64,000 nt of DNA, taken from Aneurinibacillus soli (GTDB lineage: Bacteria > Bacillota > Bacilli > Aneurinibacillales > Aneurinibacillaceae). Both the position numbers and the translations under genes were made by a program. The stretch lies in the NCBI RefSeq assembly GCF_002355375.1, contig NZ_AP017312.1, positions 3,534,501 through 3,598,500 of the forward strand. Direction: 5' to 3'. Below, in pieces: positions 1 to 64,000 of the stretch. The stretch's first letter is position 1, and every line of letters begins with the position of its first letter. The notes below the pieces were generated by a model that had not been told where the DNA came from, did no database searches, and saw only the letters and a program-made list of their open reading frames with translations.

Positions 1-853
1 GCAACACATTATGTGAACCGACCTTATCCCCCCATTTACCAAGCAAAGGCGCGACCAACACGGTAGAAATTCCGGCCGCAGACACCGTCAACCCGATCAC
101 AAACGATAACAAATTCTGCCCTTGCCACAGCTCCTGTACATAGGAAGACAAAAACGGATTCGTGCTCATCATCGCATACTGGATTAAAAATCCGACCAAA
201 AACAGCGCAAGCAGCGGCTCTGTATGCAAAATACGGTGAAACCCGCCTTCCTCACCTTCTACCATCTGTTTCGGCTGTGGACGGTTCACTTCTTTTACAA
301 ACAAAATGACAAAGATTGATGCAGTAAGCAGCATGCTGCCGGTCACCAGAAACACATGACGGAACCCTACCCACTCTGCCAACAATCCGCCTAATAATGG
401 TCCAAGAATCGTACCAGCGACCGCCCCTGACTGCAGCAAGCCAAGCGAATACCCAGCATGCTCTTTCGGTGTGTTGGTTGAGACAAGCGCGACTGCGGCC
501 GGAATGAAGCCCGAGATCATCCCATTCAGAAGCCTAAGTCCAAGCAACTGCTCCGGTGATGTCACCATTCCCATAAGAACAGTAACAGTGGCCATGCCAA
601 TACCGGAACGAATGAGCATCACTTTACGCCCAGTACGATCCGCTAATCGTCCCCATACCGGGGCCATTAGAAATGCGGTTAAGAAATTCGCGCCAAAAAT
701 CCAACCCGTCCAGCGATGTACCGCATCCATGTCTGTCATTCCCATATCATGCTGAAGATACATCGGCAAAAACGGTATAATCAAACTCATAGCCGCCGTT
801 ACAATAAACTGTGCAGCCCATAAAATATACATGTTACGCTTCCAAATTGGCAT
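1..853 (-). CDS. MFS multidrug-type efflux transporter (3' part cut by window edge)
   Basis: A major facilitator superfamily transporter, most like proton-coupled drug exporters of the MdtG group. About 284 residues are visible, from the start at 853 to beyond the eighth membrane segment; the remainder lies left of position 1. The start ATG (851-853) follows a GAAGGAGA ribosome site. The first helix begins after MPIWKRN, and the loop between helices 2 and 3 carries the superfamily motif A as GRLADRTGRK. Long hydrophobic stretches with short loops continue through the fragment. The substrate cannot be told from the sequence. It is divergent from the gene at 1090, with 236 bp between them. Confidence 0.85.
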   Translation of the reverse strand, partial: MPIWKRNMYILWAAQFIVTAAMSLIIPFLPMYLQHDMGMTDMDAVHRWTGWIFGANFLTAFLMAPVWGRLADRTGRKVMLIRSGIGMATVTVLMGMVTSPEQLLGLRLLNGMISGFIPAAVALVSTNTPKEHAGYSLGLLQSGAVAGTILGPLLGGLLAEWVGFRHVFLVTGSMLLTASIFVILFVKEVNRPQPKQMVEGEEGGFHRILHTEPLLALFLVGFLIQYAMMSTNPFLSSYVQELWQGQNLLSFVIGLTVSAAGISTVLVAPLLGKWGDKVGSHNVL

Positions 854-1089
854 CGTATCTGTCTCCTTCTGCTGAAAACAACAAAATCCCCGGCATAACA
901 CGCGCGAGGACCTACCGTACAATAAATAAGTAACTTTTTCATTATACCCTTGTTGTTTTCTAAACAGAATAGGCATTTTTTAAGGTAGATCCTATTTCAT
1001 CCTCCGTCGCGTTTCAGCAAAAAATACGCTACTATGTACTAGAGAAACTATATGCAACAATGATTCTAAATACAAGGAGTGCCCTTCAT

Positions 1090-1467
1090 ATGACAGAACA
1101 AGACATTCGCCGCTTACTTGATCAGGCGCGACACGCCATTTTTCTCGGAGAAGAACTGCTAGCCGAAACACCTGCACTCACACAAGAGGACTATCTAGAT
1201 CAGTATGAAGCACGTACAGAGCGTAACCCGCTCCGTGAAAAAGAGCTGCTCAGACAAGCAATCACCCCACTGCTTGCTACATACCAGCATACATGGAAGA
1301 TGGATAACGCGGCAGCGGCCCTTATGACCGGAGACTCGCTCCCGGAGCCAGAAGACGAAACGGAGTGGCTAATGGAAATATACGATGAAATGATGAATAC
1401 TGATACCGAAGAGGAATGGGAACAACTCATCGGGCGTTTTATGCCTCGTTCCGATAAGGAGGCGTAA
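1090..1467 (+). CDS. Conserved acidic hypothetical protein (125 aa)
   Basis: I do not recognise the family. An in-frame ATG exists 30 nt upstream, but the ATG at 1090 is preferred because AAGGAG at 1074-1079 sits 10 nt before it. The product starts MTEQDIRRLLDQARHA, has no membrane segment or signal peptide, and its C-terminal half is rich in Glu and Asp (DEMMNTDTEEEWEQLIGRF). It is predicted to be helical and cytoplasmic. The next gene, a lipoprotein, starts 9 nt after its stop and has its ribosome site inside this gene's end, so the two are almost certainly co-transcribed. Confidence 0.75.
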   Translation: MTEQDIRRLLDQARHAIFLGEELLAETPALTQEDYLDQYEARTERNPLREKELLRQAITPLLATYQHTWKMDNAAAALMTGDSLPEPEDETEWLMEIYDEMMNTDTEEEWEQLIGRFMPRSDKEA

Positions 1468-1476
1468 AACATAAAA

Positions 1477-1992
1477 TTGAACCGGTTCTTTCACACAACA
1501 ACCATTTTACTTCTGCTTGCCACAGCCGGACTAACCGGCTGCTCGTCAGAGTCCGCTTCTAAAAGTCAGGACGAACATACAACGCATGACACCGGGCATG
1601 TCGCAGGAGATCTGATCGAGGAAACATCCGGTGCGAACAAGCTCCCCTCATTCCTTTCCAACATGGACCCACAGATTGCCCAGGTATATCAAGCAGTTGG
1701 TTACAACTATCAAACGGTTGAACATATGGCCTGCTACTGCGGCTGCGGCGAGAGCGTTGGCCACAAAAGCAACCGTGACTGCTTCATTCAGGAGATAAAG
1801 CCAAGCGGAGCCATCGTATGGAACTCACACGGAGCAACTTGCAATAACTGTCTTGAGATTGCTGCCGAATCGATCCTTATGAAATCCGAAGGCAAAAATC
1901 TGCGCGAGATTCGCACACATATCGATAATAAATACAAAGAAGGGTATGGTAAACCTACACCTACTCCTCTTCCAAACGAATCCAGTCTATAA
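1477..1992 (+). CDS. PCYCGC-motif lipoprotein
   Basis: Predicted lipoprotein of 171 residues. The signal peptide ends in the lipobox LTGC with Cys22 as the lipidation site, placing the mature protein on the outer face of the cytoplasmic membrane. The core contains ACYCGCG near residues 86-92 followed by a Cys in NRDCFI and a CNNC pair, the spacing of the PCYCGC domain family known from Bacillales. Those cysteines suggest metal or thiol chemistry, but the family has no assigned biochemical role. The start is TTG at 1477, about 14 nt after AAGGAGG, which is a slightly long spacing. It is co-transcribed with the upstream 125-aa gene and ends at a hairpin terminator. Confidence 0.8.
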   Translation: MNRFFHTTTILLLLATAGLTGCSSESASKSQDEHTTHDTGHVAGDLIEETSGANKLPSFLSNMDPQIAQVYQAVGYNYQTVEHMACYCGCGESVGHKSNRDCFIQEIKPSGAIVWNSHGATCNNCLEIAAESILMKSEGKNLREIRTHIDNKYKEGYGKPTPTPLPNESSL

Positions 1993-1994
1993 AT

Positions 1995-2027
1995 AAGAGC
2001 CGTTCCCAGGAAAGGGGTCGGCTCTTT
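1995..2027. terminator. Bidirectional hairpin terminator
   Basis: AAGAGCCG pairs with CGGCTCTT, with T-rich sequence on both sides, between the convergent lipoprotein gene and ytqA. Confidence 0.75.
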
Positions 2028-2030
2028 CGT

Positions 2031-2996
2031 TTAGTATAACAACGATTTGCTGTACTTTTTTCCCTGCCAGCTTTCACGGCGCACAAGTTCACGATCAATC
2101 GCTGTAAGTATCTCCCACTTATTACGACTCCACAGCGGACCAATCAACAGATCGGGTGGACCATCGCCAGTCAACCGGTGAATGATCATATCCGGCGGCA
2201 GCATCTCTAATGTATCCACAATCAAACGCACATACTGATCCTGCTCCAGGAATTCAAGTAGTCCTGCTTCATACTGCTTCACCATCGGAGTTTTGCGCAA
2301 CAGATGGAGCAGATGTAGTTTCACACCCTGCACATCCATATTCGCTACAGCACGCGCCGTTTCAAGCATCATCTCTTCCGTCTCACCCGGCAGACCGTAA
2401 ATAATGTGGGAGCAGACACGAATGTTGTGCTTACGCAGCTTTTCCACAGCTTCATAATAGCACGCCGTATCATGCGCACGGTTAATCAACTCCGACGTTG
2501 ATTCATGAATCGTCTGCAAACCAAGCTCTACCCATAAATATGTTTTCTGATTCAATTCCGCAAGCAGCTCAACTACATCATCTGGCAGACAGTCTGGACG
2601 AGTCGCAATCGAGAGTCCGACTACATCCTCTTGTTCGAGAATGGTCTCATAGCATTCTCTGAGCACCTCAACCGGCGCATACGTGTTGCTGTACGCCTGG
2701 AAATACCCGATGTATTTCGCATCCGGCCATTTACGGTGCTGCCGATTTTTCACTTCATTGAATTGTGTCACCAGATCATCCCGCCGCCAGCCCGCGAAGT
2801 CACCGGAACCACGTGCACTACAGAACGTGCACCCGCCTGTCGTGATTGATCCGTCACGGTTCGGACAGGTAAAGCCTGCGTCTAGCATCACTTTAAATAC
2901 TTTCGTACCAAACGTCTTGCGCAAATAGCTATTTAATGTATGATACCGTTTATCGCCCCAGAGAAGTGGAGCGTTTGTATCCTGCATGCTGTTCAT
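2031..2996 (-). CDS. ytqA: Radical SAM protein, YtqA/YhcC family
   Basis: A 321-residue radical S-adenosylmethionine enzyme of the TIGR01212 (YhcC/YtqA) type. The cluster-binding cysteines are C44, C56 and C59 in TCPNRDGSITTGGCTFC, the long first spacing that marks this subfamily. They should hold a 4Fe-4S cluster that cleaves SAM. Downstream are GYFQAYSNTYAP and the glycine-rich IIYGLPGET strand of the partial TIM barrel. The physiological substrate of the family is not established to my knowledge; a role in RNA or protein modification is plausible. The start ATG follows GGAGGAG. The gene stands alone, between the terminator at 1995 and ytwI. Confidence 0.9.
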   Translation of the reverse strand: MNSMQDTNAPLLWGDKRYHTLNSYLRKTFGTKVFKVMLDAGFTCPNRDGSITTGGCTFCSARGSGDFAGWRRDDLVTQFNEVKNRQHRKWPDAKYIGYFQAYSNTYAPVEVLRECYETILEQEDVVGLSIATRPDCLPDDVVELLAELNQKTYLWVELGLQTIHESTSELINRAHDTACYYEAVEKLRKHNIRVCSHIIYGLPGETEEMMLETARAVANMDVQGVKLHLLHLLRKTPMVKQYEAGLLEFLEQDQYVRLIVDTLEMLPPDMIIHRLTGDGPPDLLIGPLWSRNKWEILTAIDRELVRRESWQGKKYSKSLLY

Positions 2997-3033
2997 TTAT
3001 ACTCTCCTCCTCCATTCAGTATAGCAGTATCGG

Positions 3034-3477
3034 TTACTTCATCCAATCGGCAAACAACGCCAGAATGCCCGCAGCAATAAGCGGGCCAACCGGAACTCCA
3101 CGGAACAGTGCCACTCCGACGATCGTGCCAGCCAAAAGCCCCGTCACAATGTGCGGTTCAGACGTTAGTAGTCCGGTACCCCGTCCACCGAGATACGCGA
3201 CAAAAATCCCTACTGCTACGGCTGCAATTCCAATCATACTCTGGCTTGTAAGCCAGAGATCTGCCAATGTAATTTTACCAAGCACAACCGGCGCCAGTAC
3301 GCCCATCGTCAGCACCGTAATCCCGATCTTTAAGCCATATTGATTGGTCCAGGTCAGCAAAGAACCGGACGGCACAGCTTTCAAAATTATTAGCACCACG
3401 GCTGCGACCCATACTGTTGCGTTCTTCGATAAAAAACCAAGCAGCGCAACCACACCGAGGATGATGTATGCATCCAT
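3034..3477 (-). CDS. ytwI: UPF0756 (DUF441) integral membrane protein YtwI
   Basis: A 147-residue hydrophobic protein with four or five predicted membrane helices and very few charged residues, matching the YtwI/DUF441 family in length and style (opening MDAYIILGVVALLGFLSKN, conserved GGRGTGLL and GVALFRGVPVGPLIAAG segments). The function is not known. A -10-like TATTATAC lies about 30 nt upstream on the minus strand, just after the cshA terminator, so it probably has its own promoter. Confidence 0.88.
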   Translation of the reverse strand: MDAYIILGVVALLGFLSKNATVWVAAVVLIILKAVPSGSLLTWTNQYGLKIGITVLTMGVLAPVVLGKITLADLWLTSQSMIGIAAVAVGIFVAYLGGRGTGLLTSEPHIVTGLLAGTIVGVALFRGVPVGPLIAAGILALFADWMK

Positions 3478-3525
3478 CCCCCCATCTCCCTTCTCTCCGA
3501 TGTATAATACTAGTGTGCAGGAAGG

Positions 3526-3561
3526 AAAAAAGGACAGGCGCCAGATGGCCCTGTCCTTTTT
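3526..3561 (-). terminator. Terminator of cshA
   Basis: GGACAGG pairs with CCTGTCC, with a run of T on the minus-strand 3' side, directly after the cshA stop codon. Confidence 0.8.
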
Positions 3562-3566
3562 GGCTT

Positions 3567-5093
3567 CTATCGATCCTGCTTCGGCTTGCCGCCTGTGCGC
3601 GGACGACGGTCACGGTCACCACCGCTACGATTGCGGTCACCACTGCCACCGCCACGATTACGATCGCCGCCACTGCGTCCGCCACGATCACCGCCACGAT
3701 CACCACCACGTCCACGATTGCCACCACCGTTACCGAATGGCTTGCTGTCGCGGCGCTTGATTTTTTTCGAACGAACCGGCGCTTCCGCTGTCAGCTGAAT
3801 ATCTACATCGCTGTTTGTGCTTTTTGTCAGCATTTTCAGCGCGGCTGCTACCAGATCAATGGAATTGTACGTGTTCAGTACTTCTTCCGCCATGCCCTGG
3901 TAATCATTCAGCCCGCCTTCTTCCATCACTTCTACCAGACGGTCTAGAGCAATACGCTGCTTGCCTTCCATCGCTTCGACCATGCTTGGAATCGCACGAC
4001 GATCCATCTGGCGCTTCGTAACTTTCTCAATGATCTTACGATGATCGGATTCACGCGGTGTTACGAATGTTACTGCGGAACCTGTTTTACCCGCACGTCC
4101 AGTACGACCGATACGGTGTACATAACTCTCCGGGTCCTGCGGAATATCGAAGTTGTATACGTGCGTTACGCCGCTCACATCGAGACCGCGTGCCGCTACG
4201 TCTGTTGCAACAAGCACTTCAAGCTGACCTTCACGGAATTTGCGCATCGCTACGTCGCGCTGACGCTGACTTAGGTCACCGTGGATGCCTTCTGCCATGT
4301 AGCCACGCTTGTTAAGCGCATCATTGAGCTCATCAACCCGGCGCTTTGTACGACCGAATACGATCGCAAGCTCCGGTGAATCAATGTCGAGCAAACGGCA
4401 CAGAACGTCGAACTTCTGGCGTTCCTGCAGCTCCATGTAGTACTGGGAAATGTTTGGCACAGTTACTTCTTTCGCCTGAATCGCCACATGCTGCGGGTTG
4501 CGCAGGAATTTCTCTGTTAAGCGCTTAATTTGCGGCGGCATTGTCGCTGAGAAGAACAAGCTCTGGCGCTCTTCCGGAATCTCCGTGAGGATCGATTCAA
4601 TATCCTCTACGAAGCCCATGTCGAGCATTTCATCTGCCTCGTCAAGTACAACTGTTGCTACGTTTTGCAGACGAATGGTCTTCCGACGAATATGGTCGAG
4701 CAGACGACCCGGTGTTCCGATAATAATATGAGGGCGGTTTTTCAATGCACGAATCTGGCGGCTGATCTCTTGTCCACCGTATACCGGCAATACGCGAACG
4801 CCCGAACGGGAACCAAGCCTGCCTACTTCTTCTGCAACCTGAATCGCCAACTCGCGAGTTGGTGCCATAATAAGTGCCTGAATTACCGGATTTGTCGGAT
4901 CAACCCGTTCAATTACCGGGATTCCGAAGGCTGCTGTTTTACCTGTACCTGTTTGTGCTTGTCCAATAATGTCAGATCCTTGGAGTGCAAGGGGGATCGT
5001 TTTTTCCTGGATTGGTGTTGCTTCCTCAAATCCCATCTCGCTAATGGCGCGTGTCATCTGGGGGCTTAAACCTAATTCATTAAATGTTGCCAA
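3567..5093 (-). CDS. cshA: DEAD-box RNA helicase CshA
   Basis: ATP-dependent RNA helicase of 508 residues, acting in RNA decay, ribosome assembly and cold adaptation. Visible in order: Q motif with Q29, Walker A AQTGTGKT (46-53), PTREL (79-82), DEAD box (151-154), SAT (182-184), and the C-terminal helicase lobe ending in HRIGRTGR (326-333). After about residue 455 comes a low-complexity tail of Gly, Arg, Asp and Ser (repeated GGDR/RGG units), typical of RNA binding and condensate formation in CshA proteins. The length agrees with Bacillus CshA. It is monocistronic, with its own terminator, and divergent from typA. The repetitive tail produces open frames on both strands that are not genes. 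Confidence 0.95.
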
Positions 5094-5243
5094 TCGTATT
5101 ATCTCCTTTTTTGTATCTCACTGTAATATTTTCGTACCGTTTATTTTTCGGACATTCTTACAGTATACTCTTTTTCTACATAAATATATAGCCTAAAATT
5201 TAAGAACTTATACAATCCTCCCCTTATTAGGATAAGAACTCTC

Positions 5244-5277
5244 CACCTTCCACTTTACTATGGAAGGTGCTTTTTTC
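5244..5277 (+). terminator. Hairpin with T-run in front of typA
   Basis: CACCTTCCA (5244-5252) pairs with TGGAAGGTG (5261-5269) and is followed by CTTTTTTC. It is oriented as a plus-strand terminator, yet the only gene upstream (cshA) is divergent. It therefore lies in the typA leader or ends a short untranslated transcript starting in 5100-5240. A TATACT at 5164-5169 is a possible -10. Confidence 0.6.
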
Positions 5278-5378
5278 GTTCAGAGGGGTTGCGGCGGGGT
5301 AGTCGAAAGAAGTATGATGAAAGGGTTGTAACCCCGGAACTAAACGCGGGGGATTTGGAAAGGAGCTTTCACAAGCAT

Positions 5379-7205
5379 ATGAGTGTACGCAAAGACCTCC
5401 GCAATATTGCGATTATCGCGCACGTTGACCACGGGAAAACAACCCTCGTTGATAAAATGCTGATTCAATCCGGAACTTTCCGTTCTAATGAACAAGTTCA
5501 GGAACGCATGATGGACTCAAACGATCTGGAACGCGAGCGTGGCATTACGATTCTGGCCAAAAATACGGCCGTAAACTTCGAAGATTATGTCATTAATATT
5601 ATGGATACACCAGGACACGCCGACTTCGGCGGTGAAGTGGAACGTATTATGAAAATGGTAGACGGAGTGCTGCTCGTTGTAGACGCATTTGAAGGCTGTA
5701 TGCCGCAAACACGTTTCGTGCTGAAAAAAGCGCTCGAGCAAAAAGTAACACCGATTCTTGTTATTAACAAAATCGACCGCGAAAACGCCCGCCCGGCGGA
5801 AGTCGTGGATGAAGTATATGATCTATTCATTGACCTCGATGCGACAGAAGAACAACTGGACTTCCCAGTTATTTATGCATCGGGCATTAACGGTACAGCA
5901 AGCCGCACACCAGAAAAGCAAGATGATGATCTGCGTGCGCTGTTCGAAACCATTGTTGAGTATATGCCGGGACCAGCAGGCGACTTTGAAGCGCCGCTAC
6001 AGTTCCAGGTAACGATGCTTGACTACAACGAATACTTGGGTCGCATCGGGGTAGGCCGCATTCAGCGCGGAACAATCCGCCGTAGCGATACCGTAGCACA
6101 GATGCGCCGTGATGGTTCTGTCAAACAAGTTCGCATCAACAAACTGTTCGGCTTCCTTGGCCTGAAGCGTGTTGAAATCGAAGAAGCAAAAGCAGGCGAT
6201 ATTATCGCCGTTGCAGGCGTAGATGAAATTAACGTTGGGGAAACACTCTCCGATGTGGAAGTACAGGAAGCACTTCCGTTGCTTACAATCGATGAACCGA
6301 CACTGCAGATGTCGTTCCTTGTTAATAACAGTCCATTCGCCGGTCGTGAAGGCAAACACGTAACATCTCGCAAGCTGCGTGATCGTCTGATGGCTGAGCT
6401 TGAAACAGATGTAAGTCTGCGTGTTGATGAAGTCACACCAGAGCAATACACTGTATCAGGACGCGGTGAACTTCACCTGTCCATCCTGGTTGAGAACATG
6501 CGCCGTGAAGGATATGAGCTTCAAGTATCCAAACCGGAAGTTATCATCCGTGAAATTGACGGTGTAAAATCCGAACCGACGGAGCGTCTGACGATTGACG
6601 TTCCAGAAGAATATACGGGTGCTGTTATGGAATCCCTCGGTGCACGTAAAGCGGAAATGGTCAACATGGTGAATAATGGCTTCGGCGCTGTCCGCCTTGA
6701 GTTCATCATTCCATCCCGTGGCCTGATCGGGTACCGGACAGAATTCCTGACCCAAACACGCGGCTATGGCATTCTGAACCACTCATTTGACAGCTACCGT
6801 CCGGTTGTGGCAGGTTCTGTCGGCGGACGCCGTGCCGGTGTACTCGTATCCATGATCGATGGCAAATCCACCATGTACGGCATGCTGGGCGTAGAAGACC
6901 GCGGTCTTCTGTTCGTAAACCCAGGTACAGAAATTTATGAAGGCATGATCGTAGGCGAGCATAATCGTGATAACGATCTCGTTGTAAACATCAGCAAAGA
7001 AAAGCACGCAACCAATGTTCGCTCCGCAACAAAGGACGAAACCGTTAAGCTGAAAACTCCGCGCATTATGTCACTTGAAGAAGCGCTTGAGTACCTCAAT
7101 GACGATGAGTACTGTGAAGTTACGCCAGAATCAATCCGTCTGCGTAAGAAACACCTCAAGAAATCTGACCGTGAACGTGCGGCTAAACAAGCAAAATTCG
7201 TATAA
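5379..7205 (+). CDS. typA: Ribosome-associated translational GTPase TypA/BipA
   Basis: A translation-factor GTPase of the EF-G/LepA class needed for 50S assembly and growth at low temperature or under stress. Starting at 5379 gives 608 residues, the usual family length. An open extension to 5289 lacks a ribosome site, whereas GGAAAGGAG (5357-5365) precedes 5379. Motifs: G1 AHVDHGKT (14-21), RGITI switch I, G3 DTPGH (76-80), G4 NKID (130-133), then domain II, the EF-G-like domains III and V (ISRGELHLS-type region written [11 protein letters not shown]) and the TypA-specific C-terminal domain (ending [12 protein letters not shown]). The gene is followed by a terminator shared with the convergent gene. 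Confidence 0.96.
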
Positions 7206-7210
7206 AACAC

Positions 7211-7240
7211 AAAAAGGAGAGCCACTGTGCTCTCCTTTTA
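7211..7240. terminator. Bidirectional terminator between typA and 7238 gene
   Basis: AAAAGGAGAGC pairs with GCTCTCCTTTT; it overlaps the stop codon of the minus-strand gene. Confidence 0.8.
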
Positions 7241-7690
7241 TTTTTCTGTCTGGCTCGTTTCTAACTTAAATTCTATTTTCTTCGGTGCAGTAGGTGCTTC
7301 CGGTTTTGTCGGTGCTGTTGGTCCGATCCGATCAGGCACTTCCTTCATCTCAATGCTCTCACTAACCGGTTTTTCTGGATCAAGCAATGGCTTCGCCTCT
7401 TTCTGTTTGCTTTCTTGTTCTTTCTGCTTTCCAGATGATTGCTGTACAGCTTGCTTATCTTTTTCTCCCGTGTTCTGTTTACTGCTTGTCTGTTTTTTTA
7501 CCTCAACAGATTCGATCTTCTTATCATTCGGTTTTTCACTCGGTTTTGCTTCGTTTGCAGTCGGCGAAAAGAACCCATTGAGTTGCAAGGTAATCACTCC
7601 AGCCGCTCCTACAATAAACAAAAACAGCAAGAGCAGCAATAGCCACGTTTTTTTAGGCTGTGACTTTTGTTTGATTTTTTTCTTATTCAT
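7238..7690 (-). CDS. Single-pass membrane protein with Lys/Glu/Gln/Pro-rich tail
   Basis: No family recognised. The 150-residue product has a basic N-terminus (MNKKKIKQKSQPKK), one strong membrane segment at about residues 16-38, and then a long hydrophilic tail rich in Lys, Glu, Gln and Ser, ending in a Pro-rich part (TAPTKPEAPTAPKK). By the positive-inside rule the tail should be outside the cell, where it could span or touch the wall. The start ATG has AAAGGTG about 14 nt upstream. It is convergent with typA and divergent from the cold shock gene. Confidence 0.7.
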   Translation of the reverse strand: MNKKKIKQKSQPKKTWLLLLLLFLFIVGAAGVITLQLNGFFSPTANEAKPSEKPNDKKIESVEVKKQTSSKQNTGEKDKQAVQQSSGKQKEQESKQKEAKPLLDPEKPVSESIEMKEVPDRIGPTAPTKPEAPTAPKKIEFKLETSQTEK

Positions 7691-7861
7691 AAAATTTTAT
7701 GTACACCTTTCTTCTAAAAAACCTGCGCCTTTTCCAACGATAATCAACTTTATTCGTTTATTCAACTCATTTCTCTCCAGCCTCATAATTGTTTTCACTG
7801 TAAAAATACGCTATAGTATTCACAATTATCTATTTTTTCAAATGTTTTCAGGAGGGTTATT

Positions 7862-8059
7862 ATGACTGGTACAGTAAAATGGTTTAACGCAGAAAAAGGT
7901 TTCGGATTTATCGAGGTAGAAGGTGGAAGCGACGTATTCGTACACTTCTCCGCTATTCAGCAAGATGGGTATAAGTCACTTGAAGAAGGCCAAACTGTTG
8001 AATTCGAAATCGTTGAAGGCGCTCGCGGTCCACAGGCTGCTAACGTTATTAAACTGTAA
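7862..8059 (+). CDS. Cold shock protein, CspA/CspB family
   Basis: A 65-residue single cold-shock domain that binds single-stranded RNA and DNA and acts as an RNA chaperone. RNP1 is KGFGFIE (residues 12-18) and RNP2 VFVHF (25-29); the opening [15 protein letters not shown] and the length are canonical. GGAGGG precedes the ATG by about 6 nt. The roughly 170 bp upstream are T-rich and could include a structured cold-shock leader, though I cannot delimit one. The transcript terminator is the left end of the palindromic repeat at 8074-8460. Confidence 0.95.
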
Positions 8060-8073
8060 TTATACGTTCTTCG

Positions 8074-8121
8074 AAGAGGCTGTCTCAAGCTGTAACATGG
8101 CAACTGAGACAGCCTCTTTTT
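8074..8121 (+). terminator. Terminator of the cold shock gene (end of repeat A)
   Basis: AAGAGGCTGTCTCA (8074-8087) pairs with TGAGACAGCCTC (8105-8116), followed by TTTTTT. It is the outer end of the palindromic repeat, so the repeat supplies the terminator. Confidence 0.85.
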
Positions 8122-8460
8122 TCTTGGTATAGGTTTTCTCCAAAGTGTGGTGGAGGAGCGGGATCGGGCGGGGCCTCGTCGCTTTGGTACGCTTACGAGG
8201 AAGTATAGACTGTCCGCTCCAGGTGCCAAGCGAACTCGCCCACAAAAGATGCCCGCAATACTTCGGTGAATCAATATCGTAGGTTTTTCTTTGCGGGCGA
8301 GTTCGTCGGGCTCCCGGAGCGGACAGCTACAGCTTCCCTGCAAGCGTACCGAAGCGAACGGCTCCTTCCTTCTCCTACTCCCACCTCCACACGTTATCGA
8401 TTCTACAAAAAAGAGGCCGTCCCCGTTCGCCATGTTCTGGCTTTTAGGACAAACTGTTTT
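8074..8460. repeat. Composite palindromic intergenic repeat, copy A
   Basis: Two arms in inverted orientation fill the whole gap between the cold shock gene and ytpA. Arm 1 (about 8074-8247) starts with a terminator hairpin, GAGGCTGTCTCA to TGAGACAGCCTC plus six T. Arm 2 (about 8288-8460) is its imperfect reverse complement. Matching pairs are GGTACGCTTAC (8186-8196) with GCAAGCGTACC (8340-8350), TGTCCGCTCC (8211-8220) with GGAGCGGACA (8316-8325), and GCGAACTCGCCC (8230-8241) with GGGCGAGTTCG (8295-8305). Arm 1 closely matches the reverse complement of about 55320-55503, and arm 2 the reverse complement of 54777-54950. So the element is a dispersed family. No credible coding frame runs through it. 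Confidence 0.85.
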
Positions 8461-9247
8461 ATATGTGATCCGCAAGCCAGCTAAGCAACTGATCCACTAC
8501 TTTTGTCTTCTCTGGTTCATTAAAAATCTCATGATATAGCCCACTCCATTCCACATAATCAATACACTCCACAGGCTGACTTCGTACCCAGCGGCGCACA
8601 GCCTCCACATCTACAATGCGATCATCGCCTGCCTGCATCAAGAGCGTTGGAATTGCGGGATATTGGTCCGCTTCCTGATAGGCTGCTTCCATAGCAAGAG
8701 AGAGTTGCTTATACCAGCGCACACTTACCCGTGTCGTGATATACGGATCCGTTCCGTAGCGCTCTGCAACCAGCGAATCCCGGCTTACTTCATCCGCCCC
8801 AATCCCGGCAGACAGACGCAGACGGGGAACAACCGCATTCAACATAGAAGCCAGGCCATTAAGCCACGGTGGAATGCTTCGCACAAGCCCCAGACAAGGA
8901 GAGGACAGTACGACTCCAGCTATATCTGGCTGCTTTTCTTCCATATACCGAATCGAAATAAGCCCCCCCATACTGTGCCCAATTAAGAAGACCGGCTTCT
9001 CATATACGTATGCCCGGGCAAGCCATTCGTCAATCGCCCGATAATACTGATGGAAATCATCAATATGTCCACGCCTTCCCTCCGAACGACCAAGCCCCGG
9101 TAAGTCTCCGCCAATTACATGGTATCCCGCCTCATTCAGTCTGCCTGCAAGCCACTCATACCGTGCAAAATACTCTCCTGCTCCATGAACGAGCACAATA
9201 ATCGCATGCGCGTGCGTAGCCATATGACATTCTGTATAAATATTCAT
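8459..9247 (-). CDS. ytpA: YtpA-like alpha/beta hydrolase (lysophospholipase)
   Basis: Serine hydrolase of the monoacylglycerol-lipase/Hydrolase_4 family. It resembles Bacillus subtilis YtpA, the phospholipase linked to bacilysocin formation (shared SVRWYK and GLYHEIFNEPE segments). From the chosen start the protein has 262 residues: oxyanion HGAGEYFARY at 21-30, nucleophile Ser92 in GHSMGG, acid Asp209 in AGDDRIVD, and His239 in LYHEIF. Two starts are possible: ATG 9247 after AAGGGAG, or ATG 9274 whose ribosome site lies inside a hairpin. The family length favours 9247. The gene follows a small conserved gene on the same strand, separated by that hairpin. Confidence 0.88.
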   Translation of the reverse strand: MNIYTECHMATHAHAIIVLVHGAGEYFARYEWLAGRLNEAGYHVIGGDLPGLGRSEGRRGHIDDFHQYYRAIDEWLARAYVYEKPVFLIGHSMGGLISIRYMEEKQPDIAGVVLSSPCLGLVRSIPPWLNGLASMLNAVVPRLRLSAGIGADEVSRDSLVAERYGTDPYITTRVSVRWYKQLSLAMEAAYQEADQYPAIPTLLMQAGDDRIVDVEAVRRWVRSQPVECIDYVEWSGLYHEIFNEPEKTKVVDQLLSWLADHI

Positions 9248-9281
9248 GCGTCTCCCTTCCTCACCTACCCGCATATAAAAA

Positions 9282-9309
9282 CTCTCCTGCCGAATGTTCA
9301 ACAGGAGAG
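9282..9309 (-). terminator. Hairpin between 9321 gene and ytpA, overlapping a ribosome site
   Basis: On the minus strand CTCTCCTG pairs with CAGGAGAG, followed by TTTTTATATG. It looks like a terminator for the upstream gene, but its 3' arm is also a Shine-Dalgarno sequence in front of the ATG at 9274. Confidence 0.55.
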
Positions 9310-9320
9310 CGCTTTCTTAT

Positions 9321-9662
9321 TTAATGCAACTGCTGTGCGTGATGATATGTTGTCAAATAATCTGCTACTTCCGAAAGTTTGCATTCCGCTGCCAACGATA
9401 CCGCGCGAGGTACACCTTCCTCTTCCCCCGTACCAGTTCGTACGTACGCATCTCCGAGCCGGACAAGATGATCGTCTTTTTTCCTCTCTTCCCGAAATGG
9501 AATTTCGAGTGCATAAGACTGATGTGTCGCAGCATCAAGAATGTTCATGCGATACACGGGTGCTTCTTTACTTCCCTTACGCTGGAATCCCTGATCCCCT
9601 AATACTTGTTCGACTAGACGGAGCGGTTTCGATACACCGGATAACTTTTTATTTCTGAGCAC
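9321..9662 (-). CDS. Conserved hypothetical protein (113 aa)
   Basis: I do not recognise it. The GTG start at 9662 is supported by AAGGAGG about 7 nt upstream. The product is soluble, with no signal peptide. The centre (YRMNILDAATHQSYALEIPFREE) looks like beta strands, followed by a helical C-terminus (AECKLSEVADYLTTYHHAQQLH). An ATG two bases upstream is out of frame. It precedes ytpA on the same strand; the hairpin between them may partly separate their expression. Confidence 0.65.
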   Translation of the reverse strand: MLRNKKLSGVSKPLRLVEQVLGDQGFQRKGSKEAPVYRMNILDAATHQSYALEIPFREERKKDDHLVRLGDAYVRTGTGEEEGVPRAVSLAAECKLSEVADYLTTYHHAQQLH

Positions 9663-10053
9663 ATTGTTTCCTCCTTCTTGCTATTTCTTACACAAGAGCT
9701 GAGTGACATCTCGATTGTGCTATAAATAATGGTAACGGTGGCAGCGTTGATTCATTCTTATTCAGTTGTAGCCTGATCGTATCACAAATGAAATATAGGG
9801 GAAAATGAAGAAATGGCGTATTTCCTGTACTATTTCATCGAATTCTGAAAATTAATCGGCATTTTACTTCCATGCTTACAATCTCTCGCTTTTATGCTTC
9901 TTCCTGTTTTTGTATACCTGAACTTCATTATTTTTTCTTGATAACGGTTGCGCAAAACAGCAAACCATACTATTATTAAGACATACTATTCACTCGATAA
10001 GTGACATACTAATCTTTCAGCACAGTGAAAGACAGAGGGAAAGGACAGGGAAA
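9663..10053. promoter_or_regulatory. Intergenic region with pckA promoter
   Basis: A 391-bp AT-rich gap between divergent genes. TTGCGC at 9948-9953 and TATTAT at 9971-9976, 17 bp apart, form a plausible sigma-A promoter for pckA with a leader of about 70 nt. I see no riboswitch or clear repressor site; PEPCK genes in Bacillus are repressed by CcpN, but I cannot identify its box with confidence. The rest holds nothing I recognise. Confidence 0.5.
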
Positions 10054-11634
10054 ATGGAGACTAAGACGAACAAGGAATTGAAGGATATTCTCACAAACGA
10101 GAATGTGCACTTTAATTTGTCGGTGGCACAACTGACTGAAATGGCAGTACTGCGCAACGGCAGCAAGCTGACTTCTACAGGAGCTGTAAGCGCTCAGACA
10201 GGCAAATACACCGGACGTTCTCCTAAAGATAAATTTATTGTTGATGAACCTTCTGTACACGGCAAAGTTGACTGGGGTTCAGTAAACCGACCAATCTCAG
10301 AAGAAGTATTCGACAACTTATACCAGGAAGTTCTGAACTATCTCGGCACAAAAGAACTGTTTGTATTCGACGGTTTTGCAGGAGCTGACAAAAAATATCA
10401 ACTTCCGATTCGTGTTGTCAACGAATTCGCATGGCATAACCTGTTCGTACATGAGTTGTTTATCCGTCCAACTGCGGAAGAACTTAAGACATACACACCG
10501 GAATTCACAATCGTAAGTGCACCGAACTTCCAGGCAGATTCAGCTGTTCACGGCACGAATTCCGAAGCATTCATCATCATAAACTTCAAGAAAAAAATCG
10601 TTCTCATCGGTGGTACGCACTATGCAGGCGAGATGAAAAAATCTATCTTCTCGATCATGAACTACCTGCTTCCACAACAAGGTGTACTGTCCATGCACTG
10701 TTCTGCTAACATGGGCAAAGACGGCGATGTAGCCCTGTTCTTTGGTCTGTCCGGAACAGGTAAAACTACCCTGTCGGCTGACCCTGAACGCATGCTGATC
10801 GGTGACGATGAGCACGGCTGGTCTGACCACGGCGTATTCAATATCGAAGGCGGTTGCTATGCAAAATGCATCAATCTGTCTGCAGAGAAAGAACCTGAAA
10901 TCTACAATGCTATCAAATTCGGTTCCGTACTGGAAAATGTTGTCGTTGACGAAAATACACGTGAGGCTGACTACGATGATAACAGCCTGACAGAAAATAC
11001 ACGGGCTGCTTACCCGATCGATTACATTCCGAACGCTCTTATTCCAAGCGTTGCAGGTAACCCGAACGTTGTAATTTTCCTGACAGCTGACGCATTCGGC
11101 GTACTGCCTCCTATCGCGAAGCTGACAAAAGAACAAGCGATGTTCCACTTCCTGTCTGGCTACACAAGTAAACTTGCTGGTACAGAGCGCGGCGTAACAG
11201 AACCGGAAGCAACATTCTCTACATGCTTCGGCGCACCGTTCCTTCCGCTCGCACCACGCGTATATGCAGAAATGCTCGGTGAGAAGATCGACCAGCATAA
11301 TGCGCAAGTATATCTCGTAAACACAGGCTGGTCTGGTGGTCCATACGGCGTAGGTAAGCGTATGAATCTGCCATATACACGTGCAATGATTACATCTGCT
11401 CTTAAAGGCGAACTGGATAAAGAAGAATTCGAAGCGCATCCGGTATTCGGCGTACTCGTACCGAAAAACGTAACAGGCGTTCCGGCTGATATCCTCAATC
11501 CGCGCAACACTTGGGCTGATAAGGAAGCATATGACGTACAAGCGAAGAAACTCGCAGCTCTGTTCGTGGAAAACTTCGAGACGTTCTCTGATATGCCAGA
11601 AAACATTCGCAACGCTGCTCCAAAAGCAAACTAA
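10054..11634 (+). CDS. pckA: Phosphoenolpyruvate carboxykinase (ATP)
   Basis: Converts oxaloacetate and ATP to phosphoenolpyruvate, CO2 and ADP, the entry step of gluconeogenesis. The 526 residues match the ATP-dependent family. Landmarks: RSPKDKFIV (55-63), the PEPCK signature [12 protein letters not shown] (189-200), P-loop GLSGTGKTT (231-239), metal-binding DDEHGW (251-256), and the adenine and CO2 region with [12 protein letters not shown]. The start ATG has GGACAGGGAAA upstream. It is single-gene with its own promoter and terminator, as usual in Bacillales. Expression should follow growth on organic acids, which fits the nearby lactate, acyl-CoA and phenylacetate genes. Confidence 0.97.
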
Positions 11635-11655
11635 TTGTTTTGATACATTACATGG

Positions 11656-11685
11656 AAAGTCCAGGAATATATCCTGGACTTTTTC
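11656..11685 (+). terminator. Terminator of pckA
   Basis: AAAGTCCAGGA pairs with TCCTGGACTTT, with T5 after it. Confidence 0.85.
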
Positions 11686-11812
11686 TAATAGATGAATAGT
11701 TGTAAGGTAATGTGATAGAATAACGTTATGGGCGCTTCTGTACCCGGCAACACTACCTGTATGATAGATGTTCTTTTATGTATGACCATACTAAACGAAC
11801 GAGGTGATGTCC

Positions 11813-11998
11813 GTGGAAACTGTAAGGCTCGAAACGATTGTTACGAGTGTAATGCCCGAAGTACTTCGTGTATTAACCCCTGAAGAACTGGATGTCCCGA
11901 TCGTTCTACGCGACGGGATGCATGTACTCGATCGGCATGACGTACTAGAAATTGTGGAGGCAACGATCCACACACGTTCAAGAAATATCTTGCATTAA
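11813..11998 (+). CDS. Small conserved acidic protein (61 aa)
   Basis: No family recognised. AGGTGA at 11802-11807 is best placed for the GTG at 11813 (5-nt spacing); GTG/ATG codons at 11804-11809 overlap that ribosome site. The product METVRLETIVTSVMPEVLRVL... is soluble and acidic, mostly helical with a short central strand (VPIVLRDGMHVLDRHD). It has its own terminator, and the gap from pckA contains the pckA terminator, so it is probably transcribed alone. Confidence 0.6.
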   Translation: METVRLETIVTSVMPEVLRVLTPEELDVPIVLRDGMHVLDRHDVLEIVEATIHTRSRNILH

Positions 11999-12015
11999 CG
12001 CAATACGCACCATAT

Positions 12016-12047
12016 AAAAAGGCCGGGATTCTCTCCCGGCCTTTTTC
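12016..12047. terminator. Bidirectional terminator
   Basis: AAAAAGGCCGGGA pairs with TCCCGGCCTTTTT between the convergent small gene and the acyl-CoA dehydrogenase gene. Confidence 0.88.
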
Positions 12048-12074
12048 TTGTCTATCTTTTTTACATAATCGACT

Positions 12075-13283
12075 TTATATTTCTACCGTTTCTTCAGAGA
12101 ACGGCCAGGCAGGAAGCATTTTACGCAGCACCTTGTCCTGACGATAGTCAAGCGCATATTCCGCCTGCATAACAGTATGAACCTCGCGTGTTCCTTCATA
12201 GATCACTGGGGCTTTTGCATTGCGCATGAAACGTTCAACCGGATATTCGTTTGAGTATCCATACGCGCCGTGAATTTGTACAGCATCGCACGCGGCTTCA
12301 AACGCCGCATCGCACGCATGCCACTTTGCCAGTGACGTCTCACGTGTATTGCGTTTCCCTTGATTTTTCAACCAACCGACACGATATACAAGCAGACGGG
12401 ATGTTTCCAGGCCGCTTACCATTTTGGCGATCATTTGTTGAACGAGCTGATGCTTACCGATTTCCTTACCGAATGTACTTCTCTCATGGCAATATTTCAG
12501 ACTTTCCTCAAGGCATGCTTGAATTAATCCGCATGCTCCTGCCGCCACTGTAAAACGGCCATTATCAAGCGCGGACATGGCAATCTTAAATCCTTCCCCT
12601 TCTTCTCCCAGTAAGTTTGCAGCCGGAATCCGTACATTATCAAAGAAAATTTCTCCCGTATTTCCTGCACGAATCCCAAGCTTCCCTTTAATCGCTTTGG
12701 ACGAAAATCCCACAAATTCACGCTCTACAATAAAGCAGCTAATCCCTTTATGCTTTTGTGATTTGTCCGTATAAGCAAAAACAAGGAAATGATCCGCTAC
12801 ATCGCACAGAGAAATCCATGTTTTCTGGCCGTTAAGAATGTACGCATCGCCATCCTTCACCGCCGTTGTCTGCATAGCTGCTACGTCTGAGCCTGCATTC
12901 GGTTCTGTCAGTCCGAACGCCCCTATTTTTTCTCCTTTTGCCTGTGGCACAAGATACTTCTGCTTCTGCTCCTCATTTCCCCACTGCAGAAGCGTCATAC
13001 TGTTCAGGCCCGTATGTACGGATACCGCTGTACGGAATGCTGTATCACCTCGTTCCAACTCGTCACATACAATTGCAAGCGTATTATAATCCATGCCAGT
13101 GCCGCCGTATTCTTCTGGAATGCATACGCCCATCAGGTCAAGATCAGCCATGCGGGTCATGACACTACGCTCAAAATGGCCCTGTGCATCCCACTCTTGA
13201 ATATATGGAAGAATTTCCTTGTCTACAAAGCTACGTACCATCTTACGCACAGCATCTTGTTCTTCAGTTAAAGAAAAATTCAT
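12075..13283 (-). CDS. Acyl-CoA dehydrogenase
   Basis: FAD-dependent alpha,beta-dehydrogenase of acyl-CoA thioesters. Visible: N-terminal helical domain (FSLTEEQDAVRKMVRSFVD), the FAD/substrate strand GAFGLTEPNAGSD, the flavin-binding TWISLCDVAD, and the C-terminal helical domain with ALDNGRFTVAAGACG and the catalytic glutamate in VIYEGTREVHT. Two Met codons 9 and 12 nt after the first ATG have a better placed AGGAA, so I start at 13283 (402 aa). It is directly downstream of a CaiB-type CoA-transferase (23-nt gap). That pairing is common for dicarboxylyl-CoA use such as the glutaryl-CoA route, so the pair may activate and oxidise a dicarboxylic or carnitine-like acid. The exact substrate is unknown. 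Confidence 0.9.
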   Translation of the reverse strand: MNFSLTEEQDAVRKMVRSFVDKEILPYIQEWDAQGHFERSVMTRMADLDLMGVCIPEEYGGTGMDYNTLAIVCDELERGDTAFRTAVSVHTGLNSMTLLQWGNEEQKQKYLVPQAKGEKIGAFGLTEPNAGSDVAAMQTTAVKDGDAYILNGQKTWISLCDVADHFLVFAYTDKSQKHKGISCFIVEREFVGFSSKAIKGKLGIRAGNTGEIFFDNVRIPAANLLGEEGEGFKIAMSALDNGRFTVAAGACGLIQACLEESLKYCHERSTFGKEIGKHQLVQQMIAKMVSGLETSRLLVYRVGWLKNQGKRNTRETSLAKWHACDAAFEAACDAVQIHGAYGYSNEYPVERFMRNAKAPVIYEGTREVHTVMQAEYALDYRQDKVLRKMLPAWPFSEETVEI

Positions 13284-13306
13284 CATCTTCCTCATCGCCC
13301 CTTATA

Positions 13307-14548
13307 TTAAATGATAGAATCATGAATCCACTGCTCAATTTGTTCCTGCCCAAAGCCGTACTCTAGCAAAATATCGCGTGTATGCTCCCCTGCCATCGGC
13401 GGATGCTGTCGAATCTGGACCGGCGTTCTTGATAGCTTAAGCGGAGTGCCCACCATCGGGATGCGACCAACAGTCGAATGAGTAACCTCCACTTTCATTT
13501 CTCTTGCCTGTACATGCGGATCATCAAATAACTGCTGCAAGTCATATACCGGAGCATTTGGAACTCCTGCATCCGTTAGCAGAGACAACCATTCTGCAGC
13601 CGGTCGCTTGCTGAGCTCGATTTGCAACAGCCCGCATATTTCCTCACGATGCGCAAGGCGCGATGAATTCGTTGCAAAACGTACGTCATGGCCCCACTCT
13701 TCTTTCCCTAGCAACGCACACAGTTTACGGAATTGACCATCATTTCCTACTGCAACAACCATCTCTGTGTCAGCAGCAGAAAATACTTGGTACGGTACGA
13801 TATTAGGATGAGCATTTCCGTAGCGTTTTGGTGTGTTTCCAGACACAAGATAGTTACTCGCTACGTTAACCAACAGCGAGATCTGAGCATCAAACAATGC
13901 GAGATCAATCATCTGGCCCCGCCCGGATTGCTTCCGTTCATGGAGAGCGGCGAGAATCCCAATGGCGGCATACAGACCAGTAGCTACATCCGCAATCGCT
14001 ACGCCTACTTTCATAGGTCCTGTGTCTTCACTACCCGTGATGCTCATCATGCCACCCATGGCCTGTACAATATAATCATACCCCGGTATGTCTTTGTACG
14101 GCCCGGTCTGGCCAAATCCGCTAATGGAAGCGTAAATGAGACGAGGATTGAGTTCAGCCAGATCTTCATATCCAAGTCCCCATTTTTCCATCGTACCGGT
14201 TCGGAAGTTATTAATGACTACATCCGCGTCTTTCAGCAGATGCCGCAGTACATCTCGCGCTTCGCTTTTCTTCAAATTCAATGTCAAAGCTCTTTTGTTG
14301 CGATTTGTACATAAATAGTACGCGCTTTCTCCGCCTATATCTGGCGGCCCCCAGCCACGAGTTTCATCACTGCCCCCCGGTGCCTCAATTTTAATCACAT
14401 CTGCTCCCAGGTCTCCAAGGATCATCGTGCAAAATGGTCCAGCCAGCACTCGTGTCAAATCAACAATCTTAATCCCTTCTAGTGCAGCAGACTTGTTTTT
14501 TTCCGAAAAATCAGTCTCTTCTTCTCCTTCTGACGTCGACGTAATCAT
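13307..14548 (-). CDS. CaiB/BaiF family class III CoA-transferase
   Basis: Moves CoA between organic acids. The first ATG of the open frame is at 14593, but the ATG at 14548 has AAGGAGGG upstream and gives 413 residues, close to family length. Seen: IKIVDLTRVLAGPFCTMILGDLGADVIKIE near residue 30 (Rossmann-type start of the family), NKRALTLNLKK, and the GYDYIVQAMGGMMSITG region that contains the aspartyl nucleophile neighbourhood, with TGLYAAIGILAALHER after it. It is the first gene of a two-gene operon with the acyl-CoA dehydrogenase. Upstream are a possible promoter, an inverted repeat and a weak hairpin (14583-14752). Confidence 0.9.
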   Translation of the reverse strand: MITSTSEGEEETDFSEKNKSAALEGIKIVDLTRVLAGPFCTMILGDLGADVIKIEAPGGSDETRGWGPPDIGGESAYYLCTNRNKRALTLNLKKSEARDVLRHLLKDADVVINNFRTGTMEKWGLGYEDLAELNPRLIYASISGFGQTGPYKDIPGYDYIVQAMGGMMSITGSEDTGPMKVGVAIADVATGLYAAIGILAALHERKQSGRGQMIDLALFDAQISLLVNVASNYLVSGNTPKRYGNAHPNIVPYQVFSAADTEMVVAVGNDGQFRKLCALLGKEEWGHDVRFATNSSRLAHREEICGLLQIELSKRPAAEWLSLLTDAGVPNAPVYDLQQLFDDPHVQAREMKVEVTHSTVGRIPMVGTPLKLSRTPVQIRQHPPMAGEHTRDILLEYGFGQEQIEQWIHDSII

Positions 14549-14582
14549 ACTTTCCCTCCTTTTTTCCGTCATACATGAAAAA

Positions 14583-14632
14583 AGCCAGAGCAATCCCAGG
14601 TATCGTAATACGCAAAGGAGTGCGACTGGCTC
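14583..14632 (-). terminator. Weak hairpin in front of the CaiB gene
   Basis: On the minus strand GAGCCAG and CTGGCTTTTTT bracket an inner stem (CGCA to TGCG). The basal stem is only 6 bp. It may end the HAD phosphatase transcript, or attenuate a transcript starting near 14710. Confidence 0.4.
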
Positions 14633-14716
14633 ATTTTGCCTGTGAACTCATTTCTGGTAGGAAAGAGGACAGACATAAACAGTCATGTGCTTTGACGTTT
14701 GTGTCTTACAGGCATA

Positions 14717-14752
14717 ATTATACTATATGGTTAGTATTTTCCGTCAAATACT
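14717..14752 (-). promoter_or_regulatory. Possible promoter with overlapping inverted repeat
   Basis: Minus strand: TTGACG (14747-14742) and TATAAT (14722-14717) with a 19-bp spacer. A perfect inverted repeat AGTATTT-N6-AAATACT (14733-14752) covers the -35 box. It begins right at the stop codon of the HAD gene, suggesting a regulated internal promoter for the CaiB/acyl-CoA dehydrogenase pair. Confidence 0.4.
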
Positions 14753-15510
14753 TATTTTGTCGAAATTTTTGTTCTTTTGTCAGTAATAATTCCGCCATAA
14801 AAATACTCCCAGGCTTCCTGTATCCCGCCTGCACAAACACGCTTCGCATGAAAAACAGACGGATGTGCTGCTACTTGCGTCAGTTCAGGCTGAGCATTCC
14901 CTACAATGACAGCAGGATAGCCAAGCATGATCATCTCGTGGTCGTTGCCGGAATCACCAGCGACGAGCACTTGTGCTTGTTCCCAACCACGAGAAGCAAG
15001 CACATAGCGCAACGCTTCTCCCTTTCCACCATTCGGAGGGAGTATATCTACATCGCGGCCACTGCTTACAATTAGTTTGTGAGGAATTCCCGCTGCTTGT
15101 AATTGCTCTTCCAGCTTGCATACTGGATGCTGGTTCCAAACGGTGTAAGAAAGACGATACGCCGCTGGAACATTTTGTGGCATAAGTTCCTGGCATTGAG
15201 ATGCAATCCCTGCAAGCTGTTCTGCTTTCCAGGAAGCTTCCATATGATGCTGCCAGCCTTCATCCGGCACAAAGTCTGGCCCACTGTATATCTCCGTTCC
15301 AACATCGGTAATTAAAACATCCGGCATTGGCAGTCGCTCCTTCTGCATAAGCTCAAGTGCCGATGCTTTGTGACGGCCTGTGATGTAGACAAGCACTACC
15401 CGGTACGGAAGTCTGTCATAATACGCAAATAATCCATGCAGAGCTTCTTTGTCACCAACCAGTGTTCCGTCCAGATCGGTAGCCAAAAGATGTGTGACGA
15501 ACTGTGACAT
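14752..15510 (-). CDS. HAD-superfamily phosphatase, sucrose-phosphatase-like
   Basis: Haloacid-dehalogenase hydrolase of the Cof/sucrose-6-phosphate phosphatase group. From ATG 15510 (GGAGGTG 7 nt upstream) it has 252 residues: motif I LATDLDGTLVGD with nucleophile Asp12 and general acid Asp14, motif II in VLVYITGRHK, a C2-type cap region, the Lys of NGGKGEALRYVL, and motif IV VLVAGDSGNDHEMI. The TGRHK and GGKG(E/A)AL pattern resembles the S6PP family. The start lies 59 bp inside the end of the upstream glycosyltransferase gene, so the two are translationally coupled. That suggests a synthase followed by phosphatase removal of the sugar phosphate. Substrate is inferred, not shown. Confidence 0.85.
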   Translation of the reverse strand: MSQFVTHLLATDLDGTLVGDKEALHGLFAYYDRLPYRVVLVYITGRHKASALELMQKERLPMPDVLITDVGTEIYSGPDFVPDEGWQHHMEASWKAEQLAGIASQCQELMPQNVPAAYRLSYTVWNQHPVCKLEEQLQAAGIPHKLIVSSGRDVDILPPNGGKGEALRYVLASRGWEQAQVLVAGDSGNDHEMIMLGYPAVIVGNAQPELTQVAAHPSVFHAKRVCAGGIQEAWEYFYGGIITDKRTKISTK

Positions 15511-16720
15511 GGGCAAGCACCTCCTCATATAAAGCACTCATTCGCTCTGAAATAATCGACCACCGATAATCCTGCTGCGCCATCTGAGCCGCCTGCTTGC
15601 CAAGCCGTTGCGCCAGTAGATCATTGCTGAGAAGTACTTCAAGCGCCAGTGATAGATCTTCGGCATTTTTCGGCTCGACAAGAAGACCCGTCTCCCCGGC
15701 ATGCACTACATTTTGCAGACCGCCAACCCGAGATGCAATAACTGGGCTACCGCATGCCTGCGCTTCCGCTGCCACCATGCCGAATGATTCATAATACGAT
15801 GGCACGACCGTCACTGTCGCTGCATTAAACCATTCCGCAAGCTCTGCCTGTGATTTAGGCCCAATGAATTCCACACGACCTTCTAATCCTTTTAGCCAGG
15901 ACAGCACCTGCTCCGCGAGTGGCAGACGCTTAGCTAAGTCAATTACTTCCGCCTGACCGCCTGCTAGTACAAGGCGTGTTCCTTCCGGTGCTCCTTCTCG
16001 TGCAAGAAGTTGGCGAAAAGCGTCGAGAAGTGTTTCCACTCCTTTTGTTTCTTCCAGGCGGCCCGCAAAAAAAATAAGCGGGCCGTTATACCCCATCTGT
16101 CTGCGTAGCTGTATACGATTCGGACGCATATAAAAAGAGGACGCCACACCGATCGGAAGTACCGATACCGGAGCAGGCTGTGCTACAAATGCATGAATCA
16201 GTTCCCTTTCATTTGCGGTTGTGGCGATAATTGCTTCAACGGAACTGAGCACATCTCGCTCGGCTTCGAGTCTGACCTCATCTTTTATACCTGTTGCTTT
16301 TTCTTTAGCAGCCCCCAGAGAATGCGATGTGTGTACGAGTGGAACACCATATTCATTACGGACGCGTTTGCCAAGCAATCCAGACAGCCAGTAATGGGTA
16401 TGGATAATATCGTAGGAACCAGGCGACAGAATCCGATTCATTTCTTTATAAAAAGCTGGTAGCCTATCATACATTTCATTCTTCGATACAAAGCCTTTGT
16501 ACCCTGCCGCAATCCGAATCACTCTGCACCTCTCACCAAACATCTCAATGCAAGGCGTATTCGGGTCACACCAGTGTGTGACTACATCTATCCGATATCC
16601 ATGTTTTTCAAGGGCCAATGCCAGCTGATGTACATAGTTATTCTGACCGCCTGCCTGAACCCCGCCCAGTTTGGCCAGCGGATCGCCATGATCAGAAATA
16701 AACAGGACTCTACGCTTCAC
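15452..16720 (-). CDS. GT4-family glycosyltransferase, sucrose-phosphate-synthase-like
   Basis: Retaining GT-B glycosyltransferase of family GT4, 422 residues. The N-domain has GGVQAGGQNNYVHQLALALEK near residues 19-39; the GGQ loop and the VHTSHSLG segment (about 131-138) are typical of sucrose-phosphate synthases and mannosylfructose-phosphate or MshA-type synthases, which use a nucleotide sugar and a phosphorylated acceptor. The C-domain has FFAGRLEETKGVETLL and the EX7E motif in YYESFGMVAAEA. The start is GTG at 16720 with AAGGGG upstream, inside a hairpin. It overlaps the HAD phosphatase gene by 59 bp. Together they look like a disaccharide-phosphate synthase plus phosphatase; the sugar pair is not determinable here. 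Confidence 0.85.
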   Translation of the reverse strand: MKRRVLFISDHGDPLAKLGGVQAGGQNNYVHQLALALEKHGYRIDVVTHWCDPNTPCIEMFGERCRVIRIAAGYKGFVSKNEMYDRLPAFYKEMNRILSPGSYDIIHTHYWLSGLLGKRVRNEYGVPLVHTSHSLGAAKEKATGIKDEVRLEAERDVLSSVEAIIATTANERELIHAFVAQPAPVSVLPIGVASSFYMRPNRIQLRRQMGYNGPLIFFAGRLEETKGVETLLDAFRQLLAREGAPEGTRLVLAGGQAEVIDLAKRLPLAEQVLSWLKGLEGRVEFIGPKSQAELAEWFNAATVTVVPSYYESFGMVAAEAQACGSPVIASRVGGLQNVVHAGETGLLVEPKNAEDLSLALEVLLSNDLLAQRLGKQAAQMAQQDYRWSIISERMSALYEEVLAHVTVRHTSFGYRSGRNTGW

Positions 16721-16814
16721 GATTCTTTCATCCCCTTCCCTCTTCCATGGATGAAATCCCCCTGTTCACTACCCTTGTTTCCCCAATGAACAGGAGGACC
16801 AACAAAAACAGGAA

Positions 16815-17774
16815 TTATGTCACCTTCTGATACATATTCACGCCCTGCTCGTCATATACCGTTATAGCACCTGTTTCTTCCAAATAGCGAAGATGCGCGA
16901 TCGTCTCCCCAATCGCAAACCGATGTTCATGCACACTTAACTCCCGGTCAAACAAAGCACATGAAACGTCATACGCACACATTGTACCGGACATGCGTTC
17001 TAGCATAAACGCCAATCGTTCTTCATGGTGGCGAGCAATCTCTTCGATCCGCTCTTTCACATCGGTAAATATCGGACCATGCCCTGGAAGTGCTATGCTA
17101 ATACTGCGTCGGTTGATCTGCTCAAGCGAGTGCAAATACGTAGCTAACGGATTCGAATCTCCGTATCCGTGATATGAAATATTCGGAGTAATTTTTTTAA
17201 GAATATGATCCCCGGCAATGAGCACTTGCTCAGTCTGATTATAAAAACAAATATGGCCTTCTGCATGACCTGGTGTATGAATCGCTTCGTAGTCGAGATT
17301 TCCAATCCGGTATGTATTCCCGTCTACAAGCGGCTTCATCTGCTGCGGCAGCGGACGAACCAAATGATAGAAAGCGTTATCATTCCGAGCAAGCTCCTGT
17401 TGCAACTCGATAGGCATACCCGCCTGCGCAAAAAACGTACGATTGCAAGCAAAGCGTTCCTCTGTCCAGGCTGAAAGGCCGATCTGCTGTGCAATCTCAC
17501 TCATATACACGTCAGCTCCGGTCCACTGCTGCATGCTTCCGGCAAAGCCGAAGTGATCAGGATGATAATGTGTGACAATAATCCGGTGAATATCACGCTC
17601 TGGTATAATACCATGTACAGCAAATACTTCTGCCCATGCCGTGCGCGTCTCTTCCCGATTCAATCCCGGATCGATTACAGTCCAGCCATTTTCTTCTCGC
17701 GCCAAATATCCGTGTACGTGATTCAGACGGAACGGAAGGGGGATGGTTACTTGATAGAGTCCATATTGTTCCAT
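16815..17774 (-). CDS. MBL-fold metallo-hydrolase with winged-helix tail
   Basis: Metallo-beta-lactamase fold hydrolase, 319 residues. The metal site starts with THYHPDHFGFAG (His69, His71, Asp73, His74); further ligands are H in HTPGHAEGH, D in IAGDHIL and H in LPGHGP. The C-terminal 80 residues (from about VKERIEEIARHHEER) resemble the BLACT winged-helix domain of hydroxyacylglutathione-hydrolase-like or LACTB2-like enzymes. The substrate is not known. An ATG start lies at 17774. It is upstream of the glycosyltransferase on the same strand, separated by 94 bp of hairpin-rich sequence. Confidence 0.85.
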   Translation of the reverse strand: MEQYGLYQVTIPLPFRLNHVHGYLAREENGWTVIDPGLNREETRTAWAEVFAVHGIIPERDIHRIIVTHYHPDHFGFAGSMQQWTGADVYMSEIAQQIGLSAWTEERFACNRTFFAQAGMPIELQQELARNDNAFYHLVRPLPQQMKPLVDGNTYRIGNLDYEAIHTPGHAEGHICFYNQTEQVLIAGDHILKKITPNISYHGYGDSNPLATYLHSLEQINRRSISIALPGHGPIFTDVKERIEEIARHHEERLAFMLERMSGTMCAYDVSCALFDRELSVHEHRFAIGETIAHLRYLEETGAITVYDEQGVNMYQKVT

Positions 17775-17853
17775 GTTTTCGTCCTTTCTGAAGATGAGTA
17801 ATGAATGTTTGTTTCTTTTCTATCTTAGCACATCGTTATTCAACAGGTAGCCT

Positions 17854-17896
17854 AAAAAGCCTGACATATTACCCGATAAGGGATGTGTCAGGCTTT
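17854..17896. repeat. Terminator-like repeat, copy 1 of 7
   Basis: AAAAAGCCTGACATATTACCC then GGGATGTGTCAGGCTTT forms a hairpin (AAAGCCTGACA with TGTCAGGCTTT). It is the first member of the family also found near 25.56, 26.70, 27.37, 30.38, 31.19 and 34.17 kb. Here it follows the GNAT remnant on the minus strand. Confidence 0.85.
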
Positions 17897-17995
17897 CATT
17901 TATTATCACCTATTTGGATAGGTTCTATTGGGTTTGCTATAAGGGCCAGTAACAGGACAGCTGCTCTATGATCCCTTGTTGAACATCGGTACCAG

Positions 17996-18250
17996 TTAGT
18001 TCAAGCTTTTTCTCATATGATAGTTAGTCAGAATAACACCTTTACGTTCTACATTTTGTGTGCAAACTATATTGTAACCACGCCGCTCAAAAAAAGGCCT
18101 AGCAGTAATACTTGCATGTGTATCGATTTCTTGAAGATTTAATTTTTTTGCTTCTAGTTCAATTTTATCAATTAAAGCTGAATAACAATCTCTTCAGTAT
18201 CTTGGCTGTCGAATTTCATAATATCCATACATACCAACACCTTTTACAAA
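17996..18250 (-). pseudogene. Remnant of a GNAT acetyltransferase gene
   Basis: The minus strand reads G-V-G-M-Y-G-Y-Y-E-I-R then an in-frame TGA at 18198-18200, then SALIDKIELEAKKLNLQEID, followed by ITARPFFERRGYNIV and ending YHMRKSLN. This is the last third of a GCN5-type N-acetyltransferase (the FFERRGY strand-helix is characteristic). The front two thirds, with the acetyl-CoA P-loop, are missing, and frame is lost upstream of about 18250. The IS element lies only 43 bp beyond. I infer a decayed gene, not a functional one. Confidence 0.7.
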
Positions 18251-18305
18251 TTAGATAGTGACGTATTGAAGTGAAATTTATTATTCCACTTAACAGGCCT
18301 GTTGA

Positions 18306-19445
18306 TTAACCAATTTTAGACAAACTACTTCCTTGTATGAGTAGAGATTCACTTACTACTGTATGAATTGCAATCATCCATTCGACCTGAAGGCTCTCAA
18401 ACCGTAAAAGACGTGCAAACTGAATAAAAGATAGCATAGCGAAACGTGAAACCATCGGTTTCGCCTTCTCATAGATCCACTTTATCAAAACATAGGTAAT
18501 TAAAGCCGTATACAATTGACCGTATACAGCATTTTTAGTGGTACCAAACAATACTGGTACATTTACGTGTTGCTTAATCCAGCGGAAAAACGTTTCGATT
18601 TGCCATCTGGCTTTATAAATCTCCGCAATTTTTTCGGCAGATAGGTCTCTTCGATCCGTTACGACTCGAATCTCATTCCCTTCATCATCTGTAAAAAATA
18701 TAACACGATGCCGCTCTTGAGAACGACACTGAGAAGTGCCGAGATAGCACGTACTGTCTTTGATTACAGAGGATGCAGTAGAGGAGCAGCGTCGAAGAGA
18801 TCGTGGTGTATCGATTGTGACATTTTCTTTGATTCGAATGACGAAAGACTGCTTATCTTTCAGGTATTGATCAAACCGTTCGATTTTTCCGTACGCTCTG
18901 TCGGCAACAAGAAGAAAAGAAGGGTTCGCTAGTTGATCTAAGAATGGACTGTCATGTTTACTTCCTATCGATTCGATTACGTGAACAGGCGTTTCCTGAT
19001 CGGGATCAAAAGCCACATGTAGCTTGATGCCTGCACGTTTTCCATGATAAAGAGCCCAAGGAAGTCGTGGTTTTCCTACGGTAATGGTAGTGGAATCAAC
19101 GAGTAAAAGTTTTTTGGGGATCGCCAACTTACGTCTTGTAGCACGGTTACATTTGGACACAAGATGATGAAATAACTTTTTAAATACAGTATAGGGAACA
19201 TCACTTGCTTTTTTAGAAAAAGTGGAATAGTTAGCGGACGGAAGTCCGCAAGACGATGAGCGATCCGCTCCGTAACGAAATCCTTCCCATTCTTCGAATG
19301 CGGCCATGGCCCAGTAATGAAGTAACGTAGAAGTTGTGAATTTCCTTGCTTTTTCCTCGTATTCAACGTCCTGTACCACAGATTGAATCTCCTCTTCTGA
19401 TAACAGTGTTTGAACAATTGTAGTGAACGTGGTAGACTTTTTCAT
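18306..19445 (-). CDS. IS4-family DDE transposase
   Basis: A 379-residue transposase, complete. The DDE residues are Asp117 (LLLVDSTT), Asp182 (LLVADRAYGK) and Glu284, with the IS4 signature Y-x2-R-x3-E-x6-K seen as Y277, R280, E284, K291 in YKARWQIETFFRWIK. I use ATG 19445, with AAAGAGG 7 nt upstream. An open extension to 19481 runs through a hairpin and is unlikely to be translated. The ribosome site and start lie in the 3' arm of that hairpin (19447-19505), which should block translation from outside transcripts. The stop is 14 bp from the left end. Confidence 0.93.
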   Translation of the reverse strand: MKKSTTFTTIVQTLLSEEEIQSVVQDVEYEEKARKFTTSTLLHYWAMAAFEEWEGFRYGADRSSSCGLPSANYSTFSKKASDVPYTVFKKLFHHLVSKCNRATRRKLAIPKKLLLVDSTTITVGKPRLPWALYHGKRAGIKLHVAFDPDQETPVHVIESIGSKHDSPFLDQLANPSFLLVADRAYGKIERFDQYLKDKQSFVIRIKENVTIDTPRSLRRCSSTASSVIKDSTCYLGTSQCRSQERHRVIFFTDDEGNEIRVVTDRRDLSAEKIAEIYKARWQIETFFRWIKQHVNVPVLFGTTKNAVYGQLYTALITYVLIKWIYEKAKPMVSRFAMLSFIQFARLLRFESLQVEWMIAIHTVVSESLLIQGSSLSKIG

Positions 19446-19446
19446 G

Positions 19447-19505
19447 AGGTCGCCTCTTTCTGAATCGGTTTGGTGGTACAAACGATTCTACTGAAAAGGC
19501 GACCT
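19447..19505 (-). promoter_or_regulatory. Stem-loop masking the transposase ribosome site
   Basis: On the minus strand AGGTCGCCTTTTC pairs with GAAAGAGGCGACCT, with an inner stem GAATCG/CGATTC and GTTTG/CAAAC. The AAAGAGG ribosome site lies in the 3' arm. IS10- and IS50-type elements are known to use such structures to prevent expression from flanking promoters. On the plus strand the same structure ends in TTTTTT and can act as a terminator. Confidence 0.65.
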
Positions 19506-19620
19506 TTTTTCTACCTTTTATTAGCTAATCAACAGGCTTGTCCACTTAATTTACTAATTTACAATACGGTTTTGTTATTAAAATATCAAACCGTGTTTCT
19601 CTCCCCTTTCCAAAAGAAAA

Positions 19621-19640
19621 AGCCACTCCGAAGAGAGGCT
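19621..19640 (-). terminator. Small hairpin after the Arg/Cys-rich gene
   Basis: AGCCTCTCTTCGGAGTGGCT on the minus strand, with a TTCG loop and followed by TTTTC; it lies 8 nt beyond the stop codon. Confidence 0.6.
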
Positions 19641-19648
19641 ATCTATTA

Positions 19649-19852
19649 TTATTCTTCACTTTGTCCCTGGCAACGACGGCGACGACAACAGAAGAAGCGA
19701 CAACGACGCCTACGTCTACATTCGCGTCTTCTGCGTCTACGACTGCATCCGCATCGTCTCTTACCTTCTTCATGGTCATGAGAGTCAGATTCTCTAGACT
19801 CGGATATGTTATCATTGAGGTCATCATTTTCTTCTCTTAAACAACCACACAT
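19649..19852 (-). CDS. Arg/Cys-rich small protein (67 aa), function unknown
   Basis: I recognise no family. The start ATG at 19852 has AGAGGTG 6 nt upstream; a GTG at 19861 overlaps that site. The protein is two-faced. Residues 1-31 are acidic and Ser-rich (SESRESDSHDHEEG). Residues 32-61 are almost only Arg and Cys, e.g. CGCSRRRRRREC and CRFFCCRRRRC. I count 9 Cys and about 20 Arg in 67 residues. Such composition is known from protamine-like DNA packers and some spore-coat proteins, so a spore structural or nucleic-acid role is possible, but this is inference. Arg codons there give GC-rich purine-rich DNA that opens all other frames, which I reject. A terminator follows. Confidence 0.6.
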   Translation of the reverse strand: MCGCLREENDDLNDNISESRESDSHDHEEGKRRCGCSRRRRRRECRRRRRCRFFCCRRRRCQGQSEE

Positions 19853-19990
19853 ATTTTTCACCTCTATTCTTTCCTACTAGCTAGAATATGCTCATCTTTT
19901 ACTAGTGGTAAGGACAAAGCTATAGAAGTGAAAAAATGTGCAGTGATGTACTAGAATGTAAAGGCCACTCCGTAGAGTAACTTAATTAGC

Positions 19991-20074
19991 CTACTTCATA
20001 TTATTAATGATCAAGCTGTTACTATCCTGCATTTTTTTCGTGAGGTCCGCCATCATATCAAATGCTTGCGTCAC
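19991..20074 (-). CDS. Possible 27-aa small protein
   Basis: The minus strand carries GAGAGGA immediately before GTG, then MTQAFDMMADLTKKMQDSNS and seven more residues ending NNMK with a TAG at 19991. A hairpin GTTACTC-TACG-GAGTGGC with CTTT follows. The peptide could form an amphipathic helix. The ribosome site touches the GTG, so the ATG pair 18 nt downstream may be used. Evidence is limited to signals and composition; this could be chance in an AT-rich gap. Confidence 0.3.
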   Translation of the reverse strand: MTQAFDMMADLTKKMQDSNSLIINNMK

Positions 20075-20165
20075 TCCTCTCTTTTTATAATAATAATTAT
20101 TTTATATAGAAACATATGATTGCACATTTATGATTTCATAAAATTCCCAATCACATTATCTATAA

Positions 20166-20193
20166 GAAAAAGCCGCCCCAGTATGAGCGACTT
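20166..20193 (-). terminator. Terminator of 20243 gene
   Basis: AGTCGCTC pairs with GGGCGGCT (with G-U pairs) and is followed by TTTTTC on the minus strand. Confidence 0.6.
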
Positions 20194-20242
20194 ATCTTAA
20201 GATATAGAAGGGATTATTTTTCCATAGTAGCTATGCAATTAG

Positions 20243-20485
20243 TTATGCATGCTTACGATTCTGCTGTTGTTCGAAGTAATTATGCCATTCTTCTATTCGT
20301 TTCTGTTGCTTACGTACATAAGCTGCATTACGCTTATATATCTTTGCTTCGCTGTGCCATCTTTTTAGAGACCACCAGGAAAAACACAAGAGAACAATTG
20401 CTCCGGTAATTGATAAAATTACATGTGAAGCGAATAAAGCCGACAAGGTATAACCGATGGTGTAGAGAATACCCATAACTTTCAC
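20243..20485 (-). CDS. Small membrane protein (80 aa)
   Basis: No family recognised. The first 45 residues form one long or two short membrane helices (MGILYTIGYTLSALFASHVILSITG...). The rest is a basic, glutamine-rich cytoplasmic tail with coiled-coil character (YVRKQQKRIEEWHNYFEQQQNRK). GAGGTG precedes the ATG. It has its own terminator and lies in the AT-rich accessory stretch next to the Arg/Cys-rich gene, same strand. Confidence 0.6.
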   Translation of the reverse strand: MKVMGILYTIGYTLSALFASHVILSITGAIVLLCFSWWSLKRWHSEAKIYKRNAAYVRKQQKRIEEWHNYFEQQQNRKHA

Positions 20486-20871
20486 CTCTAGTGTTGTAGT
20501 GGATGATATTGAATTAAAAACCTTATAATACTATCATAACAATATCATCTGAACAGGTATAGCATAATTGTGAATGACTATGGTATTTTTATTGTTTTTT
20601 CTGAAATCTACCTGATCACTATCTTATGCTTCCGCCTCCATCTCTCGGTCAATAACAGCCATAATGCCATATTCCCCCGTTATATACGCCATTGTAACAA
20701 GAGTGAACGCCTCTTCTGTCAGGAGAAACTTTCTATATGGCCTGGTGACAGGGTTCCTGCTCTAGTCCGTCAGATAGTTTCTAATAAAAGTAAAACCACG
20801 TTGAGTATCAACGAGGTTCGTGATTTATATATTTAAGTTTGCTTTTCGGCATAGATAGAAAGTAGTAGTTT
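20486..20871. other. Gene-free gap (386 bp)
   Basis: AT-rich sequence between the small membrane protein and the oxidoreductase. An 88-codon open frame on the plus strand (20570-20836) has no ribosome site and no recognisable family; I do not call it. Its last 40 codons (ending SINEVRDLYI) read somewhat like protein and could be a decayed gene end, but this is weak. Confidence 0.4.
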
Positions 20872-21867
20872 CTAATTTATTAAGAAGATTTTCCCTTGAT
20901 TCCTTGTTGAAACCTCAGAAAAACGAACTGCGTCATGTACATCCTGTAGGTCATAAGCAGACACAGGCATCATGAACTTCAATCTCCCATCAATTATTAA
21001 AGACATCAAATGGTTAAATGTTTTTTGCCAAGTTTGTACAGAAACCTGTTGATTCCAATGTCTTAGATGAAACATCTTAACATTTACTTTCGCTTTATTT
21101 GTAACATCTGCCCAATTTACTGGTGTTCCCGATAAGAGACCAATGGTTAAAAAAGTGCCACTAGGACGAATACAAAATGCTAATTCTGTTCCAGATGACC
21201 CTCCGACAGAATCAATAGCAGCATTTGCACCAAGTCCGTTCGTCAATTCCATAACTGTTTTATGTACTGGTGTTTCCATTGTATTTATTACATACGAAGC
21301 ACCAAGTTGCAGCAGTTCTTCTGTATAAGTGTTATTCCTAGTTACTGCAATTAACTTAAAACCGATAACCTTAGATAGTTGAGCAAATAAGCGACCAATC
21401 GAAGAGCCACAAGCATTTACTAATAAAACATCGTCCGGCCTTAATTTTAAAACTTCTGTACAAGTAAGCCACGCCGTTATTGGGTTTATATATAATTGAG
21501 CGGCTATGTAATCATCAATGCAGTTAGGAATAGGAACCACTAAGTCCGCCGGTGCCTTAACATATTCTTGCCAAGTACCTTCCCCACGTAAAGGCAAAAC
21601 ACGTTTACCAATAAGTTGTTGAGAAACAAACGGACCAACCTCTTCCACAATACCGACTCCTTCATATCCAGGAATGGCTGGAAGTGTAATACGATGAGAG
21701 TAAGCTCCAGTAATAGGTATCAGGTCAGATGGATTTATAGGGCGAACGATCATACGTACAAGAACTTCTCCACGCTCGAGTTTTTCAATTTTCTTATTCT
21801 CAACCTTTAATACATTTTTAGGAATTCCAAATTCATAAAATCTTATACATTTGGTTTCCAACTCCAT
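20872..21867 (-). CDS. Zinc-independent MDR oxidoreductase (enoyl reductase/quinone reductase-like)
   Basis: Medium-chain dehydrogenase/reductase, 331 residues, NADPH-dependent. The N-terminal GroES-like domain contains PINPSDLIPITGAY and IPGYEGVGIVEEVG, the substrate-side signature of 2-enoyl thioester reductases. The Rossmann domain has VLLVNACGSSIGRLFAQLSK followed by IAVTRNN. No structural-zinc cysteine cluster is visible, fitting the quinone oxidoreductase/ETR branch. AAGGGGGAA precedes the ATG. Lower GC than the housekeeping genes. It is followed by gaps and not clearly in an operon; the GlpM-like gene starts the next unit upstream. The substrate is unknown. Confidence 0.85.
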   Translation of the reverse strand: MELETKCIRFYEFGIPKNVLKVENKKIEKLERGEVLVRMIVRPINPSDLIPITGAYSHRITLPAIPGYEGVGIVEEVGPFVSQQLIGKRVLPLRGEGTWQEYVKAPADLVVPIPNCIDDYIAAQLYINPITAWLTCTEVLKLRPDDVLLVNACGSSIGRLFAQLSKVIGFKLIAVTRNNTYTEELLQLGASYVINTMETPVHKTVMELTNGLGANAAIDSVGGSSGTELAFCIRPSGTFLTIGLLSGTPVNWADVTNKAKVNVKMFHLRHWNQQVSVQTWQKTFNHLMSLIIDGRLKFMMPVSAYDLQDVHDAVRFSEVSTRNQGKIFLIN

Positions 21868-21896
21868 ATAATGTTCCCCCTTGAAAATAACTTTGA

Positions 21897-22229
21897 TTAA
21901 AGTATATCAGAGTTAAACATTTGTTTTACTTTACTGCTCGTTAGCTTTATTTTGAGGTACCGCCACATGCCCATCAAGCTAAGAGGATAAAACTCTAAGA
22001 GGGCCGATAACATAGCAAAATATGTTGTTACTCGGACTTTTGAAGCTCCTTGTTCTAGATACATGAAATAATACGCAATAATGCTTAAACCAGGGAAACT
22101 TAATATTAATCCAGCAATATAATAATTATTTGTCTTTGATATATAATGAACAATGACCATAATAATAACAGCCATAATACATTTTATAAGTAAACTCAAC
22201 TGAAAATCAAATCCCTTCTTTCTAGTCAC
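21897..22229 (-). CDS. GlpM-family membrane protein
   Basis: A 110-residue integral membrane protein with about four helices. The segment SKTNNYYIAGLILSFPGLSI and the following IIAYYFMYLEQG...VRVTTYF match the pattern of the GlpM family (in Pseudomonas, a membrane protein needed for efficient alginate production). The molecular role in Firmicutes is not known. It is transcribed with, and 14 nt after, the acetyltransferase gene at 22244. The N-terminus carries a short basic stretch (MTRKKG), consistent with a cytoplasmic N-terminus. Confidence 0.75.
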   Translation of the reverse strand: MTRKKGFDFQLSLLIKCIMAVIIMVIVHYISKTNNYYIAGLILSFPGLSIIAYYFMYLEQGASKVRVTTYFAMLSALLEFYPLSLMGMWRYLKIKLTSSKVKQMFNSDIL

Positions 22230-22243
22230 TAATTGTTACTGGT

Positions 22244-22726
22244 TTATTCTTCTGAGGGCATTTTAGGTCCTTTTAAATCCAATTGATAAAAAACAAGATC
22301 CAGCCATTTATCAAATTTAAATCCAGCTTTTTTAATTACACCAGAAAATTCAAATCTCATTCTCTCATGCATTTTTATACTACTTTCATTTGTTGCATCA
22401 ATTCCAGCAACAAGTGTTGCATATTCTCTTTCATTAGCAATTTTTATTAGCTCTTGCATTAATTTTGTTGCAATATGCTGATTCCTATAATCCTTATGAA
22501 CATATACAGAATGTTCTATTGTATATTTATAAGCTGGCCAAGGCCTAAAAGGACCAAATGTAGCAAATCCAACTACTTTGTCATCTTGTTCGCATACTAA
22601 TATTGGATAACCTTCTTCTATCTTTTGTTTATACCAAATTTGTCTGCTTTCAAGAGTCTGAGGTTTATAAGTGTATACAGCGGTGGTAGTAAGAATTGCA
22701 TCATTATATATCTCTAAAATATCCAT
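22244..22726 (-). CDS. Phosphinothricin-type GNAT acetyltransferase, 5' end truncated
   Basis: GCN5-related N-acetyltransferase of the PAT/bar group: ILEIYNDAILTTTAVYTYKP at the start, WYKQKIEEGYPILV, a P-loop strand with HSVYVHKDYRNQHIATKLM, and the conserved IDATNESSIKMHERMRFEFSG. Normal family members have about a dozen more residues before ILEIYN (first beta strand). Here the frame is closed by stops just upstream of the ATG at 22726. The present ATG touches GAGAGGAA, which leaves poor spacing. The 5' end coincides with the broken front of the LysR remnant on the other strand, so a rearrangement has cut both genes. The protein may be inactive or weakly made. Confidence 0.8.
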   Translation of the reverse strand: MDILEIYNDAILTTTAVYTYKPQTLESRQIWYKQKIEEGYPILVCEQDDKVVGFATFGPFRPWPAYKYTIEHSVYVHKDYRNQHIATKLMQELIKIANEREYATLVAGIDATNESSIKMHERMRFEFSGVIKKAGFKFDKWLDLVFYQLDLKGPKMPSEE

Positions 22727-22727
22727 T

Positions 22728-23363
22728 TCCTCTCAACATTACGGCTTTGTTATAGAGGCTGTTGCAAATCTGATGGATTATTTTTCCGAGCGGAAATATG
22801 AGCTGACGATTCGGGAAGGAAAGACAACCGATGTGATTGATGATGTGTATGCGAGCAGAAGTGTCCTTGGAATTTTATCTCTGACCAATCTAAATAAAAA
22901 ATTTTTTGAGCGTTATTTTATCTCAAAATCACTAATGTTTACTCCCCTAACTTCGTTGAGGCAACACGTCTTTCTCCGAAAAGAGCATCCTCTGGCTCAT
23001 CTTGAGTGCGTTACTTTGGAGCAGTTAAGGGACTATCCTTATCTGACCTACCAGCAGGACGATGTACTGCTCCATTTTGCGGAAGAATCCGTCAATGTGG
23101 ACAATATCAGAAAACTAGTCTATCTGAAGGATAGAGGCGCCATGAATGATCTCCTATCAAATACAGATGGATACAATTTGGGAACAGGCTGTATTGTAAA
23201 CAATTACATAAACTCCAATATCATTTCTATTCCTTTGGAAGGAAGCGATCTGATTCAAGTGGGGTTGGTGAAACGAAACGATGTATTTTTGTCAGAAGAA
23301 ATCCTGGTATATATTGACTTTTTGGAAGTAGCTTTAGAAAAATCTATGCCGAGGAACGTATAA
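22728..23363 (+). pseudogene. LysR-type regulator, N-terminal DNA-binding domain lost
   Basis: About 210 codons encode the effector-binding half of a LysR-family regulator, starting at the ISSQHYGFV strand (normally around residue 95) and running through LTIREGKTTDVIDDV, VLGILSLT, HPLAHLECVTLEQLRDYPYLTY and the second lobe to the natural stop. The helix-turn-helix domain is absent; reading upstream enters the acetyltransferase gene on the opposite strand. There is no start signal at the junction. It ends at a proper terminator (23424-23462), so the 3' side is original. Confidence 0.85.
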
Positions 23364-23423
23364 AGTCAGCCAGCGTAATAGGCTCCTCCTTCTTTAAAAA
23401 TATACTCTTTGCCAAGGACAATA

Positions 23424-23462
23424 AAAAAAGACTTTTCATATGTTGTTGAAAGGTCTCTTTTA
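23424..23462 (+). terminator. Terminator of the LysR remnant
   Basis: GACTTTTCA (23430-23438) pairs with TGAAAGGTC (23447-23455) and is followed by TCTTTTAT. Confidence 0.7.
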
Positions 23463-23576
23463 TCGTATAAGAAAGTTTAAGTTTGATAAAGTGATAAAGG
23501 ATCAGGCGCATGCCCGGTTTTTCTTATATAAAAAATCGCTTAGCGTAGGAAAGTACATCATCCCTATTCCCGAGAC

Positions 23577-25316
23577 TTACACTTTAAATTTGGCTGCTTC
23601 ACTATTTAAATTACTAGCCAATGTCGCTAATTGACTGGCGCTTGACGCAATTTCTTCTATCATGCCGGATTGTTCCTGAGCTGAAGCTGCTACTTCCTCT
23701 GTACCTGCTGCCGTTTGTTCTGTGATGCTTGAGATTTCTCCAATAGCCTTAAGTACTTCTTCAACATTGCTGCTTAAGCTAGACAAAGTATCTTTCATTT
23801 TTCTTGAATCGATATCGGTCTGCTGTACGTGATCTACAATCGTCTGAAGAATGTCCCCGCTTTGGCGTACAAAGACAGCTTGCTTTTCAACACCTTGCAA
23901 ACTACTTTCGATTTCCGCTACCGTCTCATTTGTTTCCAACTGAATGCTTTGAATTAAATTGGTAATTTGACCAGCTGCACGATTAGATGCCTCTGCTAAT
24001 TTTCGGACTTCATCTGCTACCACAGCAAAACCTCGCCCGTGTTCCCCAGCCCGAGCCGCTTCGATCGCAGCATTTAATGCCAGCAGATTAGTCTGGGAGG
24101 AAATATCCGTAATCAATGTGATGATATTTCCGATTTCTTCTGATCGTTTTCCTAGCTGTTTGACCGAACTAGCGACATGGTGTACAGTCTGACTCACTTC
24201 TTCTGTATTTTTAACCGCTACTTGCACACCCTTGCTTCCTTCAAGTGAAATTTCCTTGGCCTGACCTGCATTCTGCACATTGCGCTCAGCCTGACGATTT
24301 CCAGACGCCATTAGCTTCTGTGCCTCTTGTATCATGTGAAGAATGCGACCGGATCCTTCTGTCTGACGGGATGCACCTGTAGCGATTTCATCGATGGCAT
24401 CGGCTACATGGACGGATGTCTCTCCCGCTTGAGAAGAAGCCTGCGATAAGTCTGTAGAGGCATCCAGAACGTTTTGGGCAGTGTATTGCACCTGGCGAAT
24501 TAAGTGTCCGATATTTTGTCTCATGCTTTCAAATGCCTGAGATAGACGTCCGATTTCATCCTTACTGCGAACGCTTATCAAGTCATTTTCTCCATCCAAA
24601 GCTTTGATATCTCCTTTTGCCATGTTCGTGGCAATTTCACTAATGAAATGAAGAGGTCGCAAGCTTCTTTTCACAATGTAATTGGCTAATAATATGATAA
24701 CTACTAATAAAACTGCACTTCCAATCAGAAAAACAGATAGACTATTGCTTACTACTTTTTGAATCAATGTATCCACAAACGTAGCTGAAATGTCCACCTC
24801 TAGTATGCCAATTACCTGCCCGGTCTCGTCTTTAATTGGGACATATGCTGGCAGAAACATTCCATACCTTTTATCATTAATAATATCTTTAGATGTTACT
24901 CCTCCTTTTAGTACAGGAGCTAGTTCCTCTGCGCTCACATTTTGCGTCTTTTCTTTAATAGGCGAAGCTGTATCCGATCCTTGAGGCTGTCCATCAATCA
25001 TAACTTCCACAGCATTCCCGCTAACCGCAAGTGTATTGATATACAATGCCCCTGTCTTTTCTCTTACATCGTTTAGTACTTTACGGATATCCCAGTATGT
25101 AGTGGTTTCCTGAGGATTTTGTAAAAATTCCTTGTATGCTGTAACATCAATATATTTCACGGTGTTAGAAGCAGTTTGTATACTGTATTCCGCAATCGTT
25201 TGTTGCACTGCTTTCTGTAAACTGTGATACGATATTACTCCAAGCGCTAGTATGACAAAAACAACGACAAACGCCATAAGTAATGATATCTTTTGTCTTA
25301 CTCCCATGTTTCTCAT
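23577..25316 (-). CDS. Methyl-accepting chemotaxis protein (579 aa)
   Basis: Membrane chemoreceptor. Layout: short cytoplasmic start (MRNMGVRQK), first membrane helix at about 10-32, extracellular sensor of about 160 residues (single Cache-like, with [24 protein letters not shown] near its end), second helix at about 193-216, HAMP domain, then the long coiled-coil signalling domain. The hairpin tip is [35 protein letters not shown], binding CheA and CheW. The C-terminus lacks the NWETF-type tether. GGAGGG precedes the ATG. It stands alone. The ligand is unknown. Confidence 0.92.
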
Positions 25317-25683
25317 GCTGACTTACCCTCCAATATTATCTCTTTCATATTAGTATCTTTTCCCCCTGAAAAAATACCTAAATATAAATCTAGCACCTTT
25401 GTAATAAGTTAATTCTTATAGAAGCTATAAGATTTTATTAAAATTGAAGAATAAATCTTCCGACCTTTGCTAGATTCAAAAATTGAACCAATTTCATGAC
25501 TGCTTCAGTTTGCATTCTGCTTATTGGAGGTTACTCACTCTAGTACAATTTTAAATCACTAAAAAAGCCTGACATACCCTATAAAGGATATGTCAGGCTT
25601 TTATTTTATACTTTATCAAATTCTTCCTGAAGAACTCTACATACGAAATACTGCATAGTAAAACTATCTAACAAATAATGCTA
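25317..25683. other. Gene-free gap (367 bp) with terminator repeat
   Basis: AT-rich sequence between the chemoreceptor start and the deacetylase stop, both on the minus strand. It contains repeat copy 2 (25561-25603) and presumably the chemoreceptor promoter; I could not pick out a convincing sigma-D or sigma-A box. Confidence 0.5.
25561..25603. repeat. Terminator-like repeat, copy 2 of 7
   Basis: AAAAAAGCCTGACATACCC then GGATATGTCAGGCTTTT. It lies after the stop of the minus-strand deacetylase gene and can terminate it. Confidence 0.88.
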
Positions 25684-26556
25684 TTACTTTTGTTTTGTTT
25701 CTTTTTGTATGGGATGAGATGGTAATGCCGCAAGAGTATAGCCCTTCCCTTGTAAATATTCAATCACTTTTGGAAGCATTTCTACCGTTTGCTTACGCTC
25801 ATGCATAAGAATAATTGAACCAGGTTTTACGCCCCCATTCTTGATATTTGCAAGAATTTTTTCCGGATTATGAGCCAAACTCCAGTCTAAGCTGTCAACC
25901 TGCCAAAACATAATATACTCACCAAGCTCTTTAGATACTTCCCTTGTCTCCTTATTTACCGATCCATAAGGTGGACGCATATACACAACTGGATGATTAA
26001 CTTTACTTGAAATAAATGCAGCTGTCTGTGTTAAATCGCTTTTTTGCTTGGCCCCATTTTCCTTACCAAGTGCATCATGACGCATTGTATGAGAACCAAT
26101 GATATTTCCTTGTTCTATCATTTGATGACCGAATTTCCCCAGCTCATCTGTGACCTGATTTCCAATCCAAAAGAAGGAAGCATGGGCGCCATGTTGTTGA
26201 AGAATCGAAGCAACCTCCTTTGTATATTCTCCAGGACCATCATCAAATGTTAAATAAATCGTTTTATTATCTTTTGTCGGGATATTATCAATTAATTTCC
26301 CAAGAGGTAACGGATAACTTTCTTCCTGAGGTGTAATATCCTTAGGAGGAACGATTTCCTCTTTGGTTTGTTCTTGAGCTTGCTGCTGTTGCTGTTGTGT
26401 ATTGGTGTCACCTGGTAATGCAGATGATTCTTGTTTCGGATTATTTTTGGCCAAGGATTCATTTAATGGATGGAAAACTATATTTACTAGGATGATAGCT
26501 CCAAGACATATAATGGAAGACCAAATCCAAATTACTCTCTTTTTTGAATCTCTCAC
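25684..26556 (-). CDS. NodB-type polysaccharide deacetylase, membrane anchored
   Basis: A carbohydrate esterase family 4 enzyme, 290 residues, probably removing N-acetyl groups from peptidoglycan or another wall glycan outside the cell. An N-terminal membrane anchor (about residues 8-28) is followed by a Gln-rich linker (a run of Q and QAQEQ). The catalytic domain has motif 1 TFDDGPGEYT (catalytic base and metal Asp), motif 2 SHTMRHDAL (metal His pair), motif 3 RPPYGSVN, motif 4 DSLDWSL and motif 5 ILMHERKQT. All key residues are present. No lipobox is seen. The gene is single, flanked on both sides by copies of the terminator repeat. Confidence 0.92.
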   Translation of the reverse strand: MRDSKKRVIWIWSSIICLGAIILVNIVFHPLNESLAKNNPKQESSALPGDTNTQQQQQQAQEQTKEEIVPPKDITPQEESYPLPLGKLIDNIPTKDNKTIYLTFDDGPGEYTKEVASILQQHGAHASFFWIGNQVTDELGKFGHQMIEQGNIIGSHTMRHDALGKENGAKQKSDLTQTAAFISSKVNHPVVYMRPPYGSVNKETREVSKELGEYIMFWQVDSLDWSLAHNPEKILANIKNGGVKPGSIILMHERKQTVEMLPKVIEYLQGKGYTLAALPSHPIQKETKQK

Positions 26557-26696
26557 TCTTATTTCACCTTCTCTATTAAAATTTACTCACTTTCTATCAT
26601 AAATCATTTTGTTGATAAAGTATCAAGGAAATATGTTTTTCATTTTGAAGCCCTAAAAATATTTCAGTTTGATTAGTACGTGGTATTGCCTAAATG

Positions 26697-26742
26697 AAAA
26701 GCCTGACATATCACCCTATAAAGGAATATGTCAGGCTTTATT
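26697..26742. repeat. Terminator-like repeat, copy 3 of 7
   Basis: AAAAGCCTGACATATCACCC then GGAATATGTCAGGCTTTA. It lies between two divergent genes, where no terminator is needed. Confidence 0.88.
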
Positions 26743-26839
26743 TGCGGCCAATTCTCTTCTTTCCCGAAATAATTATATTACCATTTAAACCATTTAATGT
26801 ATAATAAGGGAGATAAATAAAAAAAAGGAGTGTCTATTT

Positions 26840-27352
26840 ATGAAAAAAAGTATGAAATTCGCTTTGTCGTTAGCTTTATCCCTTTCTTTTACTGTGCCAG
26901 CTGTACTAACACCTGCATACGTGAATGCTGCTAGCCAAAAACAACAAGCTTATACAAAAGCAGACCGCGCATACATAAAGTACCACAGTGATACATTATA
27001 TAAAATCCGTGTACAGACGGACGATTTATTGAAAGTCTTCCAAGAAGCTGACAAATACAATGAAGATGAATTTATGAAAATCGTAGAAAACAAAACGAAT
27101 GCCTGGTCAAAAACGATGGAACAAGCAACGAATTATCGCCCTCAGGATATTCCACCTAAATTTAAAAAAGCTCACAGCTTATTTATAGCAGCTGTGAAAG
27201 CAAACTTAGATAGTATGGGTGCATTCAGCGAAGACGAAGACGTAGAACCAGAAGTATTCATCCAGAACTTTGAAAAAAAACACAAGATATTTAAGCAAAA
27301 GGCAGATGCGTTCGATCAAGAAATCAAGCGTTTAAATAAAATTTATAAATAG
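26840..27352 (+). CDS. Secreted helical protein of unknown function (170 aa)
   Basis: A classical signal peptide (MKKSMKFALSLALSLSFTVP...) ends at VNAA near residue 31, so the protein is exported. The mature 140 residues are charged and helical (YTKADRAYIKYHSDTLYKIRVQTDDLLKVFQEAD...), with no cysteines and no anchor, resembling small secreted four-helix proteins of Bacillales without known function. AAGGAG precedes the ATG. It lies between repeat copies 3 and 4. Confidence 0.75.
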   Translation: MKKSMKFALSLALSLSFTVPAVLTPAYVNAASQKQQAYTKADRAYIKYHSDTLYKIRVQTDDLLKVFQEADKYNEDEFMKIVENKTNAWSKTMEQATNYRPQDIPPKFKKAHSLFIAAVKANLDSMGAFSEDEDVEPEVFIQNFEKKHKIFKQKADAFDQEIKRLNKIYK

Positions 27353-27368
27353 ACTATCCCACATAAGT

Positions 27369-27407
27369 AAAAGCCTGACATAACCCTAAGGAATATGTCA
27401 GGCTTTT
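27369..27407. repeat. Terminator-like repeat, copy 4 of 7
   Basis: AAAAGCCTGACATAACCC then GGAATATGTCAGGCTTTT, between two convergent genes, so usable by both. Confidence 0.88.
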
Positions 27408-27411
27408 ATAC

Positions 27412-28038
27412 TTAAAACGATTGATATGTAACAAATTCTCTTACTGGTTTACGATAACCTCGTGGTCTCTGACTAGATGTATCTTCTTTCCCCATTGTAA
27501 TTAACATAACTGGAATATACCTCTCCGGGATATTCAACACTTTCCGCATAGCTTCAGGATCAAAACCGATCATTGGGCAAGTATCCCATCCTTTTGATTT
27601 TGCGATCAACATAAACTGCATAGCTGATATGCTAGCGTTTCGAATTGCTTCTTCCCGTTTGAGAATCTCTCCGCCATTCTCATAGAAGTGGATCGTACTT
27701 TCCACAGTCATATCGTACTCTTGCTTGTTTAACACACCTAAATGAAGCATTCCTTCATAGATCTTTCCCACTTCTTGATACGCTTGTGTATCTCCGAGTA
27801 CTAGAATAGCTGCTGAAGCTGTGTGAACCTTATATTGTTTATATGCAGCTTCATATACCTTTTCCTTTACATCATGATCCGTAACAGCTACATAATGTGC
27901 ATGCTGTAGGTTAAATGCTGAAGGAGCAAACTTGGCAAGAGAAAACATCTCATCTAGTTCTTCCTGCGTAATTTTAATTCCCTCAATAAACTTATTAGCC
28001 GAACGTCTTTCTTTTACTAGAGACACAAAATCGTTCAT
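27412..28038 (-). CDS. Nitroreductase-family FMN oxidoreductase
   Basis: A 208-residue FMN enzyme of the nitroreductase fold, like Bacillus YodC/YdgI. FMN contacts: RRSANKF near residue 11 (phosphate-binding Arg and Ser), APSAFNLQHAHYVAV (37-51), and the C-terminal Arg in QRPRGYRKP; the middle has NASISAMQFMLIAKSKGWDTCPMIGFD. It reduces nitro, quinone or related compounds with NAD(P)H; the true substrate is not known. GAGGA precedes the ATG. Its stop lies 5 bp from repeat copy 4. Confidence 0.9.
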   Translation of the reverse strand: MNDFVSLVKERRSANKFIEGIKITQEELDEMFSLAKFAPSAFNLQHAHYVAVTDHDVKEKVYEAAYKQYKVHTASAAILVLGDTQAYQEVGKIYEGMLHLGVLNKQEYDMTVESTIHFYENGGEILKREEAIRNASISAMQFMLIAKSKGWDTCPMIGFDPEAMRKVLNIPERYIPVMLITMGKEDTSSQRPRGYRKPVREFVTYQSF

Positions 28039-28223
28039 AAAATATCCTCCTCAACATAGTTACTATTATATAGCAACTATATTATCATTTGGTTGATATG
28101 TAAATAGCCAGCCGTACGTAAATAATGTACAAAATAACACAAACATTCCATTTACCATTTATATGAAAATAAAGTATTATCAGTATAATAGACCTATATT
28201 TTAACCTAAAGGAGTAAGAAGTA

Positions 28224-30338
28224 ATGAATCTACAAACACGAAGTCTTCTTATTATTCTAAGTGCTGTTCTCTTAATATTTTCCGCAATATTCGGAACAAC
28301 ATCGATTTTGTCCAAAAACATGACCGAGAATGACGCTCAAAAACTAGCAAACTCATTGGCAACCGAACAAGCGAATCGTATTTCTTTACAACTCCAATCC
28401 CCTCTTGATTCAGCGCGTATGCTCGCATATGCAATCGAATCCATGAAAACATCAAACAACGTATCACCGGACACATATAAAAATATGTTCAAAAATACGT
28501 TAGAAAAAAACAAAGATTTTCTTGGTGTATGGAGTGTTTCTGAACCAAATGCTCTAGGAGACAAAGCCATCCAGACTCGTTATGCGGGTGACTATGACCG
28601 AACCGGACGATTCAGTTTATTCTGGGCACGTGGAGAAAACGGAATTACTACTTCGCGTATCGAAGGAACGGAATCCATGAAAGAAACGAGTGACTTTGAT
28701 TACTATTACCTTCCTAAGAAATCTGGAAAAGAAACAATCATGAATCCATATTTTTACGAAATACATGAAAAAAAAGTGCTGATTACATCTTTGATTGTTC
28801 CTATGTTTGTAAATGACCAGTTCATCGGTGTTGTTGGAATTGACGTTTCCCTTGACCATTTGAACGAATTGAATAGCAAACTCAAGGTTTACGATTCTGG
28901 ATTTGGTGTACTGCTATCGAACAATGGTACATTTGTCGCTCATCCAAACAAAGATAATATCGGTAAAACTGTAGATGAACTCAAAGGATTACAGAACAAA
29001 GAGCAGCTTAAACAAGCTGTAAAAACCGGAACAGCCTATACGATTACGGACTATTCTCCAACTGCCAAAACAGATTTATATAAAGTTACACAACCTGTTT
29101 CAATCGGAAATACAGGTACCCCTTGGGCATACGTTGTAGCTGCACCTATGAATGAGGTTATGGCTAATTCGAATAAAATTATGACAACGAATGTGATTAT
29201 GGCCGTCATAGGAATTATTATCCTGGCCGTCATACTCGTATTTATAACGAGAAATATCGTACAACCAATCAGACGAACGATTGAACACTGTAGGAAAATG
29301 GCGACCGGAGATTTTTCTTTCGAAGTTTCTGAGCAATCGTTACACCGCAAAGACGAGATTAAAGATCTAGCAATTGCTCTCATTGAGATTAAAACGAACA
29401 TCAGGAAAATGCTTGAAAACATAAAAGAAACCACCGACAGTGTAACCCTCTCAGCCTCTCACTTAAAATCGAATACCGAACAAGGAACACGCTCAGCTAA
29501 CGACCTTACCGTTTCTGTTCAAAAAGTGGCAAGTGGGTCTGTAACACAAGAAAAAAGTGCAGAAGAAAGTGTACAAGCAATCGAAGAAATGGCAATCGGT
29601 ATTCAACGTGTAGCCGAAACAGCTTCTACTATTGCAGAGGGCTCTACCGAAATCATAAGTCAAGTCCATCAGGGTAACTCATCTATTCAGCAATCGATTC
29701 AACAAATGAAATCAATACAAGATGCCACGCAAAAGACAGCATCTATTGTGCAAACTCTTAAAGATGATTCGAAAGAGATTGGACAAATTCTTCAGCTTAT
29801 CACTGAAATATCAGGACAAACCAATTTACTTGCATTAAATGCCGCCATCGAAGCAGCACGAGCTGGAGAAGCTGGAAAAGGTTTTGCTGTTGTTGCTGAT
29901 GAAATCCGAAAGTTGGCTGATCAAACGGGGGTATCGGCAGATAAAATCAGTAATTTGATTACGAAAGTTCAAATAAATACCGAACAAGCTGTTCAATCCA
30001 TGGACGAAAGTGAACAAAATGTGCAATCTGGTATTTCTGTCATTCACCAAGTAAACGAAATGTTTAGCATAATTATGCACATTGTAGAAAATGCTTCTAG
30101 TCAAATTCAAGAAATGTCTGCCGTATCGGAACAAATGTCTGCAAGCACAGAAGAAGTCACTGCTTCTGTAGAATCCATGAGCCATGTAGCAAAGCAATCT
30201 GCTGATAATACAAATCAAATTGTAAAATCTGCTGAGGATCAATTAGCTATTATGAATAACATTCAGGAATCTGCTTCGTCATTATTCAAAACGGCTGAAA
30301 ATCTCGAGAAATTAATGAAACAGTTTAAAATTTATTGA
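28224..30338 (+). CDS. Methyl-accepting chemotaxis protein with dCache sensor (704 aa)
   Basis: Chemoreceptor with first membrane helix at about 7-28 and a large extracellular double Cache sensor: [14 protein letters not shown], then the [12 protein letters not shown] strand, [21 protein letters not shown], and [20 protein letters not shown], the dCache_1 hallmark. A second helix lies at about 310-340, then HAMP and the signalling domain with tip [34 protein letters not shown]. dCache_1 receptors often bind amino acids or organic acids; the ligand cannot be read here. AAAGGAGTAAGAAGT precedes the ATG. It stands alone. Confidence 0.93.
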
Positions 30339-30383
30339 ATATTTAATAAACGTTGTTGTCTCTGTCTATATTCGTTGTATAAC

Positions 30384-30403
30384 AAAAGCCTGACATATTA
30401 TCC
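30384..30403. repeat. Terminator-like repeat, copy 5 of 7, 3' half missing
   Basis: AAAAGCCTGACATATTATCC is present, but the matching TGTCAGGCTTTT arm is not; the sequence continues into an unrelated small hairpin (ACCGGAAGAAACCGG on the minus strand). The copy is broken. Confidence 0.75.
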
Positions 30404-30523
30404 TCTAGCCGGTTTCTTCCGGTCCAATACAGAAGGTGTAAGAAATTAGGCTCCCCCCTATAAACAGATACATATAGTACCTTATGAACCAAATCTATAA
30501 TAAGCGAAGGGCGGAAACTTCAA

Positions 30524-31177
30524 ATGTCGATTTCTTATATGGACTATACCTCACCCTCAACCCAATTTACTTACGATCTAAGCAATAACCAATCATTCAA
30601 AAAAAATGATCAGAACTTCATCAATGAACTATCCATTAAACAATTAAATACATTAGGGAATGTGTCATTGCTTGATATTTACCTCAGCACAGGGAATATT
30701 GTTGAGCCTCATATCCATCAAAATGCTTCTGAGCTCGTATACGGTATCTCCGGGTCAGCGATTGTTTCTTTAATTAATCCATTTACGAATCAACTACTCA
30801 ACTACCCGATTCAACCAAGCCAAGTCGTTAATATCCCGCAAGGATGGTGGCATTATGAGATAGCTTCCACTGATAACACGCATTTGCTCGCTATTTTTGA
30901 TGCACCCATTCCTGAAACCATCTTTGGGTCTGATATTTTGCGCCTGACACCCGCAAATGTCCTTGCACATTCGTACTGTCTTGATGAAGCGAAAGTAAAA
31001 GATACGCTCGCACCCATTAAACAAACGGTCGTTATCGGCCCACCTAGTGACTGTAACCAAACTCAATCACAAATGAAGCCTACTGCGATGCAACATGTAA
31101 ATCAAATGTATATAAACCCAGGTTATCAATATCACGGGTATTATAACCCTATGTACTCGCAACAGTATCCCTATTGA
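30524..31177 (+). CDS. Cupin-domain protein with Tyr-rich tail
   Basis: A single cupin barrel of 217 residues. Motif 1 is HIHQNASELVYGISGSAIV (metal ligands HxH and Glu), motif 2 is in IPQGWWHYEIAS with the last His. The domain resembles the oxalate decarboxylase/germin branch, but only one barrel is present. The last 40 residues are rich in Tyr, Gln, Met and Pro (PGYQYHGYYNPMYSQQYPY), a composition common in spore-coat proteins, where tyrosine cross-linking occurs. A coat role is inference. The start has only a weak ribosome site (GAAGGGCGG). Followed by repeat copy 6. Confidence 0.75.
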   Translation: MSISYMDYTSPSTQFTYDLSNNQSFKKNDQNFINELSIKQLNTLGNVSLLDIYLSTGNIVEPHIHQNASELVYGISGSAIVSLINPFTNQLLNYPIQPSQVVNIPQGWWHYEIASTDNTHLLAIFDAPIPETIFGSDILRLTPANVLAHSYCLDEAKVKDTLAPIKQTVVIGPPSDCNQTQSQMKPTAMQHVNQMYINPGYQYHGYYNPMYSQQYPY

Positions 31178-31193
31178 AATGAAGTTACTCGTC

Positions 31194-31240
31194 AAAAAAG
31201 CCTGACATACTACCCCTACCAGGGAATATGTCAGGCTTTT
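31194..31240. repeat. Terminator-like repeat, copy 6 of 7
   Basis: AAAAAAGCCTGACATACTACCC then GGGAATATGTCAGGCTTTT, between the convergent cupin and S-layer-type genes. Confidence 0.88.
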
Positions 31241-31250
31241 CATTACTGTT

Positions 31251-34064
31251 CTATTTTATTGCGAGCGCATTAACAATCATCGTGACCGCTTCTGCTCTTG
31301 TAGCTACCTTTTTCGGTTGGAAGGTTTGATTCGGATATCCCGTAATAATTCCTTCTTCTACCGCCTGGCTCACGGCTTTCTGTGCCCATGTGGAGATCGA
31401 CGCTGTATCTTTAAATGACAGCTGCTTTCCTTCTGTACCGTTTTTCTTTATATTCGTCAGAATCACCGCCATTTGTTCGCGCGTAATTGTATCGTTGACT
31501 CCAAACGTTGTCGTGTTATACCCGTTGATGATGCCATTCGTATACGCTGTTTCGATAGCTGCTTTTGCCCAATGATTTTGCGTATCGGTAAAGGCATAAC
31601 CTTGTTTCTCTTTCGCTTGTAATCCAAATGCTTTTACTACCATTGAGACAAACTCGGCACGCGTAATCGTTTGGTTCGGTTTAAAGGTTCCATCTGGATA
31701 CCCGCTAACCGCTCCGCTTTGTACAAGCTGCTGAATATGTGATTGGGCCCAATGACCTTGAATATCGGCAAATACCGGAACTTGCGGTTTCGGATCATCT
31801 TTTTTTTTCGGCAGATTGACAAGCGTGAACGTACTGAATTTATCTACCCAAACAGAGAGACCGATCGGGTTGTGCTTCTCATCATATTGAATCTCACCTT
31901 TATCGACCTTTTTCTCCCCATCGCTATGCTCAATAAAGATGGCAAGTGATTGGAGGAAGTCTTCCTGTTTCTTCGCGTCTGTCGGAATGTTCATTCCGGT
32001 TAGTGGAAGCGTGATTTTCGTACGACCCGAGAAGTTTGTCTCGATGTGTAACGGTGTTCCGATTACGCTGCCATCCTTCGCCTGTACACCCAGCAATGTT
32101 TTTGTTTGTTGAATCTCGTTTTCTTTCGTTACCGGCTCGATTTTCATATATACGTCTTTTTTACTGAGAGACGACACCGTTTCTTTCGGAAGTTCAATCG
32201 TCGCTTTATCTGTCACAACCTGGGCAGAGAATCCTTTGTCTGCCATGGTAGACAATGCTTCTTTCTGTACATTTGCCACGATTTCCTGCGCTTCATTTCC
32301 TTTCAGATCAGGAATAGAAATCGTTACCTTGTTCATGTTATCTGTCGCTTTGGCCATCGCTTCGGCTGCTTTTTTGGCATCCAGAGTAACGGTATCACTC
32401 TTTTTCCCGTCGGCTGTAACGGTTCGGGTAATCTCTACACTCGCTGCCTGTTTTCCTTTTTCATTCTCACCAACTAGAACGGAAGAGGTCCGCGTATTAG
32501 TAGAAGAGGACGTGTCTCGACTTCCGCCACCACCGCCTCCTCCGCTACTGCCACCGGAAGATGCTGACTGAACGGTTACCAAGCACGTTGCCTTTTCACT
32601 TCCATCTTCTGTTGTGACGGTAATCGTTGTCGTACCTGCTGTTTTTGGTGTCACCTCGCCATTCGCATCGACTGTTGCTACATCTGTGTTACTGCTGCTC
32701 CAAGTGACCTTTTTATTTGTCGCATTATCCGGTTTCACCGTAGCCGTCAGTTTCGCTGTGCTTCCGCCTGCTGTTAGACTCAATGTTGACTGATACAGTG
32801 CTACACCTGATACAGGTACGGTTCCGGTTCCTCGATTGACCGTAATCGTATACTCCTTTTTTGTTCCATCCTCTGCGGTGACTACCACAGGAATGTTGTT
32901 ACTTCCAACATCCAGCCCAACATCCAGTGTCAGCGTATCCGATGTGGATACTGTGCCCTTTATCTTCACCGTCGCCTTAGAATCCTCTACCTCTGCCGTT
33001 ACCGAGATGGATGAAACATCATTGCTCACCGTAGCGGAAAACGTATCCGGTGTTGTGGAAGACGGGGTCAACGTACCTGGACTGATGCCTACTCTCTTTA
33101 AGTTAGCATTACTAGACAAAAGCTTTGGAACGAGTAACCTTTGAATACGGTGGTTGCCTGTATCCGCGGCATACATATTCCCATCCTTGTCTACCGCGAT
33201 CCCACAGGGATATCTGAACTCACCAGGATTAGTACCTCCTTTTCCCCATGCTTTTTCGACTTTACCATCGGACGTAAACTTTTGAATGCGGTTATTGTTT
33301 GTATCCGCGACATACACATTCCCTGCCTCGTCTACCGCGATCCCATTAGGATTGTTAAGATCACCATTCACAAAAACTTCCCATTTGCCTGAACCACTAT
33401 CATTTGGCGTAAACTTTTGAATGCGGTTGTTGTTTGTATCCGCGACATACACATTCCCATCTCTGTCTACTGCGATCCCAGTAGGAGAGTCGAACTCAGT
33501 ACCCTCCAGATCTTCCCATTTGCCTGAACCGCTATCTTTTGGCGTAAATTTTTTAATGGAGCTGTAGCCTAGATCTGCGACATACACATTCCCATCCTGG
33601 TCTACTGCGATCCCAGTAAGGATGTCGGAATCACGACTCCAAAAAACTTCCCATTGGCCTTCACTTGGGTTATTAGCATTTGGCGTAAACTTTTGAATGT
33701 TACGGTTGACTGTATCCGAGACATACACATTCCTATGCTGGTCTACCGCGATCCCACAGGGGGCTTTGAACTGACCAGCACCAGCACCATATTCTCCCCC
33801 CCATGATGTTTCGAATGTACCGTCTGACTTAAACTTTTGAATGCGTCTGTTGTCGCGATCGACGACATACATGTTTCCGGCATTGTCTACCGCCACTCCT
33901 TGAGGGAAAGAGAAAAAATACTGCTCGGTTGTAGGTAAAATCTTTTTAAATCCCTCCTCATCTGCAGCTACTACACGTGACGACGGAAATAAAATTGAAA
34001 GATTCATAAGGACACACAGCAGTACTACAAAGATGCTCCTTGTACGTTGTTTTTTTCGAATCAA
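31251..34064 (-). CDS. S-layer-anchored NHL beta-propeller protein
   Basis: A 937-residue exported surface protein. Order: signal peptide (about 1-33, ending VVAA), six NHL repeats at about 45-330 (each like GIAVDRDGNVYVADTNNNRI) forming a six-bladed propeller, a cadherin-like beta-sandwich domain (LKRVGISPGTLTPS...), a bacterial Ig-like Big_2 domain (VALYQSTLSLTAGG...), a Gly-rich linker, a central domain without clear family, and three SLH domains at about 765-937 (first: FADIQGHWAQSHIQQLV) that bind pyruvylated wall polymer. NHL propellers bind proteins or ligands. The near-identical repeats make the DNA at 33.27-33.75 kb internally repetitive. No operon partner; repeat copies 6 and 7 flank it. 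Confidence 0.92.
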   Translation of the reverse strand: MIRKKQRTRSIFVVLLCVLMNLSILFPSSRVVAADEEGFKKILPTTEQYFFSFPQGVAVDNAGNMYVVDRDNRRIQKFKSDGTFETSWGGEYGAGAGQFKAPCGIAVDQHRNVYVSDTVNRNIQKFTPNANNPSEGQWEVFWSRDSDILTGIAVDQDGNVYVADLGYSSIKKFTPKDSGSGKWEDLEGTEFDSPTGIAVDRDGNVYVADTNNNRIQKFTPNDSGSGKWEVFVNGDLNNPNGIAVDEAGNVYVADTNNNRIQKFTSDGKVEKAWGKGGTNPGEFRYPCGIAVDKDGNMYAADTGNHRIQRLLVPKLLSSNANLKRVGISPGTLTPSSTTPDTFSATVSNDVSSISVTAEVEDSKATVKIKGTVSTSDTLTLDVGLDVGSNNIPVVVTAEDGTKKEYTITVNRGTGTVPVSGVALYQSTLSLTAGGSTAKLTATVKPDNATNKKVTWSSSNTDVATVDANGEVTPKTAGTTTITVTTEDGSEKATCLVTVQSASSGGSSGGGGGGGSRDTSSSTNTRTSSVLVGENEKGKQAASVEITRTVTADGKKSDTVTLDAKKAAEAMAKATDNMNKVTISIPDLKGNEAQEIVANVQKEALSTMADKGFSAQVVTDKATIELPKETVSSLSKKDVYMKIEPVTKENEIQQTKTLLGVQAKDGSVIGTPLHIETNFSGRTKITLPLTGMNIPTDAKKQEDFLQSLAIFIEHSDGEKKVDKGEIQYDEKHNPIGLSVWVDKFSTFTLVNLPKKKDDPKPQVPVFADIQGHWAQSHIQQLVQSGAVSGYPDGTFKPNQTITRAEFVSMVVKAFGLQAKEKQGYAFTDTQNHWAKAAIETAYTNGIINGYNTTTFGVNDTITREQMAVILTNIKKNGTEGKQLSFKDTASISTWAQKAVSQAVEEGIITGYPNQTFQPKKVATRAEAVTMIVNALAIK

Positions 34065-34167
34065 AATTCTTCCTCTCCCTTTTTCTTAAAAAATAAGTCT
34101 ACTATTTTTTCATAATATATCTACTTATACATAGTATCACCTGCCTCTGAACAAATTCTGAACATAC

Positions 34168-34210
34168 AAAAGCCTGACATCTATCCCCACGAAAAAAGAA
34201 GATGCCAGGC
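34168..34210. repeat. Terminator-like repeat, copy 7 of 7, diverged
   Basis: AAAAGCCTGACATCTATCCCC then GATGCCAGGCC; pairing is CCTGACATC with GATGCCAGG. It lies after the stop of the ydcF-like gene on the minus strand. Confidence 0.75.
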
Positions 34211-34243
34211 CAGTTCCATTTTTAAAATTAATTTTTTCAACCT

Positions 34244-34849
34244 CTAATACTTCACATAATACACAAGCATCCGCGCCCACTCGCTAGCAATCACCTGAAG
34301 GCTTTCATGATCCAACCACCATTTTTTAAAGTGTACAGTACGCAGTTGGTGTGAACCGACACTAGCAATCTCAATTCCTGTATGGGCGAATACATGCTGG
34401 AACACATAAACCGCACGCCTTGTATGCCAGTCGTCTGTCACTAGAGTTAGTCGTTTGACCGAACGGCCGCTCTTCTGTAGTAACTCCTTTGTATACAAAG
34501 CATTCTCATATGTACTAAGCGATTTCTCTTCTTTACTGATCGCGTGCGCAGGAATTCCAAGTTCAAGCAGCAGGGCTACCATCTCTCTTGATTCTGTTGT
34601 ACGCCAAGATAGTTGTCCACCGCTTGACACGATGATAAGCGGTGCAATGCCCTCTTTATATAGTTCAGCCGCCTTGCGCGTGCGCTGTCCATCCTGTTCT
34701 CCACCGAGCAGCACAATCACATCGCTCTTTTGTCGGTTGTCAGGGTAGACGAGATAACGGGCTGCTCCTTCTAAGATCGGCTCGTACGATAGCCAAAGTA
34801 TTAACAGGAGCACTACGATTGCGGCCGCCCCTTTTTTTCGTTTTGTCAC
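34244..34849 (-). CDS. YdcF/DUF218-family protein, membrane anchored
   Basis: A 201-residue member of the DUF218 (YdcF/SanA/ElyC) family. The best start is GTG 34849, 7 nt after AAGGGGG; the open frame begins at 34888. One N-terminal membrane helix (AAAIVVLLLILWLSYEPIL) anchors a domain with the family landmarks VIVLLGGEQDGQRTRKAAELYKEG, the strand IIVSSGG, ESREMVALLLELGIPA, SLSTYENALYTKELL and VTDDWHTRRA. Members are linked to cell-envelope functions and bind a nucleotide-like ligand, but no reaction is firmly established. It stands alone. Confidence 0.85.
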   Translation of the reverse strand: MTKRKKGAAAIVVLLLILWLSYEPILEGAARYLVYPDNRQKSDVIVLLGGEQDGQRTRKAAELYKEGIAPLIIVSSGGQLSWRTTESREMVALLLELGIPAHAISKEEKSLSTYENALYTKELLQKSGRSVKRLTLVTDDWHTRRAVYVFQHVFAHTGIEIASVGSHQLRTVHFKKWWLDHESLQVIASEWARMLVYYVKY

Positions 34850-34890
34850 ATCCATGCCCCCTTTTTGTCTATCGTACTCCACATCCAATC

Positions 34891-34921
34891 AAAAAAGGAA
34901 CAGTCAGCGAAAGACTGTTCC
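34891..34921 (-). terminator. Terminator of lutABC
   Basis: GGAACAGTC pairs with GACTGTTCC, followed by TTTTTT on the minus strand. Confidence 0.88.
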
Positions 34922-34933
34922 CTATACGTTCTT

Positions 34934-35626
34934 TTATTTCTGAAGCAAAATCACATGTACACTGCCCGGTCCATGCACACCGAACACCAGATCCATCTCG
35001 ATATCCCCGGTCCGGCTTGGTCCTGTAATAAAGTTCAAGCAAGCAGGAATCCCGCCCGGAACCCGTTCATGAATGTAGGCGGCAGCATGGGTAAGACGCG
35101 GCAAAAGCGTATCTTCTGCCAGAACGAGTACAAGACGCGGCGGCAGTAGACTCACCATGCGCCCTCTCCCGGCTCCATTCCAGAGCAGGACCGTTCCAGT
35201 CTCACATAAGCCAAGATCGGCATATACAATACCTACACCCGTTTCGGCAGCATAGGCGCGAAGCTCATCTGCATTCTCGTCTGTGCGCCAAGTGCGATAC
35301 CTCACATCCACATTTTCCAATGCCTGATGAAGTCCTAATTCGTTCAACCGTTCATCATCCCAACCAAGTGCATCTTGAACGTTCCACTGTTTCAGCACAG
35401 CTGCCAGCGCTTTGCCTGCTTCCTCAGGACGCACGCGAGTTACCTCTGTACGAAGTTCCTTCAGATTTCCGATAAATTGTTCGGCAAGCGCAGCCTGATC
35501 CATCCCGGCATACAAATGTTCATACGGCTTGTCATTCCATTCTGGCATGCGCACGCCACTGCGACGCGGGCGGCCAAGACGGTCAGCAAGCCGATTCAGA
35601 AAGGCTTCTCTTTCTTGTGTACTCAT
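34934..35626 (-). CDS. lutC: Lactate utilisation protein C
   Basis: Third subunit of the LutABC system that oxidises L-lactate to pyruvate in Bacillales. The LUD (DUF162) domain is seen in VGIVYADLGLCETGTVLLWN and RLVLVLAEDTLLPRL, ending with FITGPSRTGDIEMDLVFGVHGPG, the family signature. The start ATG 35626 (MSTQEREAFL) has GGAAGGGGG upstream; the open frame begins 33 nt earlier. It overlaps or abuts lutB (2-nt gap to the lutB stop at 35629), last gene of the operon, followed by the terminator at 34891. Confidence 0.93.
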   Translation of the reverse strand: MSTQEREAFLNRLADRLGRPRRSGVRMPEWNDKPYEHLYAGMDQAALAEQFIGNLKELRTEVTRVRPEEAGKALAAVLKQWNVQDALGWDDERLNELGLHQALENVDVRYRTWRTDENADELRAYAAETGVGIVYADLGLCETGTVLLWNGAGRGRMVSLLPPRLVLVLAEDTLLPRLTHAAAYIHERVPGGIPACLNFITGPSRTGDIEMDLVFGVHGPGSVHVILLQK

Positions 35627-35628
35627 TC

Positions 35629-37041
35629 TTATCGGCCCCCTTCCTTCTTCTCTTTCCACCAGGAGCGGAACGATTGCTCAGCAGGCTGTGGCAAATCACG
35701 CACATTCGTCCAGCCTGCCATCATGCCTGGACCAGATGAGATAACACCGTCTTTTGCCAGTCCATCTGTCATTTTATGAGCACTATTTACGGCCGCATCA
35801 TATACAGCCGGATGACTCGTCATAAAGCCAAATCCTTTAAACGCCAGTTTGTCCTGCCATTTGCCATACCCTTGTTCCACCTGATCCTTGCGGTGTTCTA
35901 GCAAAAGATCATGCAGCGGGATTTTGACCGGACATACATCCGTACAAGCTCCGCACAAGCTTGAAGCATTGGGGAGATCTTTCCAATCTTCATACCCATC
36001 AAGAAGCGGTGTCAGTACCGATCCGATTGGACCGCTATAAACGCCCCCATATGCATGTCCGCCAATATGACGATATATCGGGCATACATTCAGACAAGCT
36101 CCACAGCGAATGCACTTAAGTACTTCCTGATAAGCAGTACCGAGAATGTCTGAACGACCGTTATCAAGTACAATAAGATGGAACTCTTCTGGTCCATCTG
36201 TATCTTCCGGACGACGCGGACCACTCAGTGCCGTCACATATACACTAATTTTTTGGCCGGTTGCGCTCCGTGTCAGCATGGAAATAACAATATCAAGCTC
36301 TTCCCATGTCGGTACAAGCCGCTCCATCCCCATAATCGCAATATGAACTTTTGGCAATGTCGTCGTCAGGCGAGCATTTCCTTCATTGCTGACGAGCACG
36401 ACAGAACCGGATTCGGCTACCCCGAAGTTGCAACCCGAGATTCCGATATCAGCATCAAGAAATTTACGGCGCAGCTCTTCACGTGCGAACTGGCACAGAT
36501 CCTCTGTCTGATCTGACAGCTGACGTCCAGCTACTTCTGAGAACAACTCTGATACTTGAGCCCGATTTTTGTGAATGGCAGGGGCAATAATATGAGAAGG
36601 AGTTTCTCCCGCTAGTTGGATGATGTATTCTCCAAGGTCTGTTTCTACTACTTGTACGCCTGTTTCTTCAAGATGACTGTTCAGATGAATTTCTTCCGAT
36701 ACCATTGACTTCGATTTTACAACCGAGCGTGCTCCACTCGCCTCAGCGATGCGTAATACGTGATTCACCGCATCAGATGCTGTTTGTGCAAAATGTACAT
36801 GTCCACCGTTTTTCTCTACATTATCTGCGAGTTCTTCTAAGTAACTGTCCAAATTCTCAACCGTATGGCGGCGGATATGGGAGGCTAATTCACGCCATTC
36901 TTCTACATTCCCAAGCTCATCTGCCGCCTGAAAACGTCCACCACGCAGCCGATCCTGTGTGAATGGCAAAGCTTTTTGCAACTGCTCATCCAGCAATGCC
37001 TTTTTCACACGCCCGATGAAAGGGAGAGACTGTACGCTCAT
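35629..37041 (-). CDS. lutB: Lactate utilisation iron-sulfur protein B
   Basis: A 470-residue iron-sulfur subunit of LutABC. An N-terminal LUD domain (VVKSKSMVSEEI...GISGCNFGVAESGSVVL) is followed by two 4Fe-4S motifs, CIRCGACLNVCPIYRH and CGACTDVCPVKIP, with the family connector YGGVYSGPIGSVLTPLL between them. Length and order are as in Bacillus LutB. The start overlaps the lutA stop by 4 bp (ATGA type), so the genes are translationally coupled. Confidence 0.95.
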   Translation of the reverse strand: MSVQSLPFIGRVKKALLDEQLQKALPFTQDRLRGGRFQAADELGNVEEWRELASHIRRHTVENLDSYLEELADNVEKNGGHVHFAQTASDAVNHVLRIAEASGARSVVKSKSMVSEEIHLNSHLEETGVQVVETDLGEYIIQLAGETPSHIIAPAIHKNRAQVSELFSEVAGRQLSDQTEDLCQFAREELRRKFLDADIGISGCNFGVAESGSVVLVSNEGNARLTTTLPKVHIAIMGMERLVPTWEELDIVISMLTRSATGQKISVYVTALSGPRRPEDTDGPEEFHLIVLDNGRSDILGTAYQEVLKCIRCGACLNVCPIYRHIGGHAYGGVYSGPIGSVLTPLLDGYEDWKDLPNASSLCGACTDVCPVKIPLHDLLLEHRKDQVEQGYGKWQDKLAFKGFGFMTSHPAVYDAAVNSAHKMTDGLAKDGVISSGPGMMAGWTNVRDLPQPAEQSFRSWWKEKKEGGR

Positions 37042-37766
37042 TTTGCTCCCCCCTTCGCCAATACTTCTGCGACATGCATAACTTTCACCGACTTACCGGT
37101 ACGCTGCAGACGTCCACCGATATTCATCAGACAGCCCATGTCCGATCCAATCAATAACTCAGCGCCTGTCTCTTCAATATGCTGCACTTTCTCATCAACC
37201 ATCGCTTCAGATATCTCGCTCATTTTAGCCGAGAATGTTCCACCGAATCCACAACAATCCTGGCAGTACGGCAGCTCTTCCATGTGAAGACCCTTCATGC
37301 CAGCAAGAAGCTTACCTGGCTCTGCTTTTATACCAAGGGAACGACTCATATGACAGGAGTGATGATACGTTGCATTCGCCGGAAGCTCTCCTTCTAGCTT
37401 CTCAACGCCCAGTACTTTTACAATAAATTCTGAAAATTCATACGTTTTGGCTGCTAATTCAACAGCTGCCTGATGCCAGGTCGGATCATCTTTCAGCAAC
37501 TCTGGATACTCTCGGCGGATCATCGTTACACAAGAACCGGATGGTGCTACTACATATTCGCTTTTTTGAAAAGCTGTAATCATCTGCCGAGCTGCTTTAG
37601 CCGCATCTTTTTGGTATCCACTATTATAAGCAGGCTGTCCACAGCACGTCTGCGCTGCCGGGAAGTCCACTTCTACCCCAAGCCGTTCCAACACTTCTAC
37701 TACACTTTGTCCTACCTGCGGAAAAAACACATCAGACAGGCATGTGATAAACAATGAAACTCTCAC
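37038..37766 (-). CDS. lutA: Lactate utilisation protein A (CCG-domain oxidoreductase)
   Basis: First gene of lutABC, 242 residues. Two CCG (cysteine-rich) domains are present: TCCGQPAYNSG near residue 41 and DCCGFGGTFS near 190, with other conserved cysteines in CVTMIRREYPEL and HSCHMSR. They bind a non-cubane iron-sulfur cluster as in heterodisulfide reductase and glycolate oxidase subunits. The start is GTG at 37766 after GAGGTGGAAGT. A promoter overlapping a palindrome lies 50-70 nt upstream, so the operon is likely under a GntR-type lactate-responsive repressor (LutR is the B. subtilis precedent); no such regulator is in the window. Confidence 0.94.
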   Translation of the reverse strand: MRVSLFITCLSDVFFPQVGQSVVEVLERLGVEVDFPAAQTCCGQPAYNSGYQKDAAKAARQMITAFQKSEYVVAPSGSCVTMIRREYPELLKDDPTWHQAAVELAAKTYEFSEFIVKVLGVEKLEGELPANATYHHSCHMSRSLGIKAEPGKLLAGMKGLHMEELPYCQDCCGFGGTFSAKMSEISEAMVDEKVQHIEETGAELLIGSDMGCLMNIGGRLQRTGKSVKVMHVAEVLAKGGAK

Positions 37767-37810
37767 ACTTCCACCTCTTTATTTCGCAATTCTGTTATCA
37801 TTTTCTTTTC

Positions 37811-37839
37811 ACTCTAGCATGATTGTTAACTGTTAACAA
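37811..37839 (-). promoter_or_regulatory. lut promoter with palindromic operator
   Basis: TTGTTA (37839-37834) and TAGAGT (37816-37811) are 17 bp apart on the minus strand. The -35 lies in the 17-bp palindrome TTGTTAACAGTTAACAA (37823-37839), the shape of a GntR/FadR-family operator. Confidence 0.65.
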
Positions 37840-37947
37840 GGGATGAGTGGTATTTAACAAAAAATATTCAGAAAAAACGTGAAAAAAGCACTTTAATCCG
37901 TTACTATAGAGCATAGAGAAAGAATGAATGAAAGCGGGGACGTGTTA

Positions 37948-38130
37948 ATGGGGAACGAGAAGATTATGATTTTAATGCCGCTAAGTGGAAAGATTCTCTG
38001 GGAGATGTATGGAGAATCATTTGGGTACTTTCAAAAACCGCCTTCTCTGCACGTACCGCTTGAAGAACACGAAATTCATACCGACTGGATTCAAGAAATT
38101 GAACGCGGTGTCATTTATCTACAGAAGTAA
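37948..38130 (+). CDS. Small hypothetical protein (60 aa)
   Basis: No family recognised. GCGGGG lies 8 nt before the ATG at 37948; an upstream ATG at 37924 is in frame but lacks a clear ribosome site. The product MGNEKIMILMPLSGKILWEM... is soluble with a short hydrophobic front and an acidic end. It has its own good terminator. It is divergent from lutA across a gap holding the lut operator. Confidence 0.55.
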   Translation: MGNEKIMILMPLSGKILWEMYGESFGYFQKPPSLHVPLEEHEIHTDWIQEIERGVIYLQK

Positions 38131-38137
38131 ATACAGA

Positions 38138-38177
38138 AGCCACCGATTGTCTGATCTAGACAGTCGGTGGCTTTTTT
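38138..38177 (+). terminator. Terminator of 37948 gene
   Basis: GCCACCGA (38139-38146) pairs with TCGGTGGC (38164-38171), with an inner CTGTCTAGATCAGACA-like stem and T6. Confidence 0.88.
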
Positions 38178-38190
38178 ATGGACATCGATT

Positions 38191-38823
38191 CTATGAACGC
38201 AACGTAATCGTGCAATTCCCCCATACCTCTTCGCCATATACGAGTTCAAGACTGTCGCCATCCGCAACCGGACCGACGCCTGCCGGTGTCCCCGTATAAA
38301 TCACATCGCCTTTGCCAAGGCCGAAATGCTCGGCTGTGAATGCCACAATGGTTGGAATGTCAAACAGCATGTCCTGAATGTTTCCATCCTGAACCGTTTC
38401 TCCATTTTTGCGAAGGGAGAAATTTTGCGCCGTACACGCTTCTACACTCTCAAACGGGCGGAATTTCGTCAGCAACGCCGCATTCGGAAATCCTTTCGCC
38501 CGCAGCCACGGATGACTTTTTTTCTTCAGATCACTCTGCACATCACGAAGGGTAAAATCGATCCCTAACGCAACCTGATCAATAACATCTTCCATCCGCA
38601 TCCCCTGCTCATACGGGCGCGCAATATGAAGCACAAGTTCAGCTTCATGATGTACTTCCCCACGGTTTCCAGGAAGAATAACCTCCTGCCCGTTCGCTTC
38701 TACAAGTGAATGAGTCGGCTTGCCGAACAAGAACGGCATAGTTGGCACGGCATTGCCAAGTTCTTCTGCATGCAGACGATAATTGCGCCCCACACAATAT
38801 ATGTTGCGAATCGTTTCAATCAT
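38191..38823 (-). CDS. Fumarylacetoacetate hydrolase (FAHD1-like) family protein
   Basis: A 210-residue FAH-fold enzyme resembling FAHD1/YcgM-type acylpyruvate hydrolases or oxaloacetate decarboxylases. Metal-binding acids are in EVHHEAELVLHI (Glu, Glu) and GIDFTLRDVQ (Asp); the fold signature KGFPNAALLTKF and the DVIYTGTPAGVGPV loop are present. It cleaves C-C bonds in beta-keto acids; the exact substrate is not readable. It follows an SDR gene with a 25-nt gap, same strand, likely one operon. Confidence 0.88.
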   Translation of the reverse strand: MIETIRNIYCVGRNYRLHAEELGNAVPTMPFLFGKPTHSLVEANGQEVILPGNRGEVHHEAELVLHIARPYEQGMRMEDVIDQVALGIDFTLRDVQSDLKKKSHPWLRAKGFPNAALLTKFRPFESVEACTAQNFSLRKNGETVQDGNIQDMLFDIPTIVAFTAEHFGLGKGDVIYTGTPAGVGPVADGDSLELVYGEEVWGNCTITLRS

Positions 38824-38848
38824 GATGCTTCCTTCTTTCCTCTTTGAA

Positions 38849-39634
38849 TTAAATGCTTTTGATCATGCCACCATCTACAAGTATCGAACTGCCGGTCACA
38901 TATGTATTCGCCCCGGATAACAGGAATGCAACCACCCGTGCGAATTCTTCCGGTTGTCCGTAACGACCAAGCGGAATATTTGCTTCCATCTGTTGCTGAA
39001 TCTCTTCGCGAGATACACCCTGCCGCTGTGCATTCATCTCATCTAGGTAAATGAGACGATCAGTCGCAATTCGTCCCGGTGCTACGGTGTTAACGAGAAC
39101 ATTATACGGTGCTAATTCTACCGACAGCGTCTTTGACAGTCCTACGATGCCCGTGCGGAATGTATTGGACAGCACAAGTCCCGGAATGGGTTGTTTAATA
39201 GAAGAAGAGGCAATATTGACGATATGGCCGCCCCCCTGCTTAAGATCAGGCAGCACTTCGCGGATGACACGAATATAGCTTAACAGTGTCAGCTCAAATG
39301 CTTTCATCCAATCCTCATCCGTAAACTGTTCAAACGTACCGCTTGGAGGCCCACCCGCATTGTTGACCAAAATCTCAATGCGACCAAACGTATCACGCAC
39401 CGCCTGAACAAGTGCTTGAATCTCTTCTACTTTCGTAATATCAGCACGGCAGTAAGCCGCTTTACCCGCACCAAGTGCATTCAATTCATCTGCTACCCGT
39501 TTTAGTTTTTCTTCATCGCGGCTCGTCAGCATGACGTTTGCGCCTTCTTTAACCAGTTGCTCAGCAATCGCTCGCCCTAATCCCTGGCTTGAGGCAACGA
39601 CGAGTGCCGTTTTTCCAGTAAGATGCAGATCCAT
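38849..39634 (-). CDS. SDR-family protein with atypical active site
   Basis: Short-chain dehydrogenase/reductase fold, 261 residues. The nucleotide loop is ASSQGLGRAIAEQL instead of the usual GASxGIG, NNAG is present (LVNNAGGPPSGTF), and the end GSSILVDGG is typical. Where classical members have Tyr-x3-Lys this protein reads VLSNTFRTGIVGLSKTL, so the catalytic Tyr and the Lys three residues on are both missing. This agrees with a known 3-ketoacyl-reductase-like SDR subgroup that lacks the perfect tetrad. It may be a reductase with altered chemistry or a binding protein. Likely in an operon with the FAH-family gene. Confidence 0.88.
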   Translation of the reverse strand: MDLHLTGKTALVVASSQGLGRAIAEQLVKEGANVMLTSRDEEKLKRVADELNALGAGKAAYCRADITKVEEIQALVQAVRDTFGRIEILVNNAGGPPSGTFEQFTDEDWMKAFELTLLSYIRVIREVLPDLKQGGGHIVNIASSSIKQPIPGLVLSNTFRTGIVGLSKTLSVELAPYNVLVNTVAPGRIATDRLIYLDEMNAQRQGVSREEIQQQMEANIPLGRYGQPEEFARVVAFLLSGANTYVTGSSILVDGGMIKSI

Positions 39635-39812
39635 TCATTCTATCCCCTTGCTGTCTGTATTTTCACTCTCTTTTGATTGTACGGGACGAGGTGCTATCGG
39701 TCAAACCTTCAAGTGTTGAACACTTTACTTTCTAAATTTTTAGTTAACTTTATTCACATTATACGTTACATTAACTAACATATAGTTGTTTTTTAGAGAG
39801 AGGAGTTCGGAT

Positions 39813-39994
39813 ATGACTAAGAACAAAGCAATATTCTCAAGCAGAATCTATCTTCCCTCAAAGCAGTACAGGGCCTGCTTACAGGTAATCCGTACGGCAA
39901 AGAACGAATCTATGCCTACTGCCGAACGAAAGGCTACAATGCATATAAAGGAAAAGGCTGGTCCGCCATTGTAAGCGAACGAATCGACTCGTAA
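39813..39994 (+). pseudogene. Small gene with a one-base deletion (frameshift)
   Basis: AGAGGAG lies 8 nt before ATG 39813, but the frame from this ATG soon reads unlikely sequence. The other plus-strand frame, open from about 39821, reads EQSNILKQNLSSLKAVQGLL, then TGNPYGKERIYAYCRTKGYN and AYKGKGWSAIVSERIDS to a TAA at 39992-39994. Restoring one base near 39820 gives a clean 60-residue protein starting MTKEQSNIL. A terminator follows. It is either a recent frameshift or a sequencing error. The family is not recognised; Tyr, Gly and Lys rich C-terminus. Confidence 0.6.
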
Positions 39995-40012
39995 ACAAAA
40001 AACATAAAGTAA

Positions 40013-40040
40013 GGCGCAGGTTATACCTGCGCCGTTTTCT
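40013..40040 (+). terminator. Terminator after the frameshifted small gene
   Basis: GGCGCAGG pairs with CCTGCGCC, then GTTTTCTTT; it overlaps the stop of the convergent acyl-CoA ligase gene. Confidence 0.75.
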
Positions 40041-41598
40041 TTACTTCATCTTCAAGTATGAACTTTTGAATCTTTCCGCTTGCCGTCTTTGGTAGTTCAT
40101 CCACAAAGTGGTATTCGCGCGGACGTTTGTACGGAGCGAGCTTACCTCCGTCAAGCAGGAACGTATTCAGATCTGCTTCTGTAAGTTTGTTCCCTTTTGC
40201 CACTACAATATACGCCAGAACGATCTGTCCCCATTTCGGGTCGGGCTTGCCAATTACAGCTGCTTCCTTCACACCTGTATGTTCGATCAGGCAATCTTCC
40301 ACTTCACGTGGATAAACATTCTCCGCACCGGAGATAATCATATGATTCATCCGGTCACGAATCCAGATGTATCCGTCCTCGTCATACTCACCGAGGTCTC
40401 CTGTATGATACCAGCCATACGCAAGTGCTCTCGCTGTTGCCTCTGGACGGTTGTAGTAGCCATTCATCATGCACGGGCCCTTCACGAGAATCTCACCCAC
40501 TTCACCCACTTCGCAGCGGTCAGCCGGGTTAGTCGGTTCTCCGTCTTCCGGAACACGAGCAATCACGATCTCATGTGTCAAGCTTGCTTTTCCAGCTGCT
40601 CCTGCCCGTGCAAGCTGTTCATCCGGATGCAACACCGCCATGCACGGGCCCATCTCAGTTGTGCCGAAGATTTGTACCAGATCAGCTCCAATTTTCTGAT
40701 CGAATTCATGGATTAAAATAGGAGCCATCGATGCCCCTCCGTATTCCACCAAGCGAAGCGACGACAGATTGTACGCTTCAATCCCCTCAACGTGTAACAT
40801 CATCGTGATCATCGTCGGTGCTGCAAACATATGCGTCACCTGTTCACGTTCAATAGTCGCAAGCACTTCTGTCGCATCGAAATGATGAAGCAGTACGTTC
40901 GTCGCCCCTATCTGAACACGCGGGAGGAACGATGTGTGCAGTTCCGCTGTATGATTCAGCGGTGCTGCCGAAAGTCCGATGTCATTTTTAGTGAGCCCCA
41001 TGCACTGCATCATCATAAAATTATGGTGAAGCTTGCTGCGGTGCGTGTGAAGCACGCCTTTCGGACGGCCAGTTGTACCACTTGTATACATCATAATGCA
41101 GTAATCATTCTCAGCGACAGCTGCTTCCGGCTTTTCTATTGATTCTGCATCCAGAAGTTGATAGAAGTCTAGGGCACTTGCTGGAACGGATGAATCCACA
41201 TAAACCCAGTGCAGCACAGGTGTGCCGATCTGACGCGCCTGCTCTACTGTCTGTGCCCCCACCTCTTCGTACAGCACCACTTTAGCATTTGCATCCTGCA
41301 GAATGTATTGCAGTTCATGCGGGGCTAAGCGATAATTAATCGGGTTAAAAATCGCACCGATTTTCGCTACAGCGAACATCGCGATAACATATTCGCTTGT
41401 ATTGTAGAGGAATGACGATACAACGTCCCCTTTTCCTATACCAAGGCGCTGTAGCGCTCGTGCGAATTGATTCACTTTATTGTCAAGTTCACGATACGTA
41501 AAGTGATGCTGTTTTACTCCATATTCATACACAAGGGCAAGTTTCTCCGGATAATTCCGGGCCGACCATTCTACTATATCTCCGATTGTCGTGCTCAC
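40021..41598 (-). CDS. AMP-dependent acyl-CoA ligase
   Basis: Class I adenylate-forming enzyme, 525 residues, activating a fatty or aryl acid to its CoA thioester. Core motifs: phosphate loop YTSGTTGRPKGVLHTH near 173-188, the aromatic-acid region VEYGGASMAP, FGTTEMGP, YHTGDLGEYDEDGY, hinge IRDRMNHMIISGAENVYPREVE, and the C-terminal lysine in PKTASGKIQK. GTG start at 41598 with AAGGAG upstream. It lies 25 nt behind metQ without a terminator, so it should be read from the SAM-I-controlled transcript. The substrate is not predictable; the window has several other acyl-CoA genes. Confidence 0.92.
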   Translation of the reverse strand: MSTTIGDIVEWSARNYPEKLALVYEYGVKQHHFTYRELDNKVNQFARALQRLGIGKGDVVSSFLYNTSEYVIAMFAVAKIGAIFNPINYRLAPHELQYILQDANAKVVLYEEVGAQTVEQARQIGTPVLHWVYVDSSVPASALDFYQLLDAESIEKPEAAVAENDYCIMMYTSGTTGRPKGVLHTHRSKLHHNFMMMQCMGLTKNDIGLSAAPLNHTAELHTSFLPRVQIGATNVLLHHFDATEVLATIEREQVTHMFAAPTMITMMLHVEGIEAYNLSSLRLVEYGGASMAPILIHEFDQKIGADLVQIFGTTEMGPCMAVLHPDEQLARAGAAGKASLTHEIVIARVPEDGEPTNPADRCEVGEVGEILVKGPCMMNGYYNRPEATARALAYGWYHTGDLGEYDEDGYIWIRDRMNHMIISGAENVYPREVEDCLIEHTGVKEAAVIGKPDPKWGQIVLAYIVVAKGNKLTEADLNTFLLDGGKLAPYKRPREYHFVDELPKTASGKIQKFILEDEVKKTAQV

Positions 41599-41623
41599 AG
41601 CAGCTCTCCTTCTTTCGTTCTAA

Positions 41624-42466
41624 TTATTTCAAATATTCAGGTTTTTGAAATCCCTGGAAGTCTTTCTCTACAACAGCTTTAAATTCTGGTGATTTGTATG
41701 CTTCGATTATATCTTTTGTAATCTGATTGTCTTTATCTGCTGTTTTTACAGCTACAATGTTCATGTATTTTTCTGGAAGATTCTCTAATTTCAGCGCTTC
41801 TGTTAATTTAAGTCCAGATGCAATCGCGAAGTTACCATTTACGAATGCATAGTCTGCATCAGCAAGGGAACGCGGAAGCTGGGCAGCTTCAAGTGGTTGC
41901 AATTGAATATTTTTCACGTTCTGTGCCACATCTTTTTCCGATGCTTTTGTCGGGTCGATACCTGCTTTCAGCTTAATCCAGCCGAACTGTTCTAGCATTA
42001 CAAGCGCACGTGCCTGGTTAGTCGGATCATTTGGCAGAGTTACAGTCGCGCCAGATTGTACTTCATCAAGTGACTTGTGTTTGTTAGAATACACACCAAG
42101 TGGTGCAGTCGGAACTTGAAGCGCGTCTGTAATAGGAAGATTATGATCTTTCGCAAATTTCTTCAGGTACACAACATGTTGGAATACGTTCGCATTAAGC
42201 GATCCTTCTGCCAGCGCATTATTCGGTTGAACGTAATCGTTGAACTCTACTATTTTTACTGTATAGCCTTTTTTCTCAAGAATAGGCTGAATGCCTTTTT
42301 TAATCTGATCACTGTACGGACCGGCTGTTGCACCAATCGTGATTTCTTTCGTTTCTTTTGTTCCTGCCTGTCCAGATGGAGCAGCCTTCTCTCCACCGCC
42401 GCATGCAGCAAGCAGTCCTGCTAGAACGACGAATACCCATGTTAAAATAATTGATTTTACTTTCAT
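41624..42466 (-). CDS. metQ: Methionine ABC transporter substrate-binding lipoprotein
   Basis: NlpA/MetQ-family lipoprotein, 280 residues. The signal peptide ends in LLAACGGG (lipobox Cys22). The mature part starts with EITIGATAGPYSDQIKKGIQ and has NVFQHVVYLKKF and the family patches PNDPTNQARALVMLEQFGWI. It captures methionine for a MetNI ABC importer. The start is ATG 42466 after AAGGGGGAA; the open frame continues upstream through the riboswitch and is not coding there. No metN or metI lies next to it, so the permease must be elsewhere. Expression is set by the SAM-I riboswitch just upstream. Confidence 0.95.
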   Translation of the reverse strand: MKVKSIILTWVFVVLAGLLAACGGGEKAAPSGQAGTKETKEITIGATAGPYSDQIKKGIQPILEKKGYTVKIVEFNDYVQPNNALAEGSLNANVFQHVVYLKKFAKDHNLPITDALQVPTAPLGVYSNKHKSLDEVQSGATVTLPNDPTNQARALVMLEQFGWIKLKAGIDPTKASEKDVAQNVKNIQLQPLEAAQLPRSLADADYAFVNGNFAIASGLKLTEALKLENLPEKYMNIVAVKTADKDNQITKDIIEAYKSPEFKAVVEKDFQGFQKPEYLK

Positions 42467-42547
42467 CTGTACTTCCCCCTTTTTATAAATGCCAAGAAAA
42501 TTCAATACAGTTGCAACCCCTGTCTCTCTTCTAGTCCCCCCTTGCAA

Positions 42548-42580
42548 ATAAAAACGACCTCTTACCAAAGTAAGAGGTCG
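42548..42580 (-). terminator. SAM-I riboswitch terminator
   Basis: CGACCTCTTA pairs with TAAGAGGTCG, followed by TTTTTATTTG on the minus strand. The 5' arm can alternatively pair with the 3' strand of aptamer helix P1 (AGATAAGAGGTCC), giving the antiterminator. Confidence 0.92.
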
Positions 42581-42605
42581 ACGACAGACGTTTGAAAGCT
42601 CCGCC

Positions 42606-42722
42606 GGACCTCTTATCTTTCAGCGTCATTTGCGCTGCTGGAATTAGCACCGTTTGAACCATAATGATTCAAGGTTGCCGAGGCTTCATAGGGCCAGTCC
42701 CTCTGCCTCTCTAGATAAGAGT
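42606..42722 (-). ncRNA. SAM-I (S-box) riboswitch
   Basis: Minus strand reads CTCTTATCTAGAGAGGCAGA, then GGGACTGGCCCTATGAAGCC, then CGGCAACC, the S-box core, and closes with AGATAAGAG (P1). High SAM should favour the terminator downstream and shut off metQ and the acyl-CoA ligase behind it. Confidence 0.96.
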
Positions 42723-42790
42723 CCGAAACTATTAAATTTTCTTGCTGTTGAGTTTATTTTAACACATTAAACAACAAAGTCAACTAGGAA

Positions 42791-44785
42791 TTATGATGAT
42801 TTATCCGTTTTAAATTGTTGCATGGATTCTTCAAGTTCAAGTGCCATGCGGCTTAACGATGCGGAAGCAGCTGCAATCTGATCAATGGAGGAAATCTGTT
42901 CTTGTGCATATCCGGCTACATCACGAGAATTCCCAGCAGACTGCCTGGAAATCACAAGCATATCTTGCCCGGATTTCAAAATGTTTTCCGCGCTGATTGC
43001 CATCTCTTCAGATGAAACCGAAATCTGGCTAATTTGCGTAGAAATCGACTCAACGGAATCCATAATATTTTGAAATATAAGCCCTGCTTCATCCACAGCC
43101 TGAACACCTGTACTAACTTCCTCTGTACCTTTGTTCATCGATCCTACTGCCCGCTGTGTCTCTCCCTGGATCTCCTGAATTACCTGTGCAATCTGATCAG
43201 CAGACTGCTTGGATTGCTCCGCAAGCTTACGTACTTCATCCGCTACCACTGCGAATCCTTTCCCCTGTTCACCAGCCCGTGCCGCTTCGATTGCCGCATT
43301 CAGTGCTAGCAAGTTTGTTTGTTCAGCAATCGATGTAATGACCCCAATGATTCCGCCAATCTCCTGCGAGCGTTCTCCAAGCAGACGCACCACGCTTGCT
43401 GCCTCTTCCACCGATGTACCTATCGTATTCATCTGCTGTACCGCCTGCTGAATGGTGCGGTTTCCTTTCTCCGCCTCTACAGCTGTCCGGTGTACCGCTT
43501 CTGCCACAACCGAAGAGGAAGAAGCGATCTGGTGGACACCATTCGTCATATGTTCCATCGTTTGAGCTGTCTTCGTTATCCCTTCCACTTCCTGCTCTAC
43601 ACCAACTGCCACTTCCTGCGTAGCAATTGTAATCTGATTCAAAGTGCCGCCTGCATGTGCTACACCGGCTGCCAGTTCCTGTGAAGACGACGCGACCTGT
43701 CTGGCTGTCTGATTAACCTGGTCAATCAAGCGGCGCAAGTTTTCCAGCATGCCGTTAACAGCATGCGACAAGTGACCAATCTCATCTTCCGAATCCACCG
43801 GAAGTTGTTCTGCCCGCAAGTCCCCTCCGGCAATTCGTTCCGCAACCGATGCAATATCTCGAATTCTCCGTACTGGACGCAATAGAGAGAGATACACAAA
43901 GAGCGCAATCACCACTAGCGTAACAGCACCTGAAATCACAACCTTAATAAGCAGGGAATTGAGCGGACTCGTAAATTCCGCTAGCGGTACTTCAAGCGCC
44001 ATCATCCAGCTTGTTCCCGGAACCTGATGGTAGAAAACCATATAATCGTGCCCGTCTTTCGTAAACTCTTTCATGCCCTGCTTTGTCTTAAGCATCTCGG
44101 CTGCAAGTGTCCCGCTACTCCCTGCGCTCCCCTTCAGCACGTTTTCTTTTAGAATCTTGTTTTTATCCGGATGATGAATGATAAGACCATCTGACTGAAA
44201 CACGTATACTTGATCAGACTGTCCAACTTTGAAATCCGTAGCCTGCCGGAATACTTCCCCAATCGGAGACGCTCCACTGACTAGCCCCTTCACCTTGTTA
44301 TTCATATCCCGTACAGGCGCCTCAAACGAAATGATCAAGCTGCCATTCTCTTTGGCAGGGAATGGATTTGAGACGATCGGTTTGCCCGCCATAACATCCG
44401 GAAATGTCGGTTCGCTTCCGATCTGAATCACCAGATTTTTATCAATGATAAGATTGCCTTTTGTGTCTCCTACACTGATAGATGCATACGTTCCATTCAT
44501 GCGTGCTTTTTCCCGCTCAAAATAGGCTAAAATTTGGTCCGTTGTACCGCTTCGGACAAGATCTGTATTCGCCATCACAACAACCTCGGACAAGCGTGTA
44601 TTCAACCATGTTTCCAGCTGCGTTGCATGAATACGCACCTGGGAGTTTGCATTATTCTGTAAGGAAGCCAAAATGATCTGTTTGGCGGAGATATAATTAA
44701 TCGCCCCCATTGCTGTGAGTGCCATACCTGTAAGCATCAGAATAATAAGTAAAAGTTTCACAATAAAAGATTGTTTCCCTCTCAT
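42791..44785 (-). CDS. Methyl-accepting chemotaxis protein (664 aa)
   Basis: Chemoreceptor with first membrane helix at about 8-30, an extracellular dCache-type sensor ([37 protein letters not shown], and [18 protein letters not shown]), second helix at about 285-305, HAMP, and signalling tip [36 protein letters not shown]. The start ATG 44785 is preferred over 44839 because GGGGAGGG lies just before it. It stands alone, followed by no clear terminator. Third chemoreceptor in the window, with no flagellar or Che core genes near. Confidence 0.93.
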
Positions 44786-44870
44786 AACATCCCTCCCCTT
44801 CCCCATATCTATAATTAGCAAGCAGGAAAGCCGGACCAAACTTGAAAGAATCGACTACCGCTTACCAGAA

Positions 44871-45584
44871 TTACAAGTACGTATCGAGCATCGTTCCGCT
44901 AGTAAATGCTTGTGTATACATCATGTTGGAAATAGTGTGGTAATATCTAGATGGCTGTTGATCGAATAAAGGAGGAACAAAAATGGAGGGTACGGATGGA
45001 AGCAATACCGAGGCAGGGACGTATTCGATCGCTTTAACCTGTTCGGATACCGCAGATGCTATTCCTTCCCTTCCACTGATCATCGATTGGACGCGGGCAA
45101 AATCGTTTGTAAGAGCCATTTCAAACTTTTGGGAGTCAACTTCGAGTGTCCCATCTGCTTGAACGGAAACTCCGATGCTTTGTAGCACGTCTGAATCGAT
45201 CGATAGACTACAGGACATGTTATGTAGAATCTGCTGCGGCAATTCCTCTTTCTCATCCTGTACAGTACGCAACATAGTATTATACGCAGCGGCGAAATCT
45301 CCGATGGCCTGATGTATTCCACTATGATCCTGCTTGCTGTATATGCTGTCTGAATTAGAGTCCAGGAGCAATTCTGCTGCTTTGCCGGCTTCCGCTATAC
45401 TCCGATGTACTTCTACCGCCGCTGCTGTGCCGCTGCGAGTCATGCCAGATAGATTGCTTTTAGGCGGAAAGTTGATAATAGGTACGGTCGTGCCGAAGCT
45501 ACTTCCAATCCGGCGCATTTGCGCTGTCGGCCACGCAGCAGGCTTGTTGTACCAGGCAGTATAGCGTTGAATTTGTGAAATCAC
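44871..45584 (-). CDS. FliD-like orphan protein (237 aa)
   Basis: No firm family. The start GTG 45584 (or the one 3 nt earlier) follows AAGGAGGGGG; the open frame extends back to 45713 but through a promoter and repeat. The middle and C-terminal parts read like a shortened flagellar hook-associated protein 2 (FliD) C-domain: AIGDFAAAYNTMLRTVQDEK, SCSLSIDSDVLQSIGVSVQADGTLEVDSQKF (positions about 145-175), EMALTNDFARVQSMISGREG and IASAVSEQVK. The polymerising N-terminal D0 domain of FliD is missing. It could be a surface or flagellum-related protein, or a decayed copy. No flagellar genes are nearby. Confidence 0.55.
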   Translation of the reverse strand: MISQIQRYTAWYNKPAAWPTAQMRRIGSSFGTTVPIINFPPKSNLSGMTRSGTAAAVEVHRSIAEAGKAAELLLDSNSDSIYSKQDHSGIHQAIGDFAAAYNTMLRTVQDEKEELPQQILHNMSCSLSIDSDVLQSIGVSVQADGTLEVDSQKFEMALTNDFARVQSMISGREGIASAVSEQVKAIEYVPASVLLPSVPSIFVPPLFDQQPSRYYHTISNMMYTQAFTSGTMLDTYL

Positions 45585-45665
45585 CACGCCCCCTCCTTCC
45601 TTATCATAACAATATTTTACAACATAAGGATGTTCATGCGCACTATATACCCTAACTTTAATTCC

Positions 45666-45694
45666 TATAAAATAAGCCAGGTATTCAAAGTCAA
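45666..45694 (-). promoter_or_regulatory. Promoter of the FliD-like gene
   Basis: TTGACT (45694-45689) and TTTATA (45671-45666) with a 17-bp spacer on the minus strand. The -35 box lies in the last unit of the 19-bp tandem repeat. Confidence 0.6.
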
Positions 45695-45754
45695 AGTATG
45701 GATTAAAAGTCAAAGTATGGATTAAAAGTCAAAGTATGGATTAAAAGTCAAAGA
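45686..45754. repeat. 19-bp tandem repeat, about 3.5 copies
   Basis: The unit ATTAAAAGTCAAAGTATGG repeats perfectly, with partial units at both ends. It lies immediately upstream of and overlapping the -35 of the FliD-like gene. Confidence 0.95.
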
Positions 45755-45807
45755 GCCAATATAGATGTAATACGGAAATTCAGACTCGACTTATTTTTTC
45801 ACGCAAG

Positions 45808-45843
45808 AAAGGAGCCAGGCTGTTTATACTGCCTGGCTCCTTT
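45808..45843 (-). terminator. Terminator of paaK operon
   Basis: AAAGGAGCCAGGC pairs with GCCTGGCTCCTTT, about 37 nt after the paaK stop. Confidence 0.85.
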
Positions 45844-45879
45844 CCTCATCTTTTGATTTGCAAGCGCTTTCTAATTTGA

Positions 45880-47208
45880 CTAGCCGATAAGTGATTTTGT
45901 CCGATTATCCACAATCCGAACTGCTTTCCCTTCACTACGCATAATGCTATTCGGCTCGCGAATCCGCAGCAAAACGGATACGCCAAGCGCGTTTTTCATC
46001 TCATGACCAATGCGGCGTACAAGGTCAGCAATCGTACTGTTATCTTCAAGCGGTCCTACAACTGCCTTATATTCTTTCGTTATTTCAGCATGCACCTCGA
46101 AGCGATCCAATGCTCCGTCTCTTTCAATTACAACCTGATAATGCGGAGCAAGCTCGCGGAATTGGAACAACACACCCTCGATCTCAGTCGGGAACACGTT
46201 CACACCACGAATGATCAGCATATCATCCACCCTACCCTTAATGCGCGACATACGCAAACTCGTTCGCCCGCATTTACAGGTAGCCGGATTCAGCGACGCA
46301 ATATCTCCTGTCCGGTAACGAATGACCGGGAAGGCTTCCTTCGTCAGTGAGGTAAAGACAAGCTCTCCTTCCATACCGTATGGCAGCACTTCACCTGTTT
46401 CTGGATCTACAATCTCGGCAATAAAGTGGTCATCTGCGATATGCAGGCCATCCTGTGCCTCGATGCACTCAATCGAAACACCTGGTCCTAGCACTTCACT
46501 CAATCCGTAAATATCAATCGCCTTAATATTCAGTCTTTCTTCGAGCTGCGTCCGCATCTCTTCGGACCACGGCTCTGCTCCGAAGATTCCATACTCAATT
46601 GTAGTGGTACGCGGGTCTTTTCCCATCCGCTCCATCTCTTCTGCAATATTCATAACATACGACGGTGTTCCAGAAATGCCACGCGGCTTGAAATCTTCAA
46701 TCAATGTAATTTGGCGCGGCGTATTCCCTCCTGATACCGGAACCGCGACCGCACGCAAATGCTCAATGCCATAGTGCAGACCAAGGCCACCTGTAAACAG
46801 ACCATAGCCGTATGCATTATGGAAAATATCCCCTGGTTTTCCGCCTGCTGCACAGATCGCACGGGCGACAATCTCACCCCAGTTCTCAATGTCCTGCTTC
46901 GTGTAGCCGACAACCGTTGGCTTTCCTTTCGTGCCAGAAGAGCCGTGGATGCGTACGACTTCTGACATATCCACCGCGAACAGATTAAATGGATAATTCT
47001 CGCGCAGATCCGTTTTTTTCATAAAGGGGAGACTCTGCAAATCTTCGAGGGATTGAATGTCATCCGGTGCAATTCCAGCTTGATCAAGCGCTTCCTTATG
47101 AAACGGTACGCGCTCATACGCATGCCGTACCGTTTCCTGCAGCCGTTCGAGTTGAAGCGCTTCCTTTTGTTCACGCCCCATCGTCTCCATTGCTTCATTG
47201 AAAATCAC
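45880..47208 (-). CDS. paaK: Phenylacetate-CoA ligase
   Basis: Activates phenylacetate to phenylacetyl-CoA with ATP. The 442 residues and pattern fit PaaK: VRIHGSSGTKGKPTVVGYTK (phosphate loop), FHNAYGYGLFTGGLGLHYG, ISGTPSYVMNIAEEM, GAEPWSEEMR, YGLSEVLGPGVSIEC, the cysteine site CKCGRTSLRMSRIKGRVDDML, and IIRGVNVFPTEIE. GTG start at 47208 after GGGAGGGG. It is last in the operon paaX-hydratase-paaK, ending at the terminator at 45808. Confidence 0.95.
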   Translation of the reverse strand: MIFNEAMETMGREQKEALQLERLQETVRHAYERVPFHKEALDQAGIAPDDIQSLEDLQSLPFMKKTDLRENYPFNLFAVDMSEVVRIHGSSGTKGKPTVVGYTKQDIENWGEIVARAICAAGGKPGDIFHNAYGYGLFTGGLGLHYGIEHLRAVAVPVSGGNTPRQITLIEDFKPRGISGTPSYVMNIAEEMERMGKDPRTTTIEYGIFGAEPWSEEMRTQLEERLNIKAIDIYGLSEVLGPGVSIECIEAQDGLHIADDHFIAEIVDPETGEVLPYGMEGELVFTSLTKEAFPVIRYRTGDIASLNPATCKCGRTSLRMSRIKGRVDDMLIIRGVNVFPTEIEGVLFQFRELAPHYQVVIERDGALDRFEVHAEITKEYKAVVGPLEDNSTIADLVRRIGHEMKNALGVSVLLRIREPNSIMRSEGKAVRIVDNRTKSLIG

Positions 47209-47223
47209 AGGAACCCCTCCCTT

Positions 47224-48012
47224 TTATTCGCCGAGAAATATCGGTTTTCTTTTCTCACTGAATGCTGCCAGTGCTTCTACTCGATCCTTCGTCGGAATGA
47301 TCACTTCATATGCTTTCGTCTCAATATCAAGGCCCGTCTGCAAATCTACGCAGCTCCCTTTACTGATGGCGTACTTCGCCTGGTACACAGCAAGCGGAGC
47401 GTTCTGAACAATTTCTTCTGCTAACTCAAAAGCTACCGAAAGCAACGCCTCATCGTCTGCGGCCACCCCGTTGAGAATACCGTATTCATACGCCTGTTCT
47501 GCTGTAATTTTACGGGCAGTGAAAACAAGCTCTTTCGCTTTCGCCGGGCCGATCAGGTGTGCCAAACGTTGTGTCCCTCCTGCACCCGGAATAATGCCAA
47601 GACTTACTTCTGTCAATCCCATACCCGCACCAGCAACGGCAAAGCGGAAATCGCATGCGAGCGCTAGCTCGAATCCGCCACCAAACGCATATCCATTAAT
47701 AGCCGCAATCACCGGCTGCGGCAGACGCTCTACCGCTGTGAATACATCGCGGATTTTGGAAACATTACGGCGCACTTCCTGTTCATTTAGCGTACGGCGC
47801 TCTTTCAGATCGGCACCAGCCGAAAATGCCCTGCCGTTTGCTGTGATGATCACTGTACGAATCTCTTTCGTACGCTGTGCAATATTTTCTACCAGTTCAC
47901 CGAGTTCTTTGAGCGTTTCGTAATTAAACGTATTCATGCTCTCCGGACGATTCAGTGTAATGACACCCACATATCCTTTTTGTTCGAATAAAATGTTCTC
48001 TGTCTTCACCAT
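47224..48012 (-). CDS. Enoyl-CoA hydratase
   Basis: Crotonase-fold hydratase, 262 residues. Both catalytic glutamates are present, in GGGFELALACDFR and TEVSLGIIPGAGGTQRL, and the oxyanion-hole segment is AGADLKERR, so it should hydrate trans-2-enoyl-CoA. In this context it may serve a beta-oxidation step of phenylacetate breakdown (PaaF-like), but a general fatty-acid hydratase is equally possible. It lies between paaX (40-nt gap) and paaK (15-nt gap). Confidence 0.9.
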   Translation of the reverse strand: MVKTENILFEQKGYVGVITLNRPESMNTFNYETLKELGELVENIAQRTKEIRTVIITANGRAFSAGADLKERRTLNEQEVRRNVSKIRDVFTAVERLPQPVIAAINGYAFGGGFELALACDFRFAVAGAGMGLTEVSLGIIPGAGGTQRLAHLIGPAKAKELVFTARKITAEQAYEYGILNGVAADDEALLSVAFELAEEIVQNAPLAVYQAKYAISKGSCVDLQTGLDIETKAYEVIIPTKDRVEALAAFSEKRKPIFLGE

Positions 48013-48052
48013 GAAAAATTCCCCTCTCTATACAACATGATGATAGCGTCAA

Positions 48053-48880
48053 CTATACGACTGGAGCCGATTCAAAAAACGACAGGAAGAAGCGGACAGC
48101 ACCCGGATGCAACAAATCATAATACCCACGGAATAATTCCTCTGCTTCCTTTCCAAGCCAGAAATTCGGCAACAATTCATCCGGCAGGCTCGGATCAATA
48201 AATAAAAACTTCCTGTATTCATGTACAAGCTTTGTCTTCTCTACAAAACACTCATTGTCCTGTAAACCCTCACGCTGGCGCGATTTTTCTTTTATATCAT
48301 CATATTTTGGACGATACTCTGTAATGAACTCTTCATACGCCGCATTAATCTCGTCCAGATTCCAGCAACGGCTCACCAGCCCAGCCGGTTCGCTCCAGCC
48401 AAGATGCTGTGCACGAAAAATCTCTACATACGGTGTAATCTCGTATGCCTCATTCATATCTTTAACCCGCTCTTCGAGATTGTGCGGACTGATCCAGGTG
48501 CTGTTCGCCAGCATTCCAAACCCCATCCATGACAACTCTTTGCGCAACTGATCGCGCAAATGTCGCTTCTCTTCCGGAATGTTATAGCTAACGATGCTCC
48601 AACTTCCATCCCATTCCGCAGGCATCTCCTTATAAATACGCAATGCCGCTTCATCCAGCCGCTTCTTGCCGCGCGATGTCATGCGATAGTAGCTCCGGTT
48701 CCCAATCTTGCGTGATTCAATCCATCCCTGCTTCATCATACGCGAAATCGCGGCTCGGATAGCCGGCTCGGACAGCCCGAACTCTCCCATCAGCTTCGTT
48801 ATACTTCCAACCCATATCTCTCCACCATAATGGCGCACATATTCACCATAAATTGTAAATAACATAGACTGAGATTTCAC
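48053..48880 (-). CDS. paaX: PaaX-family transcriptional regulator
   Basis: Repressor of phenylacetate catabolism that releases DNA on binding phenylacetyl-CoA. From GTG 48880 it has 275 residues: winged-helix front SMLFTIYGEYVRHYGGEIWV, helix-turn-helix LSEPAIRAAISRMMKQGWIE, SYYRMTSRGKKRLDEA, central WSIVSYNIPEEKRHLRDQL, and C-domain with the metal or ligand region WNLDEINAAYEEFI. The open frame starts at 48937, but that stretch contains a TATAAT and an operator-like site, so the later start after GGAGAAG is preferred. It heads the paaX-hydratase-paaK operon and probably regulates both paa operons. Confidence 0.92.
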   Translation of the reverse strand: MKSQSMLFTIYGEYVRHYGGEIWVGSITKLMGEFGLSEPAIRAAISRMMKQGWIESRKIGNRSYYRMTSRGKKRLDEAALRIYKEMPAEWDGSWSIVSYNIPEEKRHLRDQLRKELSWMGFGMLANSTWISPHNLEERVKDMNEAYEITPYVEIFRAQHLGWSEPAGLVSRCWNLDEINAAYEEFITEYRPKYDDIKEKSRQREGLQDNECFVEKTKLVHEYRKFLFIDPSLPDELLPNFWLGKEAEELFRGYYDLLHPGAVRFFLSFFESAPVV

Positions 48881-48921
48881 TTTGTACTTCTCCAACCCTT
48901 CTGTAAAACATTTTGTTTGTC

Positions 48922-48936
48922 TATTATAGCGTATCA
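48922..48936. promoter_or_regulatory. Operator-like site at paaX promoter
   Basis: TATTATAGCGTATCA overlaps TATAAT on the minus strand. It shares the TATAGCG core with the sites at 49007, 49033 and 52202. Confidence 0.45.
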
Positions 48937-49006
48937 CATGCCTTTTTTCTGCTTATCCGCACCTATATTGACGCTCTTTCAGAATTTGATTACTATAAAA
49001 GAAAAA

Positions 49007-49020
49007 ATATAGCGCTATAT
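49007..49020. promoter_or_regulatory. Perfect palindrome, candidate PaaX operator
   Basis: ATATAGCGCTATAT, in the gap between divergent paaX and the 49071 gene. Confidence 0.55.
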
Positions 49021-49032
49021 AAACGAACCAAT

Positions 49033-49046
49033 TATAAAGCGTTATA
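49033..49046. promoter_or_regulatory. Second operator-like site
   Basis: TATAAAGCGTTATA, centred 26 bp from the previous palindrome and 25-38 bp in front of the start at 49071. Confidence 0.5.
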
Positions 49047-49070
49047 CAAAAGTGGGATGGAGGAAATTCA

Positions 49071-49355
49071 ATGAATATAGCCGAGGTAGAGGTATCAGGT
49101 CTAATAGCCAGCTCTTATCCGTATGAAGCACACATCTTACATATTCAGCGCTCGGATACAACGAATACAGAAGTGATTACCTGGCAGTTTGCGAACGGTG
49201 AACTTGTTCAGCTTATGCTGTATAGTCCGGATGATGCGGTCCTACTCTCCGTATCGCCTGCTATCGTTCTTCCAGAAGAAAATGAAAATGGACATTTCTT
49301 TACCGCAGGCGAGATCAAACTTTTTCTATCTCGCATCAAAAACCATAACGTGTAG
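49071..49355 (+). CDS. Hypothetical protein (94 aa) between the two paa operons
   Basis: No family recognised. GGATGGAGGAAATTCA precedes the ATG. The product is soluble and rich in beta-type sequence (EVEVSGLIASSYPYEAHILHI, VITWQFANGELVQLMLYS), ending in a basic helix. Two operator-like palindromes lie just upstream, so it is probably controlled with the paa genes and may belong to the pathway. It ends at a terminator shared with the convergent thioesterase gene. Confidence 0.7.
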   Translation: MNIAEVEVSGLIASSYPYEAHILHIQRSDTTNTEVITWQFANGELVQLMLYSPDDAVLLSVSPAIVLPEENENGHFFTAGEIKLFLSRIKNHNV

Positions 49356-49391
49356 CCAAAAAGCCGGAGTCATATGATTCCGGCTTTTTGG
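49356..49391. terminator. Bidirectional terminator
   Basis: CCAAAAAGCCGGA and TCCGGCTTTTTGG form a perfect 13-bp stem between convergent genes. Confidence 0.9.
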
Positions 49392-49395
49392 CCGG

Positions 49396-49806
49396 TTACG
49401 TTGCCGATTCAAGCGCCACGCGCAGTTCCTGAAGCTTCTTCTCCATGCGTGCCTTGCGAAAAATCGCCTGTATAAATGTCCCCTGCCCAATCACTCCGTG
49501 TGATGTACGAGCAGTTACGTCACATACAACCCGGCGTTCTCCTACATCTGTGCAAACCGCGGTAAACACAACTTTCTCACCTACGATAGCTGGCCCCGTA
49601 TGCGTAATCGAAACATCGTAACCTGCCCCTTCTTCTCCCTCTTCGAGATAAGGCAGAATGACATGCCGCCCGGCTTTTTCCATATAATAAATCATCGTTA
49701 CCGTAGACATGACTTGATGGACCACTTCCCCATCAAAAGCGGGACGCATATCGTCTGTCACCATAATCTCAATGGTCTCTGTAACACCCGGCGTAAGTCC
49801 CTTCAT
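49396..49806 (-). CDS. FlK-like hotdog thioesterase
   Basis: A 136-residue hotdog-fold protein resembling fluoroacetyl-CoA thioesterase FlK and related acyl-CoA thioesterases: GVTETIEIMVTDDMRPAF, STVTMIYYMEKAGRHVILPYL, the strand-helix THTGPAIVGEKVVFTAVCTDV and the end IGQGTFIQAIFRKARMEKKL. It would hydrolyse a short or toxic CoA ester, for example a dead-end intermediate of phenylacetate breakdown. ATG 49806 has GGAGGTGAG upstream; the frame before it lies in paaG. It overlaps the preceding paaG stop region closely (paaG ends 49823). Last gene of the ethD-paaI-hydratase-paaG operon. Confidence 0.75.
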   Translation of the reverse strand: MKGLTPGVTETIEIMVTDDMRPAFDGEVVHQVMSTVTMIYYMEKAGRHVILPYLEEGEEGAGYDVSITHTGPAIVGEKVVFTAVCTDVGERRVVCDVTARTSHGVIGQGTFIQAIFRKARMEKKLQELRVALESAT

Positions 49807-49822
49807 ACCCTCACCTCCACTG

Positions 49823-50602
49823 TTATTTCCCCTGGAACAACGGTGCACGCTTGTCGAAAAACGCCTGTACGCCTTCTTTATGGTCAGCCGTATTCCCTGC
49901 AATATCTTGAGAATATGCTTCATACTCAAGCGCTTCCTCAAGTGTCATATGAAGACTTTTGTACATCGCCTTTTTAATTAAACCAATGCTTCTCGTCGGC
50001 AGTGCTGCCAGACGCTCGGCATATACACGTACGCTTTCCGCGAACTGCTCTGCTGGATATACTTGATTAACCATGCCAATGCGGTGCGCTTCCGCAGCAT
50101 GTAGCTTATCCCCGCTAAGCGCCAATTCAAGTGCACGTCCGATGCCTACGATGCGCGAGAGGAAATAGCACCCACCGGAATCCGGCACAAGTCCAATATT
50201 AATGAACGCATTGCTGAACACAGCATTATCTGCCGCCAGCCGAAGATCACAGGCAAGTGCCAGACTCATTCCAGCTCCTGCTGCTGCACCGTTCACAGCC
50301 GCAATTACCGGCTTACCCATATTTTGAATCTGCATGACCATCGGATTGTATCGCTCACGTAATAATGCGCTGAACTCTACTGGTTCGCCCGACTGTACTT
50401 CTCCGAGATCTTGTCCGGCATTGAACGCCTTGCCTGCACCGGTAATGACCACGCAGCGCACATCCGAATCTTTCTCCGCCTGTTTGAGTGCCGTAATAAT
50501 TTCCTTGTGCATCTGCTTCGTAAACGCGTTATACCGCTCCGGGCGGTTTAGCATCAGCACCGCCACATGGTTTGTCACTTCATATTGAATCGTTTCGTAC
50601 AT
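49823..50602 (-). CDS. paaG: PaaG-like ring-epoxyphenylacetyl-CoA isomerase
   Basis: Crotonase-fold protein, 259 residues. The first catalytic glutamate of hydratases is replaced (GAGMSLALACDLRL) and the second region reads NIGLVPDSGGCYFL, keeping the Asp typical of PaaG and of delta3,delta2-enoyl-CoA isomerases. This supports an isomerase (1,2-epoxyphenylacetyl-CoA to oxepin-CoA), not a hydratase. The oxyanion segment is AGQDLGEV. The gene sits between the hydratase at 50621 (18-nt gap) and the FlK-like thioesterase. Confidence 0.88.
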   Translation of the reverse strand: MYETIQYEVTNHVAVLMLNRPERYNAFTKQMHKEIITALKQAEKDSDVRCVVITGAGKAFNAGQDLGEVQSGEPVEFSALLRERYNPMVMQIQNMGKPVIAAVNGAAAGAGMSLALACDLRLAADNAVFSNAFINIGLVPDSGGCYFLSRIVGIGRALELALSGDKLHAAEAHRIGMVNQVYPAEQFAESVRVYAERLAALPTRSIGLIKKAMYKSLHMTLEEALEYEAYSQDIAGNTADHKEGVQAFFDKRAPLFQGK

Positions 50603-50620
50603 TGAGCTGCGCCTCCTTCA

Positions 50621-51394
50621 TTATTGTCCGGTAAAATTCGGCTTCCGCTTTTCTATAAAAGCATTCATACCTTCCGCCTTGTCTTCACTGGCAAACAAAA
50701 GATAGAAACAATTACGTTCATATTCAAGCCCTTCGGTTGTTGTCGCATCGACTGCTTTGACGACAGACTTCTTAATTAGACGCACGGCAAGCGGAGGCAT
50801 ATCAGCAATGCGACGGGCTGTTTTTAATGCTTCCGCTCGGCATAGTTCAGCCGGAACCACCCGATTAACAAGTCGGTACTGCAGTGCTTCGTGTGCTGTA
50901 ATCGGCTCACCTGTCAAAAGCATCTCCATCGCTTTCAACTTGCCAACCGCTTTCGTCAGGCGCTGTGTGCCGCCCGCACCAGGCATAACGCCAAGCTTCA
51001 CCTCAGGCTGCCCGATTCGTGCGGTCTCGGATGCGATGACAATATCACAGCTCATCATCAGTTCACAGCCGCCGCCGAGGGCAAAGCCGCTAACCGCTGC
51101 AATAATCGGTTTTGTCACAAGCGAAATTCGATCCCATACAGCAAACTGGTCTTTGACGAGCATCGAGACGACTCCATCATGCGCCATCTCTTCAATATCT
51201 GCTCCTGCAGCGAACGCTCGCTCCTGTCCGGTAATCACCATACAACGTATCGTTTGATCCCGGTCAAACGCCTCAAGGGCCGCTACGATCTCCTCGACCA
51301 TCTGAAGGTTAAGCGCATTCAATACGTGCGGTCGGTTCAGCTCAATGATTCCAACATTTCCTTCTACTGAAACGGTAATGAATGTATCGTTCAT
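50621..51394 (-). CDS. Enoyl-CoA hydratase (PaaF-like)
   Basis: Crotonase-fold hydratase, 257 residues, with both glutamates (GGGCELMMSCDI and QPEVKLGVMPGAGGTQRL) and the oxyanion loop AAGADIEEM. In a phenylacetate operon it fits the PaaF role, hydrating 2,3-didehydroadipyl-CoA, although crotonase specificity is not readable from sequence. Neighbours are PaaI-type thioesterase upstream and PaaG downstream. Confidence 0.9.
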   Translation of the reverse strand: MNDTFITVSVEGNVGIIELNRPHVLNALNLQMVEEIVAALEAFDRDQTIRCMVITGQERAFAAGADIEEMAHDGVVSMLVKDQFAVWDRISLVTKPIIAAVSGFALGGGCELMMSCDIVIASETARIGQPEVKLGVMPGAGGTQRLTKAVGKLKAMEMLLTGEPITAHEALQYRLVNRVVPAELCRAEALKTARRIADMPPLAVRLIKKSVVKAVDATTTEGLEYERNCFYLLFASEDKAEGMNAFIEKRKPNFTGQ

Positions 51395-51431
51395 AGCTAT
51401 CTCCTTACTTATTCAACAATTGCGGGTGGTC

Positions 51432-51824
51432 TTACCGTGTAACCGCTTTCGATTTTCGTGCATACGTACCAAGTGCAACAGCTACAAGCTCGCCTTCTCC
51501 TGTCCGTACTTCCGCTTGCATGACAATCGTCCGTCCGCCGCGCTTTATAACTTTGGACTGAGCAATCAATTTGTCTCCGCGTGCAGGAGCTAGATAGTTG
51601 ACTTTACTCTCGAGGGTAACACACTGCTGCACGCCATCAATATGTGGGGCAGCTGCATGCCCCATAGCCACATCGGCCAGCGTACTTGTTACACCGCCAT
51701 GGACCACGCCCTCGATACTATTATAGTGTTCAGGTCGAATATCGAGCACAACTGTGCATGTATCCTCATCCTGATGCTCGACTACAATGCCGACATATTG
51801 ATTAAATCGGTTGTTGGATAACAT
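51432..51824 (-). CDS. paaI: PaaI-family hotdog thioesterase
   Basis: A 130-residue thioesterase of the PaaI/YdiI type. The core HGGVTSTLADVAMGHAA, with the preceding GVV, is the hotdog helix carrying the catalytic acid, followed by LESKVNYLAPARGDKLIA, where small substrates bind. In phenylacetate degradation PaaI recycles CoA from ring-hydroxylated phenylacetyl-CoA dead ends. It lies in the ethD-led operon, 37 nt upstream of the hydratase. Confidence 0.88.
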   Translation of the reverse strand: MLSNNRFNQYVGIVVEHQDEDTCTVVLDIRPEHYNSIEGVVHGGVTSTLADVAMGHAAAPHIDGVQQCVTLESKVNYLAPARGDKLIAQSKVIKRGGRTIVMQAEVRTGEGELVAVALGTYARKSKAVTR

Positions 51825-51862
51825 CTATGATCACGTTCCTATTCTGCAAATGCCAGGATGAA

Positions 51863-52162
51863 TTACTCAACTTCTGCGAAATGCATCGAAACCAGCTTAC
51901 CTGCGAATCCCATCAGATCCTTGCCTGCTGCCCGTCCTTCTGGAGCATTCAGTGCTTCTGTGAGCGCTTCCTTTGTTTCAAAATACATCTCTGCGATCAG
52001 GTGAAGATTGCTATCTCCCATCGGTCCGCCATAAATCCGATTCACCTCTAACTTAATCAAACCTGGCATTTTGGCTGCAAGCGGCGCGTGCACCTCATTA
52101 TAGTGGGTATCAAATGCTACTGTATCTTCCGGCTTCTTATAAATCGCAATTAACTTAATCAT
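51863..52162 (-). CDS. EthD-family protein
   Basis: A 99-residue dimeric alpha/beta-barrel protein of the EthD family: MIKLIAIYKKPEDTVAFDTHYNEVHAPLAAKMPGL (about residues 1-35) with the conserved HYxxxHAPL helix, then MYFETKEALTEALNAPEGRAAGKDL. EthD-type proteins accompany many aromatic-degradation operons with an uncertain helper function. ATG 52162 has GGAGGG upstream. It is the first gene of the operon and has an operator-like site at the promoter. Confidence 0.88.
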   Translation of the reverse strand: MIKLIAIYKKPEDTVAFDTHYNEVHAPLAAKMPGLIKLEVNRIYGGPMGDSNLHLIAEMYFETKEALTEALNAPEGRAAGKDLMGFAGKLVSMHFAEVE

Positions 52163-52201
52163 ATGTCCCTCCATGTATAAACGAATTAATATTACAAAAT
52201 A

Positions 52202-52268
52202 ATTATATAGCGTATAAAAATCGTATAGTAATAGTTAAAGTATAGTATTAAACAGGAACAAACGTCAA
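52202..52268 (-). promoter_or_regulatory. Promoter and operator-like site of the ethD-paaG operon
   Basis: Minus strand: TTGACG (52268-52263) and TATACT (52244-52239), 18-bp spacer. Downstream, near the transcript start, is TTATACGCTATATAAT (52217-52202), which shares the TATAGCG core with the sites around paaX. Confidence 0.6.
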
Positions 52269-52494
52269 TATTTTTAGATAATTTAATATACTTTCTCTAC
52301 AGTTCCCATGACCTTTCCTGGGCCTTTTTCATTATCTTATTACTTTTTTTCATCAAGTGAAATAATGCAATATTCCTGCATGTTCCATAATATCCAACCG
52401 ATAGTTGAAATGCGTAGAAGTCTTACGATATGATCTAACTAATTACAATGGATCAGTATATAGATAGAAAGACAGGCTTTGGGAGGGACATGAT

Positions 52495-53562
52495 GTGAAT
52501 CGTAAAAAATTATCGTATCTGCTAAAGGATACTATTCTAGCAGAAGATATTTATTCAAATACTGGCACATTGTTGCTTGAGAAGGGCACCCGACTACGCG
52601 GTACAGATATTACACTCCTTTTTAACCATGATGTTGATAGTATTATGGTAGATGATGACGCTAAACATATTAAACGTGAAGTGATTGAGCAAATCCGGGA
52701 CATTACCGGAACAACTAATAAGTCGTTCGGCAATTCTTACGTAAACAATCTTGATCAAATTAAAAGAATGTTTGAAGAAATCGAAGAAAATCGTCCTATT
52801 TCCCTTCATTCATACCTGGCCAGTTACTCCAGTCTGCTGGAATCGGCACTCGAGAATACATCCATGCTGCTAGCCCTGCATAAAGTACGCGGCTTCGATG
52901 ATTATACATATCGACACAGTCTCAACGTCAGCCTACTATGCGGCGTGATCGCCCGTCTGCTTCATCTCTCGCCAGATGATATCTGGTTGTACGGTCAGTG
53001 TGGACTTCTGCATGACATCGGTAAACTCAAACTTAATCCGATTCTCATCCAGAAAGACCACAAAAAACTTACAGACAAAGAAAAAGAAGAGCTTCGTTCT
53101 CACACTACATACGGATGCGAAATTCTCTCTTTAGTCTCCGGCACAAACGATATCATTAAGGAAGCTGCACTGTACCATCACGAATACCTGGATGGCTCCG
53201 GTTATCCAAAAGGTCTGCAAGGAGATCAGATTCCGTTCACGGCACAGGTAGTCGCTGTCGCCAATGAGTATGATCGGTACTGTTCTGATCAAGTAGGTTC
53301 CCCACATGTTTCACCCTATCAAGCCGCACAGGAACTAACAAATGCTGCTTTCAACAATCAATTGAATCCTCGCATTGTTCTTCCTTTCGTACGCTTTATT
53401 GTCGGCGGCTATATCGGCCATAATGTGACCCTCAATGATCAGACACGTGGAACCATTGTCTATCTAAACCCGGATGAACCATTACGCCCACTTGTTAAAA
53501 CAGAGACAGGCTATATAGACCTGCGCCAGGCACGTAAGCTTTCTATTATCGAAATCGACTGA
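52495..53562 (+). CDS. HD-GYP domain phosphodiesterase-like protein
   Basis: A 355-residue cytoplasmic protein with a C-terminal HD-GYP domain: HSLNVSLLCGVIARLL, LLHDIGKLKL (HD), RSHTTYGCEIL, HHEYLDGSGYPKGL (the HHExxDGxGYP signature) and VANEYDRYCSD. HD-GYP enzymes hydrolyse cyclic di-GMP; all signature metal residues are visible, so activity is plausible. The N-terminal 130 residues have no clear sensor family. GTG start at 52495, 8 nt after GGGAGGG. A terminator follows. Three chemoreceptors in the window fit a motile, signalling-rich cell, but no direct link is shown. Confidence 0.9.
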   Translation: MNRKKLSYLLKDTILAEDIYSNTGTLLLEKGTRLRGTDITLLFNHDVDSIMVDDDAKHIKREVIEQIRDITGTTNKSFGNSYVNNLDQIKRMFEEIEENRPISLHSYLASYSSLLESALENTSMLLALHKVRGFDDYTYRHSLNVSLLCGVIARLLHLSPDDIWLYGQCGLLHDIGKLKLNPILIQKDHKKLTDKEKEELRSHTTYGCEILSLVSGTNDIIKEAALYHHEYLDGSGYPKGLQGDQIPFTAQVVAVANEYDRYCSDQVGSPHVSPYQAAQELTNAAFNNQLNPRIVLPFVRFIVGGYIGHNVTLNDQTRGTIVYLNPDEPLRPLVKTETGYIDLRQARKLSIIEID

Positions 53563-53569
53563 TCTCACA

Positions 53570-53620
53570 AAAAAGCTCCGGCCATCTACCAAACATGTAG
53601 ACAGCCGGAGCTCTTTTTTC
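53570..53620 (+). terminator. Terminator of the HD-GYP gene
   Basis: AGCTCCGGC (53574-53582) pairs with GCCGGAGCT (53604-53612), followed by CTTTTTT. Confidence 0.88.
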
Positions 53621-53635
53621 GATTTTTGTATCCGA

Positions 53636-53752
53636 TTATCGTCCTGCTGGTTCAACAAATTGCAGAAGTTCCTGATCCGGTCCATGGAAGAAAATTGTCC
53701 GACCACCATCAATCGCTTGCTTCGGTTCCTCTGTCGTAGTATGTATATCATC
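53636..53752 (-). pseudogene. C-terminal remnant of a VOC/glyoxalase-family gene
   Basis: The minus strand encodes DIHTTTEEPKQAIDGGRTIF then FHGPDQELLQFVEPAGR and a stop. That is the last strand pair of a vicinal-oxygen-chelate protein (GGRxxFFxxPDxxLLxFVEP). The frame is closed by TAA just upstream and no start is present, so only about 38 codons remain. It is a decayed gene end. Confidence 0.6.
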
Positions 53753-53865
53753 TTACCATACAACCCTATGTACTGAGCCGATGAATGCAGTTTCTAACAA
53801 GCAAAATTCGTGCCAGTATGGTAAAATAGCAAAAAAGTATTGTCATCTCGTAGGAGGACCACATC

Positions 53866-54390
53866 ATGATACAACAAACAATACCTGCAAAATATGTACA
53901 CGAGTCGCGTACCATTAAAGAAAGTATGGTGTTGCCACCTGATACAAACCATCACGGTACCATGTTCGGTGGAGAGGTTATGGCCTACATCGATGATGTT
54001 GCAACAATTGCCGCTACAAAACATGCTCGTCACCCAGTTGTAACTGCGTCCACCGATTCCGTTGACTTCCTGCATCCAATTAAGGCAGGCTACGCGGTGC
54101 GTCTAGAATCGTTCGTTACCTGGACACACAAAACGTCAATGGAGATTTTCGTCCGTATCGTTTCAGAAGACCTGCTGACCGGTGAAAAAATCGTCTGCGC
54201 CACCTCGTTCCTGACATTCGTAGCACTTGATGAAGCTGGCAAACCGATCTCCGTACCGCCTATTGTACCGGAAACACCAGAAGAAATTGCCCTGCATGAA
54301 TCCGCCCCGCGTCGTGCCTCCGTCCGCCGCGAACGCCGTAGCGAAAGCAAAGTATTCGCCGCAGAGTTTGGGATCACGAACCGGGGATAA
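53866..54390 (+). CDS. Acyl-CoA thioesterase, YkhA/BACH family
   Basis: A 174-residue hotdog thioesterase. The front ESMVLPPDTNHHGTMFGGEVMAYIDDVATIAATKHA (about 20-54) carries the active-site Asn/His-Gly-Thr-(Met)-Phe-Gly-Gly pattern and the acidic DD of the family, followed by VDFLHPIKAGYAVRLES. It hydrolyses medium- and long-chain acyl-CoA. The basic tail (RRASVRRERRSESK) is unusual but family tails vary. AGGAGG precedes the ATG. It is followed 29 nt later by a hypothetical gene, likely co-transcribed. Confidence 0.88.
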   Translation: MIQQTIPAKYVHESRTIKESMVLPPDTNHHGTMFGGEVMAYIDDVATIAATKHARHPVVTASTDSVDFLHPIKAGYAVRLESFVTWTHKTSMEIFVRIVSEDLLTGEKIVCATSFLTFVALDEAGKPISVPPIVPETPEEIALHESAPRRASVRRERRSESKVFAAEFGITNRG

Positions 54391-54419
54391 TTCTTATTTG
54401 ATAGAACAGGAGAGACACG

Positions 54420-54764
54420 ATGAGTACGATGCACCCAACCCTTGATTTCCGTATTGATGCCTTCCGTCCGATGATGGACGAACCTACATTCGAGCTATTC
54501 ACAGACTGGTGCGACCGCTACCAGGAAGATACGATGCCATATCCATTCGCTATGTTAAGCTGGATGCTTGATGATTATAGCTACTGGGGCAAGCAGATTG
54601 GCAAAGAGAACCTGTATGAGTACTATTATGACGCACTTGAATTCGATGAACTGTACGCGCTGTTGTACAAAATTCAGGCGTTTACGCTATACGGCTACGG
54701 CAACTGGTCAAACAATGACCGCAAACGCAAAGGGCTGCAGCCGGTTCGATTTAAACAAGTATAA
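54420..54764 (+). CDS. Hypothetical protein (114 aa)
   Basis: No family recognised. AGGAGAGACACG precedes the ATG. The product is acidic and aromatic-rich (YSYWGKQIGKENLYEYYYDALEF), predicted helical and cytoplasmic. It follows the YkhA-like gene closely, and its terminator appears to be the left end of palindromic repeat B. The frame signals and codon use look genuine. Confidence 0.7.
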   Translation: MSTMHPTLDFRIDAFRPMMDEPTFELFTDWCDRYQEDTMPYPFAMLSWMLDDYSYWGKQIGKENLYEYYYDALEFDELYALLYKIQAFTLYGYGNWSNNDRKRKGLQPVRFKQV

Positions 54765-54776
54765 AGGCCGTCAGGA

Positions 54777-55503
54777 AAGAGACTGTCCCAAGCCAGAACA
54801 TGGCGAGAGGGGCAGTTTTTTTGTGGTATCGACAACGTGTGGTGGTGAGGGAGTGAGAGAAGGGAGGAGCCGTTCGTTTCGGTACGCTTGCAGGGAAGTG
54901 GGAACTGTCCGCTCCGGGAGCCCGGCGAACTCGCCCGCAAAGAAAAGCATGTGATGTTGATTCACTGAAGAATTGCGGGCAAAAGCCCATTCACCGTTCT
55001 CCCTCCGCTGAGTAGACGCGTACAGGTACTCTCTTGCTCCTCCCTTCTCCCACTCCCCGCACAACGTTTCCATTTACCAAAAACATGCCACGCCAGAGCG
55101 AATCTGCTCGATCGCCATTGGCTTCTCGAAAGGTAGCTTCCTTGTTTTTTACTTGCATAGCAAAGCTCAGCCTCTTGATATTGCTTAAGGATTTTTATCC
55201 AAACTGTGTCAGGAGCGGGGGCGGGCGGGGCAGCGGAACGCCTGTACGCGATTCCCCTAGCGGAAGGAGCCGAGCGAACGGGATTTTGCCCACAATGCTT
55301 CGATGCAAATTCATCTTGGGCCTTCTTTTGTGGGCGAGTTCGCTTGGCACCTGGAGCGGACAGTTACAACTTCTCCGTAAGCGTACCGAAGTGACGAGGC
55401 CCCGCCCGATCCCGCTCCTCCTCCACATTTTGGAGAAAACCACCACTAAGAAAAAAGAGGCTCCTCTCAGCCGCTTTGTTACAGCTTTTGAGACAGCCTC
55501 CTC
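54777..55503. repeat. Composite palindromic intergenic repeat, copy B
   Basis: About 730 bp filling the gap between the 54420 gene and thiC. Four arms can be seen. 54777-54950 matches arm 2 of copy A (reversed). About 54970-55080 is a shorter inverted arm-2-like piece (CTTCTCCCACTCCCCGCACA). About 55200-55315 is an arm-1-like piece (GGAGCGGGGGCGGGCGGGGC). About 55320-55503 matches arm 1 of copy A (reversed), ending with the GAGACAGCCTC terminator sequence. So B is two palindromic units joined, with about 120 bp of unrelated AT-rich sequence in the middle. No credible gene lies inside. Confidence 0.85.
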
Positions 55504-55525
55504 CTTTCAATCACGCTCTTCTTGC

Positions 55526-57424
<1,899 letters not shown>

Positions 57425-57439
57425 CTACAGATAACTCAT

Positions 57440-57540
57440 ACGAACTACTTTCCTACGCTGGTATGATCCAGATCAGGTCCCGAGGGTTTAGAAACGTAAG
57501 CGCGTTTCAATCTCAGCCCGAACTCTCGGACACCCCTAGT
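57440..57540 (-). ncRNA. TPP riboswitch (THI box)
   Basis: Minus strand: GGGGTGTCC, then GGGCTGAGATTG, the ACCCTCGGGACCTGATCTGG segment, and ATACCAGCGTAGGAAAGTAG, the full THI-box core. It should terminate thiC transcription when TPP is plentiful. Confidence 0.96.
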
Positions 57541-57715
57541 AGTAAACAGATTATTTTTTGTTTTACTAATGACTACATAAGACACCTTATCACTCTCTAC
57601 TATAAAAATCAATATCGGATGTACGATTAATGTATATCCAGAAGTTGATTGGCTTTGCTTTTCATTTCTTTTGATAAGTCTTTATATTTTTGTTTATGTT
57701 CAACTTTGATTTTCT

Positions 57716-58654
57716 CTATTTTTTCGTAATCAACTCAAGCTTAACTGGGATGCTCGCTGGAACTTTCTCTCCATTTACTACTTTTTTCGCAGCTTCTACC
57801 GCCTGTTTTCCAATTAGTTCTGGCTTCTGGGCAATTGTGGCGCTCATTCGGCCATCTTGTACTGCTTTTACAGCGTCAGCAGTAGCATCAAATCCGACAA
57901 CGACCACATCTTTTAAGCCTGCTGCCTGGATCGCCTGAATGGCTCCGAGCGCCATTTCATCATTATGAGCAAATACGGCTTTGACATTTTTGTTACCCTG
58001 AAGAATGTTCTCCATTACGCTCAATCCTTTGGCGCGGTCAAAATCAGCCGGCTGCTTCGCTACAACTTTTACGCCCGCTTCTTTATCGATAATTTCATGG
58101 AATCCTTGGCCACGCTCACGAGCTGCCGAGGACCCAGCAATGCCTTCAAGTTCAACCACATTGCCCTTCTTGCCGATTTTATCTAGCAAATATTTGGCTG
58201 CCATACGGCCACCCTCTACGTTATCAGACGCTACATGAGAGACAACCTTGCCCCCTTCTGCACTACGGTCAACCGTAATAACCGGGATATTGGCATTATT
58301 GGCAGACTTAATCGCAGACACAATCGCGGCAGAGTCCGTCGGATTTACCAGAATAACATTGACCTTACGCTGAATCAAATCCTCAATGCCGGAGATTTGC
58401 TTCGCCGGATCATCCTGTGCATCTACTGTCACCAGTTTCATCCCGTTAGCGGTCGCTGCTTTCTCTGCTCCTTCTTTTAAGCTGACGAAAAATGGATTGT
58501 TTTGCGTAGAGACAGCCAGACCGACCGTTACTTCTCCTGTCTTGCCACCTTGCGCACTCTTATTATTGCTCGTGCCTGGAGCCTGCGTCGTGCAGCCTGC
58601 TAACAGAGAGATGCCAAGCATTCCGGCTGCCATTCCTTTAAAAAGTCGTTTCAT
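57716..58654 (-). CDS. rbsB: Ribose ABC transporter substrate-binding lipoprotein
   Basis: Periplasmic-binding-protein type I (LacI-like fold) ribose receptor, 312 residues. Lipobox LLAGC (Cys21) anchors it to the membrane. Mature features: VGLAVSTQNNPFFVSLKEGA, QISGIEDLIQRKVNVILVNP, VDRSAEGGKVVSHVASDN, and VVGFDATADAVKAVQDGRM with the ribose-contacting Asp and Arg pattern. ATG 58654 has AAGGAGGG upstream. Last gene of the rbs operon; I see no strong terminator after it. Confidence 0.95.
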   Translation of the reverse strand: MKRLFKGMAAGMLGISLLAGCTTQAPGTSNNKSAQGGKTGEVTVGLAVSTQNNPFFVSLKEGAEKAATANGMKLVTVDAQDDPAKQISGIEDLIQRKVNVILVNPTDSAAIVSAIKSANNANIPVITVDRSAEGGKVVSHVASDNVEGGRMAAKYLLDKIGKKGNVVELEGIAGSSAARERGQGFHEIIDKEAGVKVVAKQPADFDRAKGLSVMENILQGNKNVKAVFAHNDEMALGAIQAIQAAGLKDVVVVGFDATADAVKAVQDGRMSATIAQKPELIGKQAVEAAKKVVNGEKVPASIPVKLELITKK

Positions 58655-58685
58655 GTGTAATACCCTCCTTAAGTAGATAAATGAA

Positions 58686-59627
58686 TTAGGCTGCTTTTTT
58701 ACGGTCAAGAAGCACCGCCAGCAGAATAACAGCCCCTTTGACTACCTGCTGGTAGAAAGAGGAGACTTCCAGTAAGTTCAGGCCGTTGTTCAGCACCCCG
58801 ATAATCATGGCACCGATCAATGTACCAAAAATCCAGCCGCGCCCACCTGACAGGCTTGTCCCACCAAGCACAACAGCGGCGATTGCATCCAGCTCGTAGC
58901 CCATTCCGGCATTCGGCTGTGCGGAGTTCAGACGGGAGGTGAGAATAATCCCGGCCAGCGCCGACAAAAAACCCGTCAGCGCATAAATGTATATTTTGAC
59001 ACGATCTACCTTGATGCCAGACAGAAGAGATGCTTCCTCATTCCCTCCAATGGCATATACTCGGCGACCAAATGCTGTCCTGCGGAGAATAAAATACAGA
59101 AGAATGAAGGTAATTACCATCCAAATAACTGGAACGGGAATGTAAGAAAAATAACCTGCACCCAGCATCGTAAACAGGTCGCTATTAAATCCGGTAATTG
59201 GACGCCCGTCCGTATATACAAGTGCCAGCCCACGGAAAATCGTCATCGTAGCCAGTGTCGCAATGAATGGCGCAACTTTTCCTTTTGTAATCAACAAACC
59301 GTTGGCTGCTCCCATTACCGTACCCGCCGCAAGACCACACAAGATCGCAAGCACTGGGCTCATACCATTCGTCATCGTACTAGCCGTAAAGGCACCGGAA
59401 AGTGCGAGCACCGCGCCGACAGACAGGTCAATGCCGCCAGTTAGAATGACGAACGTCATCCCGAATGCAATAAGCGCGTTAACAGACACCTGGCGCATTA
59501 CGTTTAGAATATTATTTTCAGTCAAAAAATCCGGGCTCATAATCGACAAAATCACAATAATTACAAGAAGCCCAACCAGCGAACCAAGCCGCTGTATACT
59601 CGTAGAAAATGTTTTGGTAGTTCCCAT
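58686..59627 (-). CDS. rbsC: Ribose ABC transporter permease
   Basis: Integral membrane permease of the BPD_transp_2 family, 313 residues with about 8-10 helices. Family landmarks: GMTFVILTGGIDLSVGAVLALSG, ATMTIFRGLALVYTDGRP, AIGGNEEASLLSGIKVDRVK (the EAA-like cytoplasmic loop) and LDAIAAVVLGGTSLSGGRG. Works with RbsA and RbsB. Starts 2 nt after the rbsA stop. Confidence 0.96.
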   Translation of the reverse strand: MGTTKTFSTSIQRLGSLVGLLVIIVILSIMSPDFLTENNILNVMRQVSVNALIAFGMTFVILTGGIDLSVGAVLALSGAFTASTMTNGMSPVLAILCGLAAGTVMGAANGLLITKGKVAPFIATLATMTIFRGLALVYTDGRPITGFNSDLFTMLGAGYFSYIPVPVIWMVITFILLYFILRRTAFGRRVYAIGGNEEASLLSGIKVDRVKIYIYALTGFLSALAGIILTSRLNSAQPNAGMGYELDAIAAVVLGGTSLSGGRGWIFGTLIGAMIIGVLNNGLNLLEVSSFYQQVVKGAVILLAVLLDRKKAA

Positions 59628-59629
59628 TG

Positions 59630-61117
59630 TTACTTCCCTCCGGTCGCCGCGTGCATAATCGCTTCCTGCGTTGCACCACGGGCATCCATCACAGCAGTCA
59701 GCTTTCCTTCATGCATGACCAAAATCCGATCGCTCATGCCGAGAATCTCGGGCAACTCAGATGAGATCATGATAATCGTGACGCCTTCCGCTGTTAGTTG
59801 ATTCATAATGTGATAAATTTCTTTTTTGGCCCCGATATCAACGCCTCGTGTCGGCTCGTCTAGAATGAGAATTTTCGGCTGGATGCCAAGCCACTTACCG
59901 ATGACGACTTTTTGCTGATTGCCACCCGACAGTGATTTGACACGCTGTTCTGAATCCCTTGTTTTGATGTTCAGACGTCCGATCATATCACGTACAAGTT
60001 GCTTTTCTTTCCCGGTCGCCATCAAGCCATTGTGAGATAAGACAGGCAGATTGGGCAGAGCAATATTTTCACGTACCGACAATTCGAGCACAAGTCCCTG
60101 TGCTTTGCGATCTTCCGTAACGAACGCAATCCCGTGACGAATCGCATCTTCCGGTTTGCGAATCGTAATCTCTTGCCCATCGAGTACAATTCGACCGCTC
60201 TTCTTTGGCACCATACCGAATAAGGTTCGCATAATTTCTGTCCGCCCTGCTCCCATAAGCCCTGCGACACCTAGAATTTCACCCTGGCGTACGGCAAAGC
60301 TAATATCACGCAGGATACCGCCATCGCTCAAATTCTCGACACGAAGCCGTTCTTCCCCCGGCTTGACGGATCGTTCCGGGAAGCGTTCCCCGAGCTCTCG
60401 GCCAACCATCATCTGTACGATGCGATCAAGCGTCGTATCTTTAATAATCTCCGTTCCGACAAACGTACCATCACGCAAAACCGAGATACGGTCACAAAGA
60501 GCAAAAATCTCCTCCATCCGATGCGAGATGTATACCACGCCGACACCCTGAGCACGCAGGTCACGAATTACACTGAACAACGCCTCAATTTCCCGCTCCG
60601 TCAGGGCCGCTGTCGGCTCATCCATAATCAACACTTCCGCATTCAACGATAGCGCACGCGCAATCTCGATCATCTGCTGCTGCCCAATGGAGAGCGTCCC
60701 CGCCTCTGTATCCGGATCAATCTGAACCCCGAGCCGACCTAAATACTCTTTTGTTCTGGCCTTCATTTCTTTTGTGCGCAGCACACCAAAAGCCCCTGTC
60801 AAATCTCGCCCGAGAAACATATTCTCCATTACGGTTAGCTGTGGAATAATGTTAAGCTCCTGGTGAATGACCGCGATCCCCTTTTCCTCCGCGTCCTTCG
60901 GTCCACTGAACTCCACTTCCTCTCCACGCACTCGGATCACGCCTGAATCTTTCGGATAAATGCCGGTCAAAATTTTCATTAACGTTGATTTTCCGGCCCC
61001 ATTCTCACCCATTAGCGCGTGAATTTCACCTTTGTCGAGCGAGAAGGAAACATCTTTGAGTACATGCACAGCTCCGAACGATTTGCTGATGTCCGTCATT
61101 TCAATTACTTGATCCAT
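59630..61117 (-). CDS. rbsA: Ribose ABC transporter ATP-binding protein
   Basis: A 495-residue protein with two fused nucleotide-binding domains. The first has Walker A GENGAGKST (38-46), signature LSIGQQQ and Walker B VLIMDEPTAAL. The second has a degenerate P-loop GLMGAGRTE, signature LSGGNQQ and Walker B ILILDEPTRGV, as normal for sugar-importer RbsA/MglA proteins. It powers ribose import. It is co-transcribed between rbsD (18-nt gap) and rbsC. Confidence 0.97.
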   Translation of the reverse strand: MDQVIEMTDISKSFGAVHVLKDVSFSLDKGEIHALMGENGAGKSTLMKILTGIYPKDSGVIRVRGEEVEFSGPKDAEEKGIAVIHQELNIIPQLTVMENMFLGRDLTGAFGVLRTKEMKARTKEYLGRLGVQIDPDTEAGTLSIGQQQMIEIARALSLNAEVLIMDEPTAALTEREIEALFSVIRDLRAQGVGVVYISHRMEEIFALCDRISVLRDGTFVGTEIIKDTTLDRIVQMMVGRELGERFPERSVKPGEERLRVENLSDGGILRDISFAVRQGEILGVAGLMGAGRTEIMRTLFGMVPKKSGRIVLDGQEITIRKPEDAIRHGIAFVTEDRKAQGLVLELSVRENIALPNLPVLSHNGLMATGKEKQLVRDMIGRLNIKTRDSEQRVKSLSGGNQQKVVIGKWLGIQPKILILDEPTRGVDIGAKKEIYHIMNQLTAEGVTIIMISSELPEILGMSDRILVMHEGKLTAVMDARGATQEAIMHAATGGK

Positions 61118-61135
61118 GCGTATCCTTCCCTCGCT

Positions 61136-61531
61136 TTAAAAAATAACACCCGCCTGCAAAATAATATTGGCGTACGGTGTTGCCTCTCCCGTTCGAATGA
61201 TCGCCTTCGCCTGTTGAGTGAGTTCCTTGAACTGCTCATGCTCCATATATGAAACCTCTGTCCCATTCAAAAGCGACAATGTCTTTTCTTTCACGATGGG
61301 ATTGTGCTCTGTGATCTCAGAAGCAAGCACAACACGCTCTGTTTGCATATCGGTAAGTACCACTTCAAGTGTCTCCAAGAATGACGGCAAGCCCCGTTTC
61401 AATGCCAGGTCAATCCGTGTCACGCCATCCGGGATCGGCAACCCGCAATCTGCGATCACAATCGTGTCCGTATGACCAAGACGGGCAAGCACGGCAGTAA
61501 TCTCACTGTTTAATGTGCCATGTTTTTTCAT
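61136..61531 (-). CDS. rbsD: D-ribose pyranase
   Basis: A 131-residue RbsD/FucU-family mutarotase that interconverts beta-pyranose and furanose forms of ribose, aiding RbsK. Family motifs: [28 protein letters not shown] with the catalytic His20 region, and the C-terminal [18 protein letters not shown] that builds the next subunit's active site. Rests 4 nt after the rbsK stop. Confidence 0.96.
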
Positions 61532-61535
61532 GTTG

Positions 61536-62453
61536 CTACTCCTTCATCTGCCCTAAAAATTGCTCGACTTCCTCCTGCGTCGGCATGCCGCCCTGTGCAC
61601 CGAATTTGGTCACTGACAGGGCACTCGCCGCAACTGCATACCTGATTGCCTCATCCATATCAGCTCCACGACCCATCATGACAGCCAACGCTGCGTTGCA
61701 CGTATCACCAGCGCCCGTTGTATCGACCACATTAACTTGAAAGCCCGGCTGGTGAACGACATTGCTACCTTTTTGCTTGTAGTATGCACCATCTCCGCCT
61801 TTTGTCATCATGATGCTACCTGAATATACCTGCATCATCTCGCGGAAATCATCTGCCTGCTCTGGGGTACGACCGAGCATCATCGCCAATTCATATTCAT
61901 TAGGCGTTACAACCGCTACCCCTGCTAGCAGTTCAGCGGGAAGTGCTGTGGCTGGAGCCGGATTCAACACAACGGGTACGCCATATTTACCGGCGATCTG
62001 AATGGCTTCCGCTACAGCAGCAAGCGGGATTTCGAGCTGCAGCAGCACGACATCTGCCTGCTTAATCGCAGCTTCTGCCTGTCGGACTTTTTCAGGTGTT
62101 ACTGCATGATTGGCACCCGGCACTACAATAATTGAATTGTCTCCATTCTCTACCACGATAGAAGCGATGCCAGTCGCTGTGTGTGTAATCGGTTCCACAT
62201 AGTCGACATTTACGTTTTCTTCCTGCAAACGTTGAACGAGTTCTGCTCCGAATCCGTCGTTTCCGACACAGCCGACCATGGTGACATGTGCACCAAGCCG
62301 GGCACATGCTACCGCTTGATTGGCTCCCTTCCCACCAGGAAGCGTGGAGAAGCCCGTTCCGAGCACGGTTTCTCCAATAGCCGGAACGCGCGGTGTTTCC
62401 GTCACCAGGTCCATATTGATGCTTCCAATGACTGTAATACGTGGTTGTTTCAC
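61536..62453 (-). CDS. rbsK: Ribokinase
   Basis: PfkB-family sugar kinase phosphorylating D-ribose at O5. From GTG 62453 (AAGGAAGGGG upstream) it has 305 residues. Signature [16 protein letters not shown] near 40-55, monovalent-cation and anion-hole motif [14 protein letters not shown] with the catalytic Asp, and GSINMDL near the start. The longer frame from 62537 overlaps the rbsR end and is not needed. Second gene of the operon. Confidence 0.96.
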
Positions 62454-62457
62454 AAAA

Positions 62458-63444
62458 CTACCCCTTCCTTGTTGTACCCCGTTCCACCATCTGAACATCG
62501 AGACAGTAATGAAGTGAATCAAGCGGCTGTTTTTCAATCTGCTTAATCAGCATACGAGCCGCCAATGCCCCCATATCATAGATCGGCTGGGCAATCGTTG
62601 TCAGTTCCGGGAATACAATCTCACTGAGTGCGATCCCGTCATATCCGACAATCTCGATCTCATACGGAATCGTCCGCCCCAGTACCTGCACGGCTCGCAT
62701 CGCACCAATCGCCATCATATCATTTCCAGCAAAGATTCCATCCACATCGGGATGTGTTCGAAGCAGTTCAAGCGTCGCTTCCATCGCCCGTTTCATTTCA
62801 TACTTACCCGAAACAATCAGACTTCTGTCAAACCAGTCTATATCCTGTACAACATCAAGATATCCCTGACACCGTTCTTCCGCGTTCAGGAGATGCTCCG
62901 GTCCCCGGATATGAGCAATTTTTCGACAGCCCTGGCCGAGTAAAAACTCAGTCGCCATCTGCGCCCCTTTTCGGTTATCTGACATGACAGTCGGAATCGT
63001 ATCTCCTTCAATCAATCGGTCTACCACGACAACCGGCATGTCAAATTCCCGAACATCTTCTACAGATAAGGCATTCGAGGCTACAATCATTCCATCGATG
63101 TATTTTTGCTTTAGAACGTCAATATAGTGTTTCTCTTTCGAAGCACTTTCATCCGAATTGCATAAAATAACGGTATAGCCATACAACTGCATGACATCTT
63201 CCACCGCACGTGCAAGTTCAGGAAAGAACGGGTTCGTAATATCAGGCACCAGCAGGCCGATCGTGCTCGTCTTTTTGTTGGACAGGCTACGTGCTACGAA
63301 ATTCGGTGTATAATTCAGCGCCTTGATTGCGTGTAGCACCTTTTGTTCCGTATCCGTATGTACATATCCGCTTCGGTTTAATACACGGGAGACTGTCGCT
63401 ACCGATACACCTGCGAGCTTCGATACGTCCTTAATCGTCGCCAT
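62458..63444 (-). CDS. rbsR: LacI-family ribose operon repressor
   Basis: A 328-residue LacI/GalR repressor. Helix-turn-helix at residues 1-25 (MATIKDVSKLAGVSVATVSR), hinge helix NFVARSLSNKKT, and the periplasmic-binding-like effector domain (IGLLVPDITNPFFPELARA, DGIFAGNDMMAIGAMRA). ATG 63444 has AGAGGGGAAG upstream; the open frame begins 36 nt earlier but through an operator. It is the first gene of rbsRKDACB, the same order as in B. subtilis, and should repress its own operon by binding the two palindromes upstream until ribose is present. Confidence 0.95.
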   Translation of the reverse strand: MATIKDVSKLAGVSVATVSRVLNRSGYVHTDTEQKVLHAIKALNYTPNFVARSLSNKKTSTIGLLVPDITNPFFPELARAVEDVMQLYGYTVILCNSDESASKEKHYIDVLKQKYIDGMIVASNALSVEDVREFDMPVVVVDRLIEGDTIPTVMSDNRKGAQMATEFLLGQGCRKIAHIRGPEHLLNAEERCQGYLDVVQDIDWFDRSLIVSGKYEMKRAMEATLELLRTHPDVDGIFAGNDMMAIGAMRAVQVLGRTIPYEIEIVGYDGIALSEIVFPELTTIAQPIYDMGALAARMLIKQIEKQPLDSLHYCLDVQMVERGTTRKG

Positions 63445-63460
63445 TATTTCTTCCCCTCTC

Positions 63461-63480
63461 ATGTGAAATCGGTTACACAT
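63461..63480. promoter_or_regulatory. rbs operator O1
   Basis: ATGTGAAATCGGTTACACAT, an inverted repeat of the LacI/CcpA cre type, 17 nt before the rbsR start. It also resembles a catabolite-responsive element, so CcpA might bind as well. Confidence 0.75.
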
Positions 63481-63490
63481 GACATAGATA

Positions 63491-63512
63491 AAACCTTATA
63501 TAAATAAGGTTT
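63491..63512. promoter_or_regulatory. Palindrome in the rbs leader
   Basis: AAACCTTAT and ATAAGGTTT form a hairpin in the transcript between the two operators. Confidence 0.5.
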
Positions 63513-63517
63513 CTCTC

Positions 63518-63537
63518 ATGCGTAACCGATTACACAT
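63518..63537. promoter_or_regulatory. rbs operator O2
   Basis: ATGCGTAACCGATTACACAT, inverted repeat matching O1, placed at the likely transcription start. Confidence 0.75.
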
Positions 63538-63567
63538 ACTATAAAACGAAAACGAGTTATGTGTCAA
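63538..63567 (-). promoter_or_regulatory. rbs promoter
   Basis: Minus strand TTGACA (63567-63562) and TATAGT (63543-63538) with an 18-bp spacer; O2 begins right after the -10. Confidence 0.75.
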
Positions 63568-63582
63568 TCTCCAAACTCGTCC

Positions 63583-64000
63583 TCATTCTGTATGAGATTC
63601 TCCATACCAGGCCTGAACCAGTCGAGCTTCCGATGAAAATGCATCCGTCTCATACTGCTGGATACTCTGAATAATCCGACGGGACTCTTCTACAAGTATC
63701 CGGATACCGCGCAACAGTGTCCGACTTTGACGGCGCCGCACCTCTTCTGGAAGTGCCGCATACGGCGTAAGAAGGCGTGGGATATCTTCTCCGACGATAT
63801 GAACAATCCGGGTGCAAAGCGGCTGTGGCATAACGAGCGCATACGGAACAAGCAGTTCAGCATGCCACAGCAAGTGTCGGCATGCGTCTGCCACATCATG
63901 ATCTATTTCACTTCGATCCCGCATCACACTGACCAGTCGCTGCCATCTCTTTACGGTATGAGACAGCTCATATGTATGATCCGGTGCGTGAAACTCGGAT
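63583..64000 (-). CDS. Hypothetical protein, 5' part cut by window edge
   Basis: The frame is open from the right edge to a stop at 63583, giving 139 visible C-terminal residues. An internal GTG at 63927 could be taken as a start, but reading upstream continues as sensible protein (SEFHAPDHTYELSHTVKRWQ), so the gene most likely begins outside the window. The fragment is helical, with a mix of acidic and Arg-rich helices (EEVRRRQSRTLLRGIRILVEESRRII) and no membrane segment. I do not recognise the family. It is upstream of, and same strand as, the rbs promoter. Confidence 0.65.
   Translation of the reverse strand, partial: SEFHAPDHTYELSHTVKRWQRLVSVMRDRSEIDHDVADACRHLLWHAELLVPYALVMPQPLCTRIVHIVGEDIPRLLTPYAALPEEVRRRQSRTLLRGIRILVEESRRIIQSIQQYETDAFSSEARLVQAWYGESHTE

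Follow-up and report, generated by a model that had tools for sequence, protein, structure and literature searches.

Introduction

IS1272, a member of the IS1182 family of insertion sequences (IS), inserts at inverted repeats and replaces them without target duplication, and one branch of the published model duplicates the whole stem-loop (PMC5678879). IS1272 and TnSha1 have also been described to insert at hairpins and delete them in part, and RNA-seq mapping confirmed several of these hairpins as terminators (PMC4923244). For bcr1, a smaller non-coding repeat, a title in the reference list of PMC3733652 gives specificity to the B. cereus group.

The locus considered here lies in a window of 64,000 nucleotides, the whole stretch of DNA that was analysed, which belongs to a genome of 4.12 Mb in one contig (G000) and is compared below with the genome of a sister species (G006) and with those of other relatives. 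The window carries two copies, A and B, of a large palindromic element. The original prediction had pointed out that sequence blocks of copy A recur, reverse-complemented, about 46 kb away, and this recurrence is confirmed.

A Palindrome Between Convergent Genes

Copy A is a palindrome of 387 nt (window 8074-8460) located between a cold-shock gene on the plus strand (stop at 8059) and an alpha/beta-hydrolase gene on the minus strand (stop at 8459), and it fills the gap between these convergent genes, as had been predicted. The main inverted arms (8179-8246 and 8290-8357) are 68 nt long with 76% complementarity, the outer arms (8102-8122 and 8407-8427) are 21 nt long with 86% complementarity, and the 14-bp stem of the end hairpin (8074-8087 and 8105-8118) pairs perfectly and is followed by a T-run. 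Both the DNA fold (z -8.65) and the RNA fold (z -13.24) surpass those of dinucleotide shuffles, with 0/100 shuffles as good in either case, and together with the arm pairing they bear out the predicted palindromic architecture.

The plus strand of copy A begins with the terminal stem-loop T1 (8074-8123), an element end of the intrinsic-terminator type with a 14-bp stem, a 17-nt loop and a T-run. The 5' arm of hairpin I follows (8124-8249, plus strand) and includes the core motif TGTCCGCTCCAGGTGCCAAGCGAACTCGCCC at 8211-8241. At 8249/8250 an internal deletion has removed about 340 bp that are present in full-length copies. The 3' arm of hairpin II (8250-8406, plus strand) includes the inverted core motif on the minus strand (8295-8325), and the copy is closed by T2 (8407-8455, minus strand), a degenerate terminal stem-loop that points toward the minus-strand gene. 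T1 has homologous ends in full copies. Each arm had been predicted to open with a terminator-type hairpin, which holds for the clean hairpin and T-run of T1 but not for the degenerate T2 of this copy. A terminator scan of 7860-8760 for loops of 3-8 nt returned 0 terminators, T1 being missed because its loop is 17 nt long.

Open reading frames (ORFs) of up to 172 aa overlap copy A, and none inside copy A or copy B attained the coding score, in agreement with the predicted absence of a coding frame. A match to the cspA thermoregulator family (RF01766; 7705-8121, 80.1 bits against a gathering threshold of 78) spans the cold-shock gene and stops in T1. T1 has probably been swept into this match, whose end would be an artefact of the element hairpin.

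A Full-Length Element in Many Copies

Strong matches to the family are found at many sites of the whole G000 genome, often as two pieces (query 1-190 and 191-411) whose spacing exceeds that in copy A by about 340 bp. The consensus of 31 aligned near-full-length copies measures about 727 bp and comprises T1, hairpin I, a linker, the inverted hairpin II and T2. Mean column identity among these 31 copies is 0.909 in each hairpin, 0.845 in the linker, 0.663 in T1 and 0.718 in T2, and drops to 0.348 in the flanks. Copy A is thus not half of a dispersed family, as first described, but a deletion derivative that has lost the middle of the full-length element, and the description as two arms and half of a family understated the element.

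The second window copy is full-length. Copy B (54776-55500, minus strand) reads T2, hairpin II, linker, hairpin I and T1 on the plus strand, and its neighbours are an ORF at 54420-54764 (plus) and thiC at 55526-57388 (minus). Its hairpin II core (54873-55033, plus; G000:3589373-3589533:+) and hairpin I core (55234-55395, minus; G000:3589734-3589895:-) match the covariance model discussed below with 167.4 and 171.2 bits, respectively. The thiC gene, whose 3' end abuts copy B, is preceded by a TPP riboswitch (57433-57547, minus); a SAM riboswitch is located at 42610-42721 (minus).

The clustered whole-genome matches define 86 loci. The fetched G000 stretches contain 158 hairpin units in 90 bodies, some of which are halves of one copy interrupted by other DNA; 61 bodies have two hairpins, 26 have one, two have three and one has four. 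The family runs to dozens of copies in the genome. A pattern search for the core gave 161 matches in G000, 71 in G006 and between 0 and 4 in each of the other five genomes of the genus, with 0 for the reversed control. The hairpin stretches of G003, which belongs to the genus of the window, and of G008 are identical to those of A. danicus and A. terranovensis contigs, which places the window in Aneurinibacillus. A second subfamily (16 aligned copies) shares the plan of hairpin I, linker and hairpin II, with a different linker and without conserved T ends.

Ends of the T1/T2 type consist of a GAGGCTGTCYCAAAAGC stem-loop and a T-run. Many T ends of the G000 family are made of a stem, an inner stem, a second arm and a T-run, and several copies have an unrelated hairpin or none. 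Two other origins of T were considered. As a target duplication, T1 and T2 should resemble each other within a copy, but their identity is 0.549 within and 0.516 between copies, too small a difference. The idea that T belongs to a separate terminator family, interrupted by the element, was given up because many T1 and T2 share their loop across loci, which favours T as the element end.

Comparison With the Sister Genome

The flanks of copy A align to G006 at 94 and 89%; between them the sister genome carries, instead of the element, 33 bp that include an ordinary terminator hairpin. Ten sites were compared between the two genomes, with the direction of change unpolarised. The ordinary terminator of G006 is missing from G000 at three of them (copy A, L097 and L044) and is retained beside the G000 element at two (L057 and L046). 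A lone T hairpin occupies the site in G006 at four (L072, L110 and the first copies of L106 and L088), and a short form is present there at L050. At L110 the difference is a loss, because a 5-bp piece of the element remains in G006. Copy B is present in G006, minus about 490 bp of its middle.

Eight orthologous pairs, each spanned by a single alignment, show an element identity of 0.80-0.92 (pooled 0.860), with 0.904 in their flanks and 0.686 at four-fold degenerate sites of the flanking genes (2309 sites, seven pairs); the elements therefore change more slowly than four-fold sites. Hairpin pairs between the genomes, mostly non-orthologous, have mean identities of 0.860 and 0.858 in the two main types and 0.711 in the third, and pairs within G000 have 0.876, 0.863 and 0.725. 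The nearest neighbour of a G000 hairpin is also in G000 in 42/50, 27/39 and 36/40 cases. These identities and nearest neighbours suggest that many copies predate the split of the two species and have changed slowly, through constraint or conversion among copies, and that some later spread took place in G000.

In G006, 112 bp of the element (G006:C1:3003355-3003466) are found between the orthologues of ORFs 3567-5093 and 5289-7205 of the window, named helicase-like and GTPase-like by reading, where the window has 37 bp. At L068 of G000 (1934-4381), 2.4 kb in the linker splits one element and encodes two ORFs that resemble, as read from the ORFs alone, a TetR regulator and an MFS transporter; the orthologous place in G006 has 47 bp at that position. 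In L101 of G000 (4760-5640), 0.9 kb inside an element copy carries ORF fragments that look by eye like a broken transposase. Three different copies of G000 (L072 1732-3369, L090 2074-3711 and L110 2045-3682) carry an IS110-family IS of 1638 bp at one and the same position of hairpin II, following GCTTTTCTT, and its transposase, read in L090, has 418 aa and belongs to NF033542. Three more matches (L109, L052 and L059) start or end at this position, a site-specific IS110 target.

Position Relative to Genes

The position of the elements was mapped with home-made gene calls (ORFs with a hexamer score) rather than an annotation. Out of 95 element clusters, 44 have convergent neighbours, 22 and 14 have neighbours of the same direction and 6 have divergent ones, with 9 left undetermined. 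Among the 48 bodies of two or more hairpins whose neighbours are both no more than 500 bp away, 26 occupy a convergent and 1 a divergent position; the window, with 53 pairs of adjacent genes, has 8 and 8 (Fisher, 5e-5 and 0.03, respectively). After removal of the two window copies, the convergent class comprises 24/46 bodies and 6/51 pairs. A gene 3' end is faced by 108 of 146 body sides, and a recognisable T unit is present on 62/108 sides directed toward a 3' end and on 10/38 directed toward a 5' end (p 0.0012). The elements thus lie mostly at 3' ends, with an excess of convergent positions over the window pairs.

This arrangement might be expected of a bidirectional terminator or insulator that the host has domesticated and keeps for stopping convergent transcription from both sides, an explanation compatible with a mobile origin and possible, though we give it well under an even chance. 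Apart from the convergent placement and the orientation of the T units, it draws on the eight orthologous G006 copies, whose pooled identity of 0.86 exceeds the 0.69 of four-fold sites. However, some of the same sites have one small hairpin in G006, termination would not need the ~700 bp of conserved interior, and a preference for insertion at terminators yields the same pattern without selection; termination itself is here predicted from sequence.

Target Sites and Transposase in Relatives

Evidence on the mode of insertion comes from three relatives of a different family from that of the window, of which G204 and G240 are congeneric and share their family with G054, a member of a different genus. 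The ends of their single-hairpin copies are CAGNNTGTAGACAAAG-like repeats. Many of these copies have a terminator hairpin on both sides, which differs between loci. A script delimited 23 candidate units, among which two sites parsed twice (L201/L243 and L202/L256) and a few mis-parsed units (e.g., L202 174-464) were all retained. In 13 of these units an identical stretch of 11-29 bp lies directly outside both ends; the other 10 show no duplication or are mis-parsed. Of the 13 duplicated stretches, 10 fold on themselves as a hairpin, two belong to imperfect hairpin copies and one is an 11-bp palindrome. In the control with mismatched left and right flanks, 3/506 pairs reach 10 bp, and two of these three are one site parsed twice. 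Copies from the other relatives' genomes, inspected by eye, showed no terminator duplication, and none was noticed in G000.

In G204 the ends also point to a transposase. The 16-bp end CAGCCTGTAGACAAAG is common to the MITEs and to an IS of about 1545 bp (16/16 bp), three copies of which are identical across the 1515 bp compared. The transposase, read in one copy, belongs to the IS1182 family (NF033551, 491.8 bits, cut-off 270), and two of the three copies have a terminator hairpin as their visible flank. Among viral contigs, a protein search returned five loci, of which L277 and L278 are identical and L281 is partial; the three distinct full-length elements (L277, L279 and L280) have the same 23-24-bp hairpin on both flanks. 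The duplicated hairpin of L279 may lie inside a gene rather than at a terminator. The duplications in the relatives fit the branch of the model in PMC5678879 in which the whole stem-loop is duplicated, and of the ten sites compared in G000 three are consistent with replacement.

The core is also carried by elements with other ends, for example GGAACTAAAG in G036 and TGTGCTTGAC in G005, and IS1182 mobility alone does not explain a common core with different ends. Hairpin copies of G036 (L205, L206, L232 and L233) have the end repeat GGAACTAAAGA(A)TTTACAC ... TAGTAAATTCTTTGGTTCC, and terminator duplication is not evident in them.

The Hairpin Core

A covariance model of the core of about 160 nt was built from 28 sequences with 28 pairs, and its short calibration makes E-values near 1e-4 rough. 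The model matches 6/15 genomes of the order and, at E 1e-4, 29/299 sampled Bacilli genomes, distributed over 15/118 genera and five families. Four genomes (G000, G005, G006 and G008) supplied sequences for the model, and 25 of the 29 remain without them. All but one of the core matches listed extend over the full model length. Copy numbers are lower bounds, as at most 150 candidates per genome were scored across the order and only 9 across the class. Three genomes of the window's own genus (G001, G002 and G004) gave no match to the model.

The test for covariation gave a strong signal. In 49 matches from 43 loci, 95.4% of the pair cells hold standard pairs, a fraction inflated by the fitting of this alignment (A2) to the model. 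Changes on both sides occur in 26/28 pairs (21.0 in shuffled alignments), cells with double changes number 392 (shuffled mean 113.3), cells counting sequences rather than events, and further pair types number 78 (shuffled 68.9). The signal is lost when the partner is slid by 1-3 columns. A second alignment, A1, has double changes in 15/28 pairs. RNAalifold gave a poor structure on 190 mixed hairpins. With one pair left out, G-U pairs fill 24/1260 cells, A-C 13 and other mismatches 41. On the canonical strand A-C exceeds G-U in all three hairpin groups, only at G-C pairs, and purines also outpace pyrimidines in unpaired columns. Identity of 90% is reached by 12/104 unpaired and 7/56 paired columns, with means of 0.57 and 0.63. 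The scarcity of G-U pairs argues for pairing at the DNA level, or for correction of the palindrome, rather than for RNA.

Long DNA palindromes are corrected by strand switching, which matches their arms to each other. Such templated correction, rather than selection on structure, could account for the covariation, and it is compatible with a mobile element; the few G-U pairs, double changes that are nearly all Watson-Crick and unpaired columns no better conserved than paired ones would all be expected of it. We nevertheless hold it to be rather unlikely, as the arms stay imperfect, the same core motifs recur across families and the orthologues diverge well below four-fold sites.

A multicopy structured non-coding RNA that would act in trans or on the 3' ends of mRNAs is less likely again. 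The covariation would be its natural signature, in the 49 sequences as well as in A1, but the rare G-U pairs, the absence of a matching Rfam family, the structure-fitted alignment and terminators at both ends that would exclude incoming transcription speak against it. At the gathering thresholds of Rfam the window hairpins have no match except the cspA family match that touches T1; at E 0.1 the core has none in 5 loci, and matches of microRNA and snoRNA type that fall short of the gathering score are found next to the core in L034. No published name for the family was found in the literature searched at the level of titles and abstract openings.

Our guess is that the core folds as a DNA hairpin in the service of the element itself. 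As a tentative proposal, to which we assign somewhat better than one chance in three, the ~160-nt core would be one functional structured module, selected across several Bacilli families and spread by mobile elements that differ in their ends. Such a core would then represent an undescribed class of DNA (or RNA) hairpins that ride on terminator-homing transposons and re-equip gene ends with terminators genome-wide.

A Proposed Terminator-Homing Transposable Element

Taken together, the element is probably a non-coding, non-autonomous transposable element of the IS1182 type (MITE) that homes to terminators. In the relatives this reading is well supported, by the terminator duplication and the end common to MITEs and an IS1182 element observed there; for the genome of the window, where the copy number, the location, the empty site and the internal deletions are themselves observed, we infer it as the best available explanation, and the window copies presumably used the same type of transposase. 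There the link to IS1182 consists of the end architecture and the empty sites, the T ends of G000 sharing the layout of the G204 IS end but not its sequence. The replacement of terminators in G000 is not uniform, as they are missing at 3/10 sites and kept beside the element at 2/10.

According to the proposed mechanism, an IS1182-family transposase would recognise the element ends and insert the element at the base of the stem-loop of an intrinsic terminator. This target would then be duplicated on both sides, as seen in the relatives, or, in G000, be replaced or left beside the landing element. The G000 ends, with their stem-loop and T-run, would restore termination at the landing site, which would explain why copies have accumulated at gene 3' ends and between convergent genes. 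The interior holds the conserved ~160-nt hairpin in two inverted copies, and slippage between their similar arms may generate short forms such as copy A.

No match to an IS1182 transposase was obtained in G000, and the copies there are therefore probably immobile at present. An IS with AGAGGCTGTCYCAAAAG ends was not found, and 0/8 matches in viral contigs adjoin an IS1182 protein. Neither T1 against plasmids nor copy B against phages gave a match.

The original prediction had offered three options, a MITE-like element, a structured RNA and a nucleoid or termination element. The first is best supported, by the dispersed copies, the empty site of copy A, the IS-type ends and target duplication of the relatives and the matching IS. 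A termination role is compatible with it because the ends are terminator-like and located at gene ends, and selection at the RNA level would have strong covariation on its side but few G-U pairs. A repeat of the REP/BIME type, with short palindromes mobilised by a RAYT transposase, is very improbable and mostly refuted: its intergenic placement at 3' ends, convergent or unidirectional, agrees with that reported for REPs (PMC3733652) and REPs too are targets of IS (PMC1525189), but the units measure about 230 bp instead of 20-40 bp, the only two Y1 transposases found in G000 each lie beside a TnpB-like ORF with flanks unlike the element, and the relatives have IS1182-type ends with target duplication.

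Relation to Described Systems

The finding connects three things previously seen apart, namely the large palindromic repeats of intergenic regions, the terminators of transcription and the IS1182 transposases that target stem-loops. Whole-terminator duplication, a branch of the model in PMC5678879, is met here at many loci and for the ISs themselves. An element that lands on terminators and brings terminator-like ends would do its host almost no harm, and the many copies in compact genomes would be explained in this way. The covarying core, with its wide distribution and without an Rfam family, is a target for studies of structure and binding. The surprising part is the combination of whole-terminator duplication with a covarying core that recurs in Bacilli and is nameless in Rfam and in the titles and abstract openings searched.

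The closest parallel is provided by the IS1182 family (IS1272 and TnSha1), whose members insert at stem-loops, including terminators, and replace the stem-loop or, in the published model, duplicate it. The 16-bp end of the G204 IS is that of the MITEs, and three distinct IS1182 elements show the duplication. By contrast, the element described here has no transposase and contains a conserved hairpin core, and in G000 its end sequence differs and no autonomous copy was found. Bacterial MITEs such as bcr1, NEMIS, RUP and ERIC are likewise non-coding, dispersed, intergenic and hairpin-forming with inverted ends, but measure 70-300 bp (PMC3733652), whereas this element reaches about 727 bp with two nested hairpins, has a terminator-linked target and carries a core found in five families of the class. 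With REP/BIME repeats it shares the location at 3' ends and between convergent genes, the palindromic structure and the role of IS target, here for the IS110 family; it is, however, ten times larger, and no RAYT partner was found in G000.
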